Part shown: one piece after another, positions 1 through 64,000 of the stretch
Layout of the letters: every line of letters begins with the position of its first letter
Position numbering within the stretch: position 1 is the stretch's first letter
Source: Porphyromonas levii DSM 23370
GTDB taxonomy: Bacteria > Bacteroidota > Bacteroidia > Bacteroidales > Porphyromonadaceae
Reading direction: 5' to 3'
Assembly (NCBI RefSeq): GCF_000379925.1
Contig: NZ_KB904203.1
Span: 70 to 64,069 of the forward strand
Length of the DNA: 64,000 nt
Position numbers and translations under genes: made by a program
The notes under the pieces: generated by a model
Database searches by the model: none
What the model was told of the DNA's origin: nothing
Seen by the model: only the letters and a program-made list of their open reading frames with translations

Positions 1-158
1 ACGAGAATGGTCATCACCTCACTGTCTGACATCTTGAACTTTCTATTTCTCCTTGTCTTTGCCTGCCCGTTTTCGATCGAATGAGCTGTCATTGCCTGAT
101 CAAACATTTTGGAGAAATCATCTATAATGCAAAAAACTTCGACTATATTTGTGAACAT
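1..158 (-). CDS. IS982-family transposase, N-terminal part (cut by window edge)
   Basis: Reading the minus strand from an ATG at 158 gives an open frame of 52 codons running off the window. It contains VFCIIDDFSKMFDQAM and then a basic stretch followed by FKMSDSEVMTIL. That layout (hydrophobic-acidic start, basic linker, LSDSEVMTIL-like motif) is typical of the N-terminus of IS982-family transposases. The catalytic DDE part lies outside the window, so intactness cannot be judged. An AAAAGTGGTG / CACCACTTTT inverted pair (159-168 and 218-227) lies just upstream and may mark the element's end or its promoter region. The family call is from motif memory only. Confidence 0.72.
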   Translation of the reverse strand, partial: MFTNIVEVFCIIDDFSKMFDQAMTAHSIENGQAKTRRNRKFKMSDSEVMTIL

Positions 159-823
159 AAAAGTGGTGTTTTGTTTGTTTATCTTCTTGATTATCAACTA
201 TAAAGATACAGATAATTCACCACTTTTCCTAATATAATCACCTCTATTTTAGTCCATTAGAGCAAATTTTTGCCTCTCGTTTTTGTCTCTTTTCTTAGGT
301 CGAACTCACGTTAATATAGATACCTATGCTTAATCCCGACCAGATCGTATTGGGCACGGGAGGAATAGAAGAATAACAACTTGGCATTTTTTCCTCCGCA
401 AAATTAATGAATTACCGCAAGGATTATCCATCTTTCGGAAGCTAATTATAGTGGATATTGCTATGCAAAGAGGTAACATACAAAGCGCTTAGACTGAGGA
501 CAGCGGGAGTAACCCTTTGGTACGGAAGCAAGCCTAAATACCTAAGGCAACGCTGTAGTTTACTTTCATGCATCAAACTCTATTAATCTAGCTCGAAGTG
601 AAGAGCCCTATAATTCATGAACAATAGCGCAATTCCATTTGGGTACTCCCGTGAGCGAAGAAAGTTTCTCCTGCGAGGGACTGGAGTTTCTCCCCTGAGG
701 GACTGGAGTTTCTCCCTTGAGGGACTTAAGTCCCTCAGGGGAGGGAAAAATGGAAGACTAGGTACTACACACCTCCCGAAGCCCAACAACCGAAAACGAC
801 ACAAGCAAGGTGCAACACATACC
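159..823. other. Intergenic region without a convincing gene
   Basis: About 660 bases between the transposase fragment and the rplM promoter. Short open frames here lack family resemblance and codon use like the neighbours. The left part probably contains the outer end of the insertion sequence. The right part holds the 661-750 palindromic repeats annotated separately. I see nothing else I can support. Confidence 0.6.
661..750. repeat. Tandem GAGGGACTGGAGTTTCTCCC-type palindromic repeat
   Basis: Two near-identical units with the core GAGGGACTGGAGTTTCTCCC are followed by a third, diverged unit that ends in the palindrome GAGGGACTTAAGTCCCTC. The unit length is about 22-24 bases. The same family recurs at 30705-30785. 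Both sites are intergenic, as expected for REP-like or small palindromic repeats. Confidence 0.75.
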
Positions 824-854
824 TTTGGTACTTAGCGAAATATTGGTATCTTTG
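824..854 (+). promoter_or_regulatory. Bacteroidota-type promoter for rplM-rpsI
   Basis: TTTG at 824-827, a 19-base spacer, then TATCTTTG at 847-854. This matches the Bacteroidota housekeeping consensus TTTG - about 19 - TAnnTTTG. The predicted transcript start near 861 gives a leader of about 150 nt before rplM. Confidence 0.75.
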
Positions 855-861
855 CAAGCCG

Positions 862-1012
862 ATTATTATCAAGAGAGAAGTATTGGCTTGGACTTGGTTC
901 GGGTACCCACTCCTAACAAATACAAGGAGTCGATTAGCACTCACGCCCTTACCGTTGGCTAAGTAGTTCACTTCCAGTTTGATTGTAAAACAAAATAACA
1001 AAGTAAATAATA
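862..1012 (+). promoter_or_regulatory. Long 5' leader of rplM, possible L13 autoregulatory leader
   Basis: About 150 nt lie between the predicted transcript start and the GTG of rplM. The leader contains a hairpin with ACTCCT at 909-914 and AGGAGT at 925-930. Structured L13 leaders have been proposed in Bacteroidia. Whether this one matches that model is an inference I cannot test here. Confidence 0.35.
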
Positions 1013-1468
1013 GTGGATACTTTGAGTTATAAGACCATTTCTGCTAACAAGGCAACTGCGCAGAAGGAATGGGTAGTAGTGGATGCTACAGGACATTCAC
1101 TAGGTCGTTTGGCTAGTGAGGTAGCTAAGATTCTAAGAGGCAAGCACAAGGCTAGCTTCACTCCTCACGTAGACTGTGGCGACAACGTGATCATTATCAA
1201 TGCCGAGAAGGCAGTACTTACTGGTACCAAGTGGACCGAGCGCAAGTACCTCAGCTACTCTCTCTACCCTGGTGGTCAGAAGGAGATGAGCCCAGAGCGT
1301 ATGGTGAAGGTTCGCGGTTGGGACGCGCTCTACCGCAAGGTAGTAAAGGGTATGCTACCAAAGAATAAGCTCAGCGCACAGCTACTCAAGAACCTCTATA
1401 TCTATGAGGGTGCAGAGCACAAGCACGAGGCACAGCAGCCACGTACTATCGAAATCAAAACCAGATAA
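1013..1468 (+). CDS. rplM: 50S ribosomal protein L13 (uL13)
   Basis: A 151-residue protein that binds 23S rRNA early in large-subunit assembly. The body contains HSLGRLASEVAKILRGK, FTPHVDCGDNVIIINAEK, the YPGGQ element and GMLPKNKLSAQLLKNLYIYEG, all characteristic of L13. The start is GTG, because the N-terminus MDTLSYKTISANKAT is that of Bacteroidota L13 proteins. No strong Shine-Dalgarno site precedes it, as is usual in this phylum. The stop is 16 bases before rpsI, the conserved L13-S9 pairing, so the two are co-transcribed. Confidence 0.97.
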   Translation: MDTLSYKTISANKATAQKEWVVVDATGHSLGRLASEVAKILRGKHKASFTPHVDCGDNVIIINAEKAVLTGTKWTERKYLSYSLYPGGQKEMSPERMVKVRGWDALYRKVVKGMLPKNKLSAQLLKNLYIYEGAEHKHEAQQPRTIEIKTR

Positions 1469-1484
1469 GTAGAAAGAACAAGAC

Positions 1485-1871
1485 ATGGAAATTATCAATG
1501 CTTTAGGCAGAAGAAAAGCGGCTGTAGCACGTGTCTATCTACGTGCTGGTAGCGGTAAGATCACTATCAATGGCAAGGAGATTGAGGGTTATTTCCCTAA
1601 TCCACTCCTACAGTTCGTAGTACGTCAGCCACTCGCTAAGCTAGGTGTAGAAGGCAACTACGACATCAAGATCAACCTTAAGGGCGGTGGCTATACCGGT
1701 CAGAGCGAGGCAGCTCGCCTAGGTATCGCTCGCGCACTAGTCAAGATCAACCCAGAGGATAAGGCTGCACTCAAGGCAGAGGGCTTCATGACTCGCGACT
1801 CACGTTCTGTAGAGCGTAAGAAGCCAGGTCAGCCAGGTGCACGTCGTAGATTCCAGTTCTCTAAGCGTTAA
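1485..1871 (+). CDS. rpsI: 30S ribosomal protein S9 (uS9)
   Basis: A 128-residue small-subunit protein whose basic tail reaches the P-site tRNA. Visible landmarks are NALGRRKAAVARVYLRAGSG at the N-terminus, GGGYTGQSEAARLGIARALV in the middle, and the basic end RRRFQFSKR, in which the final Arg is the tRNA-contacting residue. Length is normal for the family. It lies 16 bases after rplM and shares its promoter. Confidence 0.97.
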   Translation: MEIINALGRRKAAVARVYLRAGSGKITINGKEIEGYFPNPLLQFVVRQPLAKLGVEGNYDIKINLKGGGYTGQSEAARLGIARALVKINPEDKAALKAEGFMTRDSRSVERKKPGQPGARRRFQFSKR

Positions 1872-2015
1872 TCGCTGGTACTGGTACTCGGCAAGAGATA
1901 CTCGTTTAGATTCTAAGCTCGGAAGATGGTTCATGCACTCTGCATAGCCCTACTTCCGAAGCTGGGTTCAAGACGATTGAGGAACTAAACAATTAAAAAG
2001 AAAGAAAAAAAAGAA

Positions 2016-2882
2016 ATGTCTACAAAGGTAACATTTGATCAGCTCCTAGAGGCTGGATCGCACTTCGGTCACCTCACCCGTAGGTGGAACCCTGCTATGG
2101 CTCCTTACATCTTTATGGAGCGCAATGGCATTCATATCATCGACCTCCACAAGACTGTGGCTAAGGTAGAGGAAGCTGCAGAGGCTATCAAGAAGATGGC
2201 TCAGCAGGGCAAGACCATCCTATTCGTAGGTACTAAGAAGCAGGCTAAGGATGTCATCGCAGAGCACATGAAGGAAGCAGGTATGCCATACGTAACCGAG
2301 CGCTGGCCCGGTGGTATGCTCACCAACTTCCCTACTATCCGCAAGACTGTAAGCAAGATGGACAGCATCGATAAGATGATGACCGATGGCACATTTGAGA
2401 ACCTCTCTAAGCGCGAGAAGCTACAGATCACTCGTCAGCGTGAGAAGCTAGAGACCAACTTCGGTTCTATCAAGAACATGAAGGCAATCCCTTCTGCTAT
2501 CTTCGTAGTAGACGTATGCAACGAGCATATCGCTATCCGCGAGGCACTTCGCCTAGGTATTCCAATCTTCGCTATGTGCGATACCAATGCCAACCCTAAG
2601 GATATCGACTTCGTAATCCCAGCTAACGACGATGCAACTACATCTATTGATGTTATCGTAGGTGCAATGGCTGAGGCAATCAAGGAAGGCTCTATGGAGC
2701 GTAAGATTGCTGTAGCCGATGAGAGAGCAGCAGCTCAGCAGGCTGAAGGTGAGGGCGAAGGCGAAGGTCGTCGCCGTGGTGGCAAGGGCGTTCGTCGCGA
2801 GCGCATCAAGCGTGAGGACAACGATGCCATGAACGCTCGTCTTGCTGGCAAGTTCGCTAGTGAGGACGAAGACGAGAAGTAA
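2016..2882 (+). CDS. rpsB: 30S ribosomal protein S2 (uS2)
   Basis: A 288-residue small-subunit protein. GSHFGHLTRRWNPAMAPYI, IHIIDLHKT, the RWPGGMLTNF motif and IPIFAMCDTN are diagnostic of S2. The C-terminus carries a charged Glu/Gly/Arg-rich extension (about residues 235-288), making it longer than the ~240-residue E. coli protein; this is common in Bacteroidota. The 144-base gap after rpsI contains CGGAAG and CTTCCG arms that could form a leader hairpin, a weak observation. tsf follows 163 bases downstream, the classic rpsB-tsf order. Confidence 0.97.
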   Translation: MSTKVTFDQLLEAGSHFGHLTRRWNPAMAPYIFMERNGIHIIDLHKTVAKVEEAAEAIKKMAQQGKTILFVGTKKQAKDVIAEHMKEAGMPYVTERWPGGMLTNFPTIRKTVSKMDSIDKMMTDGTFENLSKREKLQITRQREKLETNFGSIKNMKAIPSAIFVVDVCNEHIAIREALRLGIPIFAMCDTNANPKDIDFVIPANDDATTSIDVIVGAMAEAIKEGSMERKIAVADERAAAQQAEGEGEGEGRRRGGKGVRRERIKREDNDAMNARLAGKFASEDEDEK

Positions 2883-2951
2883 GCTAGGCACAGTAGGCAA
2901 TACCAAATGGATATAGCAATAAAGAGCTAAGGAATTTGGATGCACAAGGAT

Positions 2952-3005
2952 AAAGCACCTTTTTGCCCTACTGGAGCGATACTCCTTGGGACAAGGAGGT
3001 GCTTT
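2952..3005 (+). promoter_or_regulatory. Stem-loop between rpsB and tsf
   Basis: AAAGCACCT at 2952-2960 pairs with AGGTGCTTT at 2997-3005, with an inner GGAG/CTCC stem at about 2973-2985. No T-run follows, so it looks more like an attenuator, processing site or protein-binding structure than a terminator. It lies 40 bases before the tsf start. Confidence 0.5.
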
Positions 3006-3045
3006 CAAGTTTGATTTGTAACACACATATATATAGGAAAGAATT

Positions 3046-3870
3046 ATGGCAGTATCAATGCAAGACATCAAGCACCTACGTGACCTCACTGGTGCGGGTA
3101 TGATGGACGTAAAAAAGGCTCTTGAAGAGGCAGCTGGCGACCAGGAGAAAGCAATGGAGATTCTCCGCAAGAAGGGTCAGGCTATCGCAGCTAAGCGCTC
3201 TGACCGTGAGGCATCTGAGGGATGCGTACTTACGCATGCAGAGAATGGCGTAGCTACGATGGTAGCACTCAAGTGCGAGACCGACTTCGTAGCTAAGAAC
3301 GAGGACTTTATCAAGCTTACTCAGGAGATCCTAGACAAGGCGGTAGCAGAGAAGCCAGCTAATCTTGAGGCACTACTCTCACTTCAGATCAATGGTCTCA
3401 CTATTGAGGCTCATATCACTGAGCGCTCTGGTGTAACTGGTGAGAAGATGGAGATTGGCTCATACGAGCAGTTCACCGCTCCTGTAGTTTCATCTTACGT
3501 ACACGCTGGTAACAAACTAGGAGTAATTGTAGGCTTCAATGAGGCTGTCAACGAGGAGTTTGCTAAGGAGATTGCGATGCAGATCGCTTCTATGAACCCA
3601 GTAGCAGTAGACGAGGCTGGTGTACCAGAGAACATCAAGCAGCAGGAGCTTCAGATTGCTATGGATAAGGCTCGTGAGGCAGGTAAGCCAGAGAACCTAC
3701 TAGAGCGTATCGCTCAGGGTAGCCTAGAGAAGTACTACAAGGAGAATACCCTCCTAAAGCAGGAGTTCGTATTCGCCGAGGATAAGAAGAATGTAGGAGA
3801 TGCACTAAAGGCAGCGTCTAAGACCCTTAGCGTAACTACCTTCAAGCGCTTCAACCTCAACCAAGACTAA
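3046..3870 (+). CDS. tsf: Elongation factor Ts
   Basis: A 274-residue guanine-nucleotide exchange factor for EF-Tu. The N-terminal UBA-like segment reads IKHLRDLTGAGMMDVKKALE, followed by KKGQAIAAKRSDREASEG and the TDFV motif in CETDFVAKN that contacts EF-Tu. The core and the HIAMQIA-type second subdomain (here AKEIAMQIASMNPVAV) are present. The length suits the single-coiled-coil bacterial form. It sits downstream of rpsB as in most bacteria and is followed by a clear terminator. Confidence 0.97.
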   Translation: MAVSMQDIKHLRDLTGAGMMDVKKALEEAAGDQEKAMEILRKKGQAIAAKRSDREASEGCVLTHAENGVATMVALKCETDFVAKNEDFIKLTQEILDKAVAEKPANLEALLSLQINGLTIEAHITERSGVTGEKMEIGSYEQFTAPVVSSYVHAGNKLGVIVGFNEAVNEEFAKEIAMQIASMNPVAVDEAGVPENIKQQELQIAMDKAREAGKPENLLERIAQGSLEKYYKENTLLKQEFVFAEDKKNVGDALKAASKTLSVTTFKRFNLNQD

Positions 3871-3898
3871 TCCAGTCTCTTATACTGAGATAGACAGT

Positions 3899-3940
3899 AA
3901 GGCAGGTAAGCCAAACGGCTTGCTTGCCTTTACTTTATTT
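3899..3940 (+). terminator. Rho-independent terminator after tsf
   Basis: AAGGCAGGTAAGCC at 3899-3912 and GGCTTGCTTGCCTT at 3917-3930 form a 14-bp stem with two G-T pairs and an AAAC loop. It is followed by the T-rich tract TACTTTATTTTC. Confidence 0.82.
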
Positions 3941-3971
3941 TCAATACAGCCGCCATGCCAAGAGCTCTGTA

Positions 3972-4001
3972 TTGGAGATTAGGAAATTATTAGTACTTTT
4001 G
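3972..4001 (+). promoter_or_regulatory. Promoter of the rsmI-crcB operon
   Basis: TTGG at 3972-3975, an 18-base spacer, then TACTTTTG at 3994-4001, fitting TTG - 18/19 - TAnnTTTG. The predicted transcript start is near 4008, just before the first gene of the operon. Confidence 0.7.
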
Positions 4002-4026
4002 CACAATAGGGCAATAATAAGGTTGA

Positions 4027-4677
4027 GTGAACAAACTTGGAGGTATGCAGAACGGTAGAGAACAACAAGGGTTACTCCAGAGGATAGATCAGATGATGGA
4101 GGAGCTGCAGTTACTACGTCGGGAGGTCGCTGACTTACTCGTGCGAGAGACGGAGGCAAATGCAAAAGCGGCGTCTGCGACAACCGCAACTAAGGTCGCC
4201 GTTGCTGCCCGTGAGAAGACTGCCGCAGAGCTGGAGTCTCTAGCGAAGTCCAACCCCTCCCTTTCAGGGATTTCTAGCCTTGAAGAGCTTAATACGCTCG
4301 ACTTTGTGAGAGGAGAAGAGCAACCTATGGAGGCACCTAGCGAGGAGCCAATATTGGATTTCATAGCGAAAACTCATCCTGAAGCGAAGATAGACGAACT
4401 ATTTGTAGCGCGTGGCTCAGAGGAAGTATTGGAGTCGGCTTTCGAGCCTGCACTTCACTTCGACCTCATTGACAACCTTACGATTGCTGACAAGTACCTT
4501 TTTGCCAACGAACTTTTCTTTGGCAATCAGGCAGACCTCATAGAAATGCTTGAGGAGGTAGAGAGAATGAGTAGCTGGAGCCAGGTGGAGCACTACCTAT
4601 ATGACGTACGTGGCTTTGGGAAAGACGAAGAGTCGGCAAAGTTGCTAGCGACTTTCATACAGGAACACGGCCGATAA
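4027..4677 (+). CDS. Hypothetical coiled-coil protein upstream of rsmI
   Basis: A 216-residue soluble protein I do not recognise by function. Residues about 15-75 are Ala/Glu/Lys-rich and predicted coiled coil. The C-terminal 80 residues contain IADKYLFANELFFGNQADLIEML and a W-S-Q-V-E-H-Y-L segment, which I associate with a conserved Bacteroidota family of unknown role. The start could be GTG 4027 or ATG 4045. GGAGG at 4039-4043 is too close to the ATG to be a normal ribosome-binding site, so I keep the GTG with low certainty. It is the first gene of a six-gene operon, four bases before rsmI. Confidence 0.75.
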   Translation: MNKLGGMQNGREQQGLLQRIDQMMEELQLLRREVADLLVRETEANAKAASATTATKVAVAAREKTAAELESLAKSNPSLSGISSLEELNTLDFVRGEEQPMEAPSEEPILDFIAKTHPEAKIDELFVARGSEEVLESAFEPALHFDLIDNLTIADKYLFANELFFGNQADLIEMLEEVERMSSWSQVEHYLYDVRGFGKDEESAKLLATFIQEHGR

Positions 4678-4681
4678 AGGT

Positions 4682-5407
4682 ATGCCACATCCACTCGTAG
4701 TCATACCTACACCGGTAGGCAATCTGGAGGATATTACGCTCCGTGCCATTCGACTACTGAAAGAAGCAGATATCGTCTATGCCGAGGATACACGTACTAC
4801 AGCGAGGGTCTTTCAAGAATATGAGATAACAACCCCATTACGAAGTTTTCATATTCATAATGAACACAACATGGCTACGGAGGTAGCCAACCGAGTGGAG
4901 CAAGGCGAAAGAGTAGCTTTGGTATCGGACGCTGGCACACCTGGGATATCGGATCCGGGCTTTATGGCGGTACGGGCTTGCCTTGAGAGAGCTTTGGAAG
5001 TAACCTGCTTGCCAGGGGCAACAGCGTTTGTCCCCGCACTAGTGGCATCGGGGCTTCCAAGTGAACGTTTCTTCTTCGAGGGCTTTCTCCCGAATAAGAA
5101 AGGACGCCAGAGCCGAATTGAGGGACTATTAGAGCGGGAGGTGACGACTATTTTTTACGAATCGCCTAAGCGACTAGTAAAACTACTGGGGGAGATAAAG
5201 GAAATACTGGGAGAGGAGAGAGTAGTGGCAGTAGCTCGAGAGATAAGCAAACGTTACGAGGAGTTTCAGAGAGGTAGCGTAGCAGAGGTACTGACCTACT
5301 ATAGTGAGCATGAACCATTAGGAGAAATAGTGGTGTTGGTCGCTCCTAAGACTAAGGAGGAGCGGGTGCACCAAAACAAGTATAAGAACAATTTTAAAGA
5401 AAATTGA
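4682..5407 (+). CDS. rsmI: 16S rRNA (cytidine1402-2'-O)-methyltransferase
   Basis: A 241-residue SAM-dependent methyltransferase of the tetrapyrrole-methylase fold that modifies C1402 in the decoding centre. Visible motifs are VIPTPVGNLEDITLRAIRLL at the N-terminus, YAEDTRTT, VSDAGTPGISDPGF (SAM loop) and CLPGATAFVPALVASGLP. FYESPKRL and the terminal GEIVVLVAP complete the pattern. It is slightly shorter than the E. coli enzyme. It overlaps or abuts the next gene (stop at 5405-5407). Confidence 0.95.
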   Translation: MPHPLVVIPTPVGNLEDITLRAIRLLKEADIVYAEDTRTTARVFQEYEITTPLRSFHIHNEHNMATEVANRVEQGERVALVSDAGTPGISDPGFMAVRACLERALEVTCLPGATAFVPALVASGLPSERFFFEGFLPNKKGRQSRIEGLLEREVTTIFYESPKRLVKLLGEIKEILGEERVVAVAREISKRYEEFQRGSVAEVLTYYSEHEPLGEIVVLVAPKTKEERVHQNKYKNNFKEN

Positions 5408-5409
5408 AC

Positions 5410-6294
5410 ATGAAACGTATCATAACATTAGTGGCCGTCACTTCGACTATGGTATTGGGCTTTACCGCCTGTGATGGTAAAGGGTCTTCGTATAGCAAGC
5501 TACAAGCAAGCTACGACTCTCTATTGGTACAAAACACTCGCAGCCAGCAAGAGCTAGAGGGTGTACTCGGGCTCATCATGGATGTGGAGACTGAGATAAA
5601 CAAGGTAAATGCAGCGGAGAACAAACTTCGTATGGGACAGGCCAGAGGAGAGTTCTCCGAGAACGATCGTCAGCAATTGCTCGACGACATTCGCTCTATG
5701 ACCTCTTCTCTAGAGGAGAGCAAGAGTGAGCTAGCGAAGAAGCTCGATGAGCTAAAGAAGAAGGATATCAATATCAGTAGCCTCAATAAGAAGATTAGCC
5801 AGTTACAGCAGCAAATAGTGCAGAAGGAGAATACCATTGCCCAAATGACTGCTGCACTTGCATCTCGCGACTCTTTGATAAACGTACAAGGCGCTCAGAT
5901 TAGTGACCTAAACGAGACCAAGGGGATGCAGGAGACAACTATTGCGCTTCAGGATCGCACCATTGCGAGCCAAGACAAGCGTCTCCACACTGCCTACTAC
6001 TGCTTCGGCACCAATGCCGAGCTTAAGGAGCAGGGTATCATCAAGGGTGGTGGTCTATTTAGCCGCACAGAGGTACTCCCTGAGGGTTACAACAAAGACT
6101 ACATGATGCGCATCGACATCCGTGAGGTAGACGAGATTCCTCTATTCGCACCTAAGGCGAAGCTCCTCACAGACCACCCAAGTAGCTCATACGAGCTCAT
6201 CAAGGACGGTAATAAGAACCTTATCCTCAAGATTAAAAATACTGAGAGCTTCTGGAGTCGTGGTAAGAACCTTGTAGTAGAGGTTATCTTGTAG
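5410..6294 (+). CDS. Coiled-coil lipoprotein (possible Cbp1-type surface protein)
   Basis: About 294 residues. The start ATG 5410 begins a lipoprotein signal: basic MKR, a hydrophobic stretch and the lipobox LGFTAC, with Cys near residue 20. Residues about 30-190 are a long coiled coil with IASQDKRLHTAYYCFGT at its end. The C-terminal domain contains LFSRTEVLPEGYNKDYMMRI and LLTDHPSSSYELIKD. I recall this C-terminal pattern from Bacteroidota proteins annotated as Cbp1-family collagen-binding adhesins, but that is only a recollection. It shares its last base with the next gene's start codon, so it is translated within the same operon. Confidence 0.85.
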   Translation: MKRIITLVAVTSTMVLGFTACDGKGSSYSKLQASYDSLLVQNTRSQQELEGVLGLIMDVETEINKVNAAENKLRMGQARGEFSENDRQQLLDDIRSMTSSLEESKSELAKKLDELKKKDINISSLNKKISQLQQQIVQKENTIAQMTAALASRDSLINVQGAQISDLNETKGMQETTIALQDRTIASQDKRLHTAYYCFGTNAELKEQGIIKGGGLFSRTEVLPEGYNKDYMMRIDIREVDEIPLFAPKAKLLTDHPSSSYELIKDGNKNLILKIKNTESFWSRGKNLVVEVIL

Positions 6295-6998
6295 TGTACA
6301 AGACCATACTGATAGACCTAGACGATACGCTCTGGGCTACCCAGCAAAACAATAAAGAGGCAATCCACGAGCTCTACCACTCTGAGGGGTGGAGCAGTGG
6401 ATATGCCTCTTTTGATGATTTCTGGCAGCAGTACTACCCCAACAATGAGGAGCTATGGCGGCTCTACCGCCATGGAGCTATCACCAAGCACGAGCTTACA
6501 CTGCGGCGCTTTACCCAACCGCTTGTAGGGTTCAGATCCTACAGTGAGGACGAGATACTAGAGCTCAACAAGCACTTTCTGCACCTCTCCTCACATAAGA
6601 CCGGTCTTATTGATGGTGCTATTGAACTACTGAAATACCTCAAGACGCTCTACCAAGTGGTGATCATTTCCAATGGTTTCATAGAGGTGCAGCACTGTAA
6701 GCTGGAGGTATCGGGGCTAGCGCCCTACATTGACCAGGTCGTACTGAGCGAACAGATAGGAGTCAGTAAGCCCTACAAAGAGATATTTGACTACGCTCTG
6801 AGTAAGACCCATACACGCCGAGACGAAGCCATCATGGTAGGCGATAGTTGGGATGCCGATATCCAAGGGGCACAGAATGCCAAGTTGCCAAGTATATGGT
6901 TCAACCCATCGAACCTTCCTATGCCCCAAGCAGAACTACGCTACCCTGTACAGGTAGCCACTCACTTATCTGATATTCCATCACAACTCTGGAGATAA
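6294..6998 (+). CDS. YjjG-family HAD phosphatase (noncanonical pyrimidine nucleotidase)
   Basis: A 234-residue haloacid-dehalogenase hydrolase expected to dephosphorylate nucleoside monophosphates and clear unusual pyrimidine nucleotides. HAD motif I is LIDLDDTLW at residues 6-14 (nucleophile Asp). Motif II is VVIISNGF, the motif III lysine is in GVSKPYKEIF, and motif IV is MVGDSWDADIQGA. A helical cap lies between motifs I and II. It starts at a GTG whose G is the last base of the preceding stop codon (TAGTG), so it is translationally coupled. The exact substrate is inferred from family. Confidence 0.88.
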   Translation: MYKTILIDLDDTLWATQQNNKEAIHELYHSEGWSSGYASFDDFWQQYYPNNEELWRLYRHGAITKHELTLRRFTQPLVGFRSYSEDEILELNKHFLHLSSHKTGLIDGAIELLKYLKTLYQVVIISNGFIEVQHCKLEVSGLAPYIDQVVLSEQIGVSKPYKEIFDYALSKTHTRRDEAIMVGDSWDADIQGAQNAKLPSIWFNPSNLPMPQAELRYPVQVATHLSDIPSQLWR

Positions 6999-7002
6999 AC
7001 GA

Positions 7003-7716
7003 ATGAAGAGACATATACTACCCCTATGCATAGGAGCACTCTTCCTAATAGCTAGTGCTACACCGGTTAAGGAAGGAGAGCCAGTGACACCCGACCAAGA
7101 GACGGTGTCCGTAGACAGTTGTTGCCTCCTCTACGAAGGCTTAGGTCTTGAGGGGAAGATAAATGAAGAGATATTCCGTACCGCCTTCAGTGGATACCAA
7201 CAGATAGAAGGGCGCAAGCGCGATGTCCTCACCCTTATTGACTTCACCAAGCCTTCCAATGAGAAAAGGCTCTATGTGATAGACATGAAACAGAAGAAAC
7301 TCCTCTTCGAGAGCGTAGTTGCCCACGGACGAGGGAGCGGAGAGCTCTATGCTACCACCTTCTCCAATAAACCCAATAGCCACCAAAGCTCCCTGGGCTT
7401 TTACCTGACAGCCGAAACCTACCAAGGCAATAACGGCTACTCGCTTCGTCTCGATGGACTAGAGAGTGGGCTCAACGACAATGCTCGCTCACGTGCGATA
7501 GTAATCCACGGCGCTAGATACGCTAATCCTACGGTATGCCATGGCGGGAATAGACTAGGGCGGAGCTTCGGTTGCCCTGCCCTCCCTGAGGCACTAAATA
7601 AGCCTATCATCGACGCTATCAAAGGCGGGAGCCTACTCTTCATCTACGCCGAAGACCCTACCTACCTCGCTAAGAGTCGGCTCATAGAGCCCCATACCAC
7701 CTCTACCGCTTCATGA
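7003..7716 (+). CDS. Murein L,D-transpeptidase catalytic-domain (YkuD_2) protein
   Basis: A 237-residue exported protein with an N-terminal signal (MKRHILPLCIGALFLIASA). The catalytic region has YVIDMKQKKLLFESVVAHG, SSLGFYLTAETYQGNNGYSL, the histidine in AIVIHGARYA, and the Cys-containing GRSFGCPALP near residue 187. These are the His-Cys active-site elements of YkuD-type domains, which form or cleave L,D-crosslinks in peptidoglycan. The stop overlaps the crcB start by four bases (ATGA). Periplasmic location is inferred from the signal peptide. Confidence 0.88.
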   Translation: MKRHILPLCIGALFLIASATPVKEGEPVTPDQETVSVDSCCLLYEGLGLEGKINEEIFRTAFSGYQQIEGRKRDVLTLIDFTKPSNEKRLYVIDMKQKKLLFESVVAHGRGSGELYATTFSNKPNSHQSSLGFYLTAETYQGNNGYSLRLDGLESGLNDNARSRAIVIHGARYANPTVCHGGNRLGRSFGCPALPEALNKPIIDAIKGGSLLFIYAEDPTYLAKSRLIEPHTTSTAS

Positions 7717-8078
7717 CCTTCCTTTACGTAGCTCTTGGTGGTGGCATTGGCGCAGTAGCGCGCTACTGCGTCTCGCTACTACTCGCACAGCATACCAATG
7801 CTCCTTCTTGGGGAAGCACCTTACTAGTCAATATTGTCGGTAGTCTACTCATCGGGCTATTCTACGGCTATCTACAGCGACATGGCTTGGGTAATAGCCT
7901 TTGGAGCCTACTTCTTATCACAGGCTTCTGCGGTGGCTTCACCACCTTTAGCACCTTTAGCCTCGATCTCTTCCGAGTGCTATCTGAGGGGCAATACCTC
8001 ACCGCTTTCCTCTACCCCCTACTCTCCGTGGTGCTCTCCTTTGCGGCATTAACACTAGGGTTACTAGCCACTAAGTAA
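7713..8078 (+). CDS. crcB: Fluoride channel CrcB/Fluc
   Basis: A 121-residue membrane protein with four predicted transmembrane helices. It exports fluoride as an antiparallel dimer. Family signatures are GGGIGAVARYCVSLL at the N-terminus, LLVNIVGSLLIGLFYGY in helix 2, and GFCGGFTTFSTFSLD in helix 3. The last holds the phenylalanine box and the sodium-binding GFxGGxTTFS element. It is the last gene of the operon and overlaps the preceding gene. I saw no fluoride riboswitch upstream of the operon. Confidence 0.95.
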   Translation: MTFLYVALGGGIGAVARYCVSLLLAQHTNAPSWGSTLLVNIVGSLLIGLFYGYLQRHGLGNSLWSLLLITGFCGGFTTFSTFSLDLFRVLSEGQYLTAFLYPLLSVVLSFAALTLGLLATK

Positions 8079-8102
8079 AGAAGAAGCCAGTACATACAGA
8101 TA

Positions 8103-8146
8103 AAGACGGCTACGCAGTCCCTTCTTGGGTGCTGCGTAGCCGTCTT
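8103..8146. terminator. Bidirectional terminator between crcB and the EF-G-like gene
   Basis: AAGACGGCTACGCAG at 8103-8117 and CTGCGTAGCCGTCTT at 8132-8146 are perfect 15-bp arms. TTTTATT follows on the plus strand and TTTATCTG on the minus strand. It serves two convergent genes. Confidence 0.9.
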
Positions 8147-8169
8147 TTATTGAATAGGGAAAGAGGGCC

Positions 8170-10329
8170 TTACTCCTCAGCATCCTCTACATCATGAGCT
8201 GCGATAAGTGCTTCCTGAATATCGCCAGGTACCAACTCATAGCTAGCAAACGCCATAGTGAAAGAAGCGCGTCCACCAGTAAGCGAACTTAGTGCCGTAG
8301 AGTAGCTAGATAGCTCTTTTAGAGGCACCTTTGCCTTAAGCTCCTCATAGTCGGCTTGGCTCTCCATACCCATGATGATACCACGCCTACCCTGCATGTC
8401 GCTCATTACATCGCCCATATAATCGGCAGGCACAGCCACCGTCACATCATATACAGGCTCCAACACCTTAGGAGCAGCGTTGCGGAACGCCTCACTAAAG
8501 GCATTACGTCCAGCCAACATGAAGGAGACCTCATTACTATCTACAGGGTGCATCTTACCATCATATACAATGACACGTACATCACGAGCATACGATCCAG
8601 TAAGTGGTCCTTGCTCCATACGAGACATAATACCCTTCAAGATAGCAGGCATAAAGCGGGCATCGATACTACCACCCACAATACTATTCACAAAGACGAG
8701 CTTACCGCCCCAGTCTAGTTGGATTTCCTGAGTATCCTTAGCATTGATCTTGTACTCCTGTCCGCCAAACTTATAGCTACTCTGCAGCGGCATACCCTCT
8801 ACATAAGGCTCCACAATAAGGTGCACTTCACCGAACTGCCCAGCGCCACCCGATTGCTTCTTGTGGCGGTAGTCTGCCCTCGCCATCTTAGTAATCGTCT
8901 CACGGTAAGGGATACGAGGTTCTACAAATTCTATCTGTATCTTATCATTGTGCTCCAAACGCCACTTCAGCGTACGTAGGTGGAACTCTCCCTGACCATG
9001 CACAATCAATTGTCTCAGCTCCTTACTATGCTCAATAATCCAAGTAGGATCCTCGGAGTGCATACGGTGGAGTGCCTCAGTCATCTTCTCCGACTCCGAC
9101 TCATTCACTGCCTTAATAGCACGACGGAACTTAGGTGCAGGATACTCGATAGCAGGGTAAGTATAGGTGCAATCCTTAGCATTTAGGGCATTGCCAACCC
9201 GTACATCCTTCATCTTTACCACAGCGCCAATGTCACCAGCGTGCATCTCAGAAATCTTCTCGCGATTAGCGCCCTGAGGGACAAAGAACTGTGTGATACG
9301 CTCCTTAGACTCATTCCTATCCAGATTAATCAGATCCATACCCTCTGTAAGGGTACCGCTCACTACCTTGAAGTAGTCTACCTGACCGATATGGGGCTCC
9401 ATTGCACTCTTGAAGAAATAGAGGCTCACAGGTGCAGAGCTATCCGCCTCTACCTTAATATCACCATTAGCAACAAACGGAGGCAGTAAGTCTGTTGTAG
9501 GTACCACATTGCCGAGGAACTCCATCGTCCTCCGCACACACATATCCTTAGCCGCGCTCACGCAGAATACCGGATACATATCTCTATTGATGAGACCTTG
9601 GCGAATACCGGCACGCATCTCATCTTCAGAAAGTGTACCAGCTTCGAAGAACTTCTCCATCAGTACCTCATCATTTTCGGCAGCAGCCTCCACTAGTGCT
9701 TGGTGGTACTCCATTGCCTTATCCATCAGCTCGGCAGGGATTTCCAGCACTTCAGGCTTACCGCCATTAGGACCCCACTGATAGAGCTTCATCTTCAGTA
9801 CATCCACCACTTGGTTAAATGCACTACCCGAATTTACAGGGAATTGTACTGCTACCACCTTGGTACCGTAGTGGTCTTGTAGCTGAGCATAGCAGCTATC
9901 GAAGTCTGCCTTCTCGTGATCCAGCTGATTGACGATATAGATTACTGGTTTTTTGAACTTACGGGTATATCTAAACTGATTGATAGTACCCACCTCTAGT
10001 CCATACTGGGCATTGATCACCATCAGCGCACAGTCCGTTACGTGCAATGCACTCACGGTAGCCCCTACGAAGTCGTCCGACCCTGGACAGTCTATAAAAT
10101 TGAGTTTCTTATCTTGCCACGGTACAGAGAAGATGGTAGAAAATACTGAGTACCCGTAATCCTTCTCCACTGGGAAATAATCACTTACTGTATTACCTGC
10201 CTCTACTGTACCGCGGCGTTGGATAGCGCCTGCCTCATAGAGCATCGCCTCAGCAAGAGTGGTCTTGCCCGACCTGGAGCTACCAAGGAGGGCGATGTTC
10301 CTAATCTCATTTGTTTGATATACCTTCAT
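8170..10329 (-). CDS. EF-G-like translational GTPase (non-canonical)
   Basis: 719 residues from ATG 10329; an in-frame upstream ATG at 10380 would add 17 residues unlike the family. The G domain starts with the P-loop GSSRSGKT (residues 16-23). G3 is DCPGSDDF (80-87) and G4 is NQLD. Domains II to V follow, including GAGQFGEVHLIVEPY and YDVTVAVPADYMGDVMSDM in domains IV and V. It is a paralogue of canonical EF-G. The G3 histidine used for GTP hydrolysis (DTPGHVDF in EF-G) is replaced by Ser84, and NKxD is NQLD. Its role is uncertain: it may be a recycling or regulatory factor rather than the main translocase. Confidence 0.9.
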   Translation of the reverse strand: MKVYQTNEIRNIALLGSSRSGKTTLAEAMLYEAGAIQRRGTVEAGNTVSDYFPVEKDYGYSVFSTIFSVPWQDKKLNFIDCPGSDDFVGATVSALHVTDCALMVINAQYGLEVGTINQFRYTRKFKKPVIYIVNQLDHEKADFDSCYAQLQDHYGTKVVAVQFPVNSGSAFNQVVDVLKMKLYQWGPNGGKPEVLEIPAELMDKAMEYHQALVEAAAENDEVLMEKFFEAGTLSEDEMRAGIRQGLINRDMYPVFCVSAAKDMCVRRTMEFLGNVVPTTDLLPPFVANGDIKVEADSSAPVSLYFFKSAMEPHIGQVDYFKVVSGTLTEGMDLINLDRNESKERITQFFVPQGANREKISEMHAGDIGAVVKMKDVRVGNALNAKDCTYTYPAIEYPAPKFRRAIKAVNESESEKMTEALHRMHSEDPTWIIEHSKELRQLIVHGQGEFHLRTLKWRLEHNDKIQIEFVEPRIPYRETITKMARADYRHKKQSGGAGQFGEVHLIVEPYVEGMPLQSSYKFGGQEYKINAKDTQEIQLDWGGKLVFVNSIVGGSIDARFMPAILKGIMSRMEQGPLTGSYARDVRVIVYDGKMHPVDSNEVSFMLAGRNAFSEAFRNAAPKVLEPVYDVTVAVPADYMGDVMSDMQGRRGIIMGMESQADYEELKAKVPLKELSSYSTALSSLTGGRASFTMAFASYELVPGDIQEALIAAHDVEDAEE

Positions 10330-10619
10330 GTCTTCAGTCTTTAGTGGTTTGTTATTCGTTTTGTTTTCTCTGCATATCAATTATCGAGCTAAGTAGCCAA
10401 TCGCTACCGGTTCCTAGCTTCGATTGCCCAAGTTACAGAATTATTACGAAATAGACAACATCCCTTCCCATTTTTTGTACTTCCGCTCTAAAAATCATTA
10501 TATGTAGTTCATCCGCCTATCCTATCATACATCGAAGGAAAACGTAGTCAATGCGAATAAAAGGATTGATTACGTTCTCCCTTTTTTGAAGACCCTAATG
10601 CACCCTTTGCGACTAAGGC

Positions 10620-10703
10620 GAGCAACGAAATTTATTCCTAGGAATAAATATTTTTATTTGTACAGATAAATAAATTTATTCCTAGGAATAAATTTCGTTG
10701 CTC
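10620..10703. repeat. 30-bp perfect inverted repeat with nested palindromes
   Basis: The 30-base arm at 10620-10649 is the exact reverse complement of 10674-10703. Each arm contains the self-complementary core AAATTTATTCCTAGGAATAA, and the 24-base centre can extend the stem with TTTAT/ATAAA. The arms end in GAGCAACG and CGTTGCTC. It could be a terminator pair, a protein-binding site or a small foldback element. Confidence 0.85.
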
Positions 10704-10732
10704 AGGCGAGACAAAACGGGCGCTCGCCTGAG
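10701..10732. repeat. 10-bp inverted repeat CTCAGGCGAG / CTCGCCTGAG
   Basis: CTCAGGCGAG at 10701-10710 pairs with CTCGCCTGAG at 10723-10732 around a 12-base loop. It shares its first bases with the right arm of the larger foldback, so the two structures could be mutually exclusive in RNA. Confidence 0.7.
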
Positions 10733-10985
10733 CCGTTTTCAAGGGTATATAGAGAGAAGCGCATCGAGTTAATTTACAGGAAGATGCGAAAAACGAAGAA
10801 TAAGCTAGACCTCAAGACACAAATCTCATGCTACACCGAATCCGACACACTAGTCTTTAGGACTTCTCTTCCAGTCACAAGGGAGTCTCCTGCAGGCACT
10901 ATAGGGGGAAAATTGGTATATTTACCGAGTTATTATGGCGAGGTCTATTCCTTGCCGACTTTGGGATATGGAAAAAGGATTAGTT

Positions 10986-12695
10986 ATGAATATAAAGAGG
11001 GCAGCGTGGACAGCGTTTATTCTTCTGAGCGCAATACCATTAGCAGCACAAGATAAGCTCTCCAAAGATGAGGTGGTGAGCAATCGTCTCTTCTCGAGAG
11101 CGCTCCAAGTATCAGGGGCGCCAATGCAATCGGAGCGCTTTAACCACCTGTGGATGGCCTATTTAGTGGATCCGTCCCAGCCCGCAGTCCTTGAGGACTT
11201 GGCGCCACTCATCACCTACGTAGACCGTAAATGGGGATTTCAAGTAATGGAGGAGAGCTTCCGCCTCTCTGGCTATGACTACCAGACAGGCATGGGGCTC
11301 TTACGCCAAGCTCTTTACTATAAAGAGTGGGAACAGGCTGAGCGCGTTGCCGATAAGCTCTTAGAGCTCAAGCCCAATGATAAGCTCCTAATCCGTACGC
11401 TTATATCGGTCTATGAGGAGTCGGGACAAGTAGAAAAAGCGCTCGCTACAATACAGAAAATACAGGGTGACGAACGAGATGTCGCAGTTATATTTAAGGA
11501 GTCACAAATGCTCCTTCAACTCCACAGGGAAGTAGAGGCAGAGCAATTACTGGAGACCTACCTAGCAGTTCACCCAGGTGAGCCTATAGCCGCAGTGATG
11601 CTGGTAAGTATCTATGCCGATGCCGGCAAGGAAGAGAAGGCTTTGGCTCTACTCGAAAAAGCTCAAAAGCTTAGCCCAGAAAACATCCAGCTCTCGGAGC
11701 TCTTTGTAAGCATCAATGCCAACCTAGGGCGCAATGAAGCAATCAAGTCGGAGATTCTACGTATCGCTACCCTCGAAGGCGGTGACCCCGTGGGCGCCCA
11801 ACAGCTCCTATCTAGTGCGAGGAGTATGACGAATAACCTCACTGCCCTACTCCCTACCCTAATAGAGATAGAGCAAGAACTGCAGAAGATTTACCCCGAA
11901 GTGGATCAGCTGGTACTTGCCGAAGCCAATGATCACTTCCTCCTTTCCGACAGTATCAAGGGCGAGAAACTACTGATGAAGTTGGTGGAGAACGGGACTC
12001 AACTCCCTTCGCCCTACTACTACTTTATCGAGCGCTATGCCTCGGTAGAGGATTCAGTAGGACTGCGCAAGGTTACGGATAAGGGGCTGAAGGCTATCCC
12101 TACAGACGGACTCGTGCACCTCTATTCTGCCCTTCTAGATATCAATAATGGCGACACCATCTCAAGTAATAAACGCATCCAGAAAGCGCTAAAGGTGGTA
12201 CCAGAGGAAGATCGCTTCTATGGGCAATTAGCTCTTATGGGAGCAGAACTAGCCATGGAGTACGATAAAGATTGGGAGCGTGCGGTGAAGTACTTTGAAA
12301 TAGCCGTGGCTAAGGGCATCCCTTCAGCATACAACAACTATGCCTATGCTCTGACTACCCATGGCACACCCGAAGACCTCAATAGAGCAGAGGAGATGGC
12401 CAGTGAAGCGGTGAAGAATGATAGTGAAAACTCATCGTTCCTAGACACTTACGCTTGGATACTTTACCTCAAGAAGGCATATCCTCTAGCACGCATCTAC
12501 ATGGAGCGTGCTCTGGAGAAGGCAGAAGCACCCGATGCCCTTTACTTCCAGCACTACGCCGATATCCTGACAGCTCTCGGGGAGTACGATAAGGCACTAG
12601 AAGCGCTGCGCATGGCTCTAGAGAATGGCGGAGAGGTGGCGACAATCGAGGGAATGATTAAGAAGATAAAGGAGGCACAAAATGAGGAGAAGTAG
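10986..12695 (+). CDS. Exported TPR-repeat protein
   Basis: 569 residues from ATG 10986, chosen because it places a signal peptide at the N-terminus (MNIKRAAWTAFILLSAIPLA, cleaved after AAQ). An upstream in-frame ATG at 10935 would bury this signal. Several helical tetratricopeptide repeats are visible, such as residues near KALATIQKIQ, KALALLEKAQKLSPENIQL and the C-terminal ALGEYDKALEALRMALENGG. TPR domains mediate protein-protein contacts, here in the periplasm or at the outer membrane. It overlaps the next gene by 14 bases. With DUF4292 and EnvC genes downstream, a role in envelope assembly is plausible but inferred. Confidence 0.88.
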   Translation: MNIKRAAWTAFILLSAIPLAAQDKLSKDEVVSNRLFSRALQVSGAPMQSERFNHLWMAYLVDPSQPAVLEDLAPLITYVDRKWGFQVMEESFRLSGYDYQTGMGLLRQALYYKEWEQAERVADKLLELKPNDKLLIRTLISVYEESGQVEKALATIQKIQGDERDVAVIFKESQMLLQLHREVEAEQLLETYLAVHPGEPIAAVMLVSIYADAGKEEKALALLEKAQKLSPENIQLSELFVSINANLGRNEAIKSEILRIATLEGGDPVGAQQLLSSARSMTNNLTALLPTLIEIEQELQKIYPEVDQLVLAEANDHFLLSDSIKGEKLLMKLVENGTQLPSPYYYFIERYASVEDSVGLRKVTDKGLKAIPTDGLVHLYSALLDINNGDTISSNKRIQKALKVVPEEDRFYGQLALMGAELAMEYDKDWERAVKYFEIAVAKGIPSAYNNYAYALTTHGTPEDLNRAEEMASEAVKNDSENSSFLDTYAWILYLKKAYPLARIYMERALEKAEAPDALYFQHYADILTALGEYDKALEALRMALENGGEVATIEGMIKKIKEAQNEEK

Positions 12696-13548
12696 ATATA
12701 TCTCGGTACTATGCCTAGTGCTCACCATAGGTCTCGCTAGCTGTGGCACCTCTATGAGAAGCATATCCACAGTAGGTAGCGGACAGCTTACCCAAAGGCA
12801 GTTTATCCAAGCCTACAAGGCGATGACGGAGTACCCTATCATCAATGCCAAGGGAGCTATCTCTCTGTATGTCGACTATGGAGAAAAGGAGCTTAACCTC
12901 TCTGGTATAGGTATGCGGTGGTATCTCGAGCGTGATAAGGGTTTCGAAGTATCGGTACGCCCGCTCTCCTTTATGGAAGCTGGCAGACTCTCCGTAGCTC
13001 AGGATGAGGTACTGCTCGTGGACAGGATGAACCAAATGTACTACCACCAGCGAGGCGTCCGTCGTAACCTAGGGAGCCTTGTCTCCTCTGTAGGGCTCGA
13101 TCTCAAGATGGTAGAGTCAGCGATACAGCACCGTCCCTTTGGGTTTGTAGAGAGTGGTGCCTCAGCACTCGAGCGGATGCGCTTCACCCGTAATGAGGGC
13201 GGATACACGTTTAAGGACGAGCTTCGCCCTGGTGGCAATAGCATTACCCACCACTTTGATGCGGGACTCAACCTAGTATCCACCTCGGTAGTGATCCCAG
13301 GCAAAGGAGAGGCTCTAATGACCTATTCCGACTTTGTCACCGTAGGCGAGCGGAAGGGGATGCGCCCTATCCCCTCTACAATTCAGATGGAGGTAAAGAG
13401 CACAGGAGCATCTGCAAAACACGCGATGATACACTTCTCGCTTGAGCGTATAGATACGACAAAAGCACAGGAGGTCTCTACGACTCCTCCAAGTGGCTAC
13501 AATAATGTGACGCTAGAGGATATCATCAATATTCTGAGCAAATTATGA
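12682..13548 (+). CDS. DUF4292 lipoprotein
   Basis: 288 residues with a lipoprotein signal ending LTIGLASC (Cys near residue 21), so it is probably anchored in the outer membrane. The body has alternating beta strands like those of LolB/LolA-related outer-membrane lipoproteins: GAISLYVDYGEKELNLSGIG, then RPLSFMEAGRLSVAQDEVLL and VDRMNQMYYHQRG. This matches the Bacteroidota DUF4292 family as I remember it. Function is not established; lipid or lipoprotein handling is an inference from the fold resemblance. It overlaps the TPR gene upstream and the EnvC-like gene downstream by four bases. Confidence 0.85.
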   Translation: MRRSRYISVLCLVLTIGLASCGTSMRSISTVGSGQLTQRQFIQAYKAMTEYPIINAKGAISLYVDYGEKELNLSGIGMRWYLERDKGFEVSVRPLSFMEAGRLSVAQDEVLLVDRMNQMYYHQRGVRRNLGSLVSSVGLDLKMVESAIQHRPFGFVESGASALERMRFTRNEGGYTFKDELRPGGNSITHHFDAGLNLVSTSVVIPGKGEALMTYSDFVTVGERKGMRPIPSTIQMEVKSTGASAKHAMIHFSLERIDTTKAQEVSTTPPSGYNNVTLEDIINILSKL

Positions 13549-14816
13549 AAGGACTTTGGAGATGGATAATCGTAGCACTACTTCTGGGGGCTATGCCTCT
13601 AGGGGTTGCTGCACAGCAGAAGTCAAAAGAGGTACAAAGACTGGAGGAGAGGCGCAAGAAGCTGCAAGCCGAGATAGCTCGGGTAGATAAGGAGCTACAG
13701 CGTACCGCTTCGTCCGTAAAGGAGCAGCTACAGCAACTCACGCTCCTAGAAGGGCAGATAAAGTCGCGCCAAGGGGTGATTGATGCTTTGGGCAGTGAGA
13801 TAAAGGCGACCGACCATAGGCTCTACCAGCTAGAGCAGGAGATTACAAAGCTACAAGCACAGTTCGATAAAAGGCAAGAGGCTTATGTGGAGTCGCTAAG
13901 GGCGCTACAGCGGGGAAGTAGCGTGAAGGATCAGTTGCTCTTTATACTGGCAGCAGAGGACTTCGCCCAAGGACTACGAAGGGCAAGGTACCTCAAGGAG
14001 TATGCCACTTGGCAGAGACAGGAGGGCTTGAAGCTAAAGGAGCTTCGCCAGAAGCTGGATAAGCAGAAGACCGAACTAGAACTACAGCGCCAGCAAAAAG
14101 CTACGCTACTGCAGGATAGAGAGCAGGAGCAAAGAAGCATAGAGGCTGATAAATCGAAGGTAGCCACTAAGGTTAAGGCTCTGAAGGGGCAAGAAGGGAA
14201 ACTCAGGAAGGAACTAGCCAATCAGCAAAGAAAGGCTCAGGCGCTCAATAGACAGATAGAGGCACAAATCGCCAAGGAGATACGCGAGGCGGAGGAGGCT
14301 AGGCGCAAAGCTGAAGCAGCCCAACAGACTAAGGCGCCAAAGCGCAAGGCAGCGACAAAGGGGGGCTATGCGATGACGGCAGAGGAGACAAAGCTCTCCG
14401 CCAACTTCGCAGACAACAGAGGGAAGCTCCCTTGGCCAATCTCAGGAAGCGGACACGTGGTAGGGCACTACGGAGTACAACAACATTCTGGGCTTCGCCA
14501 TGTGCAAGTACAGAATAATGGGATCGATATCCAAGGGGCTAGTGGCGCTGAAGCTAGGGCTGTATTTGATGGTGTAGTAACCACAATATTTGCGCTGGAG
14601 GGCTACAATAATAGTGTGATTGTGCGCCATGGTAATTACCTCACGGTCTATAGCAATCTCACGAGTGTATATGTAACTAAAGGTAGTAAGGTGAAGACAG
14701 GACAGGCACTTGGTAAGATATATGCCGATCCAGACAGAGGAGGGATAACGCAATTACATTTCCAAGTATGGAAGGAGCGTACCAAACTTAACCCCGAGCA
14801 ATGGATTAGAAGATGA
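13545..14816 (+). CDS. EnvC-like murein hydrolase activator (degenerate M23 domain)
   Basis: 423 residues: signal peptide (about 1-24, ending GVAAQ), a long coiled coil (about 25-265), a Lys/Ala-rich linker, and a C-terminal LytM/M23 domain (about 300-423). The M23 zinc ligands are altered. The usual HxGID reads NNGIDI, so the first histidine is Asn, and the usual HxH reads LHFQVW, with Gln in place of the second His. EnvC proteins likewise lack catalysis and activate amidases that split septal peptidoglycan. ribF starts four bases before its stop. The activator role is inferred from architecture. Confidence 0.9.
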   Translation: MKGLWRWIIVALLLGAMPLGVAAQQKSKEVQRLEERRKKLQAEIARVDKELQRTASSVKEQLQQLTLLEGQIKSRQGVIDALGSEIKATDHRLYQLEQEITKLQAQFDKRQEAYVESLRALQRGSSVKDQLLFILAAEDFAQGLRRARYLKEYATWQRQEGLKLKELRQKLDKQKTELELQRQQKATLLQDREQEQRSIEADKSKVATKVKALKGQEGKLRKELANQQRKAQALNRQIEAQIAKEIREAEEARRKAEAAQQTKAPKRKAATKGGYAMTAEETKLSANFADNRGKLPWPISGSGHVVGHYGVQQHSGLRHVQVQNNGIDIQGASGAEARAVFDGVVTTIFALEGYNNSVIVRHGNYLTVYSNLTSVYVTKGSKVKTGQALGKIYADPDRGGITQLHFQVWKERTKLNPEQWIRR

Positions 14817-15763
14817 AATTATACCACTCTATAGATGAGCTTCCCCAAGGGAATAAACTTGTAGCGACCTTGGGGTTATTCGACGGGGTGCACTTAGGGC
14901 ATCAGCACTTGGTGCGCGCAACACGAGATATGGCACGTGAGTTTGGTGCGGAGAGCCTAGTTATTACTATGGCTGAGCACCCTTTGTCGGTGCTGCGTCC
15001 CGATACCCCCCAACCCCGTACACTCATCTCCCTCCACCAGAAAATCGATCAGCTGAAACGGTTGGGCATAGACCACCTATTGGTTCTACCCTTTACCCGA
15101 GAGCTCTCTCAGTTATCGGCAGAGGAGTTTATCCGCCCTCTTATCTCAGCAGGTCTAGAAGGCATGATGCTGGGGTACGACAATCGATTTGGCAAACGGA
15201 TAGAAGGGGAGGTGCGAGAGGGCTTTGACGCTCGCTTGGAAGCTTTAGGGCTTACAATCCGTAGGGTGGAACCCTTTATGGTGGAGGGCGAGACGGTAAG
15301 CTCTTCTCGTATTAGAGCGCTCATAGCCAATGCCAACTTTGAGGAAGCGGAGCGCCTATTCGGCAGACCTTATAGCATAGTAGGCATGGTGCAAACGGGA
15401 CGACAGATAGGGCGGACAATCGGCTACCCTACTGCCAATATAGTACCCCACGACGATAAGGTAACACTACCCGAAGTGGGGGTTTATATCTCGGAGGTGA
15501 AGCGAGGTAATCAGGTATTCCCTGCAATGTCTTACTACGGCTCCACCCCTACCATAATCCCTAATGGAGCAGTGCACTATAGGATTGAGGCGTACTTATT
15601 TGGGTTCAAGGGGAACTTATATGAGGAGGAGCTAGAGATTGCCTTTAGGCGCTTTCTCCGCCCCGACCAGAAGTTTGAAGGACTGGAAGCACTAGAAGCT
15701 CAGCTCAAAAGAGATGCTGAATCCACGCTTCACTTCTTTAGGACACATCCCTTGGCATTATGA
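14813..15763 (+). CDS. ribF: Bifunctional riboflavin kinase / FAD synthetase
   Basis: 316 residues converting riboflavin to FMN and then FAD. The N-terminal nucleotidyltransferase domain shows TLGLFDGVHLGHQHLV (HxGH signature) and VSSSRIRALIANANFEEAE. The C-terminal flavokinase domain shows GRTIGYPTANI, the PTAN motif that binds Mg-ATP, and LPEVGVYISEV. Length is normal for the family. It starts in an ATGA overlap with the EnvC-like gene and ends in the same kind of overlap with the acyltransferase gene, so this is one operon. Confidence 0.95.
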   Translation: MKLYHSIDELPQGNKLVATLGLFDGVHLGHQHLVRATRDMAREFGAESLVITMAEHPLSVLRPDTPQPRTLISLHQKIDQLKRLGIDHLLVLPFTRELSQLSAEEFIRPLISAGLEGMMLGYDNRFGKRIEGEVREGFDARLEALGLTIRRVEPFMVEGETVSSSRIRALIANANFEEAERLFGRPYSIVGMVQTGRQIGRTIGYPTANIVPHDDKVTLPEVGVYISEVKRGNQVFPAMSYYGSTPTIIPNGAVHYRIEAYLFGFKGNLYEEELEIAFRRFLRPDQKFEGLEALEAQLKRDAESTLHFFRTHPLAL

Positions 15764-16572
15764 AAAGGATAGACGTTCGGGCGGCAGTTAGGAGTAAGTA
15801 CAAGGGCTGGGTTCCCGAGTGTGCGCTAAAGAGATTGGAGCGACTAGTACATGAGGACGAACTCAATAAGATGATGGAGCTGCAGGAGGAGGTGGATGGC
15901 GTATCTATGGGGCATCGCATCATGGATTACCTCGGTATCTCTTGCGAAATCATCGGCTCAGAGCGACTCCCTGCACCTCACGAACGGACCTTATTTGTCA
16001 GCAACCACCCCTTAGGTGGGGTAGATGGTATCATCTACTGCGCTATGCTTGGGGATATATACGATGGACGACTAAAGATTCCTGTAAATGATGTCTTGAT
16101 GTCGGTCTACCAGTTTGGAGATATCTTCTTACCGGTGAATAAATATGGCAAGCAAGCGCGGAGCTCGATACGCCAAATCAATGAAGCTCTGGCTAGCGAA
16201 GATCAGGTGCTCACCTTTGCTTCGGGCATGGTAAGTAGAACCAATAATAAGGGGGAAGTATACGACCTCGATTGGCAACCTAGTTTTATCCGAATGGCGA
16301 AGCAAAGTAACCGCAGCGTGACCCCACTATTCTTCGAAGGAGAGAATAGCCCTCGCTTTTATAAGTGGGCTAGAAGACGAATCAAGGCAGGGCTAAAGTT
16401 TCCACTAGAACTTATCTTGCTGCCCGACGAGATGTTTAGATCCAAGGGCAAGCACTTTAAGATTATCGTAGGAGAGCCAATGGCACCTGAGGAGTTGCCG
16501 CTAGATCATGGGGCTGAGTACGCCAATAAACTTAGAGATAGCCTCTACGATTTCCCCGAGAGGTATAGATAA
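15760..16572 (+). CDS. glsA: Glycine-lipid O-acyltransferase (GlsA-like, PlsC fold)
   Basis: 270 residues of the lysophospholipid-acyltransferase superfamily. The conserved histidine block reads LFVSNHPLGGVDGIIY (around residues 68-83). A second block, DIFLPVNKYGKQARSSI, corresponds to the acceptor-binding motif, and FASGMVSR with FFEGENSPRFY to the later motifs. It lies directly before a GlsB-like gene. In Bacteroides thetaiotaomicron an equivalent adjacent pair (glsA, glsB) makes acyloxyacyl glycine lipids, and similar lipids occur in Porphyromonas. The assignment rests on this pairing plus fold. Confidence 0.8.
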   Translation: MKRIDVRAAVRSKYKGWVPECALKRLERLVHEDELNKMMELQEEVDGVSMGHRIMDYLGISCEIIGSERLPAPHERTLFVSNHPLGGVDGIIYCAMLGDIYDGRLKIPVNDVLMSVYQFGDIFLPVNKYGKQARSSIRQINEALASEDQVLTFASGMVSRTNNKGEVYDLDWQPSFIRMAKQSNRSVTPLFFEGENSPRFYKWARRRIKAGLKFPLELILLPDEMFRSKGKHFKIIVGEPMAPEELPLDHGAEYANKLRDSLYDFPERYR

Positions 16573-16605
16573 ATAAGATGTTGAACGAGTGACAAGAGAC
16601 AGCGT

Positions 16606-17667
16606 ATGAAACAGGCCGATATCATACCACCAATAGACCCAAGAATTATTAGGAGCGAACTGAATAAGGACTTATTGCTCCGAAAGACTAACCGTGCTGG
16701 AAACGAGCTGTACGCTTTTCACGCCCACGAAGCGCCCAATACGATGCTAGAGATAGGGCGACTAAGGGAGGCGGCTTTCCGCCCTGCTGGGGCGGGTTCG
16801 GGGAAGGCTGCAGATATAGATGAGTACGATATCGAGCCCGATGGATACAAGCAACTCATCGTATGGGATCCGCATGCTCAGGAGATATTAGGTGGGTATC
16901 GTTACATTGTCTGCGATCATGCAATAGAGACGTCTCCCGACGGCACTCGCTCTGTGCACTTATCGAGTAGCGAACTATTCGAATTTACCGATATTTTTAT
17001 CGATGAGTATCTCCCCAAAACAATAGAGCTAGGGCGTAGCTTCGTACGTAATGACTTACAGAATACGGGGAAAGGCAAGATACCTAGGTCTATCTTTACG
17101 CTCGATAATCTTTGGGACGGACTGGGAGCGCTCACGTTACTGCACGATGATTGCCAGTACTTCTTTGGCAAGATGACAATGTACGAGAATTACAATATCA
17201 AGGCTCGGGATCTCATCTACTATTATCTTGCCACTTACTTCAAGCCACGTGAACAACTGGTTAGGATGAAGTTCCCAATCCCCTACCAAACACCAACCAC
17301 AGAACTTGAGGAGATTATCAAGGGGAAGGATGCCAAAGCAGACTACAAGGCTATGAACAAAGCGATTAGGGAAATGGGGACAGCCATTCCGCCCTTGGTC
17401 AATGCCTATATCAGTCTTACAGACCGATTAATTGTATTCGGTACGAGCTACAATCCATTCTTTGGCAATGCTCTGGAGGCGTGTATCCTAGTACCGATAG
17501 AGGAGATTACTCCAGACAAAAAGAAGCGCCACATAGATAGTTTTCTACGTGACGCTCCTCGGTTACTTTCGCAGCGCTTGATTCGTCGTATTCAAAATCG
17601 CCTAAAGCGTCTCAATAAGGACGAGGAGCACCAAAGCCCTCAGCATATACTTCCCCACCTAGAGTGA
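16606..17667 (+). CDS. glsB: Glycine-lipid N-acyltransferase (GlsB-like, OlsB/hemolysin family)
   Basis: 353 residues of the GNAT-like OlsB family, which N-acylates an amino acid (ornithine in OlsB, glycine in GlsB) with a 3-hydroxy fatty acid from acyl-ACP. Visible family features are MLEIGRLREAAFRPAGAGSG, the acidic DIDEYDIEPDGYKQLIVWD, ELGRSFVRNDLQN, and PRSIFTLDNLWDGLGALTLL. It lies 33 bases after the O-acyltransferase gene, as in the Bacteroides glsB/glsA pair. No terminator is evident after it. Confidence 0.82.
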   Translation: MKQADIIPPIDPRIIRSELNKDLLLRKTNRAGNELYAFHAHEAPNTMLEIGRLREAAFRPAGAGSGKAADIDEYDIEPDGYKQLIVWDPHAQEILGGYRYIVCDHAIETSPDGTRSVHLSSSELFEFTDIFIDEYLPKTIELGRSFVRNDLQNTGKGKIPRSIFTLDNLWDGLGALTLLHDDCQYFFGKMTMYENYNIKARDLIYYYLATYFKPREQLVRMKFPIPYQTPTTELEEIIKGKDAKADYKAMNKAIREMGTAIPPLVNAYISLTDRLIVFGTSYNPFFGNALEACILVPIEEITPDKKKRHIDSFLRDAPRLLSQRLIRRIQNRLKRLNKDEEHQSPQHILPHLE

Positions 17668-17715
17668 AGCGGCAGAGAAGTTTAATAAAATAATAGTTAA
17701 AATTTAGAGCAATGT

Positions 17716-17745
17716 GGTTTTAATGCTTTGTAATTACTACATTTG
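17716..17745 (+). promoter_or_regulatory. Promoter of the small-peptide/GLPGLI operon
   Basis: TACATTTG at 17738-17745 matches the TAnnTTTG -7 box. Upstream TTTT at 17718-17721 is an imperfect -33 element at 16-base spacing. The implied transcript has a leader of about 145 nt before the peptide gene. Confidence 0.5.
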
Positions 17746-17898
17746 CAGGGACAACACATAAATTATGGAGCAAAGTTCTTTGAAACATAAAATTGTAGAG
17801 ATTAACATCTAGCTAGTCACATGACAAACAGACCATACTGCTAAAAGGAGCGGAATCCGAAAAGCTTATAGAGTAGGAAGTAATATCAACTAAAAATC

Positions 17899-18087
17899 AT
17901 GAAAAAGTTTTTATTGTGTTCAGCAGTTGCTTTATTTGCTTCTGCCGCTTTAGCCTCAGCAACACCACAGTATATCATTACTGACTGTGGCACTGTACGT
18001 CAGATTCCTGACAATGCTACCCCTGGAGACGCTTGTGACTATATCGATGTTTATTCGAACATCGACTGCGGCACATCGTACAAGTAA
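17899..18087 (+). CDS. Small exported cysteine-containing peptide
   Basis: 62 residues. A clear signal peptide (MKKFLLCSAVALFASAALA, cleavage likely after ALASA at residue 21) leaves a mature peptide of about 41 residues with three cysteines at 30, 46 and 57. Two of them lie in matching motifs, TDCGT and IDCGT. I do not recognise a family. It has its own promoter and long leader. It is followed by a strong stem-loop (18153-18192) and then by a GLPGLI protein and a TonB-receptor-like protein on the same strand, which suggests export, processing or uptake of the peptide by these partners. That link is an inference. Confidence 0.75.
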   Translation: MKKFLLCSAVALFASAALASATPQYIITDCGTVRQIPDNATPGDACDYIDVYSNIDCGTSYK

Positions 18088-18152
18088 TCAAGGGACTTTA
18101 ACAAGACCTTAACACACAATTTCATTTGCTGTGTGTACTCAAAAGTGAGGAA

Positions 18153-18192
18153 AGGGAGAAGGGGTGTGATTTCCGCCCTATCCCTTCTCCCT
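18153..18192 (+). promoter_or_regulatory. Intra-operon stem-loop after the peptide gene
   Basis: AGGGAGAAGGG at 18153-18163 is perfectly complementary to CCCTTCTCCCT at 18182-18192. It is followed by ATTAATTCATTTTATAAC, which is AT-rich but not a pure T-run. It may be a leaky terminator or 3'-protecting hairpin that raises peptide mRNA relative to the downstream genes. A smaller ACACA/TGTGT stem lies just upstream. Confidence 0.65.
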
Positions 18193-18219
18193 ATTAATTC
18201 ATTTTATAACAAATTACCT

Positions 18220-19050
18220 ATGGGAATAGATAGAGTTATTTTCGGATTAGTACTTCTCTCCACAATGGTATGTACATCCTACACTGCAAAGGGAGAGGGA
18301 AAAGAGAAGGTGCAGATTAGAGTCCACTACTCTACCAAGTACCACCAATTTGAAGGGCAGAAACAAGCTCTTGAGGATGAAGCCATCTTGGATATCGGTG
18401 GCAAGATCTCCCACTTCTATGGACTTAATAATGTCCAAAGGGAGTTGATTAAGGAACAGGTTTTGGCACAAGGAGGTAGTTCGGGAGATGTGATGAATGC
18501 CTGCGAGCGGGCTGGCTACCCAAGGACAAACCTGAATTATCAGGTTTGGAGAAACTATCCTACGACTAATCGGCTTACCTTTACCGAGAAAACCTTTAAG
18601 CATCTGCGCTATACAGAGCCGATGAGCAAGCCAGAATGGACTTTGGTGCCCAAGGATAGTATCATCGCAGACTACCACTGTCAGCAAGCCGAGACCGACT
18701 TCCGAGGTCGGCATTGGACGGTTTGGTTTACTACCGAGATACCTTATAGCGATGGTCCTTGGCTGCTTACCGGATTGCCTGGGCTTATTCTGCATGCAGA
18801 GGAGAGCGAAGGTCTATTCGCCTTTACGTGCACACAGATAGAGCGAGTGGAGAATGAAACCCTCTTCTATCCCAAGGGAAAATACGTGGATTGCAGCAAA
18901 CAGGAATACCGTGAACTTATGAAGCTATTATGGAAATCGCCTGATGCGCTATTTGAGAAGTTGACCGGATTTAAGACTCGAGGGAAAGATAGGTTCGGCA
19001 ATGACATTACCTATCCAGAGAGGGTGACACTATTTTTAGAAAAAGAGTAA
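18220..19050 (+). CDS. GLPGLI family protein
   Basis: 276 residues from ATG 18220, chosen because it opens a signal sequence (MGIDRVIFGLVLLSTMVC) and because the upstream extension to 18133 would read through the stem-loop. The defining motif LLTGLPGLIL is near residue 190. The family's conserved approach is also present: DYHCQQAETDFRGRHWTVWF and TTEIPYSDGPW. GLPGLI proteins are widespread in Bacteroidota, of unknown function, and are often next to TonB-linked outer-membrane proteins, as here (12 bases before the next gene). Periplasmic or outer-membrane location is inferred. Confidence 0.92.
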   Translation: MGIDRVIFGLVLLSTMVCTSYTAKGEGKEKVQIRVHYSTKYHQFEGQKQALEDEAILDIGGKISHFYGLNNVQRELIKEQVLAQGGSSGDVMNACERAGYPRTNLNYQVWRNYPTTNRLTFTEKTFKHLRYTEPMSKPEWTLVPKDSIIADYHCQQAETDFRGRHWTVWFTTEIPYSDGPWLLTGLPGLILHAEESEGLFAFTCTQIERVENETLFYPKGKYVDCSKQEYRELMKLLWKSPDALFEKLTGFKTRGKDRFGNDITYPERVTLFLEKE

Positions 19051-19061
19051 TCCTAGACGGT

Positions 19062-21617
19062 ATGCGTTTGCTCCCATTTTATCTAGCGATAGTACTATCA
19101 CTGATTTCCATTAGCTCTAGCGCACAAACTATATACAGTGCACGAGTAGTGGATGAAAAAGGGGTGCCTATACAAGATGTCAATGTCATGCTCTATCGTA
19201 CGGAGTCGACCCTGGTAGGATATGCTTTTACTGGGGTAGACGGGAGGTTCCAGATAACGACGAAAAAGGCTGCAAACCCAATAGCAATAGGATTTATGTT
19301 GCTGGGGTACGAGACGAGACGCATAAAGATAGAAGAGTTTAGGAGTGGGATGGATATTAAGCTACAGAGTACCACTTTTGAGCTCCGTGAAGTGAATGTC
19401 ACTCCCGAGAGAGTTAGGCAGAAGCAAGATACACTGGTATACAGTGTGTCCAACTTTAAGCTTAGTCAGGACAGGAGTATTGCCGATGTGATAAAAAAGA
19501 TGCCAGGGTTATCTGTTCGCACAGATGGACAAATTACCTTTGAAGGGAAGCCAATCAATAAATTCTATATTGAGGGGCTTGACTTACTCGGATCTAAATA
19601 TGCACAAGCGAGTGAGAACTTAAGCGCTGACAAGATTCAGGATGTGCAAATACTGCAAAACCACCAGCCGATAAGGAGTCTAAAGGGTGTACAATTTAGT
19701 GAACAAGCAGCCCTCAACATTATATTAAAGGACGAGGTAAAGAATGCGTGGACGGGGATTCTGAATGCAGGGATAGGGAGCACAGCACAAGGAGAAAAAG
19801 AGATGCTCTACAGCGGGCGTCTGATGGGGATGATATTTGGACGGCAAATGCAGAACCTCTCTATGTACAAGTATGATAACACTGGAAAAGACATCACAAG
19901 AGAGGTCCATGACCTAGTGACGGAACTACGGGGGAATCAGAAGGAGGCAGGTCTACTGAGAAGGCTAGTAGCTCCCGCAGCAGAGATAGAAAGGGGACGC
20001 TCTACTTTTAATCAATCACATCTCGTCACTACCAACCATCTAATAAAGACTAAGAATGATAATGATCTCCGCTTTCAACTCTCCTACTTTTGGGATAAAG
20101 AAAGAGGTAACTCTTCTCAAGTAACGAAGTATCTGGAACATGAGGGAAGCATCCTTTCTGAGGAGAGTAGTGTAGGCTCGAGGGTAAAAAGGTTGGAAGG
20201 GGAACTGACCTACAAAATTAATAAGGAGCGGAACTATATCAACAACCGCATAAATGGCAGCTTTACAGTAGACAGGAGCGAGGGAACCTCTCTTTTGCAA
20301 CAAAAACAGGTAGAGCAGAATGTAGTACTCAAGAAATATTATGTTACGGAGGACTTTGAGATCATACATCGCCTAAAGAATGGAAATACCATCGAGGGGG
20401 CTTCTCTTAGTACCTATAGTTCTCTCCCCGGGCAGTTACTGACTGCGCAGGGGTTTAGTGAGCACCTGAAGATATCGGCATTTAGCTCGGATAATTATGT
20501 AGCATTCAACCACTCCATTAAAGGTTTTATGCTAAACCAACGCATAGGGTACCAACTGAAGCACCAAGAGATAGACGTACAGTACCCTGAGGTAGATAGC
20601 AAAGAAAGGTATACCCAGCAGAATTGGTATATCTCGACAGGTGTGAACTACCGAAAGGATGCACTGGCTCTAAGAGCAACGTTAAAGGGCGATCTCTTAT
20701 GGCAAAAGTATGGAGCAACGAAGAAGAGAAGGTTTACATTTCAGCCTAGCCTATTCATACAGTATGAGTACAGTGCCAACTCTACTGCCTCACTCTCCTA
20801 TAATTACTTCGAGTATCCCGATGGTCTTACATCTATCTACCGCACACCTATATACACTTCTTATAGAGTGGTCACAGCTCATACTGGGAGTTTGGAGCAT
20901 AGAGGTAATCACGCAGTAGCTCTAGGGCTTAAGTATCAACGTCCTATCAAGGGGTATTTTGCAAGTATCAATGCTTCGTGGAATAGGCGAACGAATGAGG
21001 TGCTATACCATAGTACTCTACAATCCTCCATATATAGACAAACACCTACTGAACAACGGTACGACGCTTCTAGCTACTTACTAAGTGCGAACTTGGCAAA
21101 GTCGTTCTTTAGATGGAGGACGTTAATTACCCTCAAGGGACGACAGCTTTGGAGTGATTACTACCTACTGATGAGGGATAAGAAAGAGCCTTGGCAAATG
21201 CAGAATAGCGAACTTAGCCTTGCCGTCTCTATGCAACCATCGAAGGTCATTTCTTACGAAGTAACCAGTAAGATGATGAGCTATAAACAGGCCAATAAAG
21301 CGGATCGGTCTATCGCTAACCCCCGCATCACTTCCTTCTCGCATGCACTCGAATTATTTATTTTCCCGCTAAAGAATCTAGAACTGGGGAGTAAGAGCGA
21401 ATTTTACCATTACACTGACAAGAGCATACAAGGCAATGTATTCACTGATGCACACGTTAGCTACAAGAAGGATAGATACGAATTCAGACTCTCCTGCAGA
21501 AACATCTTTGGGAACAATCAATATCAGAGGAGGTGGCAGACATCGACTACAGATATTTACTCCATATTCCACATACGCCCAAGAGAGGTATTTTTTGACT
21601 TCACTATTTCGTTATGA
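19062..21617 (+). CDS. TonB-receptor-like outer-membrane beta-barrel protein with carboxypeptidase-regulatory N-domain
   Basis: 851 residues. A signal peptide ends at SSSAQ. Residues about 24-105 form a CarboxypepD_reg-like domain (YSARVVDEKGVPIQDVNVML, GYAFTGVDGRFQI). A plug-like region follows (ADVIKKMPGLSVRTDGQITF, FYIEGLDLLGSKYAQASENL). The rest is beta-strand-rich and ends in FFDFTISL, a typical barrel terminus with an aromatic or hydrophobic last residue. It lacks an obvious paired SusD gene. It is probably co-transcribed with the GLPGLI and peptide genes. Its substrate is unknown; the peptide is a candidate. Confidence 0.88.
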   Translation: MRLLPFYLAIVLSLISISSSAQTIYSARVVDEKGVPIQDVNVMLYRTESTLVGYAFTGVDGRFQITTKKAANPIAIGFMLLGYETRRIKIEEFRSGMDIKLQSTTFELREVNVTPERVRQKQDTLVYSVSNFKLSQDRSIADVIKKMPGLSVRTDGQITFEGKPINKFYIEGLDLLGSKYAQASENLSADKIQDVQILQNHQPIRSLKGVQFSEQAALNIILKDEVKNAWTGILNAGIGSTAQGEKEMLYSGRLMGMIFGRQMQNLSMYKYDNTGKDITREVHDLVTELRGNQKEAGLLRRLVAPAAEIERGRSTFNQSHLVTTNHLIKTKNDNDLRFQLSYFWDKERGNSSQVTKYLEHEGSILSEESSVGSRVKRLEGELTYKINKERNYINNRINGSFTVDRSEGTSLLQQKQVEQNVVLKKYYVTEDFEIIHRLKNGNTIEGASLSTYSSLPGQLLTAQGFSEHLKISAFSSDNYVAFNHSIKGFMLNQRIGYQLKHQEIDVQYPEVDSKERYTQQNWYISTGVNYRKDALALRATLKGDLLWQKYGATKKRRFTFQPSLFIQYEYSANSTASLSYNYFEYPDGLTSIYRTPIYTSYRVVTAHTGSLEHRGNHAVALGLKYQRPIKGYFASINASWNRRTNEVLYHSTLQSSIYRQTPTEQRYDASSYLLSANLAKSFFRWRTLITLKGRQLWSDYYLLMRDKKEPWQMQNSELSLAVSMQPSKVISYEVTSKMMSYKQANKADRSIANPRITSFSHALELFIFPLKNLELGSKSEFYHYTDKSIQGNVFTDAHVSYKKDRYEFRLSCRNIFGNNQYQRRWQTSTTDIYSIFHIRPREVFFDFTISL

Positions 21618-21652
21618 CACACAGATTATGGTATGCGGATATTATCGAGTCA

Positions 21653-22007
21653 TCACCACTTGAACACTTCACTCGGTGTACGAGCTGAATCCAATTGAAC
21701 TTGTAGCGACGCCACTACCTCAGGATATTGTTGCGACAAATCGAATAGCTCTCCAGGGTCATGACGTAGGTTATACAGTTCGAGCTTGCTTTCCTTTGGT
21801 TGCTTAGCATTGAGACGGATAAGCTTCCAATCTCCCACGCAGATAGCTTGGCACCCACCTAGCTCATAAAACTCCCAATATAGGTAGCTGTGCTGCTTCT
21901 GCATCGCTTCCTCACCTAGCAACGTAGGCAGCATGGAGATCCCATCGATATTGGCAGGAGTCTTTACGCCCGCAATTTCAGCGAATGTGGGCAAGAAGTC
22001 CCAAAAT
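21653..22007 (-). pseudogene. Sulfatase C-terminal remnant
   Basis: About 118 codons encode the C-terminal end of an alkaline-phosphatase-superfamily sulfatase: FWDFLPTFAEIAGVKTPANI, DGISMLPTLLG, YLYWEFYELGG, VGDWKLIRLNAKQP and LELYNLRHDPGELFDLSQQ. The N-terminal catalytic part, including the formylglycine Cys/Ser motif, is missing. The homology stops exactly where a MITE-like element (22008-22185) begins, and no further sulfatase sequence lies beyond it. The frame stays open into the element by chance, so a short chimeric protein is possible but would be inactive. Confidence 0.85.
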
Positions 22008-22185
22008 GCGAATGTTGCACGAAGTACCATTCTCGCCGATTTGCAATCAAATCGGCTTAGACGTTGCACGGTGGTGAAATACAAGGCACTGAGACTGAGA
22101 CTAAGCTGACGGGAGCGTACTCTCGTACGTGACCGAAGCCGAATGTCGAAAGTAACGCAGTAGTTCGCCACCGTGCAACAGTCTC
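22008..22185. mobile_element. MITE-like element, copy 1 (long form)
   Basis: Begins GCGAATGTTGCACGAAGT and ends CGTGCAACAGTCTC, matching copies at 30811 and 44202. The core is bounded by inverted TTGCACGGTGG motifs (22064-22178). It carries no gene. It directly truncates the sulfatase remnant. I find no clear target-site duplication, as expected if a deletion removed one flank. Confidence 0.8.
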
Positions 22186-22205
22186 TTACGGTCTTATAAC
22201 AAACA

Positions 22206-22244
22206 ACTTCTCTCCCCTATAGCTCTTGGCATGGGGAGAGAAGT
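22206..22244 (-). terminator. Terminator of the wza-wzc transcription unit
   Basis: ACTTCTCTCCCC at 22206-22217 and GGGGAGAGAAGT at 22233-22244 are perfect 12-bp arms. On the minus strand the stem is followed by TGTTTGTTAT. Confidence 0.8.
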
Positions 22245-22265
22245 CTTTGAAGTTGACCAACAAGT

Positions 22266-24710
22266 TTATTTCTTATTCTTCTTTTTCTTATCGTGCTCTC
22301 GCCCATAGCCATAGCCGTAACCATAGCCATAGCCATAGCCATAGCTCTTAACAAGCAAGGAGTCTTTGATATAAACATCATTGAGCACAATACTTACATT
22401 CTTCAGCTTCTTATTGTGGCTGAGATAATTAATGTAGTCAAAGTCTCTCTTCTCTGTCTTTCCGGAGCGCACTACATAGATTGTATGATCTACCACTCTA
22501 TTCAGAACCAAACTATCTACTACTGGACCTACAGGTGCAGTATCTACGATAATATAGTCGAAGTTCTGGCGGAAGATATTAAAGAGTTCATCAAGTCTTG
22601 GTCGCGCCAAAAGCTCTGGAGGACTAGGTGGGATGGTACCCGCGTTAATAATAGACAGATTAGGGAATCCCTTCGGATGTTGCAGATAATCCAACGGATT
22701 AAGAGAACTATCATTAAGCAAATCGGACATCCCAACAGTCGAACTATTCCCAATGCCGAACGTACGTTTTAGCTGTGGGTTACGGATATCCAAACCGACA
22801 AGCAACACCTTCTGATCCAGTGCAGCAAGAGAAATAGCAAGGTTACTGATAACAAAAGTCTTACCTTCTCCACTCACTGTAGAGGTACCCATGACTACCA
22901 ATGGACGTTTATTCTGCGTTAGGAAGCTTAGGTTGGTACGAATGGCACGGAATACCTCAGTCATTTGGCTATTACCATTAACCTTCACAACCAACTCTGG
23001 ACGTTTTGGATCAGGAGCCTCTTCTTGACTTCTTGGCACTGTACCAGCAATAGGCAAAGTGGTGAGCGCACGAATATCATCCTCTACGACGATCTTATTT
23101 CTCAAGAGTTTCCATAGGAATACACCCGCAGTAGGCAGGATAAGACCTAGTAGCAATCCAGCGAGATAAATGATAGGTTTCTTGGGGGACGAAGGCACAT
23201 TAGCCGCGAGAGGGGTATCAATAATACGAGCACTCTCAAGTGATGCGGCCAACTTTATCGAAGTCTCCTCTCTACGTGTCAATAACATCAAATAGAGATT
23301 AGAGCGAATTGAGCGCTGACGCTCAATATCTGTACTGATACGTTCGAAAGTAGGCGCCTCAGCAATCTTAGAGGTATAACGTTTCTCTAGGTTCTTCAAT
23401 CCATGAAGCTGTATCTCCAAACCTTGCTTTGCCACACTCGCTGCCTCCAAGATATTAGCCCTAGCCACATCGATATTATTAGAGAGCGCTACCACCCTTG
23501 GATGCTCTGCATTGGCAGCCTCCATAAGACTATTACGCTCAAATACCATTTGGTTGTACAGCTCTACAGCTGTATTCAAGGTACCATCAGCAAAGCCTAA
23601 GTTCCCTGGGATAATCTCATACTTACCCTGTTTATTCTCAAGGTCACCAATCAAGAAACTCACCAACTTGAGTTGGGTCTCAGCCTCAGACCTCTGCACA
23701 TCCATTGTTGCAGTCCCTTGCACGACAATACCTAGGTCTTGATAACTGGTTATACCTTGCGATTTCTTGACCGACTCTAGCTGAGCTTCAGTCTCACTAA
23801 GTTCATCACCAATAAGTTTGATACGCTCATTGATGAAGTTATAAGTCTTTTGTGCTGCAGCATCCTTATCAATGGCACGTTCGCGGTTATACACTTCCAT
23901 CAGCTTAGACAAAAAGGCCTCGCCTTTCTCCCTATTCACCGACTGAATGGTAAGCACCGCTACCGAACTCTGCTTGTTGGCTCGCTCTGCTGTCAATCCG
24001 CCTTTCTCTGAGTAGTAGATGGCTTGTCTGAGCGGAGAGCTAAGGGTAACACTAAAACTACTTGGCATCTCTACACCTTCTTCCCTAGGGGTACGCTTAG
24101 TCATAGAGACAATCCCGTGTCCCAAGGCAAAAGTTGCTGGAAGAGAATCTATCACAATATCGTCGACGTCCTCTTGGTGTATTCTATAACGACCTTCTTC
24201 CAAAGGCTGAACCTCGAAGTAAATAGGACGCTCTATCTTACTAAGCCCTACAGGGTCCATAGAAATCATAAAGGGGAGGTTATCGTACCATACAATAGTC
24301 CGCAACCCTTTCTTGCTTGTCACCTCCACATACTCTGAACTCTCTTCGAGAGCCTTTTTCAAGATTTCACGAGAGCGCAATATCTCTAGCTCGTTGTCCA
24401 CATTTACATTGGAAACCCCCATACCGAGTTCGGAAAAGTCGATACCCTCTATCTTAGGAGACTTATTGTCCTTCTCATCGATAAATAGGGTAGATGCCTT
24501 CACTTGATACTTCGGCTTTTGCACAGTAATATAAAGCCATGCGAAGCCCAAACAAAGAGTAACAACAATAAGGTATATCGGCCAAAACCTGAGGTAATCC
24601 TTAAGTATCGCAGTAAGATCAATCTCCTCCTCATTGCTAAAAGAATCATTAGCACGAGGTGCACCCTCTAATCCGGGCGCATCATTTTGTGTATTATAGT
24701 TGCTGTTCAT
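22266..24710 (-). CDS. Wzc-type polysaccharide co-polymerase and tyrosine autokinase
   Basis: 814 residues. A Wzz domain with TM1 (about residues 36-57) comes first, then a periplasmic coiled-coil region. TM2 lies around IIYLAGLLLGLILPTAGVFL. The cytoplasmic BY-kinase domain has Walker A VSGEGKTFVISNLA, the second box VLLVGLDIRNPQLKR and Walker B FDYIIVDTAPVG. The tail is Tyr-rich, YGYGYGYGYGYGYGR then a poly-Lys end, and is the autophosphorylation cluster. It controls chain length and export of capsular polysaccharide with Wza, encoded just upstream. The tail is encoded by hexanucleotide repeats at about 22305-22350 that could vary in number without breaking the frame. Confidence 0.94.
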   Translation of the reverse strand: MNSNYNTQNDAPGLEGAPRANDSFSNEEEIDLTAILKDYLRFWPIYLIVVTLCLGFAWLYITVQKPKYQVKASTLFIDEKDNKSPKIEGIDFSELGMGVSNVNVDNELEILRSREILKKALEESSEYVEVTSKKGLRTIVWYDNLPFMISMDPVGLSKIERPIYFEVQPLEEGRYRIHQEDVDDIVIDSLPATFALGHGIVSMTKRTPREEGVEMPSSFSVTLSSPLRQAIYYSEKGGLTAERANKQSSVAVLTIQSVNREKGEAFLSKLMEVYNRERAIDKDAAAQKTYNFINERIKLIGDELSETEAQLESVKKSQGITSYQDLGIVVQGTATMDVQRSEAETQLKLVSFLIGDLENKQGKYEIIPGNLGFADGTLNTAVELYNQMVFERNSLMEAANAEHPRVVALSNNIDVARANILEAASVAKQGLEIQLHGLKNLEKRYTSKIAEAPTFERISTDIERQRSIRSNLYLMLLTRREETSIKLAASLESARIIDTPLAANVPSSPKKPIIYLAGLLLGLILPTAGVFLWKLLRNKIVVEDDIRALTTLPIAGTVPRSQEEAPDPKRPELVVKVNGNSQMTEVFRAIRTNLSFLTQNKRPLVVMGTSTVSGEGKTFVISNLAISLAALDQKVLLVGLDIRNPQLKRTFGIGNSSTVGMSDLLNDSSLNPLDYLQHPKGFPNLSIINAGTIPPSPPELLARPRLDELFNIFRQNFDYIIVDTAPVGPVVDSLVLNRVVDHTIYVVRSGKTEKRDFDYINYLSHNKKLKNVSIVLNDVYIKDSLLVKSYGYGYGYGYGYGYGREHDKKKKNKK

Positions 24711-24715
24711 AAGTG

Positions 24716-25510
24716 TTATTTTCTCAGAACTGTAATCAATAAGTTCGTTACGGTCAATGCTATAGAAGCCACACTAATCCATATCGTAGTACCTGAACTA
24801 ATCTTTGACGAAGCAGCGATGGCGTTATTAGGCATCACATAGATTACATCCCCTTGCTGCAGATAGTAGTAAGGAGAATCGACAATATTAGTATCTTTCA
24901 GATTAAGCTTGACCATCGTTACCGAACCATCACGATTCTCACGAACCAGTCGTACATCATCACGCACACCATATATGGTCAAGTCGCCAGCATTGGCCAA
25001 AGCCTCGAAGATGCTCACCTTACCATTCTGTGATACGAATGAACCAGGTCGTGCTACCTCTCCAAGCACAGAATACCGATAATTCTGAATTTGGATATTC
25101 ACACTAGGTGTTTCGCTAAGATAACTCTCAAGGGACTTACGCACTGTCTGTTCCGCCTCTCTGAGTGTAAGCCCACCTAGGGTTGTACGCCCCATAATAG
25201 GCAAATCTACAGTACCATCATTATCTACGAGGAAGGTACGCATACCACTTTGCATTGAACTATACTGCTGCTGTGGACTCCAATAGAGGCCATTAAATGC
25301 GGCTACCAGATCTGGCTTGGAAGCCTGGATATTCACCGTAAGAATATCCTTTGGCATAATCTTAGCATCCTGAAGCGCACGAGCTTCCGTCTGCATTTTA
25401 CCCTCTGCATACTGTAAGTAAGCAATATCCTTAGACGTAGCGCAACCCGTCACCATTAACACCAAAACGAGAGTAAAACTCCCCCACAACATCTTAGTCA
25501 CCCGATCCAT
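24716..25510 (-). CDS. Wza-like polysaccharide export lipoprotein
   Basis: 264 residues from ATG 25510. The start is chosen because the promoter box at 25540-25547 overlaps the longer reading frame and because it gives a lipoprotein signal ending LMVTGCAT. The polysaccharide-export domain shows IMPKDILTVNIQASKPDL and FLVDNDGTVDLPIMGRTTL. The SLBB-like part shows YRYSVLGEVARPGSF and GDLTIYGVRDDVRLVRENRD. A C-terminal hydrophobic helix (WISVASIALTVTNLLITVL) ends the protein, as in Wza. It forms the outer-membrane export channel, paired with the Wzc gene five bases downstream. Confidence 0.93.
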   Translation of the reverse strand: MDRVTKMLWGSFTLVLVLMVTGCATSKDIAYLQYAEGKMQTEARALQDAKIMPKDILTVNIQASKPDLVAAFNGLYWSPQQQYSSMQSGMRTFLVDNDGTVDLPIMGRTTLGGLTLREAEQTVRKSLESYLSETPSVNIQIQNYRYSVLGEVARPGSFVSQNGKVSIFEALANAGDLTIYGVRDDVRLVRENRDGSVTMVKLNLKDTNIVDSPYYYLQQGDVIYVMPNNAIAASSKISSGTTIWISVASIALTVTNLLITVLRK

Positions 25511-25539
25511 AACTGCATAATATTTATGTATATTCGGCA

Positions 25540-25568
25540 CAAAGGTAATCATTTTATAAGAATATCAA
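25540..25568 (-). promoter_or_regulatory. Promoter of wza-wzc
   Basis: On the minus strand TTG (25568-25566), an 18-base spacer, then TACCTTTG (25547-25540). The predicted transcript start near 25534 is 24 bases before the ATG at 25510. Export genes can therefore be transcribed apart from the upstream capsule operon. Confidence 0.72.
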
Positions 25569-25642
25569 TGCACTTTAGCTCTATTACAGATAGGTGGAAG
25601 ATAAAATTCACCCTAAATAGATAATACAAAGACATAACTCCA

Positions 25643-28600
25643 TCACTTAAATAAGTTGGCAATATCTTCCCGAGAGAAAGTTTTATCGACCTGATCAATC
25701 TGTATAATCTCGTCAGAAATAAACCGTTTCTTATCCTGCAACTGAAGTATCTTCTCCTCAATGGTATCTTTACACACCATTCGGTAAGCATTGACATGCT
25801 TCTCCTGACCGATACGATAAGAACGGTCAATGGCTTGACTCTCTACTGCCGGATTCCACCAAGGATCCACCAAGAACACATAGTCGGCCGCCGTAAGATT
25901 GAGTCCCATGCCTCCTGCTTTGAGCGAGATAAGGAAGACACGCACACTGTCATCATTCTGAAACTCGTTCACCACCTGCTGTCGGTCTACCGTAGCACCG
26001 TCCAAATAGACATACCGTATACCCTCTGCTTCTAAGCGCTTTTTTATAAGTGCCAGCATAGAAGTAAACTGAGAGAAAACCAACACTTTGTGCTCATCGA
26101 CTACCTCTCTGAGGTTACGGGTAAGGAGATCTAGCTTAATGGACTGCTTACCATAGTCCTCTTGCTCTGTGCCAATGAGTTCTGGTGAATTACAAATTTG
26201 TCTCAACTTCATAAGCGCTTGCAGCACCATCATCTGTGCTTCTCCTTCGCCCTTCTCTGTCATCTCATCGAGAAGCATTTGACGGTAGTACTCCTTGAAA
26301 GTATCATACACCCGTCGCTGCTCCTCCTTCATCTCGCAGTAGAGGACAGACTCTGTCTTATCGGGGAGCTCAGTAGCGACCTGTTTCTTAGTACGGCGCA
26401 ATAAGAAAGGCTGAGTCATATCCCTCAATAACTCCATCGACTTTTGGTCCCTCCGCTTGTCAATAGCATTGGCGAACTCCTCACGGAAGTGATCCATACT
26501 ACCGAAGATACCTGGGTTGAGGAAATTCATTTGGGAGTAGAGATCAAAGGTATTATTCTCGATAGGCGTACCCGTGAGGGCAAGTTTATTCTCAGAGCGA
26601 AGCGCTCGTACCGCCTTATAGCGCTTTGAGAAAGGATTCTTGATTGCTTGGCTCTCGTCTAGTATCAGATATCCGAAGAGTGTCTCGGAGAGCTGCTCAA
26701 TATCGTTCGCCACCACGCCATAGGTCGATAGGATGATATCATACTGAGAGAATAATCCTCGCATATCAGCTCGCTCCGCTCCACGGTAGACAAGGCGAGA
26801 AAGACCTGGGGCGAACTTCTCTAGCTCTTGTTGCCAATTGAATAGCAATGAAGTTGGAACCACTATCAGATGAGGCAATACCTTTTTCTTTTGTTCCTTG
26901 AGGTGTTGAAGGAGGGTAATCACTTGTAGGGTCTTACCCAAACCCATATCATCGGCGAGACAGCCTCCAAGCCCATTTTCATTAAGGAAGAGTAACCAAT
27001 CAAATCCAGCCTGTTGATAATGCCTCAATTCTGCCTGAATACCCTTGGGGACAGGATGGGGCTCGATTTCGGAGAGGTTTTGAAGGCGTCTCTTCCGTTC
27101 CATCATCTCCTCTATATACTTAGGACGCTGGGAAAGATCCTCATAGAGCTGGTCTATGATATTAAATTGGTAGTTAGAAATTTCCAACCTATCCTTCTTC
27201 ACCGTACCCACTTGGAAATACTTAGCATACCGCTCTAGCCAATCCTCTGGCAGGATACCAATAGTCCCATCCGAGAGCATCACATATTTACTCTTATTGA
27301 TAATACTCTTGCGCACCTCTCGGAGTGATACCACTTCCTTACCGAACTTGATCTCTACCTTCAGGTCGAACCAGTCTATACCACTAGAGGTAGAAATATT
27401 GAAGGTAGGAGTATGGAGGTTAAACTTGAAATTCTTAAGTTGCTGTGTTCCAAATATCTGTATACCCTCCTGACGAAGCTTCTCCGAAGCCTCTATCAAC
27501 CAGTTATTCTCTATCAGCTGCTCACCACGGAGCACAAAGCTATCCTGAGCGTTCTCAAAGTCGGGGTGTAACCCTCGGAGCAGTTCCAAAAACTCCTCTT
27601 CCTTATCCCAGTCTCGATCAAGGAGCGTAAGCGTATCTGCATCGTAAAAAGGAGTCTTATCGTGCAGGGGTACCGATTGCTCACCATACTGCATTGCAGG
27701 AGTCAGCAATACGCCACCCTCATCTGTATCGTTGATAAAGAGCTGCCCTACCACATGCTCTTCATTGATTGGTCGCACCTTATGAAGCTCCGACCGCACC
27801 TCAAACCGTTGCCCAAGGGGCTTAATAACCTCTTCATAGAGCCTAGGGAGTGCCTCCAAGGGATAGCGTATAGGCTCGATACGTTTGTTTTCAACACCCC
27901 AAAGGTAATAGAGCATCTGAAAATCTGCTGCCGACCGAAAGAGATAGAGTTGTTGGTACTCATACAGCACAAAGGCTCGATTGAACTTAATGGCGCTATC
28001 GCTCAGCTTTATTAGCTTATCTGCGAGACGAAGCGAGCCAGAGAGCTTAATCGTAGGGCGATCGCCTCTTTCCTCCGGCTCCTCACGCTCTATACGAATC
28101 ACCACCTCTGCCCGCGGACTCATCACCTCTGTAGGAGAAAGTGGCGCAAGAGCGTACTTCGCTCTCGTCTCCATAGGCAATTCCTCGGCAAGCAAATACA
28201 GTGAATTGCGCTGGAGGATAGGCATCACTTTAGCAAATGCCTCAATCTCTTCATCGCTGGGGTAAGCGACCAAATAACTATCTAAAAAGGAATTGGTGTA
28301 CCCCAAATAGTCGCCTACATCCACTATTTCGTCATTGGTAAACGCCTCATGCTGGGTGATCAGCTTATCGGCGGAGAGCCTCATGACCGACTTAGACAGC
28401 GAGCCATTTTTATTCAATTTCCCTCTATGTGGTAGAGGATAACCCAAGGTTAAGCTATCTGAATAATAACTATTCCATTCACGTATGAGGAATATCAATT
28501 GGAATCGATTGGCTTTATTGCCTGCTGGCAATATCTTCTGTGGCTGTAGCATCTGGTCTGATAGCCCAAGTTGATAGAGGGTTTCACTTGGTTTATCGAG

Positions 28601-29458
28601 TACCGGCACATCAGGGATGAGGACCGTATACCCCTCCTCACTATCCGCCACCAGTTCGGCTCGTTCCCGCTTCCGTCCTTTAACATGTAGCTGATCAAGT
28701 TTGTCCCTTAAGAACTCTTGCTCTAGATAATCATAATCGAAAAATCGTGGTGTCACATGCTCCGCTATATGCTTCAGAAGTGCCCTTACCTGAGGGTAAA
28801 AGGCAATAGCACCCTGTTTGTGTGCTTCGACATCGTTCCCTCGGCATGAGAATTTTATAACACGGCTATAATCATTAACTTCCAACACTACCAGCATAGG
28901 AGAGGCGGTCTTGGAAGTAACTCTCGCCATCACATAACACCTATGAAGATTGATGGAACTGTACTCAATTACATACTCATGACCTCCCATCAGCTCTTCA
29001 TCTGTGGCAAATAGTCGTCTCAGATTAGCATCCATCTGCATAGAAGCTGGTAGAGGTATACACTGCCGTATTCTATTGGCTATAGGGGCCTTCCAGCTCG
29101 TAGGGTGCACATAATGCTCACCATCAAATGAAGAAATAATAGAGAGTACTCGTAGCATAGCCACCTCAGCGGCGAGCTGGTTACTGCCCATGATGGTATC
29201 AAAATAGATCGTCCCTAACACAAGATCCACAATGGCTGTGGCATTATGAGCAGAGCCAGCATTGCCCCTACGAGAAGAAATGGTAAAACCAATCCTAAGC
29301 ACACCCTCGCCATGCTTCCCCTTACTCAGCGCCTTATCACGGACAAGCATTGTAGGGACGACGTCCAAGCCGAAGCTCTCTGCTATCGAAGCATCATCAT
29401 ACATCCCACGCTCAAAGCAATCGAGCGCAATATCCATTAATCGTGTGGTTGACCCCAT
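25643..29458 (-). CDS. SNF2-family DEAD/DEAH helicase
   Basis: 1271 residues. The N-terminal 780 residues are of unknown fold. The C-terminal SNF2 motor has motif I LADDMGLGKTLQVITLL, motif II LILDESQAIKN (DESQ in place of DEAH) and motif III LTGTPIENN. The RecA2 motifs are VFLISLKAGGMGLNLTAADY and SQAIDRSYRIGQ. Such proteins translocate on double-stranded DNA and remodel protein-DNA complexes. The large upstream region resembles the Bacteroidota RapA-like HepA family. It is preceded by a coiled-coil protein gene 20 bases away, so the two are likely co-transcribed. They are not capsule biosynthesis genes although embedded in that region. Confidence 0.93.
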   Translation of the reverse strand: MGSTTRLMDIALDCFERGMYDDASIAESFGLDVVPTMLVRDKALSKGKHGEGVLRIGFTISSRRGNAGSAHNATAIVDLVLGTIYFDTIMGSNQLAAEVAMLRVLSIISSFDGEHYVHPTSWKAPIANRIRQCIPLPASMQMDANLRRLFATDEELMGGHEYVIEYSSINLHRCYVMARVTSKTASPMLVVLEVNDYSRVIKFSCRGNDVEAHKQGAIAFYPQVRALLKHIAEHVTPRFFDYDYLEQEFLRDKLDQLHVKGRKRERAELVADSEEGYTVLIPDVPVLDKPSETLYQLGLSDQMLQPQKILPAGNKANRFQLIFLIREWNSYYSDSLTLGYPLPHRGKLNKNGSLSKSVMRLSADKLITQHEAFTNDEIVDVGDYLGYTNSFLDSYLVAYPSDEEIEAFAKVMPILQRNSLYLLAEELPMETRAKYALAPLSPTEVMSPRAEVVIRIEREEPEERGDRPTIKLSGSLRLADKLIKLSDSAIKFNRAFVLYEYQQLYLFRSAADFQMLYYLWGVENKRIEPIRYPLEALPRLYEEVIKPLGQRFEVRSELHKVRPINEEHVVGQLFINDTDEGGVLLTPAMQYGEQSVPLHDKTPFYDADTLTLLDRDWDKEEEFLELLRGLHPDFENAQDSFVLRGEQLIENNWLIEASEKLRQEGIQIFGTQQLKNFKFNLHTPTFNISTSSGIDWFDLKVEIKFGKEVVSLREVRKSIINKSKYVMLSDGTIGILPEDWLERYAKYFQVGTVKKDRLEISNYQFNIIDQLYEDLSQRPKYIEEMMERKRRLQNLSEIEPHPVPKGIQAELRHYQQAGFDWLLFLNENGLGGCLADDMGLGKTLQVITLLQHLKEQKKKVLPHLIVVPTSLLFNWQQELEKFAPGLSRLVYRGAERADMRGLFSQYDIILSTYGVVANDIEQLSETLFGYLILDESQAIKNPFSKRYKAVRALRSENKLALTGTPIENNTFDLYSQMNFLNPGIFGSMDHFREEFANAIDKRRDQKSMELLRDMTQPFLLRRTKKQVATELPDKTESVLYCEMKEEQRRVYDTFKEYYRQMLLDEMTEKGEGEAQMMVLQALMKLRQICNSPELIGTEQEDYGKQSIKLDLLTRNLREVVDEHKVLVFSQFTSMLALIKKRLEAEGIRYVYLDGATVDRQQVVNEFQNDDSVRVFLISLKAGGMGLNLTAADYVFLVDPWWNPAVESQAIDRSYRIGQEKHVNAYRMVCKDTIEEKILQLQDKKRFISDEIIQIDQVDKTFSREDIANLFK

Positions 29459-29478
29459 CTACTAATATTCGGTAGTTA

Positions 29479-30531
29479 TCAAATCTCTTCAGCCCCTTCG
29501 CCTTTGAGTGTCGCAAGGCGTTGCTCTCGTGCAAATGTCCGATGGGAAAGTGTCGATGACTCTATGGCTCGGAAAGCGATATCCTTTACAGTCTCCTCAG
29601 AGTTAGCCACCTTCACGCCAGCCTCTTTTAGCTGAAGCTCCATCTCACTTATCTTTTGTTGGAGCAGCTCTATCTGCTGATCCTTCAGTTTAAGTTGTCC
29701 TTCTGTCTCTTTCTTAGCAAGATCAAACTCAAAGCGATGCTCTCTATTAAGCCTCTCCTCCGTTACGGCGATAGCCCTCGTCTCAGCCTCCTCTATTTTT
29801 CCAGACAAACTCTCAGACAACTCTCTTAGTTGAGACAACTCTACTTCAGCCTCCTTCAGTATCTTCTCCCGATCAGCATACTCTCGCTCGAAAGCCTTCT
29901 TCCGCTCTTCCAAGCTCTTCTCCTCTGCCAATAGACGAGCTCTAAACTCATCCTCCTCAGCCCTTCTCCTCTGGTTTGTAGTATAGTTGTACTCTTCTTC
30001 TTCGCGCTTACGCTGGAGCGCAATATCCGCTTTCTCCTGCTTCAGCGATTCATTATGTGTATCCTTCTCACGCTTCCAGATCTCACGAGTATTTGCTATC
30101 TCAGCTTCCAGCTTCATTCTTTCCGCATCCAGCTCTTGCTGCACTTCCTCCTTACGCCTCTTTTGAGCCAATATGAGTGTAGATAGAGAGTCCGCATTGC
30201 TTTGGATGGCATACAAATCTTCTATCCACTCCTCTTTTATCTTAATTGTATCATTCAAGATACTTAGCTTATCAAAGCCCTCCTTGAGTTGTCTCTGAAG
30301 CACCGCAACAGCCTTCCCAAATTCCCCCATCACCTCCTGAGCAAAACCCTCAAGTTCCTCAATAGACAACGCTTCAGCCTTGGACACCACCTTTTTCTGT
30401 TCCACTCTCTTTTGCTCCTCCTTCGGATGCTCTAGATTTTTAGCGGTCACCTCCTTTAGAAGTGCCTCATAAGCATCCAGCATCTCCTTCTTAGTATTAG
30501 ACATACTAATCTGAACTCTTTCTTCGCTCAT
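29479..30531 (-). CDS. Coiled-coil protein paired with the SNF2 helicase
   Basis: 350 residues, almost entirely charged helix. The coiled coil runs from about residue 60 to 320, with an Ala-poor, Glu/Lys/Arg-rich composition resembling structural filaments or SMC-like arms. No enzymatic motif is visible. The N-terminus has MSNTKKEMLDAYEALLKEVT, a conserved-looking segment I recall from Bacteroidota proteins encoded beside this helicase. It may be an adaptor for the helicase. I do not recognise a named family. Confidence 0.8.
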   Translation of the reverse strand: MSEERVQISMSNTKKEMLDAYEALLKEVTAKNLEHPKEEQKRVEQKKVVSKAEALSIEELEGFAQEVMGEFGKAVAVLQRQLKEGFDKLSILNDTIKIKEEWIEDLYAIQSNADSLSTLILAQKRRKEEVQQELDAERMKLEAEIANTREIWKREKDTHNESLKQEKADIALQRKREEEEYNYTTNQRRRAEEDEFRARLLAEEKSLEERKKAFEREYADREKILKEAEVELSQLRELSESLSGKIEEAETRAIAVTEERLNREHRFEFDLAKKETEGQLKLKDQQIELLQQKISEMELQLKEAGVKVANSEETVKDIAFRAIESSTLSHRTFAREQRLATLKGEGAEEI

Positions 30532-30587
30532 AACAACGTGTATCTACCTTACTTTATGAATCAATAACATTCACTCTCCCCCAAAAG

Positions 30588-30595
30588 CAAAGCTA
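30588..30595 (-). promoter_or_regulatory. -7 box for the coiled-coil/SNF2 unit
   Basis: TAGCTTTG on the minus strand fits TAnnTTTG and lies 57 bases before the ATG at 30531. No good -33 element is seen at the right distance. Confidence 0.4.
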
Positions 30596-30704
30596 CCAAG
30601 AATTCGAAACTTCTCCCGCATCAACTCACGTCTCCTTGCTACCGGAAGAGAATTGCCTAGCACAGTTTCTACAAACTAATCCCTAGTCGTACCCCTATTC
30701 CCTC

Positions 30705-30785
30705 GCCATAGGGACTTCAGTCTCTCCCGCGAGGGACTGGAGTTTATATGGGGAGAGACTGAAGTCTCTCGTGGGAGGGATTGAA
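30705..30785. repeat. GAGGGACTGGAGTT-type palindromic repeats, second locus
   Basis: Contains GCGAGGGACTGGAGTTTAT followed by GAGAGACTGAAGTCTCTC, the same family as 661-750. It lies 26 bases from a MITE-like copy in a gene-free region. Confidence 0.7.
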
Positions 30786-30810
30786 ACGGATAGCGCTGGG
30801 GGCTTTTAAT

Positions 30811-30983
30811 GAGAATGTTGCACGAAGTGCCATTCTCGCCGATTTGCAAGCAAACCGGCTGAGACGTTGCACGGTGGTGAAATACAAGGCACTGAGACTG
30901 AGGCTAACGAGAGCGTACTCACGTACGTGACCGAAGCCGAATGTCAAAAGTAACGCAGTAGTTCGCCACCGTGCAACGGTCTC
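30811..30983. mobile_element. MITE-like element, copy 2 (long form) with 5-bp target duplication
   Basis: 173 bases, starting GAGAATGTTGCACGAAGTG and ending CGTGCAACGGTCTC. TTAAT at 30806-30810 is repeated at 30984-30988, a clean 5-bp target-site duplication. Inside are two hairpins: one built on GAGAATG/CATTCTC and the perfect CCGATTTGC-type stem, which is partly mutated here. No coding sequence. Confidence 0.88.
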
Positions 30984-31029
30984 TTAATAGAATAGATCCC
31001 AAGCAACCCTCCTTCACACAGAAATAAAA

Positions 31030-31091
31030 GCTCCTCTGCCGAGAGCCAACCCCTTCCCTAAGGAAGAGCGTATGACTCTCGGCAGAGGAGC
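31030..31091 (-). terminator. Terminator downstream of the DegT aminotransferase
   Basis: GCTCCTCTGCCGAGAG at 31030-31045 and CTCTCGGCAGAGGAGC at 31076-31091 are perfect 16-bp arms. On the minus strand the stem is followed by TTTTATTTC. It closes the minus-strand unit ending at 31146. Confidence 0.85.
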
Positions 31092-31145
31092 ATCCACTAT
31101 TACGTTCGTGTAAAATAACAACTCCCTCCTTCAGGGATTAGGAGC

Positions 31146-32750
31146 TTAGTTCCCTTTTATCACCTCTATAACCCTATCCAAATCCTCTGTGGTTAGTGCG
31201 GAGCCCGATGGCAGGCAGAGTCCTTGATCAAATAGCGACTCACAAACCGACCCATAAACTCCTCCTTTAGGGTGCTGGAGGGCTTTTTGATCTGCTGAAT
31301 AAAACGGACAATCGGCGAATACTGGCTGCAGGTGCATGGGCTTCCATAGCGGACGACTCTCAATATTTTCGGCATCCAACTTCAGGCGTAATGCCTCACG
31401 GTCATACCCTGTCACTTCGCTGTCAATGGTTATACATGTGAGCCAGTAGTTGCTATCAAAGTCCTCTGAGGGAGCACTCATCACAGTAATACCAGGCACG
31501 CCCTTGAGTTGCTCCTGATAATAAGCATGATGATGCCTACGAGCATCTACATGCTCCTGTAGTACCTCCATCTGACCTCGTCCGATCCCTGCGCTGATAT
31601 TAGAGAGCCTGTAATTATAACCCACGTGCTCATGCTGATAGTGTGGAGCATTCTCACGGGCTTGAGTGGCGAAGAACATCACGCGCTTTGCCTCTTCTTC
31701 CGAATGAGTGACCAGTGCTCCACCACCAGAAGTGGTGATAATCTTATTGCCATTAAATGAGAGCGCCCCATACTTCCCAAGCGTACCGCACTTGCGCCCC
31801 TTATAAACCGAACCGAGTGCCTCTGCAGCATCTTCTACAACAGGTATATCGTACTCAGCAGCCACGGCTAGGATTTCATCCATCTTGGCAGGCATGCCAT
31901 AGAGGTGTACAGGGATAATGGCTTTAGGCACCTTCCCTGTTACCTTGATACGATCTTCTATCGCTCTACGAAGAGCGGGGGGACACATATTCCAAGTGCC
32001 CTCTTCACTATCCACAAAGACGGGCTTGGCCCCCTGGTACTTTATTGGGTTGGCGCTAGCCGAGAAGGTAAAGCTTTGGCATATCACCTCATCTCCAGCC
32101 CCTACCCCAAGCATCACCAGCGCCAAGTGTAGCGCCGCTGTACCGGCAGAAAGCGCAACGACAGATAAGCCCCCTACCAAGCCCCCTAACCCCCTAAAGG
32201 GGGCATCACCAGTTTCGGTCAGTATCGTATATAATACGTGAGCGGGATTGGAGAGAACTTCTTTGTTAGTGAAGCGGATGACTCTGTATCCTTGCTGCAT
32301 AAGCCATTCTTCCCGTGTTTTATCACTCTCCTGCTGGGTCAAGTCTTCGTGGTACCCTCCATCTATCTCGATTATAAGCATTTTATCCAAGCAGACGAAG
32401 TCCACGATAAACCGACCAATTATATGCTGACGGCGAAACTTATAACCACCTAGTTGCTTACCAGACAATAGCTCCCACATGATGCTTTCAGCCTCTGTAG
32501 GGTTATTCCTATGATATATAGCCCTCCTTTTTAACTCATCATAATACGCAAGATCAGCCGAGTGCAATACTCCCCCTTTAGGGGGCTGGGGGGCTGAGGC
32601 TGCTAAATACGCCTTGAGATCTGCCTCAAAGGCATTCACATTAGGTCCCAATGGCACCACCCAATTAGTGTCAAACGCCTCCTTTATATACTTCTGCTCG
32701 TTACCGCCCATCTCAGCAAGCGAGAGCCATATTCTCTTCTTTTCCATCAT
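31146..32750 (-). CDS. DegT/DnrJ/EryC1 sugar aminotransferase carrying an in-frame DUF559 nuclease insertion
   Basis: 534 residues. Residues 1-51 and about 196-534 form a PLP-dependent nucleotide-sugar aminotransferase. VVALSAGTAALHLALVMLG binds the cofactor phosphate, VVEDAAEALGS holds the ring Asp, and the PLP lysine is near residue 336 in SFNGNKIITTSGGG. Without the insert the length would be about 390, normal for the family. Residues about 52-195 are a DUF559 (Vsr-like) domain: AESIMWELLSG, YKFRRQHIIGRFIVDFVCLD and MLIIEIDGGYH, with candidate catalytic Asp117, Glu128 and Asp130. The PglE-like activity fits the PglF-like and PglC-like genes elsewhere in the cluster. Whether the fusion stays active or is processed is unknown. 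Confidence 0.9.
   Translation of the reverse strand: MMEKKRIWLSLAEMGGNEQKYIKEAFDTNWVVPLGPNVNAFEADLKAYLAASAPQPPKGGVLHSADLAYYDELKRRAIYHRNNPTEAESIMWELLSGKQLGGYKFRRQHIIGRFIVDFVCLDKMLIIEIDGGYHEDLTQQESDKTREEWLMQQGYRVIRFTNKEVLSNPAHVLYTILTETGDAPFRGLGGLVGGLSVVALSAGTAALHLALVMLGVGAGDEVICQSFTFSASANPIKYQGAKPVFVDSEEGTWNMCPPALRRAIEDRIKVTGKVPKAIIPVHLYGMPAKMDEILAVAAEYDIPVVEDAAEALGSVYKGRKCGTLGKYGALSFNGNKIITTSGGGALVTHSEEEAKRVMFFATQARENAPHYQHEHVGYNYRLSNISAGIGRGQMEVLQEHVDARRHHHAYYQEQLKGVPGITVMSAPSEDFDSNYWLTCITIDSEVTGYDREALRLKLDAENIESRPLWKPMHLQPVFADCPFYSADQKALQHPKGGVYGSVCESLFDQGLCLPSGSALTTEDLDRVIEVIKGN
32166..32597 (-). mobile_element. DUF559 module inserted in frame, bounded by inverted G/C-rich repeats
   Basis: About 432 bases, exactly 144 codons. 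Each end is a 24-base hairpin unit of the form GCCCCC, three variable bases, then CCCCCTAAAGGGGG, in inverted orientation: about 32181-32203 on one side and 32572-32595 on the other. The inside encodes one compact nuclease domain. The left end carries an extra GCCCCCTACC stretch. No target duplication is evident. Calling it mobile is an inference from the in-frame interruption, the terminal inverted repeats and the solo repeats at 34770 and 58095. Confidence 0.65.
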
Positions 32751-32757
32751 ATTTCTA

Positions 32758-34689
32758 TCACTTTATCACTGTTTTATATGATTGCTTTGGATGTCTAGGC
32801 ATATCAGGATAAGAGTACTCCAGCAAGCCCAAATCAAGAAGCCTCTTCAAATATTGATCCTGAATGTACTTGTCTCCTCTTTTCAATAACAGAGATAGTT
32901 CATAAGCTGAAAACGCCCTCTCCGCACACATATCCAGGATAATCTGTTTCACTTCGTCAGGAGACGTCCTTTTCTTTAAGTTTGTTATCTGATACTGAAG
33001 TTTTATCGGCAGACTCTGCAGTAAATCTATCGCCATACTATCTGGTATGCTAACCCCGTTATCTGGTATGCTAACCCCGTTATCTGGTATGCTGGCCTCG
33101 TTATCTGGTATGCTGACCTCGTTATCTGGTATGCTGGCCTCGTTATCTGGTATGCTAGTTACAAACTTTAGCCCAGCAGATTGTTTTGCACCACAAGCGG
33201 ATGTGAATTGGTCAGATGGTAGATAATACACCCCACGACTTTTTCCTTTTGATATGAGTAGCCCCATATCACAAAGCTTCTTCAGATCACTAGATGCCTT
33301 AGCAACACTTACTCCACTCACTTGTCTGTATGTAGAGTTATCCAAAGCTCCAATCTCTCTCAGCACTACCAATCCTAATTTCTGAGCGTCCGTCAAATCG
33401 TAGTTGATAAATAATGAAAGCCACTCTATATCTATCGGAGATAATAGGTTATGCATCATCAATCGCAATGTAAAGGAATTACTCTCTCTATTTGACTCAA
33501 AGAGGGGCGGTAGCATCTGTTCCCCTTTCATCAATCTTTGCATCGTGCGAAATCCAGACCCCTTTGTCTCGGCTAGATTTGTCTCATGAAAGATAGCTGC
33601 TATTAGAGGATTTCTATTGATTGATAGAGGTCTCCCGATTTCCTCCTCAGGCTTGAGAGAATATCCAGCATTTCTAATCTCAATACGATTAGGATATCTC
33701 AATATTTGTGTGGGGCTATTTACCTTGTATGACCGGTGCATAATAGCATTTACCACAGCCTCTCTGATGACTTGTTGTGGCATAGATGGCTTGGCAATAG
33801 CCTGCACCTCTCCCTCTGGAAGTTGAAAGGCTTTAGGAAGCCCCTCCATAATATAGTTCACGACACGAGAGATCAATTCTATAGCAGAAAGTCTGATATC
33901 AATCGTTTCAAACCTATTGTCTGGATCCTCCACCCACTCAGTCGTTGGGATAGAGATGTAGTCCACACGTATCATCGGAGCCAAGCGACGGAGGGCTTTA
34001 CTACTACCAAAGACTATCAAACCAGCGACAGTCAGTCGCCATACCCCTCGATCATCCTTATTGATACAACCTAATGCATACAATAGATCTTCGTCCGAAT
34101 AGGTTAGCTCTTCAGCATCTGGATTTACTTCCCGCCTATACACCCTATATCTATTAAGAGCCTCATCGCTAATATCTGCAAGCGAAGAGTCTTGGATAAG
34201 AGTACTGTCATACTTAGTCTCATTACCATAAAAGACGGGCAAGTCTTCTTCTGTACACTTGATATCTGCAGACGAAACGCGACGATAAGCGCCACTAGGC
34301 AAACCATTCTTTTTGAAATATAGTGGCTTAGCTGATAATGGCAACTCATCAACCTCAATAGCAATGACTTCTTTACCCTGAACGTCTTGTATAGTAATGC
34401 GAGGGCGTATAGGAATATTGAATACTGTCGCACAGCTCGTAGTGAGATCTTTCTGAAGTTTATCAGGCTCTCGTATACCCACTATATCATACTTAATAGA
34501 CCCATCAATTTCTATTTCGTCAATACCCAAGAGGATAATACCACCATTGAGATTAGGTTCATTAGAAAACGAACATACACTCTCCATAGTAGCTCTAGAC
34601 ACCTCACTACCCCTTTTGACCTCAAGTTTAGAAGTCTCCTGAGTACAATTGAGTTCTGCTATTATTTTTGATATATCTATGTTTGCCAT
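32758..34689 (-). CDS. AlbA_2 / divergent AAA-4 ATP-binding transcriptional regulator-like protein
   Basis: 643 residues. The N-terminal AlbA_2 (Schlafen-like) domain (about 1-150) shows TSKLEVKRGSEVSRATMESV, GGIILLGIDE and GAYRRVSSADIKCTEEDLP. A GHKL-like C-terminal part (about 290-420) shows PQQVIREAVVNAIMHRSYKV, YPNRIEIRNAGYSL and ETKGSGFRTMQRLMKGE. Winged-helix-like segments follow (LGLVVLREIGALDNSTYRQV). Residues about 540-580 are six copies of SIPDN[EG][AV]. Such proteins are often accessory or defence-associated regulators. It sits beside the DUF559 module and a pRiA4b-type gene. Confidence 0.88.
   Translation of the reverse strand: MANIDISKIIAELNCTQETSKLEVKRGSEVSRATMESVCSFSNEPNLNGGIILLGIDEIEIDGSIKYDIVGIREPDKLQKDLTTSCATVFNIPIRPRITIQDVQGKEVIAIEVDELPLSAKPLYFKKNGLPSGAYRRVSSADIKCTEEDLPVFYGNETKYDSTLIQDSSLADISDEALNRYRVYRREVNPDAEELTYSDEDLLYALGCINKDDRGVWRLTVAGLIVFGSSKALRRLAPMIRVDYISIPTTEWVEDPDNRFETIDIRLSAIELISRVVNYIMEGLPKAFQLPEGEVQAIAKPSMPQQVIREAVVNAIMHRSYKVNSPTQILRYPNRIEIRNAGYSLKPEEEIGRPLSINRNPLIAAIFHETNLAETKGSGFRTMQRLMKGEQMLPPLFESNRESNSFTLRLMMHNLLSPIDIEWLSLFINYDLTDAQKLGLVVLREIGALDNSTYRQVSGVSVAKASSDLKKLCDMGLLISKGKSRGVYYLPSDQFTSACGAKQSAGLKFVTSIPDNEASIPDNEVSIPDNEASIPDNGVSIPDNGVSIPDSMAIDLLQSLPIKLQYQITNLKKRTSPDEVKQIILDMCAERAFSAYELSLLLKRGDKYIQDQYLKRLLDLGLLEYSYPDMPRHPKQSYKTVIK
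33040..33158. repeat. 21-bp in-frame tandem repeat, five full units plus a partial
   Basis: Units begin at 33040, 33061, 33082, 33103, 33124 and 33145, each starting ATCTGGTATGCT. In protein the repeat is SIPDN plus two variable residues. Because 21 is divisible by three, copy number can change without a frameshift. It forms a flexible linker before the last helical domain of the AlbA_2 protein. Confidence 0.9.
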
Positions 34690-34769
34690 ACGTACACCAA
34701 AATATTAATGTCTGTGACCATTCACGAGATCCTTTACTATAGGGTGTCAGGGCGAGTAAGCGTAGGAAA

Positions 34770-34793
34770 GCCCCCTTTAGGGGGTGTGGGGGC
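34770..34793. repeat. Solo copy of the G/C-rich 24-base hairpin repeat
   Basis: GCCCCCTTTAGGGGG, then TGT, then GGGGGC. Its reverse complement matches the terminal repeats of the DUF559 module. It covers the last codons of the gene ending at 34777 and appears to have replaced that gene's normal C-terminus. Confidence 0.8.
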
Positions 34794-35268
34794 TAACCCC
34801 CTTCCGCCCCGTACAGACCCACTTGCCAGACGAATTCAGAATACTATCCGGACAAATAGCCATGAGAGACACCCTATGTATCCAGCTATCTCCAAAATCA
34901 TACTCATAAAGAATGTTGCCTCCAGCTTCATCGTTGAAGTACTCCGAAAGTATTATCTTATGAGGTTCCACTTCGTGCATTTCTCTTCTTTTTGCAAAGG
35001 CTCCACCTAGCTCCACTCTAATACTTTGTAGTACTTCACTCATCAATAGGTCTTCTTCACGATCACGCTCTTCATCGACCTCCATAATCTCAATCGTAGG
35101 CTTTTTCAGCGAGTCCGTAAAACGATAAAGATGTGTACCGCTCCATCCGAAAACATCTTGTATCACGTGGTGTAGCTCCATGAAAGTATAATCGCTGGGG
35201 ACATATACCTCACGCCACACAGGGGGATTCTTAATCCCTAGAATTTGAATCTTAAACTTATATACCAT
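34777..35268 (-). CDS. Plasmid pRiA4b ORF-3-like protein, C-terminus truncated by a repeat
   Basis: 163 residues. The family pattern is clear: KIQILGIKNPPVWREVYVPS, TFMELHHVIQDVFGWSGTHL, YRFTDSL, and the C-terminal YEYDFGDSWIHRVSLMAICP. These proteins (also called IS1096 passenger TnpR-like) are of unknown function. Homologues continue into a Cys-Pro-Pro-Glu-Asp type segment after the last lines. Here the protein ends GRKGVSPHTP, encoded inside the G/C-rich repeat at 34770-34793, so the end has probably been replaced. It may still fold, as only the tail is lost. Confidence 0.82.
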   Translation of the reverse strand: MVYKFKIQILGIKNPPVWREVYVPSDYTFMELHHVIQDVFGWSGTHLYRFTDSLKKPTIEIMEVDEERDREEDLLMSEVLQSIRVELGGAFAKRREMHEVEPHKIILSEYFNDEAGGNILYEYDFGDSWIHRVSLMAICPDSILNSSGKWVCTGRKGVSPHTP

Positions 35269-35420
35269 AATTCATCTATGTCATTCTACTTGTAAACTCC
35301 TTGCCCTTGACTTACCTCTCCACCCACCATTCTCTCAAAGCCATAATCGCCAATATGATTAGACACTTCAGTTCTGCTATCAATTGTAATGGCAAATACA
35401 AGACACACTCTTACAAATCC
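35269..35420. other. Short gene-free gap upstream of the pRiA4b-like gene
   Basis: Together with the ATP-grasp remnant this makes a 340-base stretch without an intact gene. I see no promoter of the TAnnTTTG type or hairpin worth calling here. Confidence 0.5.
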
Positions 35421-35605
35421 ACTTTATGATCAGACTGGTAGATGAAGTAACCGCCTCGATCACTGTTTTGGTTACAGGTTGAATGGCTCCATAGAGGTCT
35501 GCATCTACCACAAAATCATAATCTGAGGGGTGGCGTACGATGGATTCGACCCGTTCTCGGGTCTCTTCGCACAGAAAAATAGACGCCCGAATGTTTCCGT
35601 GTGAG
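35421..35605 (-). pseudogene. Duplicate fragment of the ATP-grasp gene 3' end
   Basis: These 185 bases match 37862-38046 at about 90 percent by eye. The shared landmarks include GATGAAGTAACCGCCTCGAT and CTGAGGGGTGGC. A one-base loss in the GTTTTTGG run and a one-base gain in the GAAAATAGA run break the frame. Only the last 60 codons of the ATP-grasp protein are represented. It begins seven bases after the stop of the DUF4276 gene, so the AAA/DUF4276 pair lies between this fragment and the intact gene. Confidence 0.9.
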
Positions 35606-35611
35606 ATGTTT

Positions 35612-36277
35612 CTACTTAGAGAGAGTAAGTCGTTCTCTTAGTCTGGTTACCCAACTATTGAAATGAGGACACTTTGTCAGCATCGCTTGAATTCCTACCT
35701 CAATAGCTATGATAGACCCGTCAACGACTTTACTGTATTCAGGATAAATGCCTAATATTCTTTTAGATGGAGCCTTTTGAGGAGAGGAGTTGATATCTTC
35801 TGGATTAGGAAAAAGGTCTGATAATTCTCCAAGCTTTCTGCTTTCTTGCTCCTGTAAATACATCTCAAATCCACGTTTATTGGAAAAGAGAAGAGCCTCA
35901 TACTCGTGAAGTTGGATGTAAGGAATAAACCTATCGTTTCTGATTGCCATTTCGAGATGTTTCTCCAGTGCTAACACCTTGGATAAATCTCCATTTAGTT
36001 GATTATAGCTTGCCGTGAGATTAGGAACCTTGGGAAACTTGAAGAAATCAACCATCGTACTGACTATCGTGTCTGTACTCTCATTCCTCAGAACCTCGTT
36101 TATTTTGTTGATGAACTTATCGTAGCTAACATTTCCTCCCTTGTGTCCCTTACTTGTGGGTATGAGCGTCCCTCTAACATCGAAGACATTCCCCTGATTA
36201 TATAAGTATAGACTAAGCACGTTTTCCACAAAGGACTGTTCACTTTGCCCTTCGCATATAATCATGAGTCTTTTCAT
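35612..36277 (-). CDS. DUF4276 protein, TOPRIM-like (pair 1)
   Basis: 221 residues. The N-terminal LMIICEGQSEQSFVENVLSL has the Glu-containing strand-loop of TOPRIM-like folds. TMVDFFKFP supplies the DxxxxP-type acidic motif in place of DxD, and YIQLHEYEALLFSN is a strongly conserved DUF4276 block. AAA ATPase plus TOPRIM-like partner is the layout of split OLD systems such as PARIS and AbiL, so a nuclease effector is plausible; the fold assignment is an inference. Its start overlaps the AAA stop by four bases (ATGA), so the two are translationally coupled. A paralogue lies at 42296. Confidence 0.85.
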   Translation of the reverse strand: MKRLMIICEGQSEQSFVENVLSLYLYNQGNVFDVRGTLIPTSKGHKGGNVSYDKFINKINEVLRNESTDTIVSTMVDFFKFPKVPNLTASYNQLNGDLSKVLALEKHLEMAIRNDRFIPYIQLHEYEALLFSNKRGFEMYLQEQESRKLGELSDLFPNPEDINSSPQKAPSKRILGIYPEYSKVVDGSIIAIEVGIQAMLTKCPHFNSWVTRLRERLTLSK

Positions 36278-37371
36278 CTTACTTGTCCTCCAATTATATG
36301 CTTTTCCCAGAGATCACCCGTAGCATAGTCTTCAATCCATTTAGAGAGCTTTGTCTCATCCAATTTATTGAATGTGCTCTCTCCATCTATTTGATCTACA
36401 GTGATTATCTCTTCTGGGGCGAAGAGATTAAGGAGATTAACAGACTGAGTGGCAATGATGATTTGAGAAGAAAAAGAGGCTTTCCGAATGAGTTCGTAGA
36501 GCATCTTTACTGCTGTGGGGTGTAGCCCTAACTCTGGCTCATCTATCATAATGACATCGGGGAGGTCAGGCTGCAAAAGTAAAGTACTTAAGGCAATAAA
36601 CCTGAGTGTGCCGTCTGAAAAATCAGAGACATCAAAGTACTCGTCACTGTTCAGAGCTTCCCACTCTAGAGATATTTGATCCTTATTGAGCCGATTCGGA
36701 ATCAGACGAAAGGAATGAAAAAAAGGAGCTACGAGCTTAGTAATGGCCTCAATTTTTATAAAATCCTTTGGTGCTGTTTCTTGAATCCGGTATAGGTATG
36801 CCGCGAGGTTCCCTCCATCGGCATCAAGGAAGACGTTATCGTTAACTTTCGCTGATGATCGCAATGGACTATTAGGACTTGTGTCGTGGAAATGGTAGAC
36901 TCCGAAATTAGAAAGATAACGCTTCACATAATCTCTAACTCCAGATGCCTGCCCCTTTCCTGTTTTCAGGTCAGACTCCAATACATCCTTGTCTACTTCC
37001 CAACTCTTCCAGTTCTTTAAATCTTCAATAGGCTTATCGTAATTCCAAGAGACTCGACTTTCGGAGATGCTGAGCTTACCTTGTTCGGTGGGAACCAGTG
37101 AAAATTCAAAACCATTACTTGCGTTAAAAACGATTTGTCCTCTAATGGCATCCGTCTGTTTGGAGCTCTTGTGAAGTAAGTGGTTGCTTCCTCCCTTTTT
37201 AACAGAGAATGATCCTAACTTTTGATTGTAAATAGAATGGATAAGCTCAAAGAATGAGAGAAAATTACTTTTCCCTGAGCCATTCGCCCCGATAAGCACA
37301 TTGACTGCACCGAGTTGCAGCTTACAGTCTCGGATCGATTTGTAACCAGATATTTCGATATAATCAATCAT
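36274..37371 (-). CDS. AAA ATPase of ABC/OLD type (pair 1)
   Basis: 365 residues. The Walker A is NVLIGANGSGKSNFLSFF at about residues 24-41. The signature-like stretch is SDFSDGTLRFIALSTLLL, Walker B is VIMIDEPELGLHP, and the switch His/Gln region is IIIATQSVNLLN. The central part includes VYHFHDTSPNSPLR and GGNLAAYLYRIQE, also present in the paralogue at 42985. This is the RecF/OLD-like AAA_21 architecture used as a sensor in several defence systems. It is coupled to the downstream DUF4276 gene. A MITE relative lies immediately upstream (37395-37600). Confidence 0.9.
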   Translation of the reverse strand: MIDYIEISGYKSIRDCKLQLGAVNVLIGANGSGKSNFLSFFELIHSIYNQKLGSFSVKKGGSNHLLHKSSKQTDAIRGQIVFNASNGFEFSLVPTEQGKLSISESRVSWNYDKPIEDLKNWKSWEVDKDVLESDLKTGKGQASGVRDYVKRYLSNFGVYHFHDTSPNSPLRSSAKVNDNVFLDADGGNLAAYLYRIQETAPKDFIKIEAITKLVAPFFHSFRLIPNRLNKDQISLEWEALNSDEYFDVSDFSDGTLRFIALSTLLLQPDLPDVIMIDEPELGLHPTAVKMLYELIRKASFSSQIIIATQSVNLLNLFAPEEIITVDQIDGESTFNKLDETKLSKWIEDYATGDLWEKHIIGGQVR

Positions 37372-37394
37372 AAGTCAAATGTACGAAATATATT

Positions 37395-37600
37395 GAGACT
37401 GTTGAAAAAGTCAACAGTCTCACAAGATTGCGAGCGAAAGCAAGCAAGAATGTCTTGACTGGGCAGAATGGATGAAGTGTAAGGCACTAAGGGTGAGGTC
37501 TGAAGGGAGCATACCTATGTATGTGACCGAACCGAAGGTCGCCCATAGGCAAGCCGAATCCCGCAAGCAACGCAACAATTCGCCATTATGCAATAGTCTC
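37395..37600. mobile_element. Diverged MITE-family element, copy 3
   Basis: Starts GAGACTGTTGA, which with TCAACAGTCTC (37411-37421) forms a perfect 11-bp foldback. It ends TATGCAATAGTCTC. Order and spacing of the inner motifs (AAGGCACTAAGGGTGAGG, GTGACCGAACCGAAGG, CAACGCAACAATTCGCC) parallel the other copies. TATT borders both sides (37391-37394, 37602-37605) and may be part of a target duplication. Confidence 0.65.
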
Positions 37601-37644
37601 CTATTGGATTCAATTGAACACACGGCTATATATGAGGGGCGAAA

Positions 37645-37706
37645 GAATCTCATATGAGAATCAAAAGAATTTCATATGAGAATCGATTGAATCTCGTATG
37701 AGAATC
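37645..37706. repeat. 22-bp tandem repeat of a palindromic unit, three copies
   Basis: GAATCTCATATGAGAATC and two variants start at 37645, 37667 and 37689. Each unit contains the self-complementary CTCATATGAG or a variant. A further AT-rich repeat family, TACTATATACSTTTT-like, follows at about 37757-37815. There are no unique spacers, so it is not a CRISPR array. The stretch 37601-37851 holds no gene. Confidence 0.85.
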
Positions 37707-37851
37707 AAAAGAGTATAATATGACTTCCAAAGAACCCTTTCCTCTCGCTTCTAAATACTATATACCTTTTGAGCGAATACTATATACGTTTTGGCGAAAA
37801 GGTATATACGTTTTTGAGGTTTCTGATATATTAGTCTCTAAATGCTTCTAT

Positions 37852-38967
37852 TTAGACGATTACTTTATGGTCTGACTGATAGATGAAGTAACCGCCTCGA
37901 TCGCTGTTTTTGGTGACAGGTTGAATGGCTCCATAGAGATCTGCGTCTACCACGAAATCATAATCTGAGGGGTGGCATACGATGGGTTCGACCCTTTCTC
38001 GGGTCTCTTCGCACAGAAAATAGACACCCGAATGTTTCCGCTGTGAAACCACAGGCGGCGTAAATTGCCCGCATGCCACTTCCACAACCGCATTGACAAA
38101 GTCGTAACCAGTAGAAAGTCGCACAAGGTCAGCACTGATAAAACCTCCTCCCATTCGGGGACCTACCTCTATGATATACGGAACCCCATCGGAATCCATC
38201 TTTACTTCCGTATGGCATGCCCCATACCCAATCTGTAGAGCAGAGAGTGTGTCGAGTGTGAGCGTCTTTATTGCCTCCCATTGTGTGGAAGTTAGATCGG
38301 CCGGCTGGTGGTGTTCCAACTCTACAAAGTGTGGAGCCCCGGTCGTTACTTTGTCGGTAATCTGGAGGAGATAATGCTGACCCTCAAAAGATATTGTCTC
38401 CACACTAAACTCTCTACCCTCGATAAACTGCTCCACAATAGCCGTTTTCGATGGCGACCATTCGTATGCCTCTTTAAGTGCTTTTTGAAGCTCCTCGGGC
38501 TGATGCACCAAGTTAATTCCACGACTACCGCCATTATCCACTGGCTTAACAATTACTGGTAGCGGAATATCAATTCCCGTTGCTGTACTTTCTGAGAGTA
38601 TTTGAAACTTAGGGATAGAGAGCCCTGCCTCTTTCATACGATGACGCATTGTATATTTATTTTTGGTCAACGCCTCACTCTCTGGAGAGTTGCAGGGCAA
38701 GCCAAGTCCACGAGCAATGTAGTAGACGTAAGGCAGTGCAGACTCTATCAAAAAGGAAGTAACCCCTTGCACCTCTTCTTTTCGACAGATTTCCAAAATC
38801 TTGTCTTTTTCGGTAAAAGAATATGGGTAAAACTTCTCTGCGTACCGATCAGCTGCGATGTGATCATCTTCTGCGCGACCAAAGGCAATGATGGTGTGAC
38901 CGTCTTCTACCGCCTGTTTGTAAAAAGTCAGGTATTGGTAGTTTGCTCCAAGAACTGCTATTTTCAT
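37852..38967 (-). CDS. ATP-grasp enzyme (carbamoyl-phosphate-synthase/PylC-like)
   Basis: 371 residues. An N-terminal Rossmann-like pre-ATP-grasp region (MKIAVLGANYQYLTFYKQAV) is followed by the ATP-grasp fold. PVIVKPVDNGGSRGINLV is the lysine/glycine-loop region, IVEQFIEGREFSVETISF follows, and the metal-binding end is YIIEVGPRMGGGF. Such enzymes ligate an amino acid or acid to an amine using ATP. In a capsule operon with FemAB-like, GNAT and PLP genes it could add an amino-acid substituent to a sugar. That role is inferred. Its 3' end is duplicated at 35421-35605. Confidence 0.9.
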   Translation of the reverse strand: MKIAVLGANYQYLTFYKQAVEDGHTIIAFGRAEDDHIAADRYAEKFYPYSFTEKDKILEICRKEEVQGVTSFLIESALPYVYYIARGLGLPCNSPESEALTKNKYTMRHRMKEAGLSIPKFQILSESTATGIDIPLPVIVKPVDNGGSRGINLVHQPEELQKALKEAYEWSPSKTAIVEQFIEGREFSVETISFEGQHYLLQITDKVTTGAPHFVELEHHQPADLTSTQWEAIKTLTLDTLSALQIGYGACHTEVKMDSDGVPYIIEVGPRMGGGFISADLVRLSTGYDFVNAVVEVACGQFTPPVVSQRKHSGVYFLCEETRERVEPIVCHPSDYDFVVDADLYGAIQPVTKNSDRGGYFIYQSDHKVIV

Positions 38968-38970
38968 AAT

Positions 38971-40038
38971 CTACTGAGCTCTATATAGTGGAAAGAATGT
39001 ACTGCTTTGATTAAAATCGGGGTCTTCCTCACTTCTTAGCCGCACCAACTTGTGATACATCTCTGGATCAACAATATCGTAACCGATGGAAAATTGGTTG
39101 GCTGAGTTTTTATTGAAAGCTTGCTTGAACTTAAAGAGGGGGTCTTCACCCGATCCGACTCCTCCGCCCAAGTGAAAGGTCTTAAAGCCTCGCTCTGCGC
39201 CACAACACGCTACTGTATAGAGAAGCAAGTTGGAGGGACTGAGAGAGCGATACTCATACACTGAGCCGGAGAGGTGGTAGTGCATCCGACTATTGGCGTA
39301 GAGGATGATAGCTATAGAGATAATCTGCCCATCCTTGAGTGCATAAAAGATGGTGTAATTATCACTTAGCTCATCGTTAAGAGCTTCATAAAACTCGGGC
39401 GAAAAGTAGTAATATTCATCAGCATTATCTCCATCCATCGTCTTACTATAGATGGATCTAAACTCAGATAACAGCTCTTTGCCTTTGCCCTCTTCTATGA
39501 TAACGTCGCTTTTGATGGCTTTACGGATTGTAGTCCTATTTTTTCCCAGTAAATTATCCCAGATGTCCTCCTCGGTAGTAAGGTCTATATGGATCGTTTT
39601 ACCCAAATCAATAATGGTAGAGTAATTCTCTAAGATGTGGGCATTATGGAGTATTGGATGATATCGATAGAAAACAGATATGACCTTCAGATCTTTAAGG
39701 CAAGCGATGTAGTCGGCATAAAACTTATCAAGTTGCTCTTTAGAGGTCTCCCCCTCAAAAATAAATCCACCATAACCATAAGGAGTGATGGCATCGAAGT
39801 AAGTCTCTTGGGGTAATCGCTCCGCAAAGATAGGGATCTGAGCAATATCTCGTAGCATCAGCACACATATACCTCTCAGCCCCTCACTCTGGTAATACAA
39901 TAGCATTGGATCTCCATCGCCATGCAAAGCAAATGGAGCCACGTAACCATAGAGATAATAGACATCGTAGACAGCAAAGGACTTAACAATATCGTCCCAC
40001 TCTTTTCGATTTTTATTGTTAAAGACTTTCATTCTCAC
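38971..40038 (-). CDS. FemAB/GNAT-like acyl or aminoacyl transferase
   Basis: 355 residues of the double-GNAT FemAB/BioF2-like type. Visible parts are TPYGYGGFIFEGET, the HIDLTTEEDIWDNLLGKNRT segment typical of these proteins before the basic RKAIK, and MHYHLSGSVYEYRSLSPSNLL. GSGEDPLFKFKQAFNK is the C-terminal Phe-Lys motif. FemAB relatives transfer amino acids from aminoacyl-tRNA; others transfer acyl groups in polysaccharide clusters. The substrate is unknown here. It overlaps the GNAT gene upstream by four bases. Confidence 0.85.
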   Translation of the reverse strand: MRMKVFNNKNRKEWDDIVKSFAVYDVYYLYGYVAPFALHGDGDPMLLYYQSEGLRGICVLMLRDIAQIPIFAERLPQETYFDAITPYGYGGFIFEGETSKEQLDKFYADYIACLKDLKVISVFYRYHPILHNAHILENYSTIIDLGKTIHIDLTTEEDIWDNLLGKNRTTIRKAIKSDVIIEEGKGKELLSEFRSIYSKTMDGDNADEYYYFSPEFYEALNDELSDNYTIFYALKDGQIISIAIILYANSRMHYHLSGSVYEYRSLSPSNLLLYTVACCGAERGFKTFHLGGGVGSGEDPLFKFKQAFNKNSANQFSIGYDIVDPEMYHKLVRLRSEEDPDFNQSSTFFPLYRAQ

Positions 40039-40511
40039 AGTGATTTAACCATTTCTATTCTTGTGGGGGTATAACCCGAGGTTTTAAGAGTATGCTCCAT
40101 CACTTCATTGAAAACCGCATAGTGTGTAGCCATCTCAATGCAATTGAGTTCTCTTGCTTTACTTTCAGCAACGTCAAAAGATTTTTTTCCGAATCCTTTT
40201 CCTTTCGCTTCTTGCAAGAAATATATCGAACGAAGGTTCCATCTCTTCCTATTTATGAAGTTAGAAATATAGCCCCAATAGTAACCATATAGTTTGGTTT
40301 CGTCTCTGAGCCCCCAGAAGAATGTGTTACCAGAAGTAAGATGTATCTCAAGTTCATTGACTTTTGACTCAACAAAAGACCAAGGTATATCCCAATCAGG
40401 ATAGTGATACGTAATCATCAAATCCCGTTCCATTTCTATGAGCTGTTGCTTATAGGGTACAATCTCGTCCCATTTCATCCAGCCTTCAAGTAATTTTTGT
40501 TCGTTCATCAT
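40035..40511 (-). CDS. GNAT-family N-acetyltransferase
   Basis: 158 residues. The acetyl-CoA-binding loop is YFLQEAKGKGFGKKSFDVAE (Q/R-x-x-G-x-G/A type) at about residues 94-113, followed by ELNCIEMATHYAVFNEVMEH and a C-terminal GYTPTRIEM. It could acetylate a nucleotide-activated amino sugar in the PglD position of a bacillosamine-like pathway, but a protein target cannot be excluded. It overlaps its neighbours by four bases on both sides, so it belongs to the capsule operon. Confidence 0.85.
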   Translation of the reverse strand: MMNEQKLLEGWMKWDEIVPYKQQLIEMERDLMITYHYPDWDIPWSFVESKVNELEIHLTSGNTFFWGLRDETKLYGYYWGYISNFINRKRWNLRSIYFLQEAKGKGFGKKSFDVAESKARELNCIEMATHYAVFNEVMEHTLKTSGYTPTRIEMVKSL

Positions 40512-41599
40512 AATCTCTCTAAGATGCTAATAATATGTTCCATTTCTGCTGTACTATATCTCTGGTCGATAGGTATACACAAGAGATTACTATAAAGTAA
40601 GTCTACGGCTTTACTTGTTGTTGGCGCATTTTGAGCCTTTGCCCATACGATAGGGGCAAAGATATTGTGATTCGCCAATGTTTTTTGTACGGCCTCTCGC
40701 TCTTTAATACATAATACTGGGAGATAAAGAGGTGTAACACCTTCCGCGAGCATAAGGAATAGCGGGACAACAGAGGTTATATTCTTTAGTCCCTCAAGAA
40801 GCGTAGTATAGTTGCTTCTCCTACGTCGTATAAGCTCTAGTATATCTAAGTTGGACTGTATCTTTAGAGAAGTTGGCGTAATCGAAAAAAAACATTGCTG
40901 AGAGGATAATCGCTCCTCAGCTTGGCGATAAAGTTCTAAGAAGTCACTTTTATTACCTTCTCCACACTCTATGTAGTTATTTTTTAATAGAGATGCTTGC
41001 ACTTTTAGTGACTCCAATGTAGTATCATATATGGTTTCTTGAGGTCTTTCAATCTGTATCTTATTTGATCTATATGACAAGAAAGCTCCATCTGGCACAC
41101 CACACCACTTTCTAATACTTGCAATATGAAAGTCTGCGTTGCTTTTCTCCTTAGAATACAAAGTTTGAGTGCAATCTTCTATTGTGATGACACCTTGCTC
41201 TCGTGCGAAATCAATCACTTGATCTATCTCCTGAATGGTATTGAACCCAAAGTATCGATGAAATAGAAAAACAGACGGCTTGACCTTTGTGAGAGTTTCC
41301 ATCAAGTCGTCAGCTGTAGTCGTTAAGCTTTCATCTACGTCATACCCATATAGCTTATATTCAGTCTTTATAAAAGGCTCTAATACAGACCAACAGGTAA
41401 AAGAAGGGACTAAAGCTACCTTTCGATCAGTCACATCAATTGCACTAGATCGAAGGATTAGCTCAATAGCCTTCCTGCCCGAAGATAACCAAACATATTC
41501 ACTATCAGATAAGCCAAACGAGCTTAAGGTAATCTGCTTAGTCTCTTGTATCAACTCAGATGGATTTATCCAAAAGTTGCTACCTATTTCTTTTTTCAT
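40508..41599 (-). CDS. DegT-like PLP-dependent aminotransferase-fold protein
   Basis: 363 residues from ATG 41599, chosen because it overlaps the sugar-transferase stop in an ATGA. The longer frame to 41722 merely reads over the sugar transferase in another phase. Fold-type I PLP features are [49 protein letters not shown] (ring Asp) and the presumed lysine in [16 protein letters not shown]. It is shorter and more diverged than the 31146 enzyme, so its substrate may differ. Together with GNAT, FemAB-like and ATP-grasp genes it forms a tightly overlapping four-gene block. Confidence 0.85.
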
Positions 41600-42243
41600 C
41601 TCTTCTCTTCTTTTATTATCTCGAGAACTTTCGGCAGAAAGCCCAAATCGTCTATATCTTTCATATCTCCTTGTCCAGAGCCAACATTGTCTCTCTTGAA
41701 TACCTTCATAATGGTGAGCCAAACAATCTTTACATCAAGAGCCAAAGAATAGTGGTCTACATACCACACATCAAGTTCAAACTTACGACTTAACTTAAGG
41801 AGATTACGACCATGTACCTGTGCCCACCCTGTTATACCAGGTCTAACGTCATGCCGTCTTTTTTGCTCGGAGTTGAATAGACGAAGATATATAGGTGTGA
41901 GGGGACGGGGACCTATAAATGACATATCTCCTTTAAGCACATTCCAGAGCTGGGGAAGTTCGTCCAGTGAAGTCTTGCGGACAAAGCGTCCCACCTTGGT
42001 CAAGCGCTGAGCATCGGGCAGAAGATTGCCCTCTGCATCCCTTTCGTCCGTCATACTCTTAAACTTATAGAGCTTGAATATCTTCTCGTCCTTACCAGGA
42101 CGCTCCTGTGTGAAGATAGCTCCAGCCCCTTTATTGGCAATCGTGAGCCACACCCACACCACCAAGAGCAACGGCGACAGCACCACGAGTCCCACCAATG
42201 CCGCCACAAAATCCAACACCCGCTTTATATACCGTCTATACAT
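41596..42243 (-). CDS. PglC-type phosphoglycosyl (sugar) transferase
   Basis: 215 residues, the short form of initiating glycosyl-1-phosphate transferase. One membrane-inserted N-terminal helix ([20 protein letters not shown]) is followed by [20 protein letters not shown], the catalytic Asp-Glu region [19 protein letters not shown] with TSLDE before it, and [14 protein letters not shown]. It moves a sugar-phosphate from a UDP-sugar onto undecaprenyl phosphate, the first step of capsule-unit assembly. A damaged copy of its first 37 codons exists at 44378-44488. Confidence 0.94.
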
Positions 42244-42295
42244 CTTTTATTGTTATCTATCATATGAAAAAGCAAGATCCTATCACCCTCACTCC

Positions 42296-42985
42296 TTACT
42301 GTAGCTGCTCTAAAGTCTCTATCCATTGACCGAAATGCGGGCATCTTTTTTTAAGTTCGTCTATCCCCACAGAGCTGGTAATTTGCGCTCCTACTTGTGG
42401 CTTATTGTATCTATATTTCCCTTCAAAAGCCTTAATCAGCCTTTTAGAGGGAGCCGTATCCTCCCCTTGATTAACCTTTTCTGGTTCATTATTCAACTGT
42501 TCTAACTGCTGTTGCAATTGTTCAATACCCCTTCTAGCCTCAGGGTATTCTTTGAGAAGCAGAGGTAGTCCACACAAGACTAACGCTTCAAACTCATGAA
42601 GTTGTATGTATGGAATGAAGGACCCGCAGTCCAATGCCTCCCTAATGCTTTGTTCTAGGCATTGAATCGCTAAATAAGGATCATGTATTTGAGCACACTT
42701 CCCAAAGCCTGGGTAATCCGTCGGTAGCTTATAGTAGTCTACCATCATAGAGTAGTAGTGTGTATGATACCCATCCTTTCTATTCTGGGCTATAACAAGC
42801 CTCAATTCATTCTTAAGTTGCTCAAAAGAGATAGCCCCTCCGACACATCCACTTCGGCGATTTGTAGTCAACACAATCGTCTTAGTTACGATGTTGAACC
42901 TTCTTAAGTATGGGGATAAAACAGTTTGAACAAACCGTTCCTCAGTTTGTCCTTCACAAAGGATATGCAATACAATCTGTCCCAT
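42296..42985 (-). CDS. DUF4276 protein, TOPRIM-like (pair 2)
   Basis: 229 residues from ATG 42985, which overlaps the AAA stop by one base (TAATG). An extension to 43018 would reach into the AAA gene. Family blocks match the pair-1 protein: LHILCEGQTEERFVQTVLSP, MMVDYYKLP and YIQLHEFEALVLCG. The end CPHFGQWIETLEQL parallels CPHFNSWVTRLRERL in the paralogue. It is interpreted as the TOPRIM-like effector partner of the AAA ATPase. The intact sugar transferase starts 53 bases downstream. Confidence 0.87.
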   Translation of the reverse strand: MGQIVLHILCEGQTEERFVQTVLSPYLRRFNIVTKTIVLTTNRRSGCVGGAISFEQLKNELRLVIAQNRKDGYHTHYYSMMVDYYKLPTDYPGFGKCAQIHDPYLAIQCLEQSIREALDCGSFIPYIQLHEFEALVLCGLPLLLKEYPEARRGIEQLQQQLEQLNNEPEKVNQGEDTAPSKRLIKAFEGKYRYNKPQVGAQITSSVGIDELKKRCPHFGQWIETLEQLQ

Positions 42986-44100
42986 TACGGTTTTCCTCCT
43001 AGAACATTTTTCCCCCATAGCTCACTCAGGGTATATTGCTCCAGCCACTCACCGAGCCCCTCCTCACTCAGCTTGGTTACAACAGACGATTGCGAGTGCT
43101 CATCATACTCTACAATAGAAATTTCATCTGCAGTGAACTGATCCATGAGCAGAGGGGATTGCGTTGCAACCAAAACTTGTGCATGCAACGAAGCATCTTT
43201 GATCATCTCTGATAGCTGAACGATCGCAGAGGGGTGCAGGCCTAACTCAGGCTCATCAACAATGATGATGGGAGGCATCATCTTCGGAGGCTGGAGCAAC
43301 AATGTTGCCAATGCGATAAATCGAATAGAACCGTCAGAAAACTGATCCGGAAAGAAGATGTAATCATTTGCTGATTGATCTCGCCACCTGAGGAGGACGT
43401 AGCCTTGATCGTTCGGGGCTAAATAGAAATCCGAGAATTGCGGTACCACACTCCGCACATATGTGATAATTCTCTTATAGTTCTCGGGGAAAAACTCTTT
43501 TAGTCTATAGAGGAATGCCGCCAGATTATTCCCTTGAGCCTGAAGATAATCTGAAAACTCCTTACGTACAGCTTGACGTATAGGAGCCGTAGAGGTGGTA
43601 TCGTGAAACTGGTATACCTTACAGCCAGAAAGAAGCTTCCGGATAACAATAGCCGTCCTATCCGTAGTGTCAAGAAGAGCAGACTCTTGAAATTTTGCCT
43701 TTAGAGAAGTTTTGTAAGGCGTAGCGCTTTCCTTTTTTGTGTACTCCAATTCCTCCGAAACAATAATGAGATTGTCTGGAGAGGCATAGGAAAGAGAGAA
43801 TGAGTACTTATCACTTATTCCTTTATTACTCCAAAAAAGGTCACCCTTTATAGTATCTGTCACCTTGGAGCCATAATGTAAGAAGACTTGAGCAGAACCA
43901 TTTCTTGCCACATACTCCTGAAAGCTGCCAGACATCATAAAGCTTAGCATCTTAAAGAAGCTGACGACATTGCTCTTACCAGCACCATTGGCTCCCATAA
44001 GGATATTGACATCTCCTAAGTCAAGGTGAATACCCTGATCATTAGAAAACGACTTAAACCCACTAACGTTGAGGTGCTTCAATTTTAGCTTATCTGCCAT
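42985..44100 (-). CDS. AAA ATPase of ABC/OLD type (pair 2)
   Basis: 371 residues from ATG 44100. Codons further upstream are in the MITE and do not resemble the family. Walker A is NILMGANGAGKSNVVSFF, the signature-like segment is QFSDGSIRFIALATLLLQ, Walker B is IIIVDEPELGLHPSA, and ATQSPLLMDQF is the switch region. VYQFHDTTSTAPIR and GNNLAAFLYRLKE align with the pair-1 ATPase, so the two are paralogues. It is separated from a MITE-like element by 101 bases. A defence role is inferred from architecture. Confidence 0.9.
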   Translation of the reverse strand: MADKLKLKHLNVSGFKSFSNDQGIHLDLGDVNILMGANGAGKSNVVSFFKMLSFMMSGSFQEYVARNGSAQVFLHYGSKVTDTIKGDLFWSNKGISDKYSFSLSYASPDNLIIVSEELEYTKKESATPYKTSLKAKFQESALLDTTDRTAIVIRKLLSGCKVYQFHDTTSTAPIRQAVRKEFSDYLQAQGNNLAAFLYRLKEFFPENYKRIITYVRSVVPQFSDFYLAPNDQGYVLLRWRDQSANDYIFFPDQFSDGSIRFIALATLLLQPPKMMPPIIIVDEPELGLHPSAIVQLSEMIKDASLHAQVLVATQSPLLMDQFTADEISIVEYDEHSQSSVVTKLSEEGLGEWLEQYTLSELWGKNVLGGKP

Positions 44101-44201
44101 ATCTTCAAGATTCAATCGATTTTTAATCTGGATATAAAGATACCATTTCCAAACGTTTCTACTCCTATTTAAGAGCAAGGGAAAAGCATCTAGCTCCCTT
44201 A

Positions 44202-44374
44202 GAGAATGTTGCACGAAGTGCCATTCTCGCCGATTTGCAAGCAAATCGGCTGAGACGTTGCACGGTGGTGAAATACAAGGCATTGAGACTGAGGCTGACG
44301 GGAGCGTACTCACGTACGTGACCGAAGCCGAATGTCGAAAGTAACGCAGTAGTTCGCCACCGTGCAACAGTCTC
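44202..44374. mobile_element. MITE-like element, copy 4 (long form)
   Basis: About 173 bases, from GAGAATGTTGCACGAAGTG to CGTGCAACAGTCTC. CTTA flanks both sides (44198-44201 and 44375-44378; CCTTA if the last base of the element is shared), consistent with a 4-5-base target duplication. It contains the perfect hairpin CCGATTTGC-AA-GCAAATCGG. It separates the sugar-transferase fragment from the pair-2 AAA gene. Confidence 0.85.
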
Positions 44375-44377
44375 CTT

Positions 44378-44488
44378 ATTGGCAATCGTGAGCCACACCC
44401 ACACCACCAAGAGCAACGGCGACAGCACTACCAGCCCCACCAATGCCGCCACAAAATCCATCACCTGCTTGATATACCGTCTATACAT
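44378..44488 (-). pseudogene. Sugar transferase 5' fragment (37 codons)
   Basis: Starts [18 protein letters not shown] and continues [19 protein letters not shown], matching the first 37 residues of the intact transferase at 42243 with four differences. It stops being homologous at the MITE. It sits 12 bases after the stop of the upstream glycosyltransferase, the position an intact sugar transferase would occupy. Confidence 0.9.
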
Positions 44489-44500
44489 ACTCACATTCAT

Positions 44501-45661
44501 CTATTTTCTATTTACTCGTTTCTCCGCTTCACGATAGAGTGCCAGTGTAGCCTCCCAGATGTCACGAGCATTGTAGCGAGAGGTAATCAGATGGCGAGCG
44601 TTGCCAGCTAAGCGTCCCACATAGTCAGGATCTAACAGCAACTTACGCATCGCACCTGCCAATGCTTCTGCATCGCGTGGCGGGATGATGGTTCCGTTCT
44701 CGCCTTCTATAATGATTTCGTTTGATCCATTGATGTCTGTCACGATGCTTGGCAGCCCCATTGCTCCAGCTTCAAGTGGCACATTAGGGAAGCCTTCTCG
44801 ATAACTAGGGAATACTAAGGCATCAGACATCGCATAGAAAGGTCGGACATCATTTTGCGCCCCGACAAAGATAATCCCTTCACCTCTTTCTATCTCGGAT
44901 GCGGTCTCAGGGAGTATCGGATTCTGGTCATCTTCTCTTTCCCCCACTAGGAGCAACTTGCAAGGACGTACTTCCTGCACTGCTCTGAATGCTCGAACAA
45001 GCTCGTTGATTCCTTTATCTCGATTAAGTCTCCCTACAAAAACGAATACGAAATCACCCGAAGAAATGCCAAACCTCTCTCTGAAAGTTTCTTGCGCCTC
45101 TACGCTGTAACGACTAGGATCAAAAACCTCTTCATCTAATCCCTTTATACTCCCATTGAGCAAGACCCTAAGAGGCTTCTTAGTGATATTGTAATTGATA
45201 AGATCTTTTCTTACACCTTGTCCCTCAGGGATAATGCGCGTAGCACACCTGCATAGGATACGATCCATCAGGATAAGCACCTTCTGCTTAAAGCCTGTGG
45301 CTGTGGGGAAAATAAGCCCCGTATAAGTATGTATGCGAATAGGTACTCCCGTCAGCCAAGCTGCTATCATAGAGAGCAAACCCGCCTTTGGGGTCATAGA
45401 GTGGACGATGAGTGGCTTTTCTTTTTCGAAGAAAGTGATGAGAGAGAAAAGCGACTTGACGTCCTGCCATAGAGAGATAGCACGAGCCATCTTCACCTCG
45501 TGCGTACGCACTCCCTCAGCCACGGCTACATCATGAAGTCGCTCTGCGCCACTGGCTACAGCCACCACCTCATATACTCTATTGTAGAATCCCAGTTGTC
45601 CCTCTAAAAAGGAAAGCGAATCTGACACTGTCGCCAACCGAATCAGCTTACTCTTCGCCAT
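44501..45661 (-). CDS. Glycosyltransferase family 4
   Basis: 386 residues, GT-B fold. Donor-site landmarks are FVFVFVGRLNRDKGINELVR (start of the C-terminal domain) and the E-x7-E motif in YREGFPNVPLEAGAMGLP, followed by VTDINGSNEIIIEGENG. The N-terminal domain carries IVHSMTPKAGLLSMIAAWLT. It adds a sugar to the lipid-linked capsule unit. The 46683 protein is a clear paralogue with the same motif order. It overlaps the acyltransferase gene upstream by 14 bases. Confidence 0.93.
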   Translation of the reverse strand: MAKSKLIRLATVSDSLSFLEGQLGFYNRVYEVVAVASGAERLHDVAVAEGVRTHEVKMARAISLWQDVKSLFSLITFFEKEKPLIVHSMTPKAGLLSMIAAWLTGVPIRIHTYTGLIFPTATGFKQKVLILMDRILCRCATRIIPEGQGVRKDLINYNITKKPLRVLLNGSIKGLDEEVFDPSRYSVEAQETFRERFGISSGDFVFVFVGRLNRDKGINELVRAFRAVQEVRPCKLLLVGEREDDQNPILPETASEIERGEGIIFVGAQNDVRPFYAMSDALVFPSYREGFPNVPLEAGAMGLPSIVTDINGSNEIIIEGENGTIIPPRDAEALAGAMRKLLLDPDYVGRLAGNARHLITSRYNARDIWEATLALYREAEKRVNRK

Positions 45662-46214
45662 GCTCCCATCTATTGTTTATGTATTGCCCCGGATTATTAT
45701 ATGAGAGAACCTTTGCAGGGACACCGCCTACAGTTGCATTCTCCGGCACATCTTTTACCACAACGGCGCCTGCTCCTATGGAAGAATTATTCCCAATGTG
45801 AACACCTCCAACGATGCAAACAGATGGACCGACATACACATTGTCTCCAATAGTGGCCGCCTTGCCACGGTTTGTTCCAACAGTTGAGAACTGACTCATA
45901 TTTACATTATTGCCAATGGTGGCAGACCAATTGACAACTAATCCTACGCCATGCCCAATATAGAATCCATAACCTATCCTCGCCTTTGGATTGATCTGAA
46001 TATGGTAGCGCTTCTGTAGCCTCCAGACTATAAAGAAAAAGAAAGGGTACAAGAAATCCCTGCGAGCTGCAAACCGCATCCAAAAAGTATAGGTAAAGCC
46101 GTTGTACCTGCCGATAAGAGCAGTTAAGGTTATCCTTAAGAATGAATGTTTGTACCCTCCCCCCGTATAGCGATGATAGTCTGAGCGTATCAGTTCGATA
46201 GTCTTATTCATCAT
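45648..46214 (-). CDS. Left-handed beta-helix O-acetyltransferase (CysE-like)
   Basis: 188 residues. Hexapeptide repeats run from about residue 75 to 165: ARIGYGFYIGHGVGLVV, ATIGNNVNMSQFSTVGTNRG, GDNVYVGPSVCIVGGVHIGN and SSIGAGAVVVKDVPENATVG. The conserved histidine is probably His85 in YIGHGVGLVV. It is similar to serine acetyltransferase-type enzymes used in capsules for O-acetylation of a sugar. A cysteine-synthesis role is unlikely given the context. Confidence 0.9.
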   Translation of the reverse strand: MMNKTIELIRSDYHRYTGGGYKHSFLRITLTALIGRYNGFTYTFWMRFAARRDFLYPFFFFIVWRLQKRYHIQINPKARIGYGFYIGHGVGLVVNWSATIGNNVNMSQFSTVGTNRGKAATIGDNVYVGPSVCIVGGVHIGNNSSIGAGAVVVKDVPENATVGGVPAKVLSYNNPGQYINNRWEHGEE

Positions 46215-46220
46215 TTTTTG

Positions 46221-46536
46221 TTATTCCGACTTATGAATATAGAGTTTGAGCATATTATCGACCATCGATTGTACACTAAAGTCCTGACATCTTTGGAGAC
46301 TATGCTCAGAGAGCTCTTGAAACAAGTCATCATCTTGAAGTGACAACACCTTTGAGGCTAGTTCGTCAGCATCTCCCGTTTCGAATAGAAGTCCATATCC
46401 CTTTACGATCTCGGCGAGTCCGGATACATTTGATGCGATGACCGGCTTACCCGCAGCCATACCCTCCACAGCTGTAAGTCCGAACCCCTCCCAATGAGAC
46501 GACTGAATGACAATATCCGTTTGATATAATCTCTAT
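46221..46536 (-). pseudogene. Glycosyltransferase family 4 C-terminal fragment
   Basis: About 104 codons. LYQTDIVIQSSHWEGFGLTA is followed by VEGMAAGKPVIASNVSGLAE, the donor-binding end of a GT4 enzyme. A TAG stop lies immediately upstream in frame, and the remaining 250 or so N-terminal residues are absent. An ATG at 46469 could start an 82-residue product, which would not be active. The 46540-46680 gap contains two near copies of CTTATGTTCGGAG and the tail of another unidentified frame. Confidence 0.85.
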
Positions 46537-46682
46537 ATAGCATCTATACGCTCTTTAATTAGTTTTATTCCTTTTTCTGTCGTCTTATAGGCTTGGTTTG
46601 GGTGATTAGCCTCTTCGTGAATGTTCTTATGTTCGGAGTTCCTGATCTTATGTTCGGAGCTTCTATGCTGTTATTTTCTAAA

Positions 46683-47864
46683 CTACACGTCTGCACTTGC
46701 ATCTTCTTTTAGTAGCGACTGGTACATTTCAAGGGTGGCTTGCCAGACATCCTCTTGCTTGTACCTAGTGGCGATCATCTCGCGGGCTACTTCGCTCATC
46801 TCCTTTGTCTTATCTCTATCTTCATAGAGCTTTTTCATCCCTTGGTAGAGCGCTTCGCTATCTTGCTTCGGTACTATATAGCCATTTTTCCCTTCAATAA
46901 TGATCTCATTGCACCCATTGATGTCGGTCACCACTGAGGGAAGACCCATTGCCCCAGCTTGTAGCACCACGTTGGGGAACCCCTCTCGGTAGCTACCAAA
47001 GGCAAAGGCGTCAGAAGCCACCAGCCATGGTCGAACATCAGTCTGCCAACCAGCCTGGTATATGTTGGGGTTGGAGTCTAGTTTTGCTGATGTGGCATCG
47101 GGTAGGGGGTCTAGCTCAGGCTCCGTAGAACCAACCAGTAATAGTCTACAGGAGGGATGCTCTTGATTTAATCGTTCGAAGGCATCCACCAACTCAATCA
47201 TACCCTTGTCCCTAACGATACGTCCTATGAAGACAAATATGAAATCACCACCGATCTGAGCCCTTAGTTCTTGAGCTGTCCCTTGGATCTCTGGAGTCCG
47301 ATTAAAGTATTCAAGGTCTATTCCATTGATATTGCCATTATGTATCTTTTGTAGCGACTTATTAGTGATCTGCTCCCGAATCAATGTCTTTTTAACCCCC
47401 TCGCCCTCTGGGATCACCTTAGTAGCACAGGCACAAGTAATGCGTTCCATTGTTTTGAGTAGCCACCTAAATGTGCCAGTAGCAGTCTCAAATCTCAGCC
47501 CCGTAACTGTGTAGATGCGGTGAGGTACCCTGCACCACCACGCAGCCATCATTCCGAGGAGTGACCCTTTCGGAGTATTGGCATGTACTATATCAGGCCG
47601 TTCTTTTCGTATCACTCGGATGAACTCAAGCAAAGCCTTAAGATCATTGCTAATACTAATCGGTCTAACTAGGTCAGGTACCACGATTGTCCTGATTCCT
47701 TCAGTCTCGGATGCCTTTTTTGACCGCTCTATAGGTGCCCCTGAAATGCCTATGACCTCATATCCATGCTCCCTTAAATAGCGTAGCTGTCCTTTGATGA
47801 GACCAAAAGTCCCTGCACTCGTAACAACTCTTAATAGTTTGTTATTTTTATTCTCGGTTCCCAT
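46683..47864 (-). CDS. Glycosyltransferase family 4
   Basis: 393 residues with the same layout as the 44501 enzyme. VVTSAGTFGLIKGQLRYLRE opens the N-terminal Rossmann domain, DIVHANTPKGSLLGMMAAW follows, then FIFVFIGRIVRDKGMIELVD. The E-x7-E motif is YREGFPNVVLQAGAMGLP, where the second Glu is Gln (EGFPNVVLQ), unlike the paralogue. It probably transfers a hexose-type sugar in capsule repeat synthesis. It lies 15 bases after the polymerase-like gene. Confidence 0.92.
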   Translation of the reverse strand: MGTENKNNKLLRVVTSAGTFGLIKGQLRYLREHGYEVIGISGAPIERSKKASETEGIRTIVVPDLVRPISISNDLKALLEFIRVIRKERPDIVHANTPKGSLLGMMAAWWCRVPHRIYTVTGLRFETATGTFRWLLKTMERITCACATKVIPEGEGVKKTLIREQITNKSLQKIHNGNINGIDLEYFNRTPEIQGTAQELRAQIGGDFIFVFIGRIVRDKGMIELVDAFERLNQEHPSCRLLLVGSTEPELDPLPDATSAKLDSNPNIYQAGWQTDVRPWLVASDAFAFGSYREGFPNVVLQAGAMGLPSVVTDINGCNEIIIEGKNGYIVPKQDSEALYQGMKKLYEDRDKTKEMSEVAREMIATRYKQEDVWQATLEMYQSLLKEDASADV

Positions 47865-47879
47865 TACTGGACTATCGAC

Positions 47880-49193
47880 TTATGATGTTTTCTGATTTGT
47901 TGGAAAGCTTAATGCTTTTTTGGCTTTAGACTTATTCTCGTAGGATGATAGTATTGAACACACCAATATAGCAGGAATGAAATTGGCTCGGTGTCTCATT
48001 GCCGTGCCAGCAGTAGAGGTGCCTAATGAATACATTGCAATGGATATCCACACACCTAGCATTATGATATGAACAATACTCCTACTACTAGGGTTGGCTT
48101 TAGGTCTCTTCTTACTACTTGGGTAGTATATTGCCCAAAACATCCATAAAATGATAGCACTGTCCAACAGGAAAGAAATAATATCTCCCATTCCCCTCCA
48201 ATTCCATGGCATTGGAGAGAATAAAAAATACAATATCTTTAGAGGTAGGAATAGTAGTAGTTTGGGTATAGAATCTGTATTGACGCCAACTAAATAAGCA
48301 CTACCTGCGTCAGATGATTCAATTGATGCTTTATCAAGCAGGGCCTCTGTTGAACTCACGCTGTCTGGATTAAGTAGGAAGTTGAGGTAGGAAGTGGCAA
48401 TGCCAGAGCTGATTAATACCACAAAGAAAACTAATGCAAGGGGGATAGCTACTATGAGCCTTTTGCTAAACTTTAACTTTCCACTAGATCGCTGATAAGA
48501 GGCAAATACAATCATAAATCCGAGGGCTACACCCAGCATGCCCGAGTGCATTACAGAGGAAAGTACGATGAAAAATAGAGAGAGTACCATAGACAAAGTT
48601 TCTCCCTCCCTTAACCATTTCAAAAGATAGTACATAGATATGGTAAAGGTTGAAATGATAATGGACTCTCTCAATAGAATGGATGATAAAATCACTTGGT
48701 TGGGCATCAATGCTAAAATCCACATTGCTGCGATAACTCCCTTTTTTCCTACTTCAAGTAGCCTCATGCTTTTATAGGTATATACAAGCGTTGTTATTCC
48801 TAAAACCACATTAATATACTGAGCAAAAAGCCTTTGAGGGCCAATTAATTTAAATAGATAAGTTAGAAACACCGTATAATTTGTTAAATACAAATGGTTT
48901 CCCGATGACCTACTAATATTATTTACTGCAATTCTATAGAAGGTCTCTGTATCTGCTCCACTATGGATAATAGGAATACCACTATAATCTAAGAACAATA
49001 AGAGTAAACGTAGCACATAAGCTACAAAAAAAACAATTACAATACTTGTTCTATATTTCTTAAGCAAGTATACTAACCCTACTATGGAAATAAAAATAAT
49101 TCCAATAATAGAGTATATCTCACCAATTTGCGAGACGTCAAAAAAAGCCCCCCAAAAAATTAAATACAAGCAAAGAAAAACAACAACTATCAC
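47880..49193 (-). CDS. Multi-pass membrane protein, candidate capsule polymerase (Wzy-like)
   Basis: 437 residues with about ten to twelve hydrophobic helices. Examples are IYSIIGIIFISIVGLVYLL, VIVFFVAYVLRLLLLFLDY and LIVAIPLALVFFVVLISSG. A long loop contains GADTETFYRIAVNN and NHLYLTNYTVFLTYLFKLIG. Sequence motifs of polymerases are weak, so the call rests on membrane topology and on being the only unassigned large membrane protein in a cluster that has Wzx, Wza and Wzc. A glycosyltransferase of the GT-C type is an alternative. Confidence 0.7.
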   Translation of the reverse strand: MIVVVFLCLYLIFWGAFFDVSQIGEIYSIIGIIFISIVGLVYLLKKYRTSIVIVFFVAYVLRLLLLFLDYSGIPIIHSGADTETFYRIAVNNISRSSGNHLYLTNYTVFLTYLFKLIGPQRLFAQYINVVLGITTLVYTYKSMRLLEVGKKGVIAAMWILALMPNQVILSSILLRESIIISTFTISMYYLLKWLREGETLSMVLSLFFIVLSSVMHSGMLGVALGFMIVFASYQRSSGKLKFSKRLIVAIPLALVFFVVLISSGIATSYLNFLLNPDSVSSTEALLDKASIESSDAGSAYLVGVNTDSIPKLLLFLPLKILYFLFSPMPWNWRGMGDIISFLLDSAIILWMFWAIYYPSSKKRPKANPSSRSIVHIIMLGVWISIAMYSLGTSTAGTAMRHRANFIPAILVCSILSSYENKSKAKKALSFPTNQKTS

Positions 49194-49226
49194 TTCAAAA
49201 ATAGGCTTCTTGGATAAGAAAAAAGA

Positions 49227-50219
49227 TTATGCAATATAGAATCTCTTTCTTACTTTACTCTTATAATAATTCATAAGTCGTACCGCATTTTTCTTACCGA
49301 AAATACTTATAAATAAATTTGCGAGCCTAACTTTTTTATTCGTATCATACTTTCGCAACCAATCGTACTCCAAAATGGTATTTTTTTCTTTCTCAGAAAA
49401 ATAATTTAAATCAGTTAAAAGTAAGAGGTATTCGTAAGCCATATACCCCAGTAGAACCACTGCAAATTCGGAGGTATCGTATCTATATTTATCAGATAAC
49501 TCTACCACAATCTTTAGAAGACTTATAGAGCCCTTCCTTTTTGTAACAGAGTTATCATTTCCTTGATCGTATACATAATAATAATCATTAATACAAACAA
49601 AATTATTTGCATGTTTAGTCATTTGCAAATACCAAAGAATATCCTCACCTGTATAGCCCTCTCTAAAGAAAAGGTTATGTTTTAATAAAAACTCTTTCGA
49701 GATTATCTTATTACATGGGCTATTAGGAAAACTTCCAATCTTTAGTAATGCCTTCTGTTTGTCTATAGATTTACTCGATGGTGCTACAGCTACTTCTGGA
49801 TAGGCGACAGACTTTATGTATTTATTAGTATTAGGATAGTATGTAAATAATCCACAAACTATGAAATTAATCTCTTTATTATCCTCAAGAATAGCAATGT
49901 ATTTTGTCAAATAAACTTGGTCTGTCCAATAATCATCACTATCCACAAAAATTATATAGTTGCCTCTTGCTATTTTGAGACCCGAATTGCGTGCAGCAGC
50001 AGCTCCTCTATTTTGTCGGTGATGAAGAGTTGTAATATTAATGTGTGCTTTTTGTAGCTCCTCACAAATATCTTTTGATGAGTCATTTGAGCAATCATTT
50101 ACAAGGATAATCTCTAGATCCTTATACTCTTGATTTAATACACTATTTACACATCTCCTAAGGAATTTTTCAGCATTATAAACAGGAATAATAACGGATA
50201 CTACAGGTGCTTTGTTCAT
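49227..50219 (-). CDS. Glycosyltransferase family 2
   Basis: 330 residues, GT-A fold. VSVIIPVYNAEKFLRRCVNS, LEIILVNDCSNDSSKDI (nucleotide-binding Asp), NRGAAAARNSGLKIARGNYI and the DxD motif in IFVDSDDYW are all present. The C-terminal half is AT-rich compared with the core operons, as are the next genes. It adds a sugar to the capsule unit; donor and linkage cannot be read from sequence. Confidence 0.92.
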   Translation of the reverse strand: MNKAPVVSVIIPVYNAEKFLRRCVNSVLNQEYKDLEIILVNDCSNDSSKDICEELQKAHINITTLHHRQNRGAAAARNSGLKIARGNYIIFVDSDDYWTDQVYLTKYIAILEDNKEINFIVCGLFTYYPNTNKYIKSVAYPEVAVAPSSKSIDKQKALLKIGSFPNSPCNKIISKEFLLKHNLFFREGYTGEDILWYLQMTKHANNFVCINDYYYVYDQGNDNSVTKRKGSISLLKIVVELSDKYRYDTSEFAVVLLGYMAYEYLLLLTDLNYFSEKEKNTILEYDWLRKYDTNKKVRLANLFISIFGKKNAVRLMNYYKSKVRKRFYIA

Positions 50220-50224
50220 ATCTT

Positions 50225-51316
50225 TTATTTTTTTATAATATTTGAAAGATGCTTTGACAGCAACTCCTTTGACTCTACTGCCAACAATCTTATATTTTTC
50301 AAATCAGCTTCGGAAGGAATCACTTCAATATATGAATGCTCAACATAACGCTTATTTCCAACATAACTAAAAAGATTTTCAAACCTTGTTGAACCTCGCG
50401 ACATATTTAAAGTTGCTGTAAAAGGTTTTTTAAAAAGGATCGAAAAAACTGCTCCATGAAAAGAATCTGTCAGAATATACTTCGCTCCTCTTATAAATTG
50501 AATCCACTCAAATGGTGCTAGAGAATTCAGGTGAGCTGGAATACTTGCAAAAATTGGTACTAAACTTCGCTTTTTTGCATAGTCATTAATCCATTCTATT
50601 TTCTCTTCTGAAAGATCTAAAATATAAGCAAATAGATAATCGTTACGGATGGATTGTTTGGAATTACAGATATCCTGGACTATAATGTCTGAGTAAAATA
50701 AACTATCATGAAGAAGAGTTGGGTCAAGACACACAACTCCTTCGCTGTATCCAAACGTAGATTCTAAAATATGCAAACCGGATTGCTCTCTAACTGAAAC
50801 GAAGTCAAAGTCACTTAATAATTGACTTAGCCTCTCATTTAGCATATTATCCTGAGACTCCCATTCAGAAACTCCAAACGATGCAGCATACGCGATCTTT
50901 GTCACATGATCATCTATACCTTTCAGAAAATATTTCTCTATGTCATCTCTAGTATACGCATACCTCCACACTTGATCACTACCTACAATAATTGCATCAA
51001 ATTGATTACCTATTATTTCAAAATCCTCTTGTGATATTACTTCTTTGGTTTTATTCGGAAAAGCTTTATCTACGAAATCTCTCAGGCTCCTACTATTTTG
51101 AAAACGATTCCCCAATTTTTTCACATCCAATATCTTATAAAAGGGATTTTTCTGAAAAAGAGACCTCACTATCCCTTTTAACTTAGAATCATCTACACTT
51201 AATCTAAAAAGATAAGGTGTATGCCCCATTTGCTCAACTAAACTATATAGGGCATATGCTTGCAAAATTCCTCCAATATTTTCTTTTAGCTGCATCGTCA
51301 ATATTCCAATCCTAGC
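50225..51316 (-). CDS. Polysaccharide pyruvyl transferase family protein
   Basis: 363 residues from ATG 51316 (MARIGILTMQLKENIGGIL), chosen because it matches the family's N-terminus MxKIGILTQxxxxNYGGxLQ. Later motifs are AIIVGSDQVWRYAY and YILTDSFHGAVFSILFKKPF, the two most conserved blocks. Such enzymes add pyruvate ketals to sugars using phosphoenolpyruvate. The gene is strongly AT-rich. A 27-residue fragment of a second such gene lies just upstream at 51344-51427. Confidence 0.9.
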   Translation of the reverse strand, partial: ARIGILTMQLKENIGGILQAYALYSLVEQMGHTPYLFRLSVDDSKLKGIVRSLFQKNPFYKILDVKKLGNRFQNSRSLRDFVDKAFPNKTKEVISQEDFEIIGNQFDAIIVGSDQVWRYAYTRDDIEKYFLKGIDDHVTKIAYAASFGVSEWESQDNMLNERLSQLLSDFDFVSVREQSGLHILESTFGYSEGVVCLDPTLLHDSLFYSDIIVQDICNSKQSIRNDYLFAYILDLSEEKIEWINDYAKKRSLVPIFASIPAHLNSLAPFEWIQFIRGAKYILTDSFHGAVFSILFKKPFTATLNMSRGSTRFENLFSYVGNKRYVEHSYIEVIPSEADLKNIRLLAVESKELLSKHLSNIIKK

Positions 51317-51343
51317 CATACTATACATCCTTAAAATTAATGT

Positions 51344-51427
51344 TCAAATCTGATGAAGTGCAAATGTTTGTAAGATACCACCATAGTTAGTTCCAAGTGG
51401 TTGTGTCAGTATACCTACTTTAGCCAT
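51344..51427 (-). pseudogene. Polysaccharide pyruvyl transferase N-terminal fragment (27 residues)
   Basis: Starts MAKVGILTQPLGTNYGGILQ, continues TFALHQI and hits a TGA stop. This is the conserved N-terminus of a pyruvyl transferase, closer to the family consensus than the intact neighbour. Everything after it has been lost, and the intact gene begins 28 bases further on. Confidence 0.88.
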
Positions 51428-51428
51428 C

Positions 51429-52448
51429 TTAGTTTCCAATAAAAGTCAAATTTTCATTTGCCTTTCTCCTCAAAGAGAGTGTCCTTTTTACTATTTCTTT
51501 TGGATATCCAAAAGAAACAATACATATAACTTGAGCAGCAGGAGGAAGACCTATTAATTTTTCAATAGCACTATCTGCATCACTCAACAAACCCCAATGT
51601 GCTGTACAGGCAGCAATTCCATAAGAATGAAGAGCATACAATAAATTCATTAAATAGATACCTCCATCGACATATAACTGGTTTCTCTATCCAACACTAT
51701 AAAAGTAATTACGATTAGCAGTCAACACAATCAATTGATTAATAGAAGTATAACCAGCCAATCCTTTTTGAATATCCAGTATCTTTTCAATTATCTTCTT
51801 ATCCTCAACAACCACTACAGATACCCCTTGTCTGTTACATACACTTGGTGCTGTATTAGCTAATTCTACAACTTTCTCTAAAATCTCACGAGATACCATC
51901 TCATCTGAGAATTCACGAACACTGGATCTTGATTTAGCAAACTCTGAAAATGGTGATTCTATTTGAGCAAAATAATCCTCTTTGTTGCTCTGGATAAAGC
52001 TCGGAAGTTTTTCGACTAAATGCTGACACAAGTCTATGTACATCTGCTCTGGGAAATAATCTAAATTGTATCCATGAGAGGAATGCCACTCATAGTAATT
52101 ACACAAGTTAGCCGCAGCAGATTGTAGGTGGCTTCGTTCCCAACTTATATTATCTATTCGCCTATCATCAATTAACTTAAGCAAACTAATCACCTTGGCT
52201 CTTGCAAAATATGGACGGATATTATCATGCAAGAATCCCTTTTCAATACCATGATATAAGAGGGTTATTTCACTTTCTAACTTCTCAAAAGTATCAACAT
52301 TATACACAGAAGAATGCTTTTGATACTTTAGCCGATCACGCCTATAAACTCGATAAAAATTCACGAAGTCTCGTATTTTCTTCAGAAAATTGACCCCTGC
52401 CGGACCGACAATCTTCTTTATTTGAGACATCACTATAAATTTATTCAT
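51429..52448 (-). pseudogene. Nitroreductase-family protein split by an in-frame amber codon
   Basis: One reading frame of 340 codons interrupted by TAG at 51689-51687. The first part (253 residues) ends NRNYFYSVG; reading on gives RNQLYVDGGIYLMNLLYALH and SYGIAACTAHWGLL, the FMN-binding second half of nitroreductases. Homologues read Glu or Asp-Glu where the TAG stands, so a single GAG or GAA to TAG change is the likely cause. The substrate is unknown; nitroreductase-fold proteins occur in polysaccharide clusters beside pyruvyl transferases. The upstream ATG at 52448 overlaps the wzx stop by eight bases, and ATG 52430 is an alternative start. Confidence 0.85.
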
Positions 52449-53982
52449 TTTTTCTAATATTCTTATGGATATAACTTACAATAAATTGCCTTTCTACTTT
52501 ACTAAAACCAAAGATATACATAAACACACTAGTAAAAAGCACGGAAGAGAAGAATGTAATGAAAAGGCTCATCCACTTTTCAAAGCCAATACTACGGATA
52601 AAGTATGATATCGTAAGAGTAAGGATACCTACAAGGATTAGTCTTAAAAATAATTCTCCAAATAACTTGCGCCTACTAATATCTATTTTCGGGGCAACGA
52701 TAAAAATACGCAATACAAATGCTATAAAACTTATTATTATTGAAACAAGAACTGTTACTTCTGGATTTGCACCATTCTTTAGGAACAAATATGAAATTGG
52801 TAAATTTAATATCAATAGCCCACCTACTACCGTTTGATAGAGTCCAATATCTCCCGTTGCCTGTATAGAAATCATCATTGTTCCCGATAAACTTTCCAAA
52901 ACAATGAAAACCATTATCAACTGCGTAAATAAAACAGCATGTTCTGGAACCTTACTCAGCCAAATATTCAATAGGGTTTCACACTCTATTATTACAGGTA
53001 CAGCAAAGACAAACACTAAACAAAATGACAATTTAGCCCCCCTTATTACTAAATTATGCATATAAGTCATATCACCTGCGGCATACGACTTAACAATCTG
53101 AGGATTCATGGCCAATTGGAAATTGGAGACCAACTGATTGACCGCACTTTGTACTTGATAGGCTACTGCTCGAGCAGCATTAACTGCTGGTCCAAAGAAC
53201 AGGTTAATAAGGATATTAACACCCTGATTCATGATAACTGCAGCTGCATTTCCCCATAGATTCCAACCCATATAGCTTAGTAGGGTCTTAAATAGAGCTT
53301 TGTTTTTCTCTTTCACGTATTGCACATACTTAAATTGCATACGAGTATATAGGACATAAGCTAAAAATGAAAACAAAGCTATTCCAAAGAGAAAGAGAGC
53401 ATAAATTATTAGTTTATCATAGGTCACCCATGGAATTACAATTACCGCAATTAGCTTTAACAATACATCAGCAATACTGATATAGGCATAGGCATTCATG
53501 CGTTCATGAGTAATGATCATTGCCGTAAAGGGCACCTGCATCATAGAGAGGACAAAGGTCAGCACAGCCAAATGAAATACCCACTGAGCAGCATACATCC
53601 TTTCAGATGGAATCACCAAATGTGTATTAACAAACCACAGTCCTACTGTCTCTGCTAATAATAAAATCAACAAAGCCAAGCCTCCCTGTATCACAAGGAT
53701 GGTGGAATAATTTTGACTTAATTGCTGAAAATCATTTTTTCCTATGGCATAAGAGAAGAAGCGCTGAGTTGATGAAACCATAGCTCCATTAAAAAATCCA
53801 AGCATGGTAACAACACCACCCACAACATTATAGACACCATAATCCTCTACGCCTAAGACATCCAATAGCACTCGCGAGGTGTACAATGCCACTCCAAGAA
53901 CAAAAATCATCCTAATATAAAGAATGATTGTATTCTTAGCTATCCGCTTACTATTTCGGTGTCCTAAATTAGAGGGCATCAA
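52441..53982 (-). CDS. Wzx-type polysaccharide flippase
   Basis: 513 residues with about twelve to fourteen transmembrane helices of the MOP/PST exporter family. VLLDVLGVEDYGVYNVVGGV near residue 38 is a signature of this family in Bacteroidota. MVSSTQRFFSYAIGKNDFQQ and NAARAVAYQVQSAVNQLVSN follow, with the hydrophobic helices regularly spaced. It moves lipid-linked repeat units across the inner membrane. It lies eight bases after the acyltransferase gene and overlaps the nitroreductase gene. Confidence 0.93.
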   Translation of the reverse strand: MMPSNLGHRNSKRIAKNTIILYIRMIFVLGVALYTSRVLLDVLGVEDYGVYNVVGGVVTMLGFFNGAMVSSTQRFFSYAIGKNDFQQLSQNYSTILVIQGGLALLILLLAETVGLWFVNTHLVIPSERMYAAQWVFHLAVLTFVLSMMQVPFTAMIITHERMNAYAYISIADVLLKLIAVIVIPWVTYDKLIIYALFLFGIALFSFLAYVLYTRMQFKYVQYVKEKNKALFKTLLSYMGWNLWGNAAAVIMNQGVNILINLFFGPAVNAARAVAYQVQSAVNQLVSNFQLAMNPQIVKSYAAGDMTYMHNLVIRGAKLSFCLVFVFAVPVIIECETLLNIWLSKVPEHAVLFTQLIMVFIVLESLSGTMMISIQATGDIGLYQTVVGGLLILNLPISYLFLKNGANPEVTVLVSIIISFIAFVLRIFIVAPKIDISRRKLFGELFLRLILVGILTLTISYFIRSIGFEKWMSLFITFFSSVLFTSVFMYIFGFSKVERQFIVSYIHKNIRKNE

Positions 53983-53989
53983 GAAAAAA

Positions 53990-55066
53990 TCAAATTGTTT
54001 TACTAATTCTATTCCACAAAGCAGTCCATACCACTTTCCTTAATTGGTCAACAATGACTGAAAAAATGAAGACCAACAACACAAAAGAAATAACAGCAGG
54101 AAACCATAACCATATGGATACATCATTGTAAATTTTGTTCGATGCCTCAATATAGAAGTTAAGGAGATTGGGATTAGCATGGATTAGAAAAGCGGCAAAG
54201 GATGAAGCCGCAATCCAATTAATTAATTTGGATTTAAAACTAAACTTAGTAAATATCAAGAAGAAAAACGTAGAGCAAGCAATTACATTTGGAGCAATAT
54301 AGGATAAAACACGTGATTGAATACCAGGAAATGTCTTATCTCCAAACGGATGAAAATCGACAGAAATCTTTCCAATAAAGAAGAGTACCACCGCTGTAAC
54401 TATTGTTAGAGCAATAAAAATAGACAAATCTACTTTAGAAGAAAACTGACTCCACTTGGGCGAATATAGTCTTATATACCTTGCCAATAAATACAATCCA
54501 CAGAAAGAAATGGTAGAATAGCCCTGTTCAAAGAAAAATGCTGCACCTGTTGCCCATCCGTAAAGCGTTTGGAAAAGGAAAAATGATATAAGCACTTGCC
54601 GAAAAAGTTTCTCATTGGCACTATCTATAAATGCATTTAGTACAGGGGCTAAAATATAGAGTCCGATATAAGCCTTGATAAACCAATTAAGTTTTGTTGC
54701 ATAAAAGACCTGTGCAACGCCTTTAATTGATAGCGTAGAGATATTAGTTACCAGTGCTATTGCGTAGATTAAAATACTAAAGAAGAGACATTGGAAAATA
54801 AAATTGGAGAAGCTTTTGATACTCGTCCGAATTCCAAACCACCCTGAAAGCAACACAAATAAATTGACACATATTATTGCAATACTTTGGACAAGAATTC
54901 GAACAAATGACTCAAGAGGGTATTGAGTAATGTTTTCTGCTTTAGGAGCCCCCAATGAAAAATAACTTGCATGGACTAATAAAATCAGTAACATTGCTAT
55001 TATTCGTAGCAACTCCATATTGGAGTCCCTAGTAGTCACCCTTGAATCTGATATTTTTAATTCCAT
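53990..55066 (-). CDS. Acyltransferase 3 family membrane protein
   Basis: 358 residues with about ten hydrophobic helices. NMELLRIIAMLLILLVHASY near the N-terminus contains the RxxAxxxVxxxH motif whose His is catalytic. NWFIKAYIGLYILAPVLNAF matches the family's second conserved block. Such enzymes O-acetylate or succinylate sugars at the membrane. Both flanking genes are in the capsule operon. Codon composition is AT-rich like wzx and the downstream transferases. Confidence 0.92.
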   Translation of the reverse strand: MELKISDSRVTTRDSNMELLRIIAMLLILLVHASYFSLGAPKAENITQYPLESFVRILVQSIAIICVNLFVLLSGWFGIRTSIKSFSNFIFQCLFFSILIYAIALVTNISTLSIKGVAQVFYATKLNWFIKAYIGLYILAPVLNAFIDSANEKLFRQVLISFFLFQTLYGWATGAAFFFEQGYSTISFCGLYLLARYIRLYSPKWSQFSSKVDLSIFIALTIVTAVVLFFIGKISVDFHPFGDKTFPGIQSRVLSYIAPNVIACSTFFFLIFTKFSFKSKLINWIAASSFAAFLIHANPNLLNFYIEASNKIYNDVSIWLWFPAVISFVLLVFIFSVIVDQLRKVVWTALWNRISKTI

Positions 55067-55084
55067 ATAAACATTAAGTAGAAA

Positions 55085-57067
55085 TCAATTAATGTGCGAG
55101 GTTATGCGGTGGGTATCTAGCGAGGCGAAAGGGGAGTTGGGGGCGGAGATGTATTCGGGGATAAGGGCTTTGAGGAGGGCGACACACTCTGTGACTTGCA
55201 CCTTGCGCGCGTGGTCTCTCAGTTGCTCATAGGTATCGTAGAGGTCGGCATAGTTGTGCTCTCGCACCCTAGCGATATGTATCTTAGGGATATCGGTAGG
55301 GATGGTATTCTCACCATCTGCCAACTTCTCCTCATAGAGCTTCTCTCCAGGGCGTAGTCCCGTAAAGACAATATCAATATCCTTATAAGGTTCCAGACCC
55401 GCTAGGCGCACCATATTCTCTGCCAAGTCAACAATCTTATGCGGTTCGCCCATATCAAAGACAAAGATGGTCGTCTCTTTCGCTACAGACGATGCCTCTA
55501 GGATGAGTGAACAAGCCTCACGTATACTCATAAAGAAACGGTTAATCTCTGGGTCTGTAACCGTAATAGGTCCGCCCTTAGCTATCTGCTCTCTAAAGAG
55601 GGGTATCACCGAGCCTTGAGAGCCAAGCACATTACCGAAACGGGTAGTGATAAAGGTGGTCTTCCCTTCTACCTTCCCTTCTTCCACCGCCTTGCCCAGT
55701 GCTTGCACATAGATCTCCGCAGCTCTCTTAGAAGCGCCGAGTACATTAGTAGGATTCACCGCCTTATCGGTAGATACCATCACCATACGTTCCACCCCAT
55801 ACTTGAGGCACAAGTCAGCCATATTTTTGGAGCCTTGCACATTCGCCATCACCCCTTCACAAGGGTTCTCCTCGAGTAGTGGCACATGCTTGTAGGCTGC
55901 AGCATGGAGCACAATCTCCGGTTTATACTTCGTAAATATAGCATCCAAGCGCTTCTGACTACGTACATCACCAAGGATAGGCACAAAGTTAAGTTTGGGG
56001 AACTTCCGCTGGAGTCTCAGTCGCACATTATGCAAAGGGGTCTCGGCGAGGTCCAGGAGGAGAAGTTGCTTCACGCCTAGAGCTGCAATCTGCATGACCA
56101 GCTCCGACCCAATACTCCCTGCAGCTCCAGTCACCATAACCACCTTTCCTCGATACATAGCATTGACTTTCTCCTGCTCATGACGGATCACGTCGCGCTG
56201 TAGGAGATCCTCCATCTCGATCCTTTGCACCGCCTCACGCGCAATATCAGTTGCTGAGTGCTCGCCAATCTCAGGGAGGTACAAGCTCTTAACCCCCAGA
56301 GCTGCTAGTTCATAGACGAAGCTATCGCGCTCTCTTAAAAGGTCTCTCTTGGAAGTAAAAAGAATACCATCAATATTGAGTCGCTTGACTAGGGCAGAGA
56401 ACTCCTTCATATCATCTACTTGGTAGACTGAAAAGTCCCCAATAGTAGCATTAGTGCGCCCTTGCTTATGCTTCTTACAGAATCCAAGGAGCTGATAGTG
56501 GGGATCGCCTTCAAAACGAGCAACCAGTCTACTACTCAACATATCCACCCCATAGATAAGGAGTCGCTCCTTAGAGTTTGCCTTCGGCTCTTCTTCGAAC
56601 CACAACCGACGAGCTACCAATATAATGAATGAGCGATAGAGAATATACGCTACAAAGAATACGACGAAGTAATTTACTGCCAAGGTCAAGAGAATCTTCC
56701 CGTTATACCCCATCGTCATAGCGGCATTGTAAGCGAGAACAATAAGAGCGAAAATCAGAGCATTAAGTAGGAGCATCAGCAACACCCTTTTGCCAATCGC
56801 AAACACCTGGTACCTCATAAGTTGGCGGTAGGTTCCAAAAAGGAAAGAGGACACCAACGTGGCAATGAAACCGGATATAGCCACTAATAAGACGGTGTGC
56901 AGCGTTGTATCGACTAAATAGGTCGATAACTCAAACGCATACAGGGACACGACTCCTGCGAGGAGACCGAGAAGAGCATCCGCTAGGAGAATGTATAATC
57001 TATTGATAACATGATTCCCCAAGACCTTATTAAATCCCTTTTTTTCGTTGTTTGATTGATTAGCCAT
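55085..57067 (-). CDS. FlaA1/PglF-type nucleotide-sugar 4,6-dehydratase with membrane anchor
   Basis: 660 residues from ATG 57067; the longer start at 57085 overlaps the upstream gene. Four N-terminal helices are seen (for example LLAGVVSLYAFELSTYLVD and VLLMLLLNALIFALIVLAY). A linker Rossmann region and the extended SDR domain follow: VMVTGAAGSIGSELVMQIA, VLHAAAYKHVPLLEENPCEG, and MVSTDKAVNPTNVLGASKR with the active-site Ser and Lys. It probably converts UDP-GlcNAc to the 4-keto-6-deoxy sugar that the DegT-type aminotransferase uses. It is second in the operon, after upxY. Confidence 0.94.
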   Translation of the reverse strand: MANQSNNEKKGFNKVLGNHVINRLYILLADALLGLLAGVVSLYAFELSTYLVDTTLHTVLLVAISGFIATLVSSFLFGTYRQLMRYQVFAIGKRVLLMLLLNALIFALIVLAYNAAMTMGYNGKILLTLAVNYFVVFFVAYILYRSFIILVARRLWFEEEPKANSKERLLIYGVDMLSSRLVARFEGDPHYQLLGFCKKHKQGRTNATIGDFSVYQVDDMKEFSALVKRLNIDGILFTSKRDLLRERDSFVYELAALGVKSLYLPEIGEHSATDIAREAVQRIEMEDLLQRDVIRHEQEKVNAMYRGKVVMVTGAAGSIGSELVMQIAALGVKQLLLLDLAETPLHNVRLRLQRKFPKLNFVPILGDVRSQKRLDAIFTKYKPEIVLHAAAYKHVPLLEENPCEGVMANVQGSKNMADLCLKYGVERMVMVSTDKAVNPTNVLGASKRAAEIYVQALGKAVEEGKVEGKTTFITTRFGNVLGSQGSVIPLFREQIAKGGPITVTDPEINRFFMSIREACSLILEASSVAKETTIFVFDMGEPHKIVDLAENMVRLAGLEPYKDIDIVFTGLRPGEKLYEEKLADGENTIPTDIPKIHIARVREHNYADLYDTYEQLRDHARKVQVTECVALLKALIPEYISAPNSPFASLDTHRITSHIN

Positions 57068-57077
57068 AGTCTTTCCT

Positions 57078-57605
57078 TTAGTCACTGATAGGGCACTTCC
57101 CTATACTCCTTACTAATTCTGCTGAAATCTCTACGCTTGCGAAGCCAAGTGCTTCAATATGTATGCTGAGTACCCCTTTGCCTTTATAGTTGGCGAACTG
57201 TCCTACCACCCCTTTAAGCGGACCCTCCATCACCTCCACTAGGTCTCCTGGAGCCAACAAGTTAGGGTTTATGGTCACGGGACCTTCACTACCGGCGAGC
57301 ATCAGTCGAAAGGCACGAATTTGTTCCTCCGGCACCACTGCCAACCCTTTGGTGGCTCTGTCCATCATATAGTAGGACACCGATGGATCCTGAAGCACAA
57401 GCAGACGTTCTGCCTCATTGACCCGAGTAAAGATGGTCATCGACACCACCAAATGCTCTGCCAGCTTCTTACGGTCGCTCCACTGCCGTACCTCTCGAGT
57501 AATAGGAGCGAAACACTCAATCCCTTGAGCTTTGAGCCGCTCCACCACTTTTCTTTCGTGGTGCATCTTGGTGTATGCCACCATCCACCTTCTCTCGTCT
57601 ACCAT
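57078..57605 (-). CDS. UpxY-like capsule-specific transcription antiterminator (NusG family)
   Basis: 175 residues. The NGN domain is WMVAYTKMHHERKVVERLKA, ITREVRQWSDRKKLAEHLVV then TRVNEAERLLVLQDPSVSYY. The KOW motif is in LLAPGDLVEVMEGPLKGVVG. As first gene of a capsule operon, with a short leader after its promoter, it matches UpxY proteins of Bacteroides. Those keep RNA polymerase moving through the long locus and act on the leader RNA. The dehydratase gene overlaps its end by a few bases or lies just after it, depending on the start used. No UpxZ-like inhibitor gene follows. Confidence 0.92.
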   Translation of the reverse strand: MVDERRWMVAYTKMHHERKVVERLKAQGIECFAPITREVRQWSDRKKLAEHLVVSMTIFTRVNEAERLLVLQDPSVSYYMMDRATKGLAVVPEEQIRAFRLMLAGSEGPVTINPNLLAPGDLVEVMEGPLKGVVGQFANYKGKGVLSIHIEALGFASVEISAELVRSIGKCPISD

Positions 57606-57700
57606 ACGACACTTCTGGGTACGCTTCGCGGTCGTCTGTCACAAGTACTCTTACAAAAGTACTCCGATAGAACGAGCCATAATACTCCATACAATATGCA
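57606..57700 (-). promoter_or_regulatory. Leader RNA of the upxY operon
   Basis: About 90 nt between the predicted transcript start and the upxY ATG. It contains AGTACT repeated in inverted form (about 57643 and 57658) around CTTACAAA, a possible small hairpin. In Bacteroides the UpxY target is within such a leader; a specific site cannot be identified here. Confidence 0.45.
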
Positions 57701-57730
57701 CAAAGGTACACTATTTATCGGGATTTGCAA
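57701..57730 (-). promoter_or_regulatory. Promoter of the capsule operon (upxY)
   Basis: On the minus strand TTG (57730-57728), a 19-base spacer, then TACCTTTG (57708-57701), an exact fit to the Bacteroidota pattern. No invertible-promoter arms are seen around it. Confidence 0.72.
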
Positions 57731-57777
57731 CCATCTTTCCCCAGAAATAAGCTACAGGGAACGTTGCTTTGAGGAGA

Positions 57778-57808
57778 TTATCTTCAAATTACCTCAATTT
57801 GAAGATAA
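57778..57808. repeat. 13-bp perfect palindrome upstream of the capsule promoter
   Basis: TTATCTTCAAATT at 57778-57790 and AATTTGAAGATAA at 57796-57808 flank a 5-base loop. It lies 48 bases upstream of the upxY -33 element, so it is a candidate regulator-binding site. Confidence 0.7.
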
Positions 57809-57846
57809 AGAAAATAAAAATAACAAAAGATAAGACTATTAACCCG

Positions 57847-57891
57847 TGGCGTACAGGTCAAAAGTGTTAGTAACTATTGACCTATACGCCA
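57847..57891. repeat. 15-bp inverted repeat TGGCGTACAGGTCAA / TTGACCTATACGCCA
   Basis: Arms 57847-57861 and 57877-57891, one mismatch. It sits between the capsule promoter and the MITE. It could be a second operator or the terminator of the alpha-2-macroglobulin gene reading in the same direction; T-rich sequence follows only at a distance. Confidence 0.65.
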
Positions 57892-57915
57892 AAGCCAATG
57901 AGTATTTACTCAATT

Positions 57916-58039
57916 GAGACTGTTGCACGGTGGCGAACTACTGCGTTACTTTCGACATTCAGCTTCGGTCACGTACGTGAGTACCCTCCCGTCAGCCTCA
58001 GTCTCAGCGCCTTGTATTTCACCACCGTGCAACATTCTC
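57916..58039. mobile_element. MITE-like element, copy 5 (short form) with 5-bp target duplication
   Basis: 124 bases in the opposite orientation to the other copies. The ends are GAGACTGTTGCACGGTGG and, on the other strand, GAGAATGTTGCACGGTGG, giving terminal inverted repeats of over 20 bases with few mismatches. CAATT at 57911-57915 is repeated at 58040-58044. It lacks the 49-base double-hairpin segment found near the GAGAATG end of the long copies, so it looks like the ancestral form or a deletion product. Confidence 0.9.
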
Positions 58040-58094
58040 CAATTTTCTATATTCTCCAAACATTATCGCCAAAATCTATGTCCCTCCCAACACA

Positions 58095-58118
58095 GCCCCC
58101 TTTAGGGGGTTTGGGGGC
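58095..58118. repeat. Solo copy of the G/C-rich 24-base hairpin repeat
   Basis: GCCCCCTTTAGGGGG, then TTT, then GGGGGC. It lies 13 bases beyond the stop of the alpha-2-macroglobulin gene and could act as its terminator. Same family as the ends of the DUF559 module and the copy at 34770. Confidence 0.82.
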
Positions 58119-58130
58119 TTACTTGGCGGC

Positions 58131-61100
58131 TTAGTGGATATCTAGGGTGCCACCCGAGGAGTTACCTGCGTACTCAGGGGCGTAATAGCTCTGAATTTGG
58201 GCAGGACCATAGGTAAAGCGACCACCCTGGCTCGCTACAGCCTCCAGCTCTATTTGGTGGCGACCTCTTGGGAGCCAATCGATATAAAGCCGATCCTCAG
58301 CATCTCTGCGGCTGTAGTGCCACCAGAAGCGACCCCCACGCCCGTAACCCTCAAACTGATAACCGAACTCCGAGGTGGCAGGTCTAGGATCAACAAGCAT
58401 CATGAGACTCAGGTCTTGCTCTGCCTCAATAAGGTAACGGACAATCAGTTTATCCCCTTTCTCCACATGCTCGGCGAGCGCGAAAGTCTGGTTCCCCTCA
58501 CTATCCACCTGGCGTACAAATATCTGCTTCTCTACCTTTAGTTTATCGCCCGTAGGTGTTGCCTTGGCACTTGGTTCAGTTACCAGGTAACTCAGTCCAC
58601 CAAAGACATAGTCGCTCTCAATACCGCTCCATGTAACCGACAATTGATCCGACTTGGCAGGATAAGCCATTGTCACGGCACCTGTGAGTCGTTCCTGAGG
58701 CGTGAGGTGGTAGTTTTGTCCATTTATCTGAAGTGCTGCATTAGCGAAAATCCTAGTCGGTTTCACCTTGTCCAGAAATACCTCAGCGACATCAAGGATG
58801 CCACGATCGTACCAAAGGGTGTTTTGTTTGACCTTAAGGGCAAATGACACTATCCCTTCTTGCACCTCAGCCTCATCCTTCTGTAGGAAAAGCATTAGGG
58901 AGAGTTGCTCATCGTCATTAAAAGTAAAGCCACTACGATCTTTAACAAAACGACGCACCTCGGGATAACGAGTCTTCCCTTCGTAGATACGACTATATTC
59001 TGCATACCTAATCATGGTGCTATTATCGGTGCTCTGATAGTTTTTTTGCAACCACTCCACCTGCTGCTGCATAGGCTTACCGAAGTCGGGCAGTGGGCGC
59101 CCATACTCATGGGCTATCAGTGCATAACCTACAAAGTCATGATAGTAACTTCGCTCCTTACTTAGTTCTCGCTCTAGGAAGCCCATTGAGCGCTCTAGTT
59201 GCGCTACTAATTGGGCATCTTTTATAGTCAACCCACCCAGCGATGAAAGAACATAATGGGTGAGCCAAGGTGATGCTTCTCGGTAGAAAGGGCTATAGAA
59301 GAAGCCACCAGACTCGATGCTATGGGATAGAATGGTCTGCTCCAATACCGACAATCGCTCCTGGAGCTTTGCCGTATCGGTTATGAACCGATAGAAGTCT
59401 GCAAGCGTCTTGGGGTCTGCCATACGGTCAATAGCCGTACTTGGCTTTTGTGCCACCTGTTCGAGCTCACCCGCAGCGTCCCTAAGTTCATCTGCGAACT
59501 CAGGATGTTGTGCCAAATACCTCTGGAGACGGCTGTAGACTGCATAGTAATGTACCGCACCAAATAGTCCTAGCTCCTTGACGTCCGTAAGACGATGGGC
59601 GAGCGCCAGTTTGCTCAGAAGCAACTGTATAGGATCTAGATAGAGCTGCAACGTGAGCGGTGTGCTCGACAACTCCATCTTGGGCAGAGAGAGGCGCACC
59701 TCATCCTGCTTATATGCGGAGATCGGCTGCGCCACTGTATAGGTCGAGAGGTTACTCCTCAGAGGAATCACTCGCTTCACGCCATCCGCCACATCGCCTG
59801 CCTGTGCCCTACCCTGCAGCCTCAGTACTTCGCCCTCTGTCGCTTGAATGGCAAATGGAACCGCTACCGTACCATTCGCTGGCACCTCTACAACACCCTC
59901 TGTAAGCTGTACAGAGTCATTGGCAATGCTATATCGTGCCGTAAGCGGTTGGTCACCGGTATTCCTCAGCACAGCTTCACCATTGAGCACATCGCCCCAA
60001 GTAAGGAAGCGAGGGGTAGACAGCTCTATACTAAGCGGGGTAGACACCTCGAAGGTTGCCTCACCCATCACTTGTTCCTCCAAATTGGTTGTAAAAGCAA
60101 ATAGCTTCGCGATGTACTTGGTTTGGGTATCTGGAATGGTGAAAGAGAGATCTATCTTGCCCTCCTCATCAGTGACAAGTAGCGCAGAAAAATAGGCAGT
60201 CTCCACGAAGTTGGTACGTAAGGGGGTCTCCGATGCAGCTGCACCAGCAGAGCCAACCGTGACAACCTCGTTAAGGACAGCACTCTCCTCCAAAGCCATA
60301 TTATCGAAAGCCTTGGTGTACATCATCGCTCTAGGCTCTGCCACGATCCATTGTGGTGCAGAGATCAACTCCCAAAACGCGCTTCCTCCTGCGGCATCTG
60401 CCACTGCCTTATCGAATACCGTAACGATAACAGGCGCCTTCACAAGGGGTTTCTCCACTTTATCTAATACCCTAATGCTCTTCTTGAAGTCTGCTCCTGG
60501 CAGATACTTTTCCTCGAACTTCAATCCCTCAAAGTGCGCCTTCCCCTTTTCTGAATCCGGTTCATCTAGTTCTATGGTCTGAGTCTCCTGTTTCATGTGA
60601 CGGACAGTCACCAACTCAACCTTTCCTGAAGCTCCCTTAGGCAGTGATAGGCGTTGTAATTGACCAGCCTTTGTCTGTAGCACCCGCTGCTCTACTACTC
60701 GCCCCTCTTGCTCCAGATAGTAATAGATGGGATGGTCGTAACTACTACCATAAAGGATGTCGCCCGACGCTATTCGAGTGACCCATAGAAGGTGTTCGCC
60801 CACCAATTGCTTATCCTTAGGACTATAGAAATATATTGGCCCCGTTTCCGCTACTTGCTTCACGCCATAACCATCGGTGGTAGATAGCCGCACCCTATAG
60901 TTTCCACTAGCCAACTGAGGGAGAGAGAACTCCTGCTCACCCTCTATTGGAAGCGCTCCGAGGTCAATCGTGTCTCGTTCATTGACCAGCTGCGCATAGA
61001 TATGACGATTATTGAGCTGCCCCAGTAGCCTTTTGGTGTAGGGCTGCTGCTTAGTAGAGAGAGTGAAACGCTCCTTATTCTGCTTATCTCCCTTCAATAA

Positions 61101-62984
61101 CATGTGGGGATCGAGCGGCATATCGGTATCCATTGTAGAGATATACCTTAGTATTTCAGCCGTATTACCAAGCGCATCGGAGGCAGAAAGACGGATATTG
61201 TAGCCATATTCAGCAATCTTAGGGGTTGTGATGGTGAATAAGCCATCATCGCCCGACTGCACCTCCACACGTTTGCGGTCTCCATATTCGAGGAGCACCT
61301 GAGCAGAGGTAGGGTAGCCATTAAGGTCGGTGGTCTTACCCATGACCACAAGGGGGTGTCCCTTTACATAACCCTTGGGAATACTATCTATCTGCACCGA
61401 GAGGTAACTCAATTTGTAATCCTGCACCTCAATAAACTCGGTCCCCATCTTACTACTAATGCGATAGTCCGTTAGGTTGGCATCCTCAGGCAATTGGAAA
61501 GTCGTCTCTGCCACCCCTTGGGCATTCGTGGTCACCGTCACTTGGTGCACTGTTACTTTTTCGGCACCTCTGGAGGCTTCGAGAGTAAGCTGTAATGGAT
61601 AATCAGGCAACGTGTGCTCCCTATCCTGCGCCGATTCAGAGACCACAACGCCCACCTTAACCGTCTGACCTCTACGATAGAGGGGGCGGTCTAGGTAAAA
61701 GTTGGCTTGCGTAGTGCGCCCAGCTTCCACCGATTTTGTCTCAGGGAGCTGTGGAACATACGTCGAGAACGATTCAGCAAGGCGATTATCCTCCACGGTC
61801 ACCATATAGCCCTGCTGCTTCTTTTCGAAAGTAATTCGTCCTAGCTGATCACTTCGTTTGGTCTGCTCACCCCCCTTCGCGACGACCCCTTCCACGGGAG
61901 CTCCAGTGGCACGGTCTAGCACATGCAGTTGCACCTTATTATCCTGCGATTCATAAGCATAGATATAGAGCTTATCATACCTCATATAAGCTCCATACCC
62001 TCCGTTAGATGCCCCTAGAGCATGGACGTTATAGTAGTAGGGCCCTGGTTTAGGGAGCTGATCCTGCACCTCTAATCGTACTATTCCTTCTGGAATAAGA
62101 GCTATCTTCGTTTCCTGTCGGGCCAATTCCCAACCCGAAGGAAAAATACCAAAGACTTTAACCTTGAGCACTCCCGTGGCAGTATTCAGATCCTTTGCCT
62201 CTATGATTACCTTCTTAGCCCCGAAGCAATCATCAAAAATACTTTGCCCCTCAGAAGCATAGGGCGTGGTCATAAGACCAGCCAAAATCCCCTCAGCTCT
62301 TTGTTTTAGTGGGGGCATTAGGCGAAGCCACTCTTGGTCGGCATCGGTCACTTTCTCCGCCGATAGTTTTTCCTCAATAGGTTCAAGGGTTGTGGTATAC
62401 TCTTCCTGAAGCAGCAGTAAGTCGATCAGCGTGCCCTCAGCCTGCGCACCAAAATGAGAACGGTACGTGCCATATTCCTCCACCGAATAGCCCTCACGCA
62501 AGATAAAGAGTGCCTCGGGGTAGTAGCCCTCCTGCAGTGCTGCCTCTATCTCCGCCCTAAAGAGCTTCTTGATAGTCTCCGATTCGCGTGCAAAAGCACT
62601 GGCGACACGCAGCAGGTTACCATAAATAGTCTCGCCCTCTAGTAGGACGAAGCCCCAACGCTCCACTCTCCCTTGGCGGGCGAGGTCACCGCTCTGAGCC
62701 ATGCGTAGTACTGTTCGCTGTAAGAAAAGGCGCCCGAGGAGCGCTTCTGCCTCTTTGTCGGTCTTCTCCCTACTCCACAAGAGGGTGTCTTGTCGCTCAT
62801 CATTGGAGGCATCGTACTCCTCCAGATGGCGCCAGTAATTATTATACAGGCGTCCCAACGCCCTCATCTCCTCCGTCACCGTAATCTGCTGTTGCTTCAT
62901 CTTCTGTTCCCTTCCCAAAAGAGGCAATAATACCAACCCCAACAATAGGATCGCAACGACCCATTTACCTACTCTTGCCCTCAT
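58131..62984 (-). CDS. Alpha-2-macroglobulin-family protein without thioester motif
   Basis: 1617 residues. An N-terminal membrane or signal segment (WVVAILLLGLVLLPLLG) is followed by macroglobulin domains. FYLDRPLYRRGQTVKVGVVV is the family's YRPGQ-like signature (about residue 435), and the bait-like and alpha-2-macroglobulin core follows with FVETAYFSALLVTDEEGKID and TPRFLTWGDVLNGEAVLRN. A helical TED-like domain follows, but the CxEQ thioester is absent there: the region reads LTLQLYLDPIQLLLSKLALA. The only Cys I notice is in DDCFG near residue 262. Such proteins are thought to protect or build the envelope. The gene overlaps the TPR gene upstream. Confidence 0.9.
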   Translation of the reverse strand: MRARVGKWVVAILLLGLVLLPLLGREQKMKQQQITVTEEMRALGRLYNNYWRHLEEYDASNDERQDTLLWSREKTDKEAEALLGRLFLQRTVLRMAQSGDLARQGRVERWGFVLLEGETIYGNLLRVASAFARESETIKKLFRAEIEAALQEGYYPEALFILREGYSVEEYGTYRSHFGAQAEGTLIDLLLLQEEYTTTLEPIEEKLSAEKVTDADQEWLRLMPPLKQRAEGILAGLMTTPYASEGQSIFDDCFGAKKVIIEAKDLNTATGVLKVKVFGIFPSGWELARQETKIALIPEGIVRLEVQDQLPKPGPYYYNVHALGASNGGYGAYMRYDKLYIYAYESQDNKVQLHVLDRATGAPVEGVVAKGGEQTKRSDQLGRITFEKKQQGYMVTVEDNRLAESFSTYVPQLPETKSVEAGRTTQANFYLDRPLYRRGQTVKVGVVVSESAQDREHTLPDYPLQLTLEASRGAEKVTVHQVTVTTNAQGVAETTFQLPEDANLTDYRISSKMGTEFIEVQDYKLSYLSVQIDSIPKGYVKGHPLVVMGKTTDLNGYPTSAQVLLEYGDRKRVEVQSGDDGLFTITTPKIAEYGYNIRLSASDALGNTAEILRYISTMDTDMPLDPHMLLKGDKQNKERFTLSTKQQPYTKRLLGQLNNRHIYAQLVNERDTIDLGALPIEGEQEFSLPQLASGNYRVRLSTTDGYGVKQVAETGPIYFYSPKDKQLVGEHLLWVTRIASGDILYGSSYDHPIYYYLEQEGRVVEQRVLQTKAGQLQRLSLPKGASGKVELVTVRHMKQETQTIELDEPDSEKGKAHFEGLKFEEKYLPGADFKKSIRVLDKVEKPLVKAPVIVTVFDKAVADAAGGSAFWELISAPQWIVAEPRAMMYTKAFDNMALEESAVLNEVVTVGSAGAAASETPLRTNFVETAYFSALLVTDEEGKIDLSFTIPDTQTKYIAKLFAFTTNLEEQVMGEATFEVSTPLSIELSTPRFLTWGDVLNGEAVLRNTGDQPLTARYSIANDSVQLTEGVVEVPANGTVAVPFAIQATEGEVLRLQGRAQAGDVADGVKRVIPLRSNLSTYTVAQPISAYKQDEVRLSLPKMELSSTPLTLQLYLDPIQLLLSKLALAHRLTDVKELGLFGAVHYYAVYSRLQRYLAQHPEFADELRDAAGELEQVAQKPSTAIDRMADPKTLADFYRFITDTAKLQERLSVLEQTILSHSIESGGFFYSPFYREASPWLTHYVLSSLGGLTIKDAQLVAQLERSMGFLERELSKERSYYHDFVGYALIAHEYGRPLPDFGKPMQQQVEWLQKNYQSTDNSTMIRYAEYSRIYEGKTRYPEVRRFVKDRSGFTFNDDEQLSLMLFLQKDEAEVQEGIVSFALKVKQNTLWYDRGILDVAEVFLDKVKPTRIFANAALQINGQNYHLTPQERLTGAVTMAYPAKSDQLSVTWSGIESDYVFGGLSYLVTEPSAKATPTGDKLKVEKQIFVRQVDSEGNQTFALAEHVEKGDKLIVRYLIEAEQDLSLMMLVDPRPATSEFGYQFEGYGRGGRFWWHYSRRDAEDRLYIDWLPRGRHQIELEAVASQGGRFTYGPAQIQSYYAPEYAGNSSGGTLDIH

Positions 62985-63813
62985 GTTTTGCGTGCTCTAT
63001 CTCCACCTCGGTAGCACCTAAGCGAAGCGCCTCAGCGTAGTCCTTTTCCGACTCCTTAGGTTCTCCATAGCTCCTCCATATAGTACCACGAAGTAAATAA
63101 TTATCCTTATCGACGTCCTTCAGTTCGTTCATCACATAACGCACCTTATCGAGCGCTTCCGACTTACGGTTTTGCCTGAGCAGCAACCACCCCATCGCTC
63201 TATAAGCATTGGGAATCTTGGGATAACGCTCTATCAACTGACTCAAGAGCTTCTCCGCCTCCAGTGCTCGTTCAGCCTTTTGGTACGCCTCTGCCAGTGC
63301 AATTCGAGGCAGATACGCATCGGGATTGATACTCATAATCTTCTCCAGATCCACAATCGCCCCCTCATAGAGCCCAAGTGTAGACCTCACCCTAGCTCTA
63401 TTAAATAATGGGATCTCCCAAGTCGGTTGCTGGCGAATCAGTTCGTCTAAATCAAGAAGAGCCTCATTGTACTTCCCTAGTTCCTCATACACCGCTGCGC
63501 GCCTCGACCTCAGCTGTGTGACCTGAGGCTGTTGCCGAATCGCCTCGGACAGCTCTGCGAGTGCCGAAGTAGTATCTTGGCGTGCCAATAGAAGCTCCGC
63601 AAGATTGCCCCTCAGTATGAAGTTGGTCGGTTCCTCAGGGAATTGCGCCAACGCCTGCCGCAACGTTAACTCTGCGCTATCAGGCTTCGCCGCCTCATAA
63701 TACTCATAATAGCGCTGCACCAATGTTTGATATTCCTTGGGGATAGAGTCCTGTGCTTGTAGCCCCAATGCTGAGCACATTATGATTAATGTGCCCCATA
63801 CGAAGTTCCTCAT
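62965..63813 (-). CDS. Exported TPR-repeat protein
   Basis: 282 residues from ATG 63813 (MRNFVWGTLIIMCSALGLQA, a signal peptide; the upstream ATG at 63828 would add five residues). TPR-like helix pairs run through the mature part: ALAELSEAIRQQPQVTQLRS, YNEALLDLDELIRQQPTWEI and YEGAIVDLEKIMSINPDAYL. The stop lies inside the alpha-2-macroglobulin gene, a 20-base overlap, so the two proteins are probably made together. A scaffold role for the larger protein is inferred. Confidence 0.88.
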   Translation of the reverse strand: MRNFVWGTLIIMCSALGLQAQDSIPKEYQTLVQRYYEYYEAAKPDSAELTLRQALAQFPEEPTNFILRGNLAELLLARQDTTSALAELSEAIRQQPQVTQLRSRRAAVYEELGKYNEALLDLDELIRQQPTWEIPLFNRARVRSTLGLYEGAIVDLEKIMSINPDAYLPRIALAEAYQKAERALEAEKLLSQLIERYPKIPNAYRAMGWLLLRQNRKSEALDKVRYVMNELKDVDKDNYLLRGTIWRSYGEPKESEKDYAEALRLGATEVEIEHAKHEGKSR

Positions 63814-63834
63814 AATCTTTGCTCTCAACGGCTC

Positions 63835-64000
63835 CTAGAGCCTGTACTTACTCTCCTCCTCCTCATTGAGGATGCTCAGGTAGCTCTTGTACCGAGAGGC
63901 AGGTATCTTACCCTCGGCTATAGCCCTACGCACTGCACAATCTGGCTCGTGAGTGTGCGTACAATCGCCATAATAACAAGCCTTCCCCACCTCGAATATC
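63835..64000 (-). CDS. rsgA: Ribosome small-subunit-dependent GTPase A, C-terminal part (cut by window edge)
   Basis: The last 54 codons before a TAG at 63837-63835. KACYYGDCTHTHEPDCAVRR is the zinc-binding Cys/His cluster of RsgA, followed by AIAEGKIPASRYKSYLSIL and a Glu-rich end. RsgA matures the 30S subunit. The circularly permuted GTPase domain lies outside the window. Confidence 0.9.
   Translation of the reverse strand, partial: IFEVGKACYYGDCTHTHEPDCAVRRAIAEGKIPASRYKSYLSILNEEEESKYRL

Follow-up and report, generated by a model that had tools for sequence, protein, structure and literature searches.

A family of short exported cysteine peptides encoded directly upstream of GLPGLI genes in Porphyromonas levii and other Bacteroidota

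In graspetide clusters of Bacteroidetes, the adjoining TonB-related outer-membrane barrels are predicted to act as exporters of the ribosomal peptides (PMC8939145). The Bacteroidales RiPP clusters BGC6-9 encode a PCAT and an outer-membrane protein (OMP) with no membrane fusion protein, and their authors asked whether these clusters use a distinct export mechanism (PMC10352776). The GG-Bacteroidales RiPP system comprises TIGR04149 precursors, the maturases TIGR04148 and TIGR04150, and a C39 peptidase ABC exporter. GLPGLI proteins form a widespread and uncharacterised family of Bacteroidota, and the mentions that we found in the accessible parts of the literature are entries in expression tables.

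The window analysed here is a stretch of 64,000 nucleotides from P. levii DSM 23370 (contig NZ_KB904203.1), in which the gene order proposed by the first-pass annotation, with a peptide gene followed by a GLPGLI gene and a barrel gene, was confirmed at 17899-21617 (Table 1).

Table 1. Features of the peptide-GLPGLI-barrel operon, in positions of the window
Feature	Position	Strand	Basis
TACATTTG, possible Bacteroidetes-type -7 promoter element (weak)	17738..17745	+	Read from sequence
Exported peptide precursor, xTxCG family, 62 aa	17899..18087	+	ORF reading, homologues, alignments
Perfect 11-bp stem-loop in the peptide/GLPGLI gap	18153..18192 (arms 18153-18163, 18182-18192)	+	Folding; same-position hairpins in relatives
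GLPGLI family protein, 276 aa, signal peptide, predicted LolA/RseB-like fold	18220..19050	+	TIGR01200, AlphaFold2 model
TonB-receptor-like outer-membrane barrel, 851 aa, CarboxypepD_reg-like N-terminal domain	19062..21617	+	Weak domain matches, family profile

The first gene encodes a precursor whose residues 1-21 form a Sec signal peptide; inspection places the cleavage after residue 21, at an ASA site. The strong signal peptide noted earlier is thus present, and the three cysteines counted at that time are those of the mature part (C30, C46, and C57), two of which lie in DCGT motifs; with C7, located within the signal peptide, the precursor has four in total. No match to this peptide was found in NCBIfam, TIGR04149 included, or in the plasmid collection, and its predicted model matched no fold in the PDB. 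It has a paralogue in the host genome that is 61% identical. This paralogue, together with relatives at the equivalent place in other families and the conservation of core and position, led us to discard the reading of this frame as a chance ORF. Even though one genome (G024) carries a frameshifted copy and two congeners lack the peptide, as would be expected of a chance or decaying ORF, core and position are kept across orders, which makes such an origin extremely improbable.

The peptide belongs to what we call the xTxCG family, a group of short exported proteins that had no name and is covered by neither Pfam nor NCBIfam models. We define it by a Sec or GG leader, a T-x-C-G motif, a second cysteine 20-30 residues on (around 25 aa), and a GLPGLI gene directly downstream, a definition to which the window peptide, with its Sec leader, conforms; only the two cysteines of this pattern are strictly conserved. 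Searches of whole genomes with the peptide profile placed nearly all homologues directly upstream of GLPGLI, in a pairing that spans Porphyromonas, Bacteroides, Chryseobacterium, and one Cytophagales species. Among 38 genomes of the host's taxonomic family, GLPGLI follows every match spanning the mature core, one locus (L174) being a frameshifted relic. With the exception of cores carrying a GG leader, core-spanning matches likewise precede GLPGLI in 295 genomes of the class and in those of two other families (181 genomes). In the named species, with 79 GLPGLI loci, all 13 peptides lie immediately upstream on the same strand. The first-pass annotation had made its proposal depend on finding peptide-like frames beside other GLPGLI-barrel pairs, and this recurrence strongly sustains it.

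Seen from the GLPGLI side, the association is looser. The host genome has 5 xTxCG peptides and 21 GLPGLI copies; a peptide with a signal peptide or a double-glycine leader precedes 11 of its 16 testable GLPGLI genes, compared with 0 of 69 controls (p 2e-10). Elsewhere, a recognised peptide accompanies 21 of 106 GLPGLI genes versus 13 of 225 controls, so that many stand without one. The GLPGLI scan relied on a narrower alignment (A6), the broad one (A4) being too variable. Two congeners, one of them P. somerae, possess the closest GLPGLI-barrel pairs (GLPGLI 73-86% identical) and yet lack the peptide. A role limited to export leaves this unexplained, and immunity or re-uptake may be involved. 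Peptide and GLPGLI co-diversify (r 0.60, equalled in 0 of 5000 permutations). Judged from sequence, then, the precursor is of the Sec type and its family is nearly always found directly upstream of GLPGLI, with which it diversifies.

The second gene product scores 167.1 bits against TIGR01200 (cut-off 50), and its translation likely starts at ATG 18220 rather than at GTG 18133. Its AlphaFold2 model (pLDDT 92) aligns with LolA, LolB, RseB, and MucB over some 120-140 residues at modest Z scores of 8-9.7, the LolA match reaching 9.3 against a background of 7-8, and a LolA/RseB/MucB-like periplasmic carrier fold is tentatively predicted. The domain matches of the barrel are weak (CarboxypepD_reg, and Plug with 13.9 bits against a Pfam cut-off of 23.9), and a profile of its family hits the N-terminal domains of SusC, with a weak match to ZnuD. 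The barrel accompanies GLPGLI in 68 of the 79 loci of named species; several loci of the Chryseobacterium family consist of peptide and GLPGLI only, and the barrel is thus not obligatory for the pairing.

The perfect 11-bp stem-loop described after the peptide gene is present, and hairpins lie at the same position in 26 of 33 relatives. The peptide-GLPGLI gap folds with -40.1 kcal/mol (z -4.2), a value equalled by none of 200 shuffles, and the hairpin shows no T-run of the kind that marks a textbook terminator; it probably serves as an attenuator or an RNA stabiliser. The promoter attributed to the peptide gene is only suggested: TACATTTG fits a Bacteroidetes -7 element, whereas no exact Bacteroides -33/-7 pair was found at 17714-17745, and scans for sigma-70 promoters and classical terminators gave nothing above chance.

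Other GLPGLI-barrel operons carry, in the slot of the peptide, TIGR04149 rSAM RiPP precursors, TIGR04148/TIGR04150 maturases, and C39 bacteriocin exporters. All five TIGR04149 precursors above the cut-off in the taxonomic family adjoin GLPGLI, C39 exporter loci occur within GLPGLI operons, and one operon joins the rSAM maturase TIGR04148, the pseudo-rSAM TIGR04150, barrel, GLPGLI, and a GG peptide. Another operon of this type encodes a fusion of VKOR and a thioredoxin-like domain, which fits disulfide-bonded peptides. Among the matches listed, the membrane fusion protein PF13437 was absent from the contigs of GLPGLI-linked C39 exporters or distant from them, an absence that is not specific to GLPGLI, since host C39 loci without GLPGLI show no PF13437 either. 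These precursors, maturases, and exporters, together with the bacteriocin-type leader of some relatives, back the bacteriocin link suggested for the peptide; a bacteriocin role itself is putative.

The reading that we tentatively favour, at somewhat below even chances, is that the operon encodes a bacteriocin- or pheromone-type mini-protein that is secreted and probably disulfide-bonded, GLPGLI and the barrel being its dedicated envelope partners. The precursor would cross the inner membrane by Sec and be cleaved, yielding a mature peptide of about 41 aa, possibly folded as a beta-hairpin-helix with a Cys30-Cys57 bond. In the periplasm, the cognate GLPGLI, as a LolA/MucB-like half-barrel, would bind it and pass it to the barrel for release, and the hairpin would ensure that more peptide than partners is made. 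The GLPGLI and barrel proteins of sister operons would serve double-glycine RiPP-type peptides delivered to the periplasm by a C39 ABC exporter. More doubtful is the broader proposal that GLPGLI proteins are dedicated LolA-like peptide carriers replacing the missing membrane fusion protein and that, with an exporting barrel, they form a new two-step Bacteroidota secretion route for Sec- or C39-delivered peptides. Import is the usual direction for TonB-receptor-like barrels, which counts against export.

The same observations could be explained if the peptide were an antibacterial mini-protein, the periplasmic GLPGLI its cognate immunity protein, and the barrel either the receptor or the exporter. 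On this view, GLPGLI genes that lack a peptide, and those in tandem arrays, would be orphan immunity genes, in keeping with a peptide that is nearly always found with GLPGLI while GLPGLI often lacks it, with the occurrence of tandem arrays and of 21 copies in a single genome, with the co-diversification of the pair, and with the nearby bacteriocin-type exporters and leaders. However, the barrel is retained with GLPGLI (68/79 loci) beyond the needs of an immunity gene, the LolA-like carrier fold is, to our knowledge, no known immunity fold, and we know of no killing activity; we regard this explanation as rather unlikely.

Alternatively, the secreted peptide could capture a nutrient, for example a metal or haem, the loaded form being re-imported by barrel and GLPGLI, like a siderophore and its receptor. 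The SusC and ZnuD matches of the barrel would agree with such retrieval, and the congeners having GLPGLI and barrel alone would resemble non-producers that keep the receptor. Yet only two cysteines are strictly conserved, best read as a disulfide, several peptide-GLPGLI loci have no barrel, and the arrangement is common to rSAM RiPP and C39 operons, making retrieval improbable. MucA or OMP peptides signal via MucB/RseB, and a peptide that remained in the periplasm, or came back to it, could likewise signal via GLPGLI, whose fold matches include RseB and MucB. Such envelope signalling is very unlikely, given that the operon contains no anti-sigma factor or sigma gene and that the GG-leader versions leave by bacteriocin ABC systems.

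The locus can be compared with several known systems. The predicted GLPGLI fold is like that of the periplasmic carriers and sensors LolA, LolB, RseB, and MucB, with which there is no sequence match, and GLPGLI has two further elements, the conserved motif GPxK/W...GLPGL and a helical segment at the C-terminal end. A true relative is the N-terminal bowl-like domain of PNGase F-II (4r4x, 4r4z, 7zgn; sequence E 1e-9, fold Z 15.6), fused there to a glycoamidase, whereas the GLPGLI of the window is free-standing. The 'bacteriocin-like' proteins of NF047798 (leader_Chryseo) carry the same xTxCG core in three Chryseobacterium-family genomes, although behind a different, GG-type leader and with no adjoining GLPGLI.

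Graspetide clusters likewise have an outer-membrane barrel, predicted in their case to export a ribosomal peptide (PMC8939145), but the window operon has no ATP-grasp ligase. The GG-Bacteroidales RiPP system also uses a short, exported, cysteine-containing precursor, whose gene in the host genome and its relatives either immediately precedes the GLPGLI and barrel genes or adjoins them. The window peptide differs in having a Sec signal peptide instead of a GG leader and no TIGR04149 match, and its operon has no maturase or C39 exporter among the ORFs at 14-25 kb of the window. The tie to exported peptides, annotated RiPP precursors included, offers a first testable role for the GLPGLI family. 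BGC6-9, in whose description GLPGLI goes unmentioned (PMC10352776), resemble the GLPGLI systems in pairing a peptide exporter with an outer-membrane protein without a fusion protein, and the GLPGLI-peptide link bears on how Bacteroidales RiPP clusters of this kind export their products.

Directly before the operon lies glsB, whose product is an N-acyltransferase in glycine lipid synthesis; this gene ends at 17667. The first-pass annotation had described a 62-residue precursor with a signal peptide and three cysteines; the frame is indeed present, encoding MKKFLLCSAVALFASAALASA-TPQYIITDCGTVRQIPDNATPGDACDYIDVYSNIDCGTSYK (signal peptide judged by inspection), with Cys30, Cys46 and Cys57 in the mature peptide. 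The perfect 11-bp stem-loop described ahead of the GLPGLI (TIGR01200) and barrel genes likewise lies in the gap behind the peptide. No Pfam or NCBIfam model matched the peptide.

Coordinates of the window operon, its neighbours and related loci
Feature	Location	Strand	Basis
Peptide ORF, 62 codons	17899-18087	+	ORF reading of window
Peptide-GLPGLI gap, 132 bp, with stem-loop	between 18087 and 18220	+	folding
GLPGLI gene	18220-19050	+	ORF reading
Barrel gene, 851 codons, starts 11 bp after GLPGLI	19062-21617	+	ORF reading
Sulfatase-like C-terminal fragment	21653-22171	-	
Dispersed repeat copies	22030-22180; about 30833-30977, 44224-44369, 57921-58033		genome comparison
Polysaccharide gene	22266-24710	-	
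~120-aa family member, locus L079	3728-4093	minus, strand coordinates	upstream inspection
~120-aa family member, locus L162	3620-3994	minus, strand coordinates	upstream inspection
~120-aa family member, locus L163	3398-3769	minus, strand coordinates	upstream inspection
DGRSC ... RFC family, locus L130	3581-3952		
DGRSC ... RFC family, locus L138	3680-4015		
Cluster in which double-glycine RiPP precursors (three) alternate with GLPGLI genes (three), then radical SAM maturase, second maturase and C39 exporter, locus L157 (genome G061, contig 17)	3918-7932		

Beyond the barrel gene, the sulfatase-like fragment looks like a gene remnant and is truncated where a dispersed repeat of about 150 bp starts. 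This repeat has some 20 further genome copies (up to 96% identical), of which four lie in the window, and it resembles a small mobile or REP/MITE-like element. At its end, the chain-length/tyrosine-kinase-like polysaccharide gene has a long GY repeat (YGYGYGYGYGYGYG) that may be a phosphorylation tail.

A search with the peptide alone in 61 genomes returned a host paralogue (61% identical) and, among congeners, weak matches only, the two best of which sit directly before GLPGLI genes. From a survey of 80 genomes, in which the host carries 21 GLPGLI genes, the DNA around about 85 GLPGLI loci was taken and upstream ORFs were inspected. Immediately 5' of GLPGLI, small ORFs cluster that combine a signal peptide with a T-x-C-G motif (the xTxCG family), and look-alike ORFs away from GLPGLI yielded no common core. 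A profile (A1) built from the clustered ORFs was run on whole genomes, ignoring GLPGLI position. With signal-peptide-only matches set aside, all matches in 38 genomes of the host's family lie before GLPGLI, including a frameshifted relic absent from the seed. Searching 295 genomes from the class added two members, in Bacteroides pyogenes and in a genome belonging to a different order; both also directly precede GLPGLI. A profile search of two more families (181 genomes) gave the same picture. At named-species loci, selected by GLPGLI and thus testing position rather than frequency, 13 peptides were found in 79 loci, all on the same strand and just 5' of GLPGLI; their sources include Bacteroides, Palleniella, Tannerella and Thermonema, a Cytophagales species. 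The peptide-like frames that the first-pass annotation proposed seeking beside other GLPGLI genes exist, in the host genome and in other families.

In the host, an ORF with a signal peptide or a double-glycine leader lies just 5' of 11 of the 16 testable GLPGLI genes, against 0/69 other genes under the same rule (Fisher p 2e-10). Elsewhere the counts were 21/106 and 13/225 for controls, the former being diluted by inner tandem-array members and a crude rule. Two other exported families were seen directly 5' of GLPGLI: one of about 120 aa, unrelated, with a C-S/T-V/I-T-V-T repeat-like core, and one with DGRSC ... RFC.

Of 33 testable pairs, 26 carry a strong fold (z <= -3) in the peptide-GLPGLI gap; among 60 ordinary gaps between same-strand genes, 17 do (p 3e-6). 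Stem sequences are unrelated among pairs, and a T-run is often present. Across 38 non-redundant pairs, peptide and GLPGLI similarities correlate (Pearson 0.60, 0/5000 permutations) even though Spearman is only 0.16, so that close pairs carry the correlation. The pairs nearest to that of the window come from Bacteroides, not from host paralogues. Linkage alone could explain this correlation, which is no proof of binding.

Among the peptides found 5' of GLPGLI are annotated natural-product precursors. TIGR04149, a radical SAM-modified RiPP precursor, occurs at seven places in the 38 family genomes. Five score over the cut-off and all adjoin GLPGLI, as does one of the two that score below; the host has two of these six. 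The G061 cluster runs GLPGLI, two double-glycine peptides, GLPGLI, a further such peptide, GLPGLI, a radical SAM maturase, a second maturase and a bacteriocin-type peptidase (C39) ABC exporter; in genome G022, it is barrel, GLPGLI, double-glycine peptide, TIGR04148 maturase, TIGR04150 pseudo-radical SAM protein and C39 exporter. Similar sets occur in a Rikenellaceae contig and Bacteroides neonati. C39 exporters adjoin GLPGLI in four family genomes and a window-type peptide in genome G535, and 12/12 C39 places at named-species loci are on the GLPGLI strand. One GLPGLI operon contains a VKOR-C39-thioredoxin-like fusion, which fits disulfide formation. In the host (contig 98, loci L380 / L080), two GLPGLI genes and a barrel gene are followed by a LanC-like gene and a fragment of a TIGR04157 glycosyltransferase, likely a peptide natural-product cluster.

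Three Chryseobacterium-family genomes carry the xTxCG core behind an NF047798 leader (over its cut-off), the leader of 'bacteriocin-like proteins'; this form is 20/60 identical to a signal-peptide member. The core would thus be deliverable by two routes; nothing else in the sequence data hints as strongly at the window peptide being a secreted, bacteriocin-like product.

The peptide is modelled as a beta-hairpin plus helix (pLDDT about 85-91 across residues 21-60); Cys30 falls on the turn of the hairpin and Cys57 on the end of the helix. These two cysteines are conserved in at least 90% of the family and Cys46 is not; the model suggests a disulfide. The AlphaFold2 model of GLPGLI (pLDDT 92, 84 sequences) best matches, in fold (Z 15.6) and also in sequence, the N-terminal bowl domain of PNGase F-II. 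LolA, RseB, MucB and ependymin-like half-barrels follow at Z about 8 to 9.7, barely exceeding the level at which unrelated folds turn up. Half-barrels of the LolA/RseB/MucB type serve in lipoprotein carriage or peptide binding in the periplasm. The barrel profile is TonB-receptor-like (SusC N-terminal domain, E 3e-11), and the window copy scores under the Pfam Plug cut-off.

Taken as sequence evidence, these data firmly support a putative mini-protein that is secreted and has a cognate GLPGLI partner in the periplasm. In the leading reading, GLPGLI would act as the carrier and the barrel as the exit. Within the genus, the closest GLPGLI-barrel relatives, in two genomes (DNA 75-79% identical), become similar only near the GLPGLI start, and neither DNA comparison nor profile found a peptide at these pairs; that GLPGLI and barrel are kept where the peptide is missing is easier to reconcile with immunity or re-uptake than with export alone. 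Several Chryseobacterium-family loci have peptide and GLPGLI with no barrel nearby.

The published mentions of GLPGLI that were examined were entries in expression tables, and no GLPGLI-peptide link was found in the open-access journal literature searched. A Bacteroidales RiPP survey describes clusters that pair a peptide exporter with an outer-membrane protein and lack a membrane fusion protein, for which its authors raise the possibility of a distinct mechanism (PMC10352776), and TonB-related proteins are predicted as exporters in a graspetide survey (PMC8939145).
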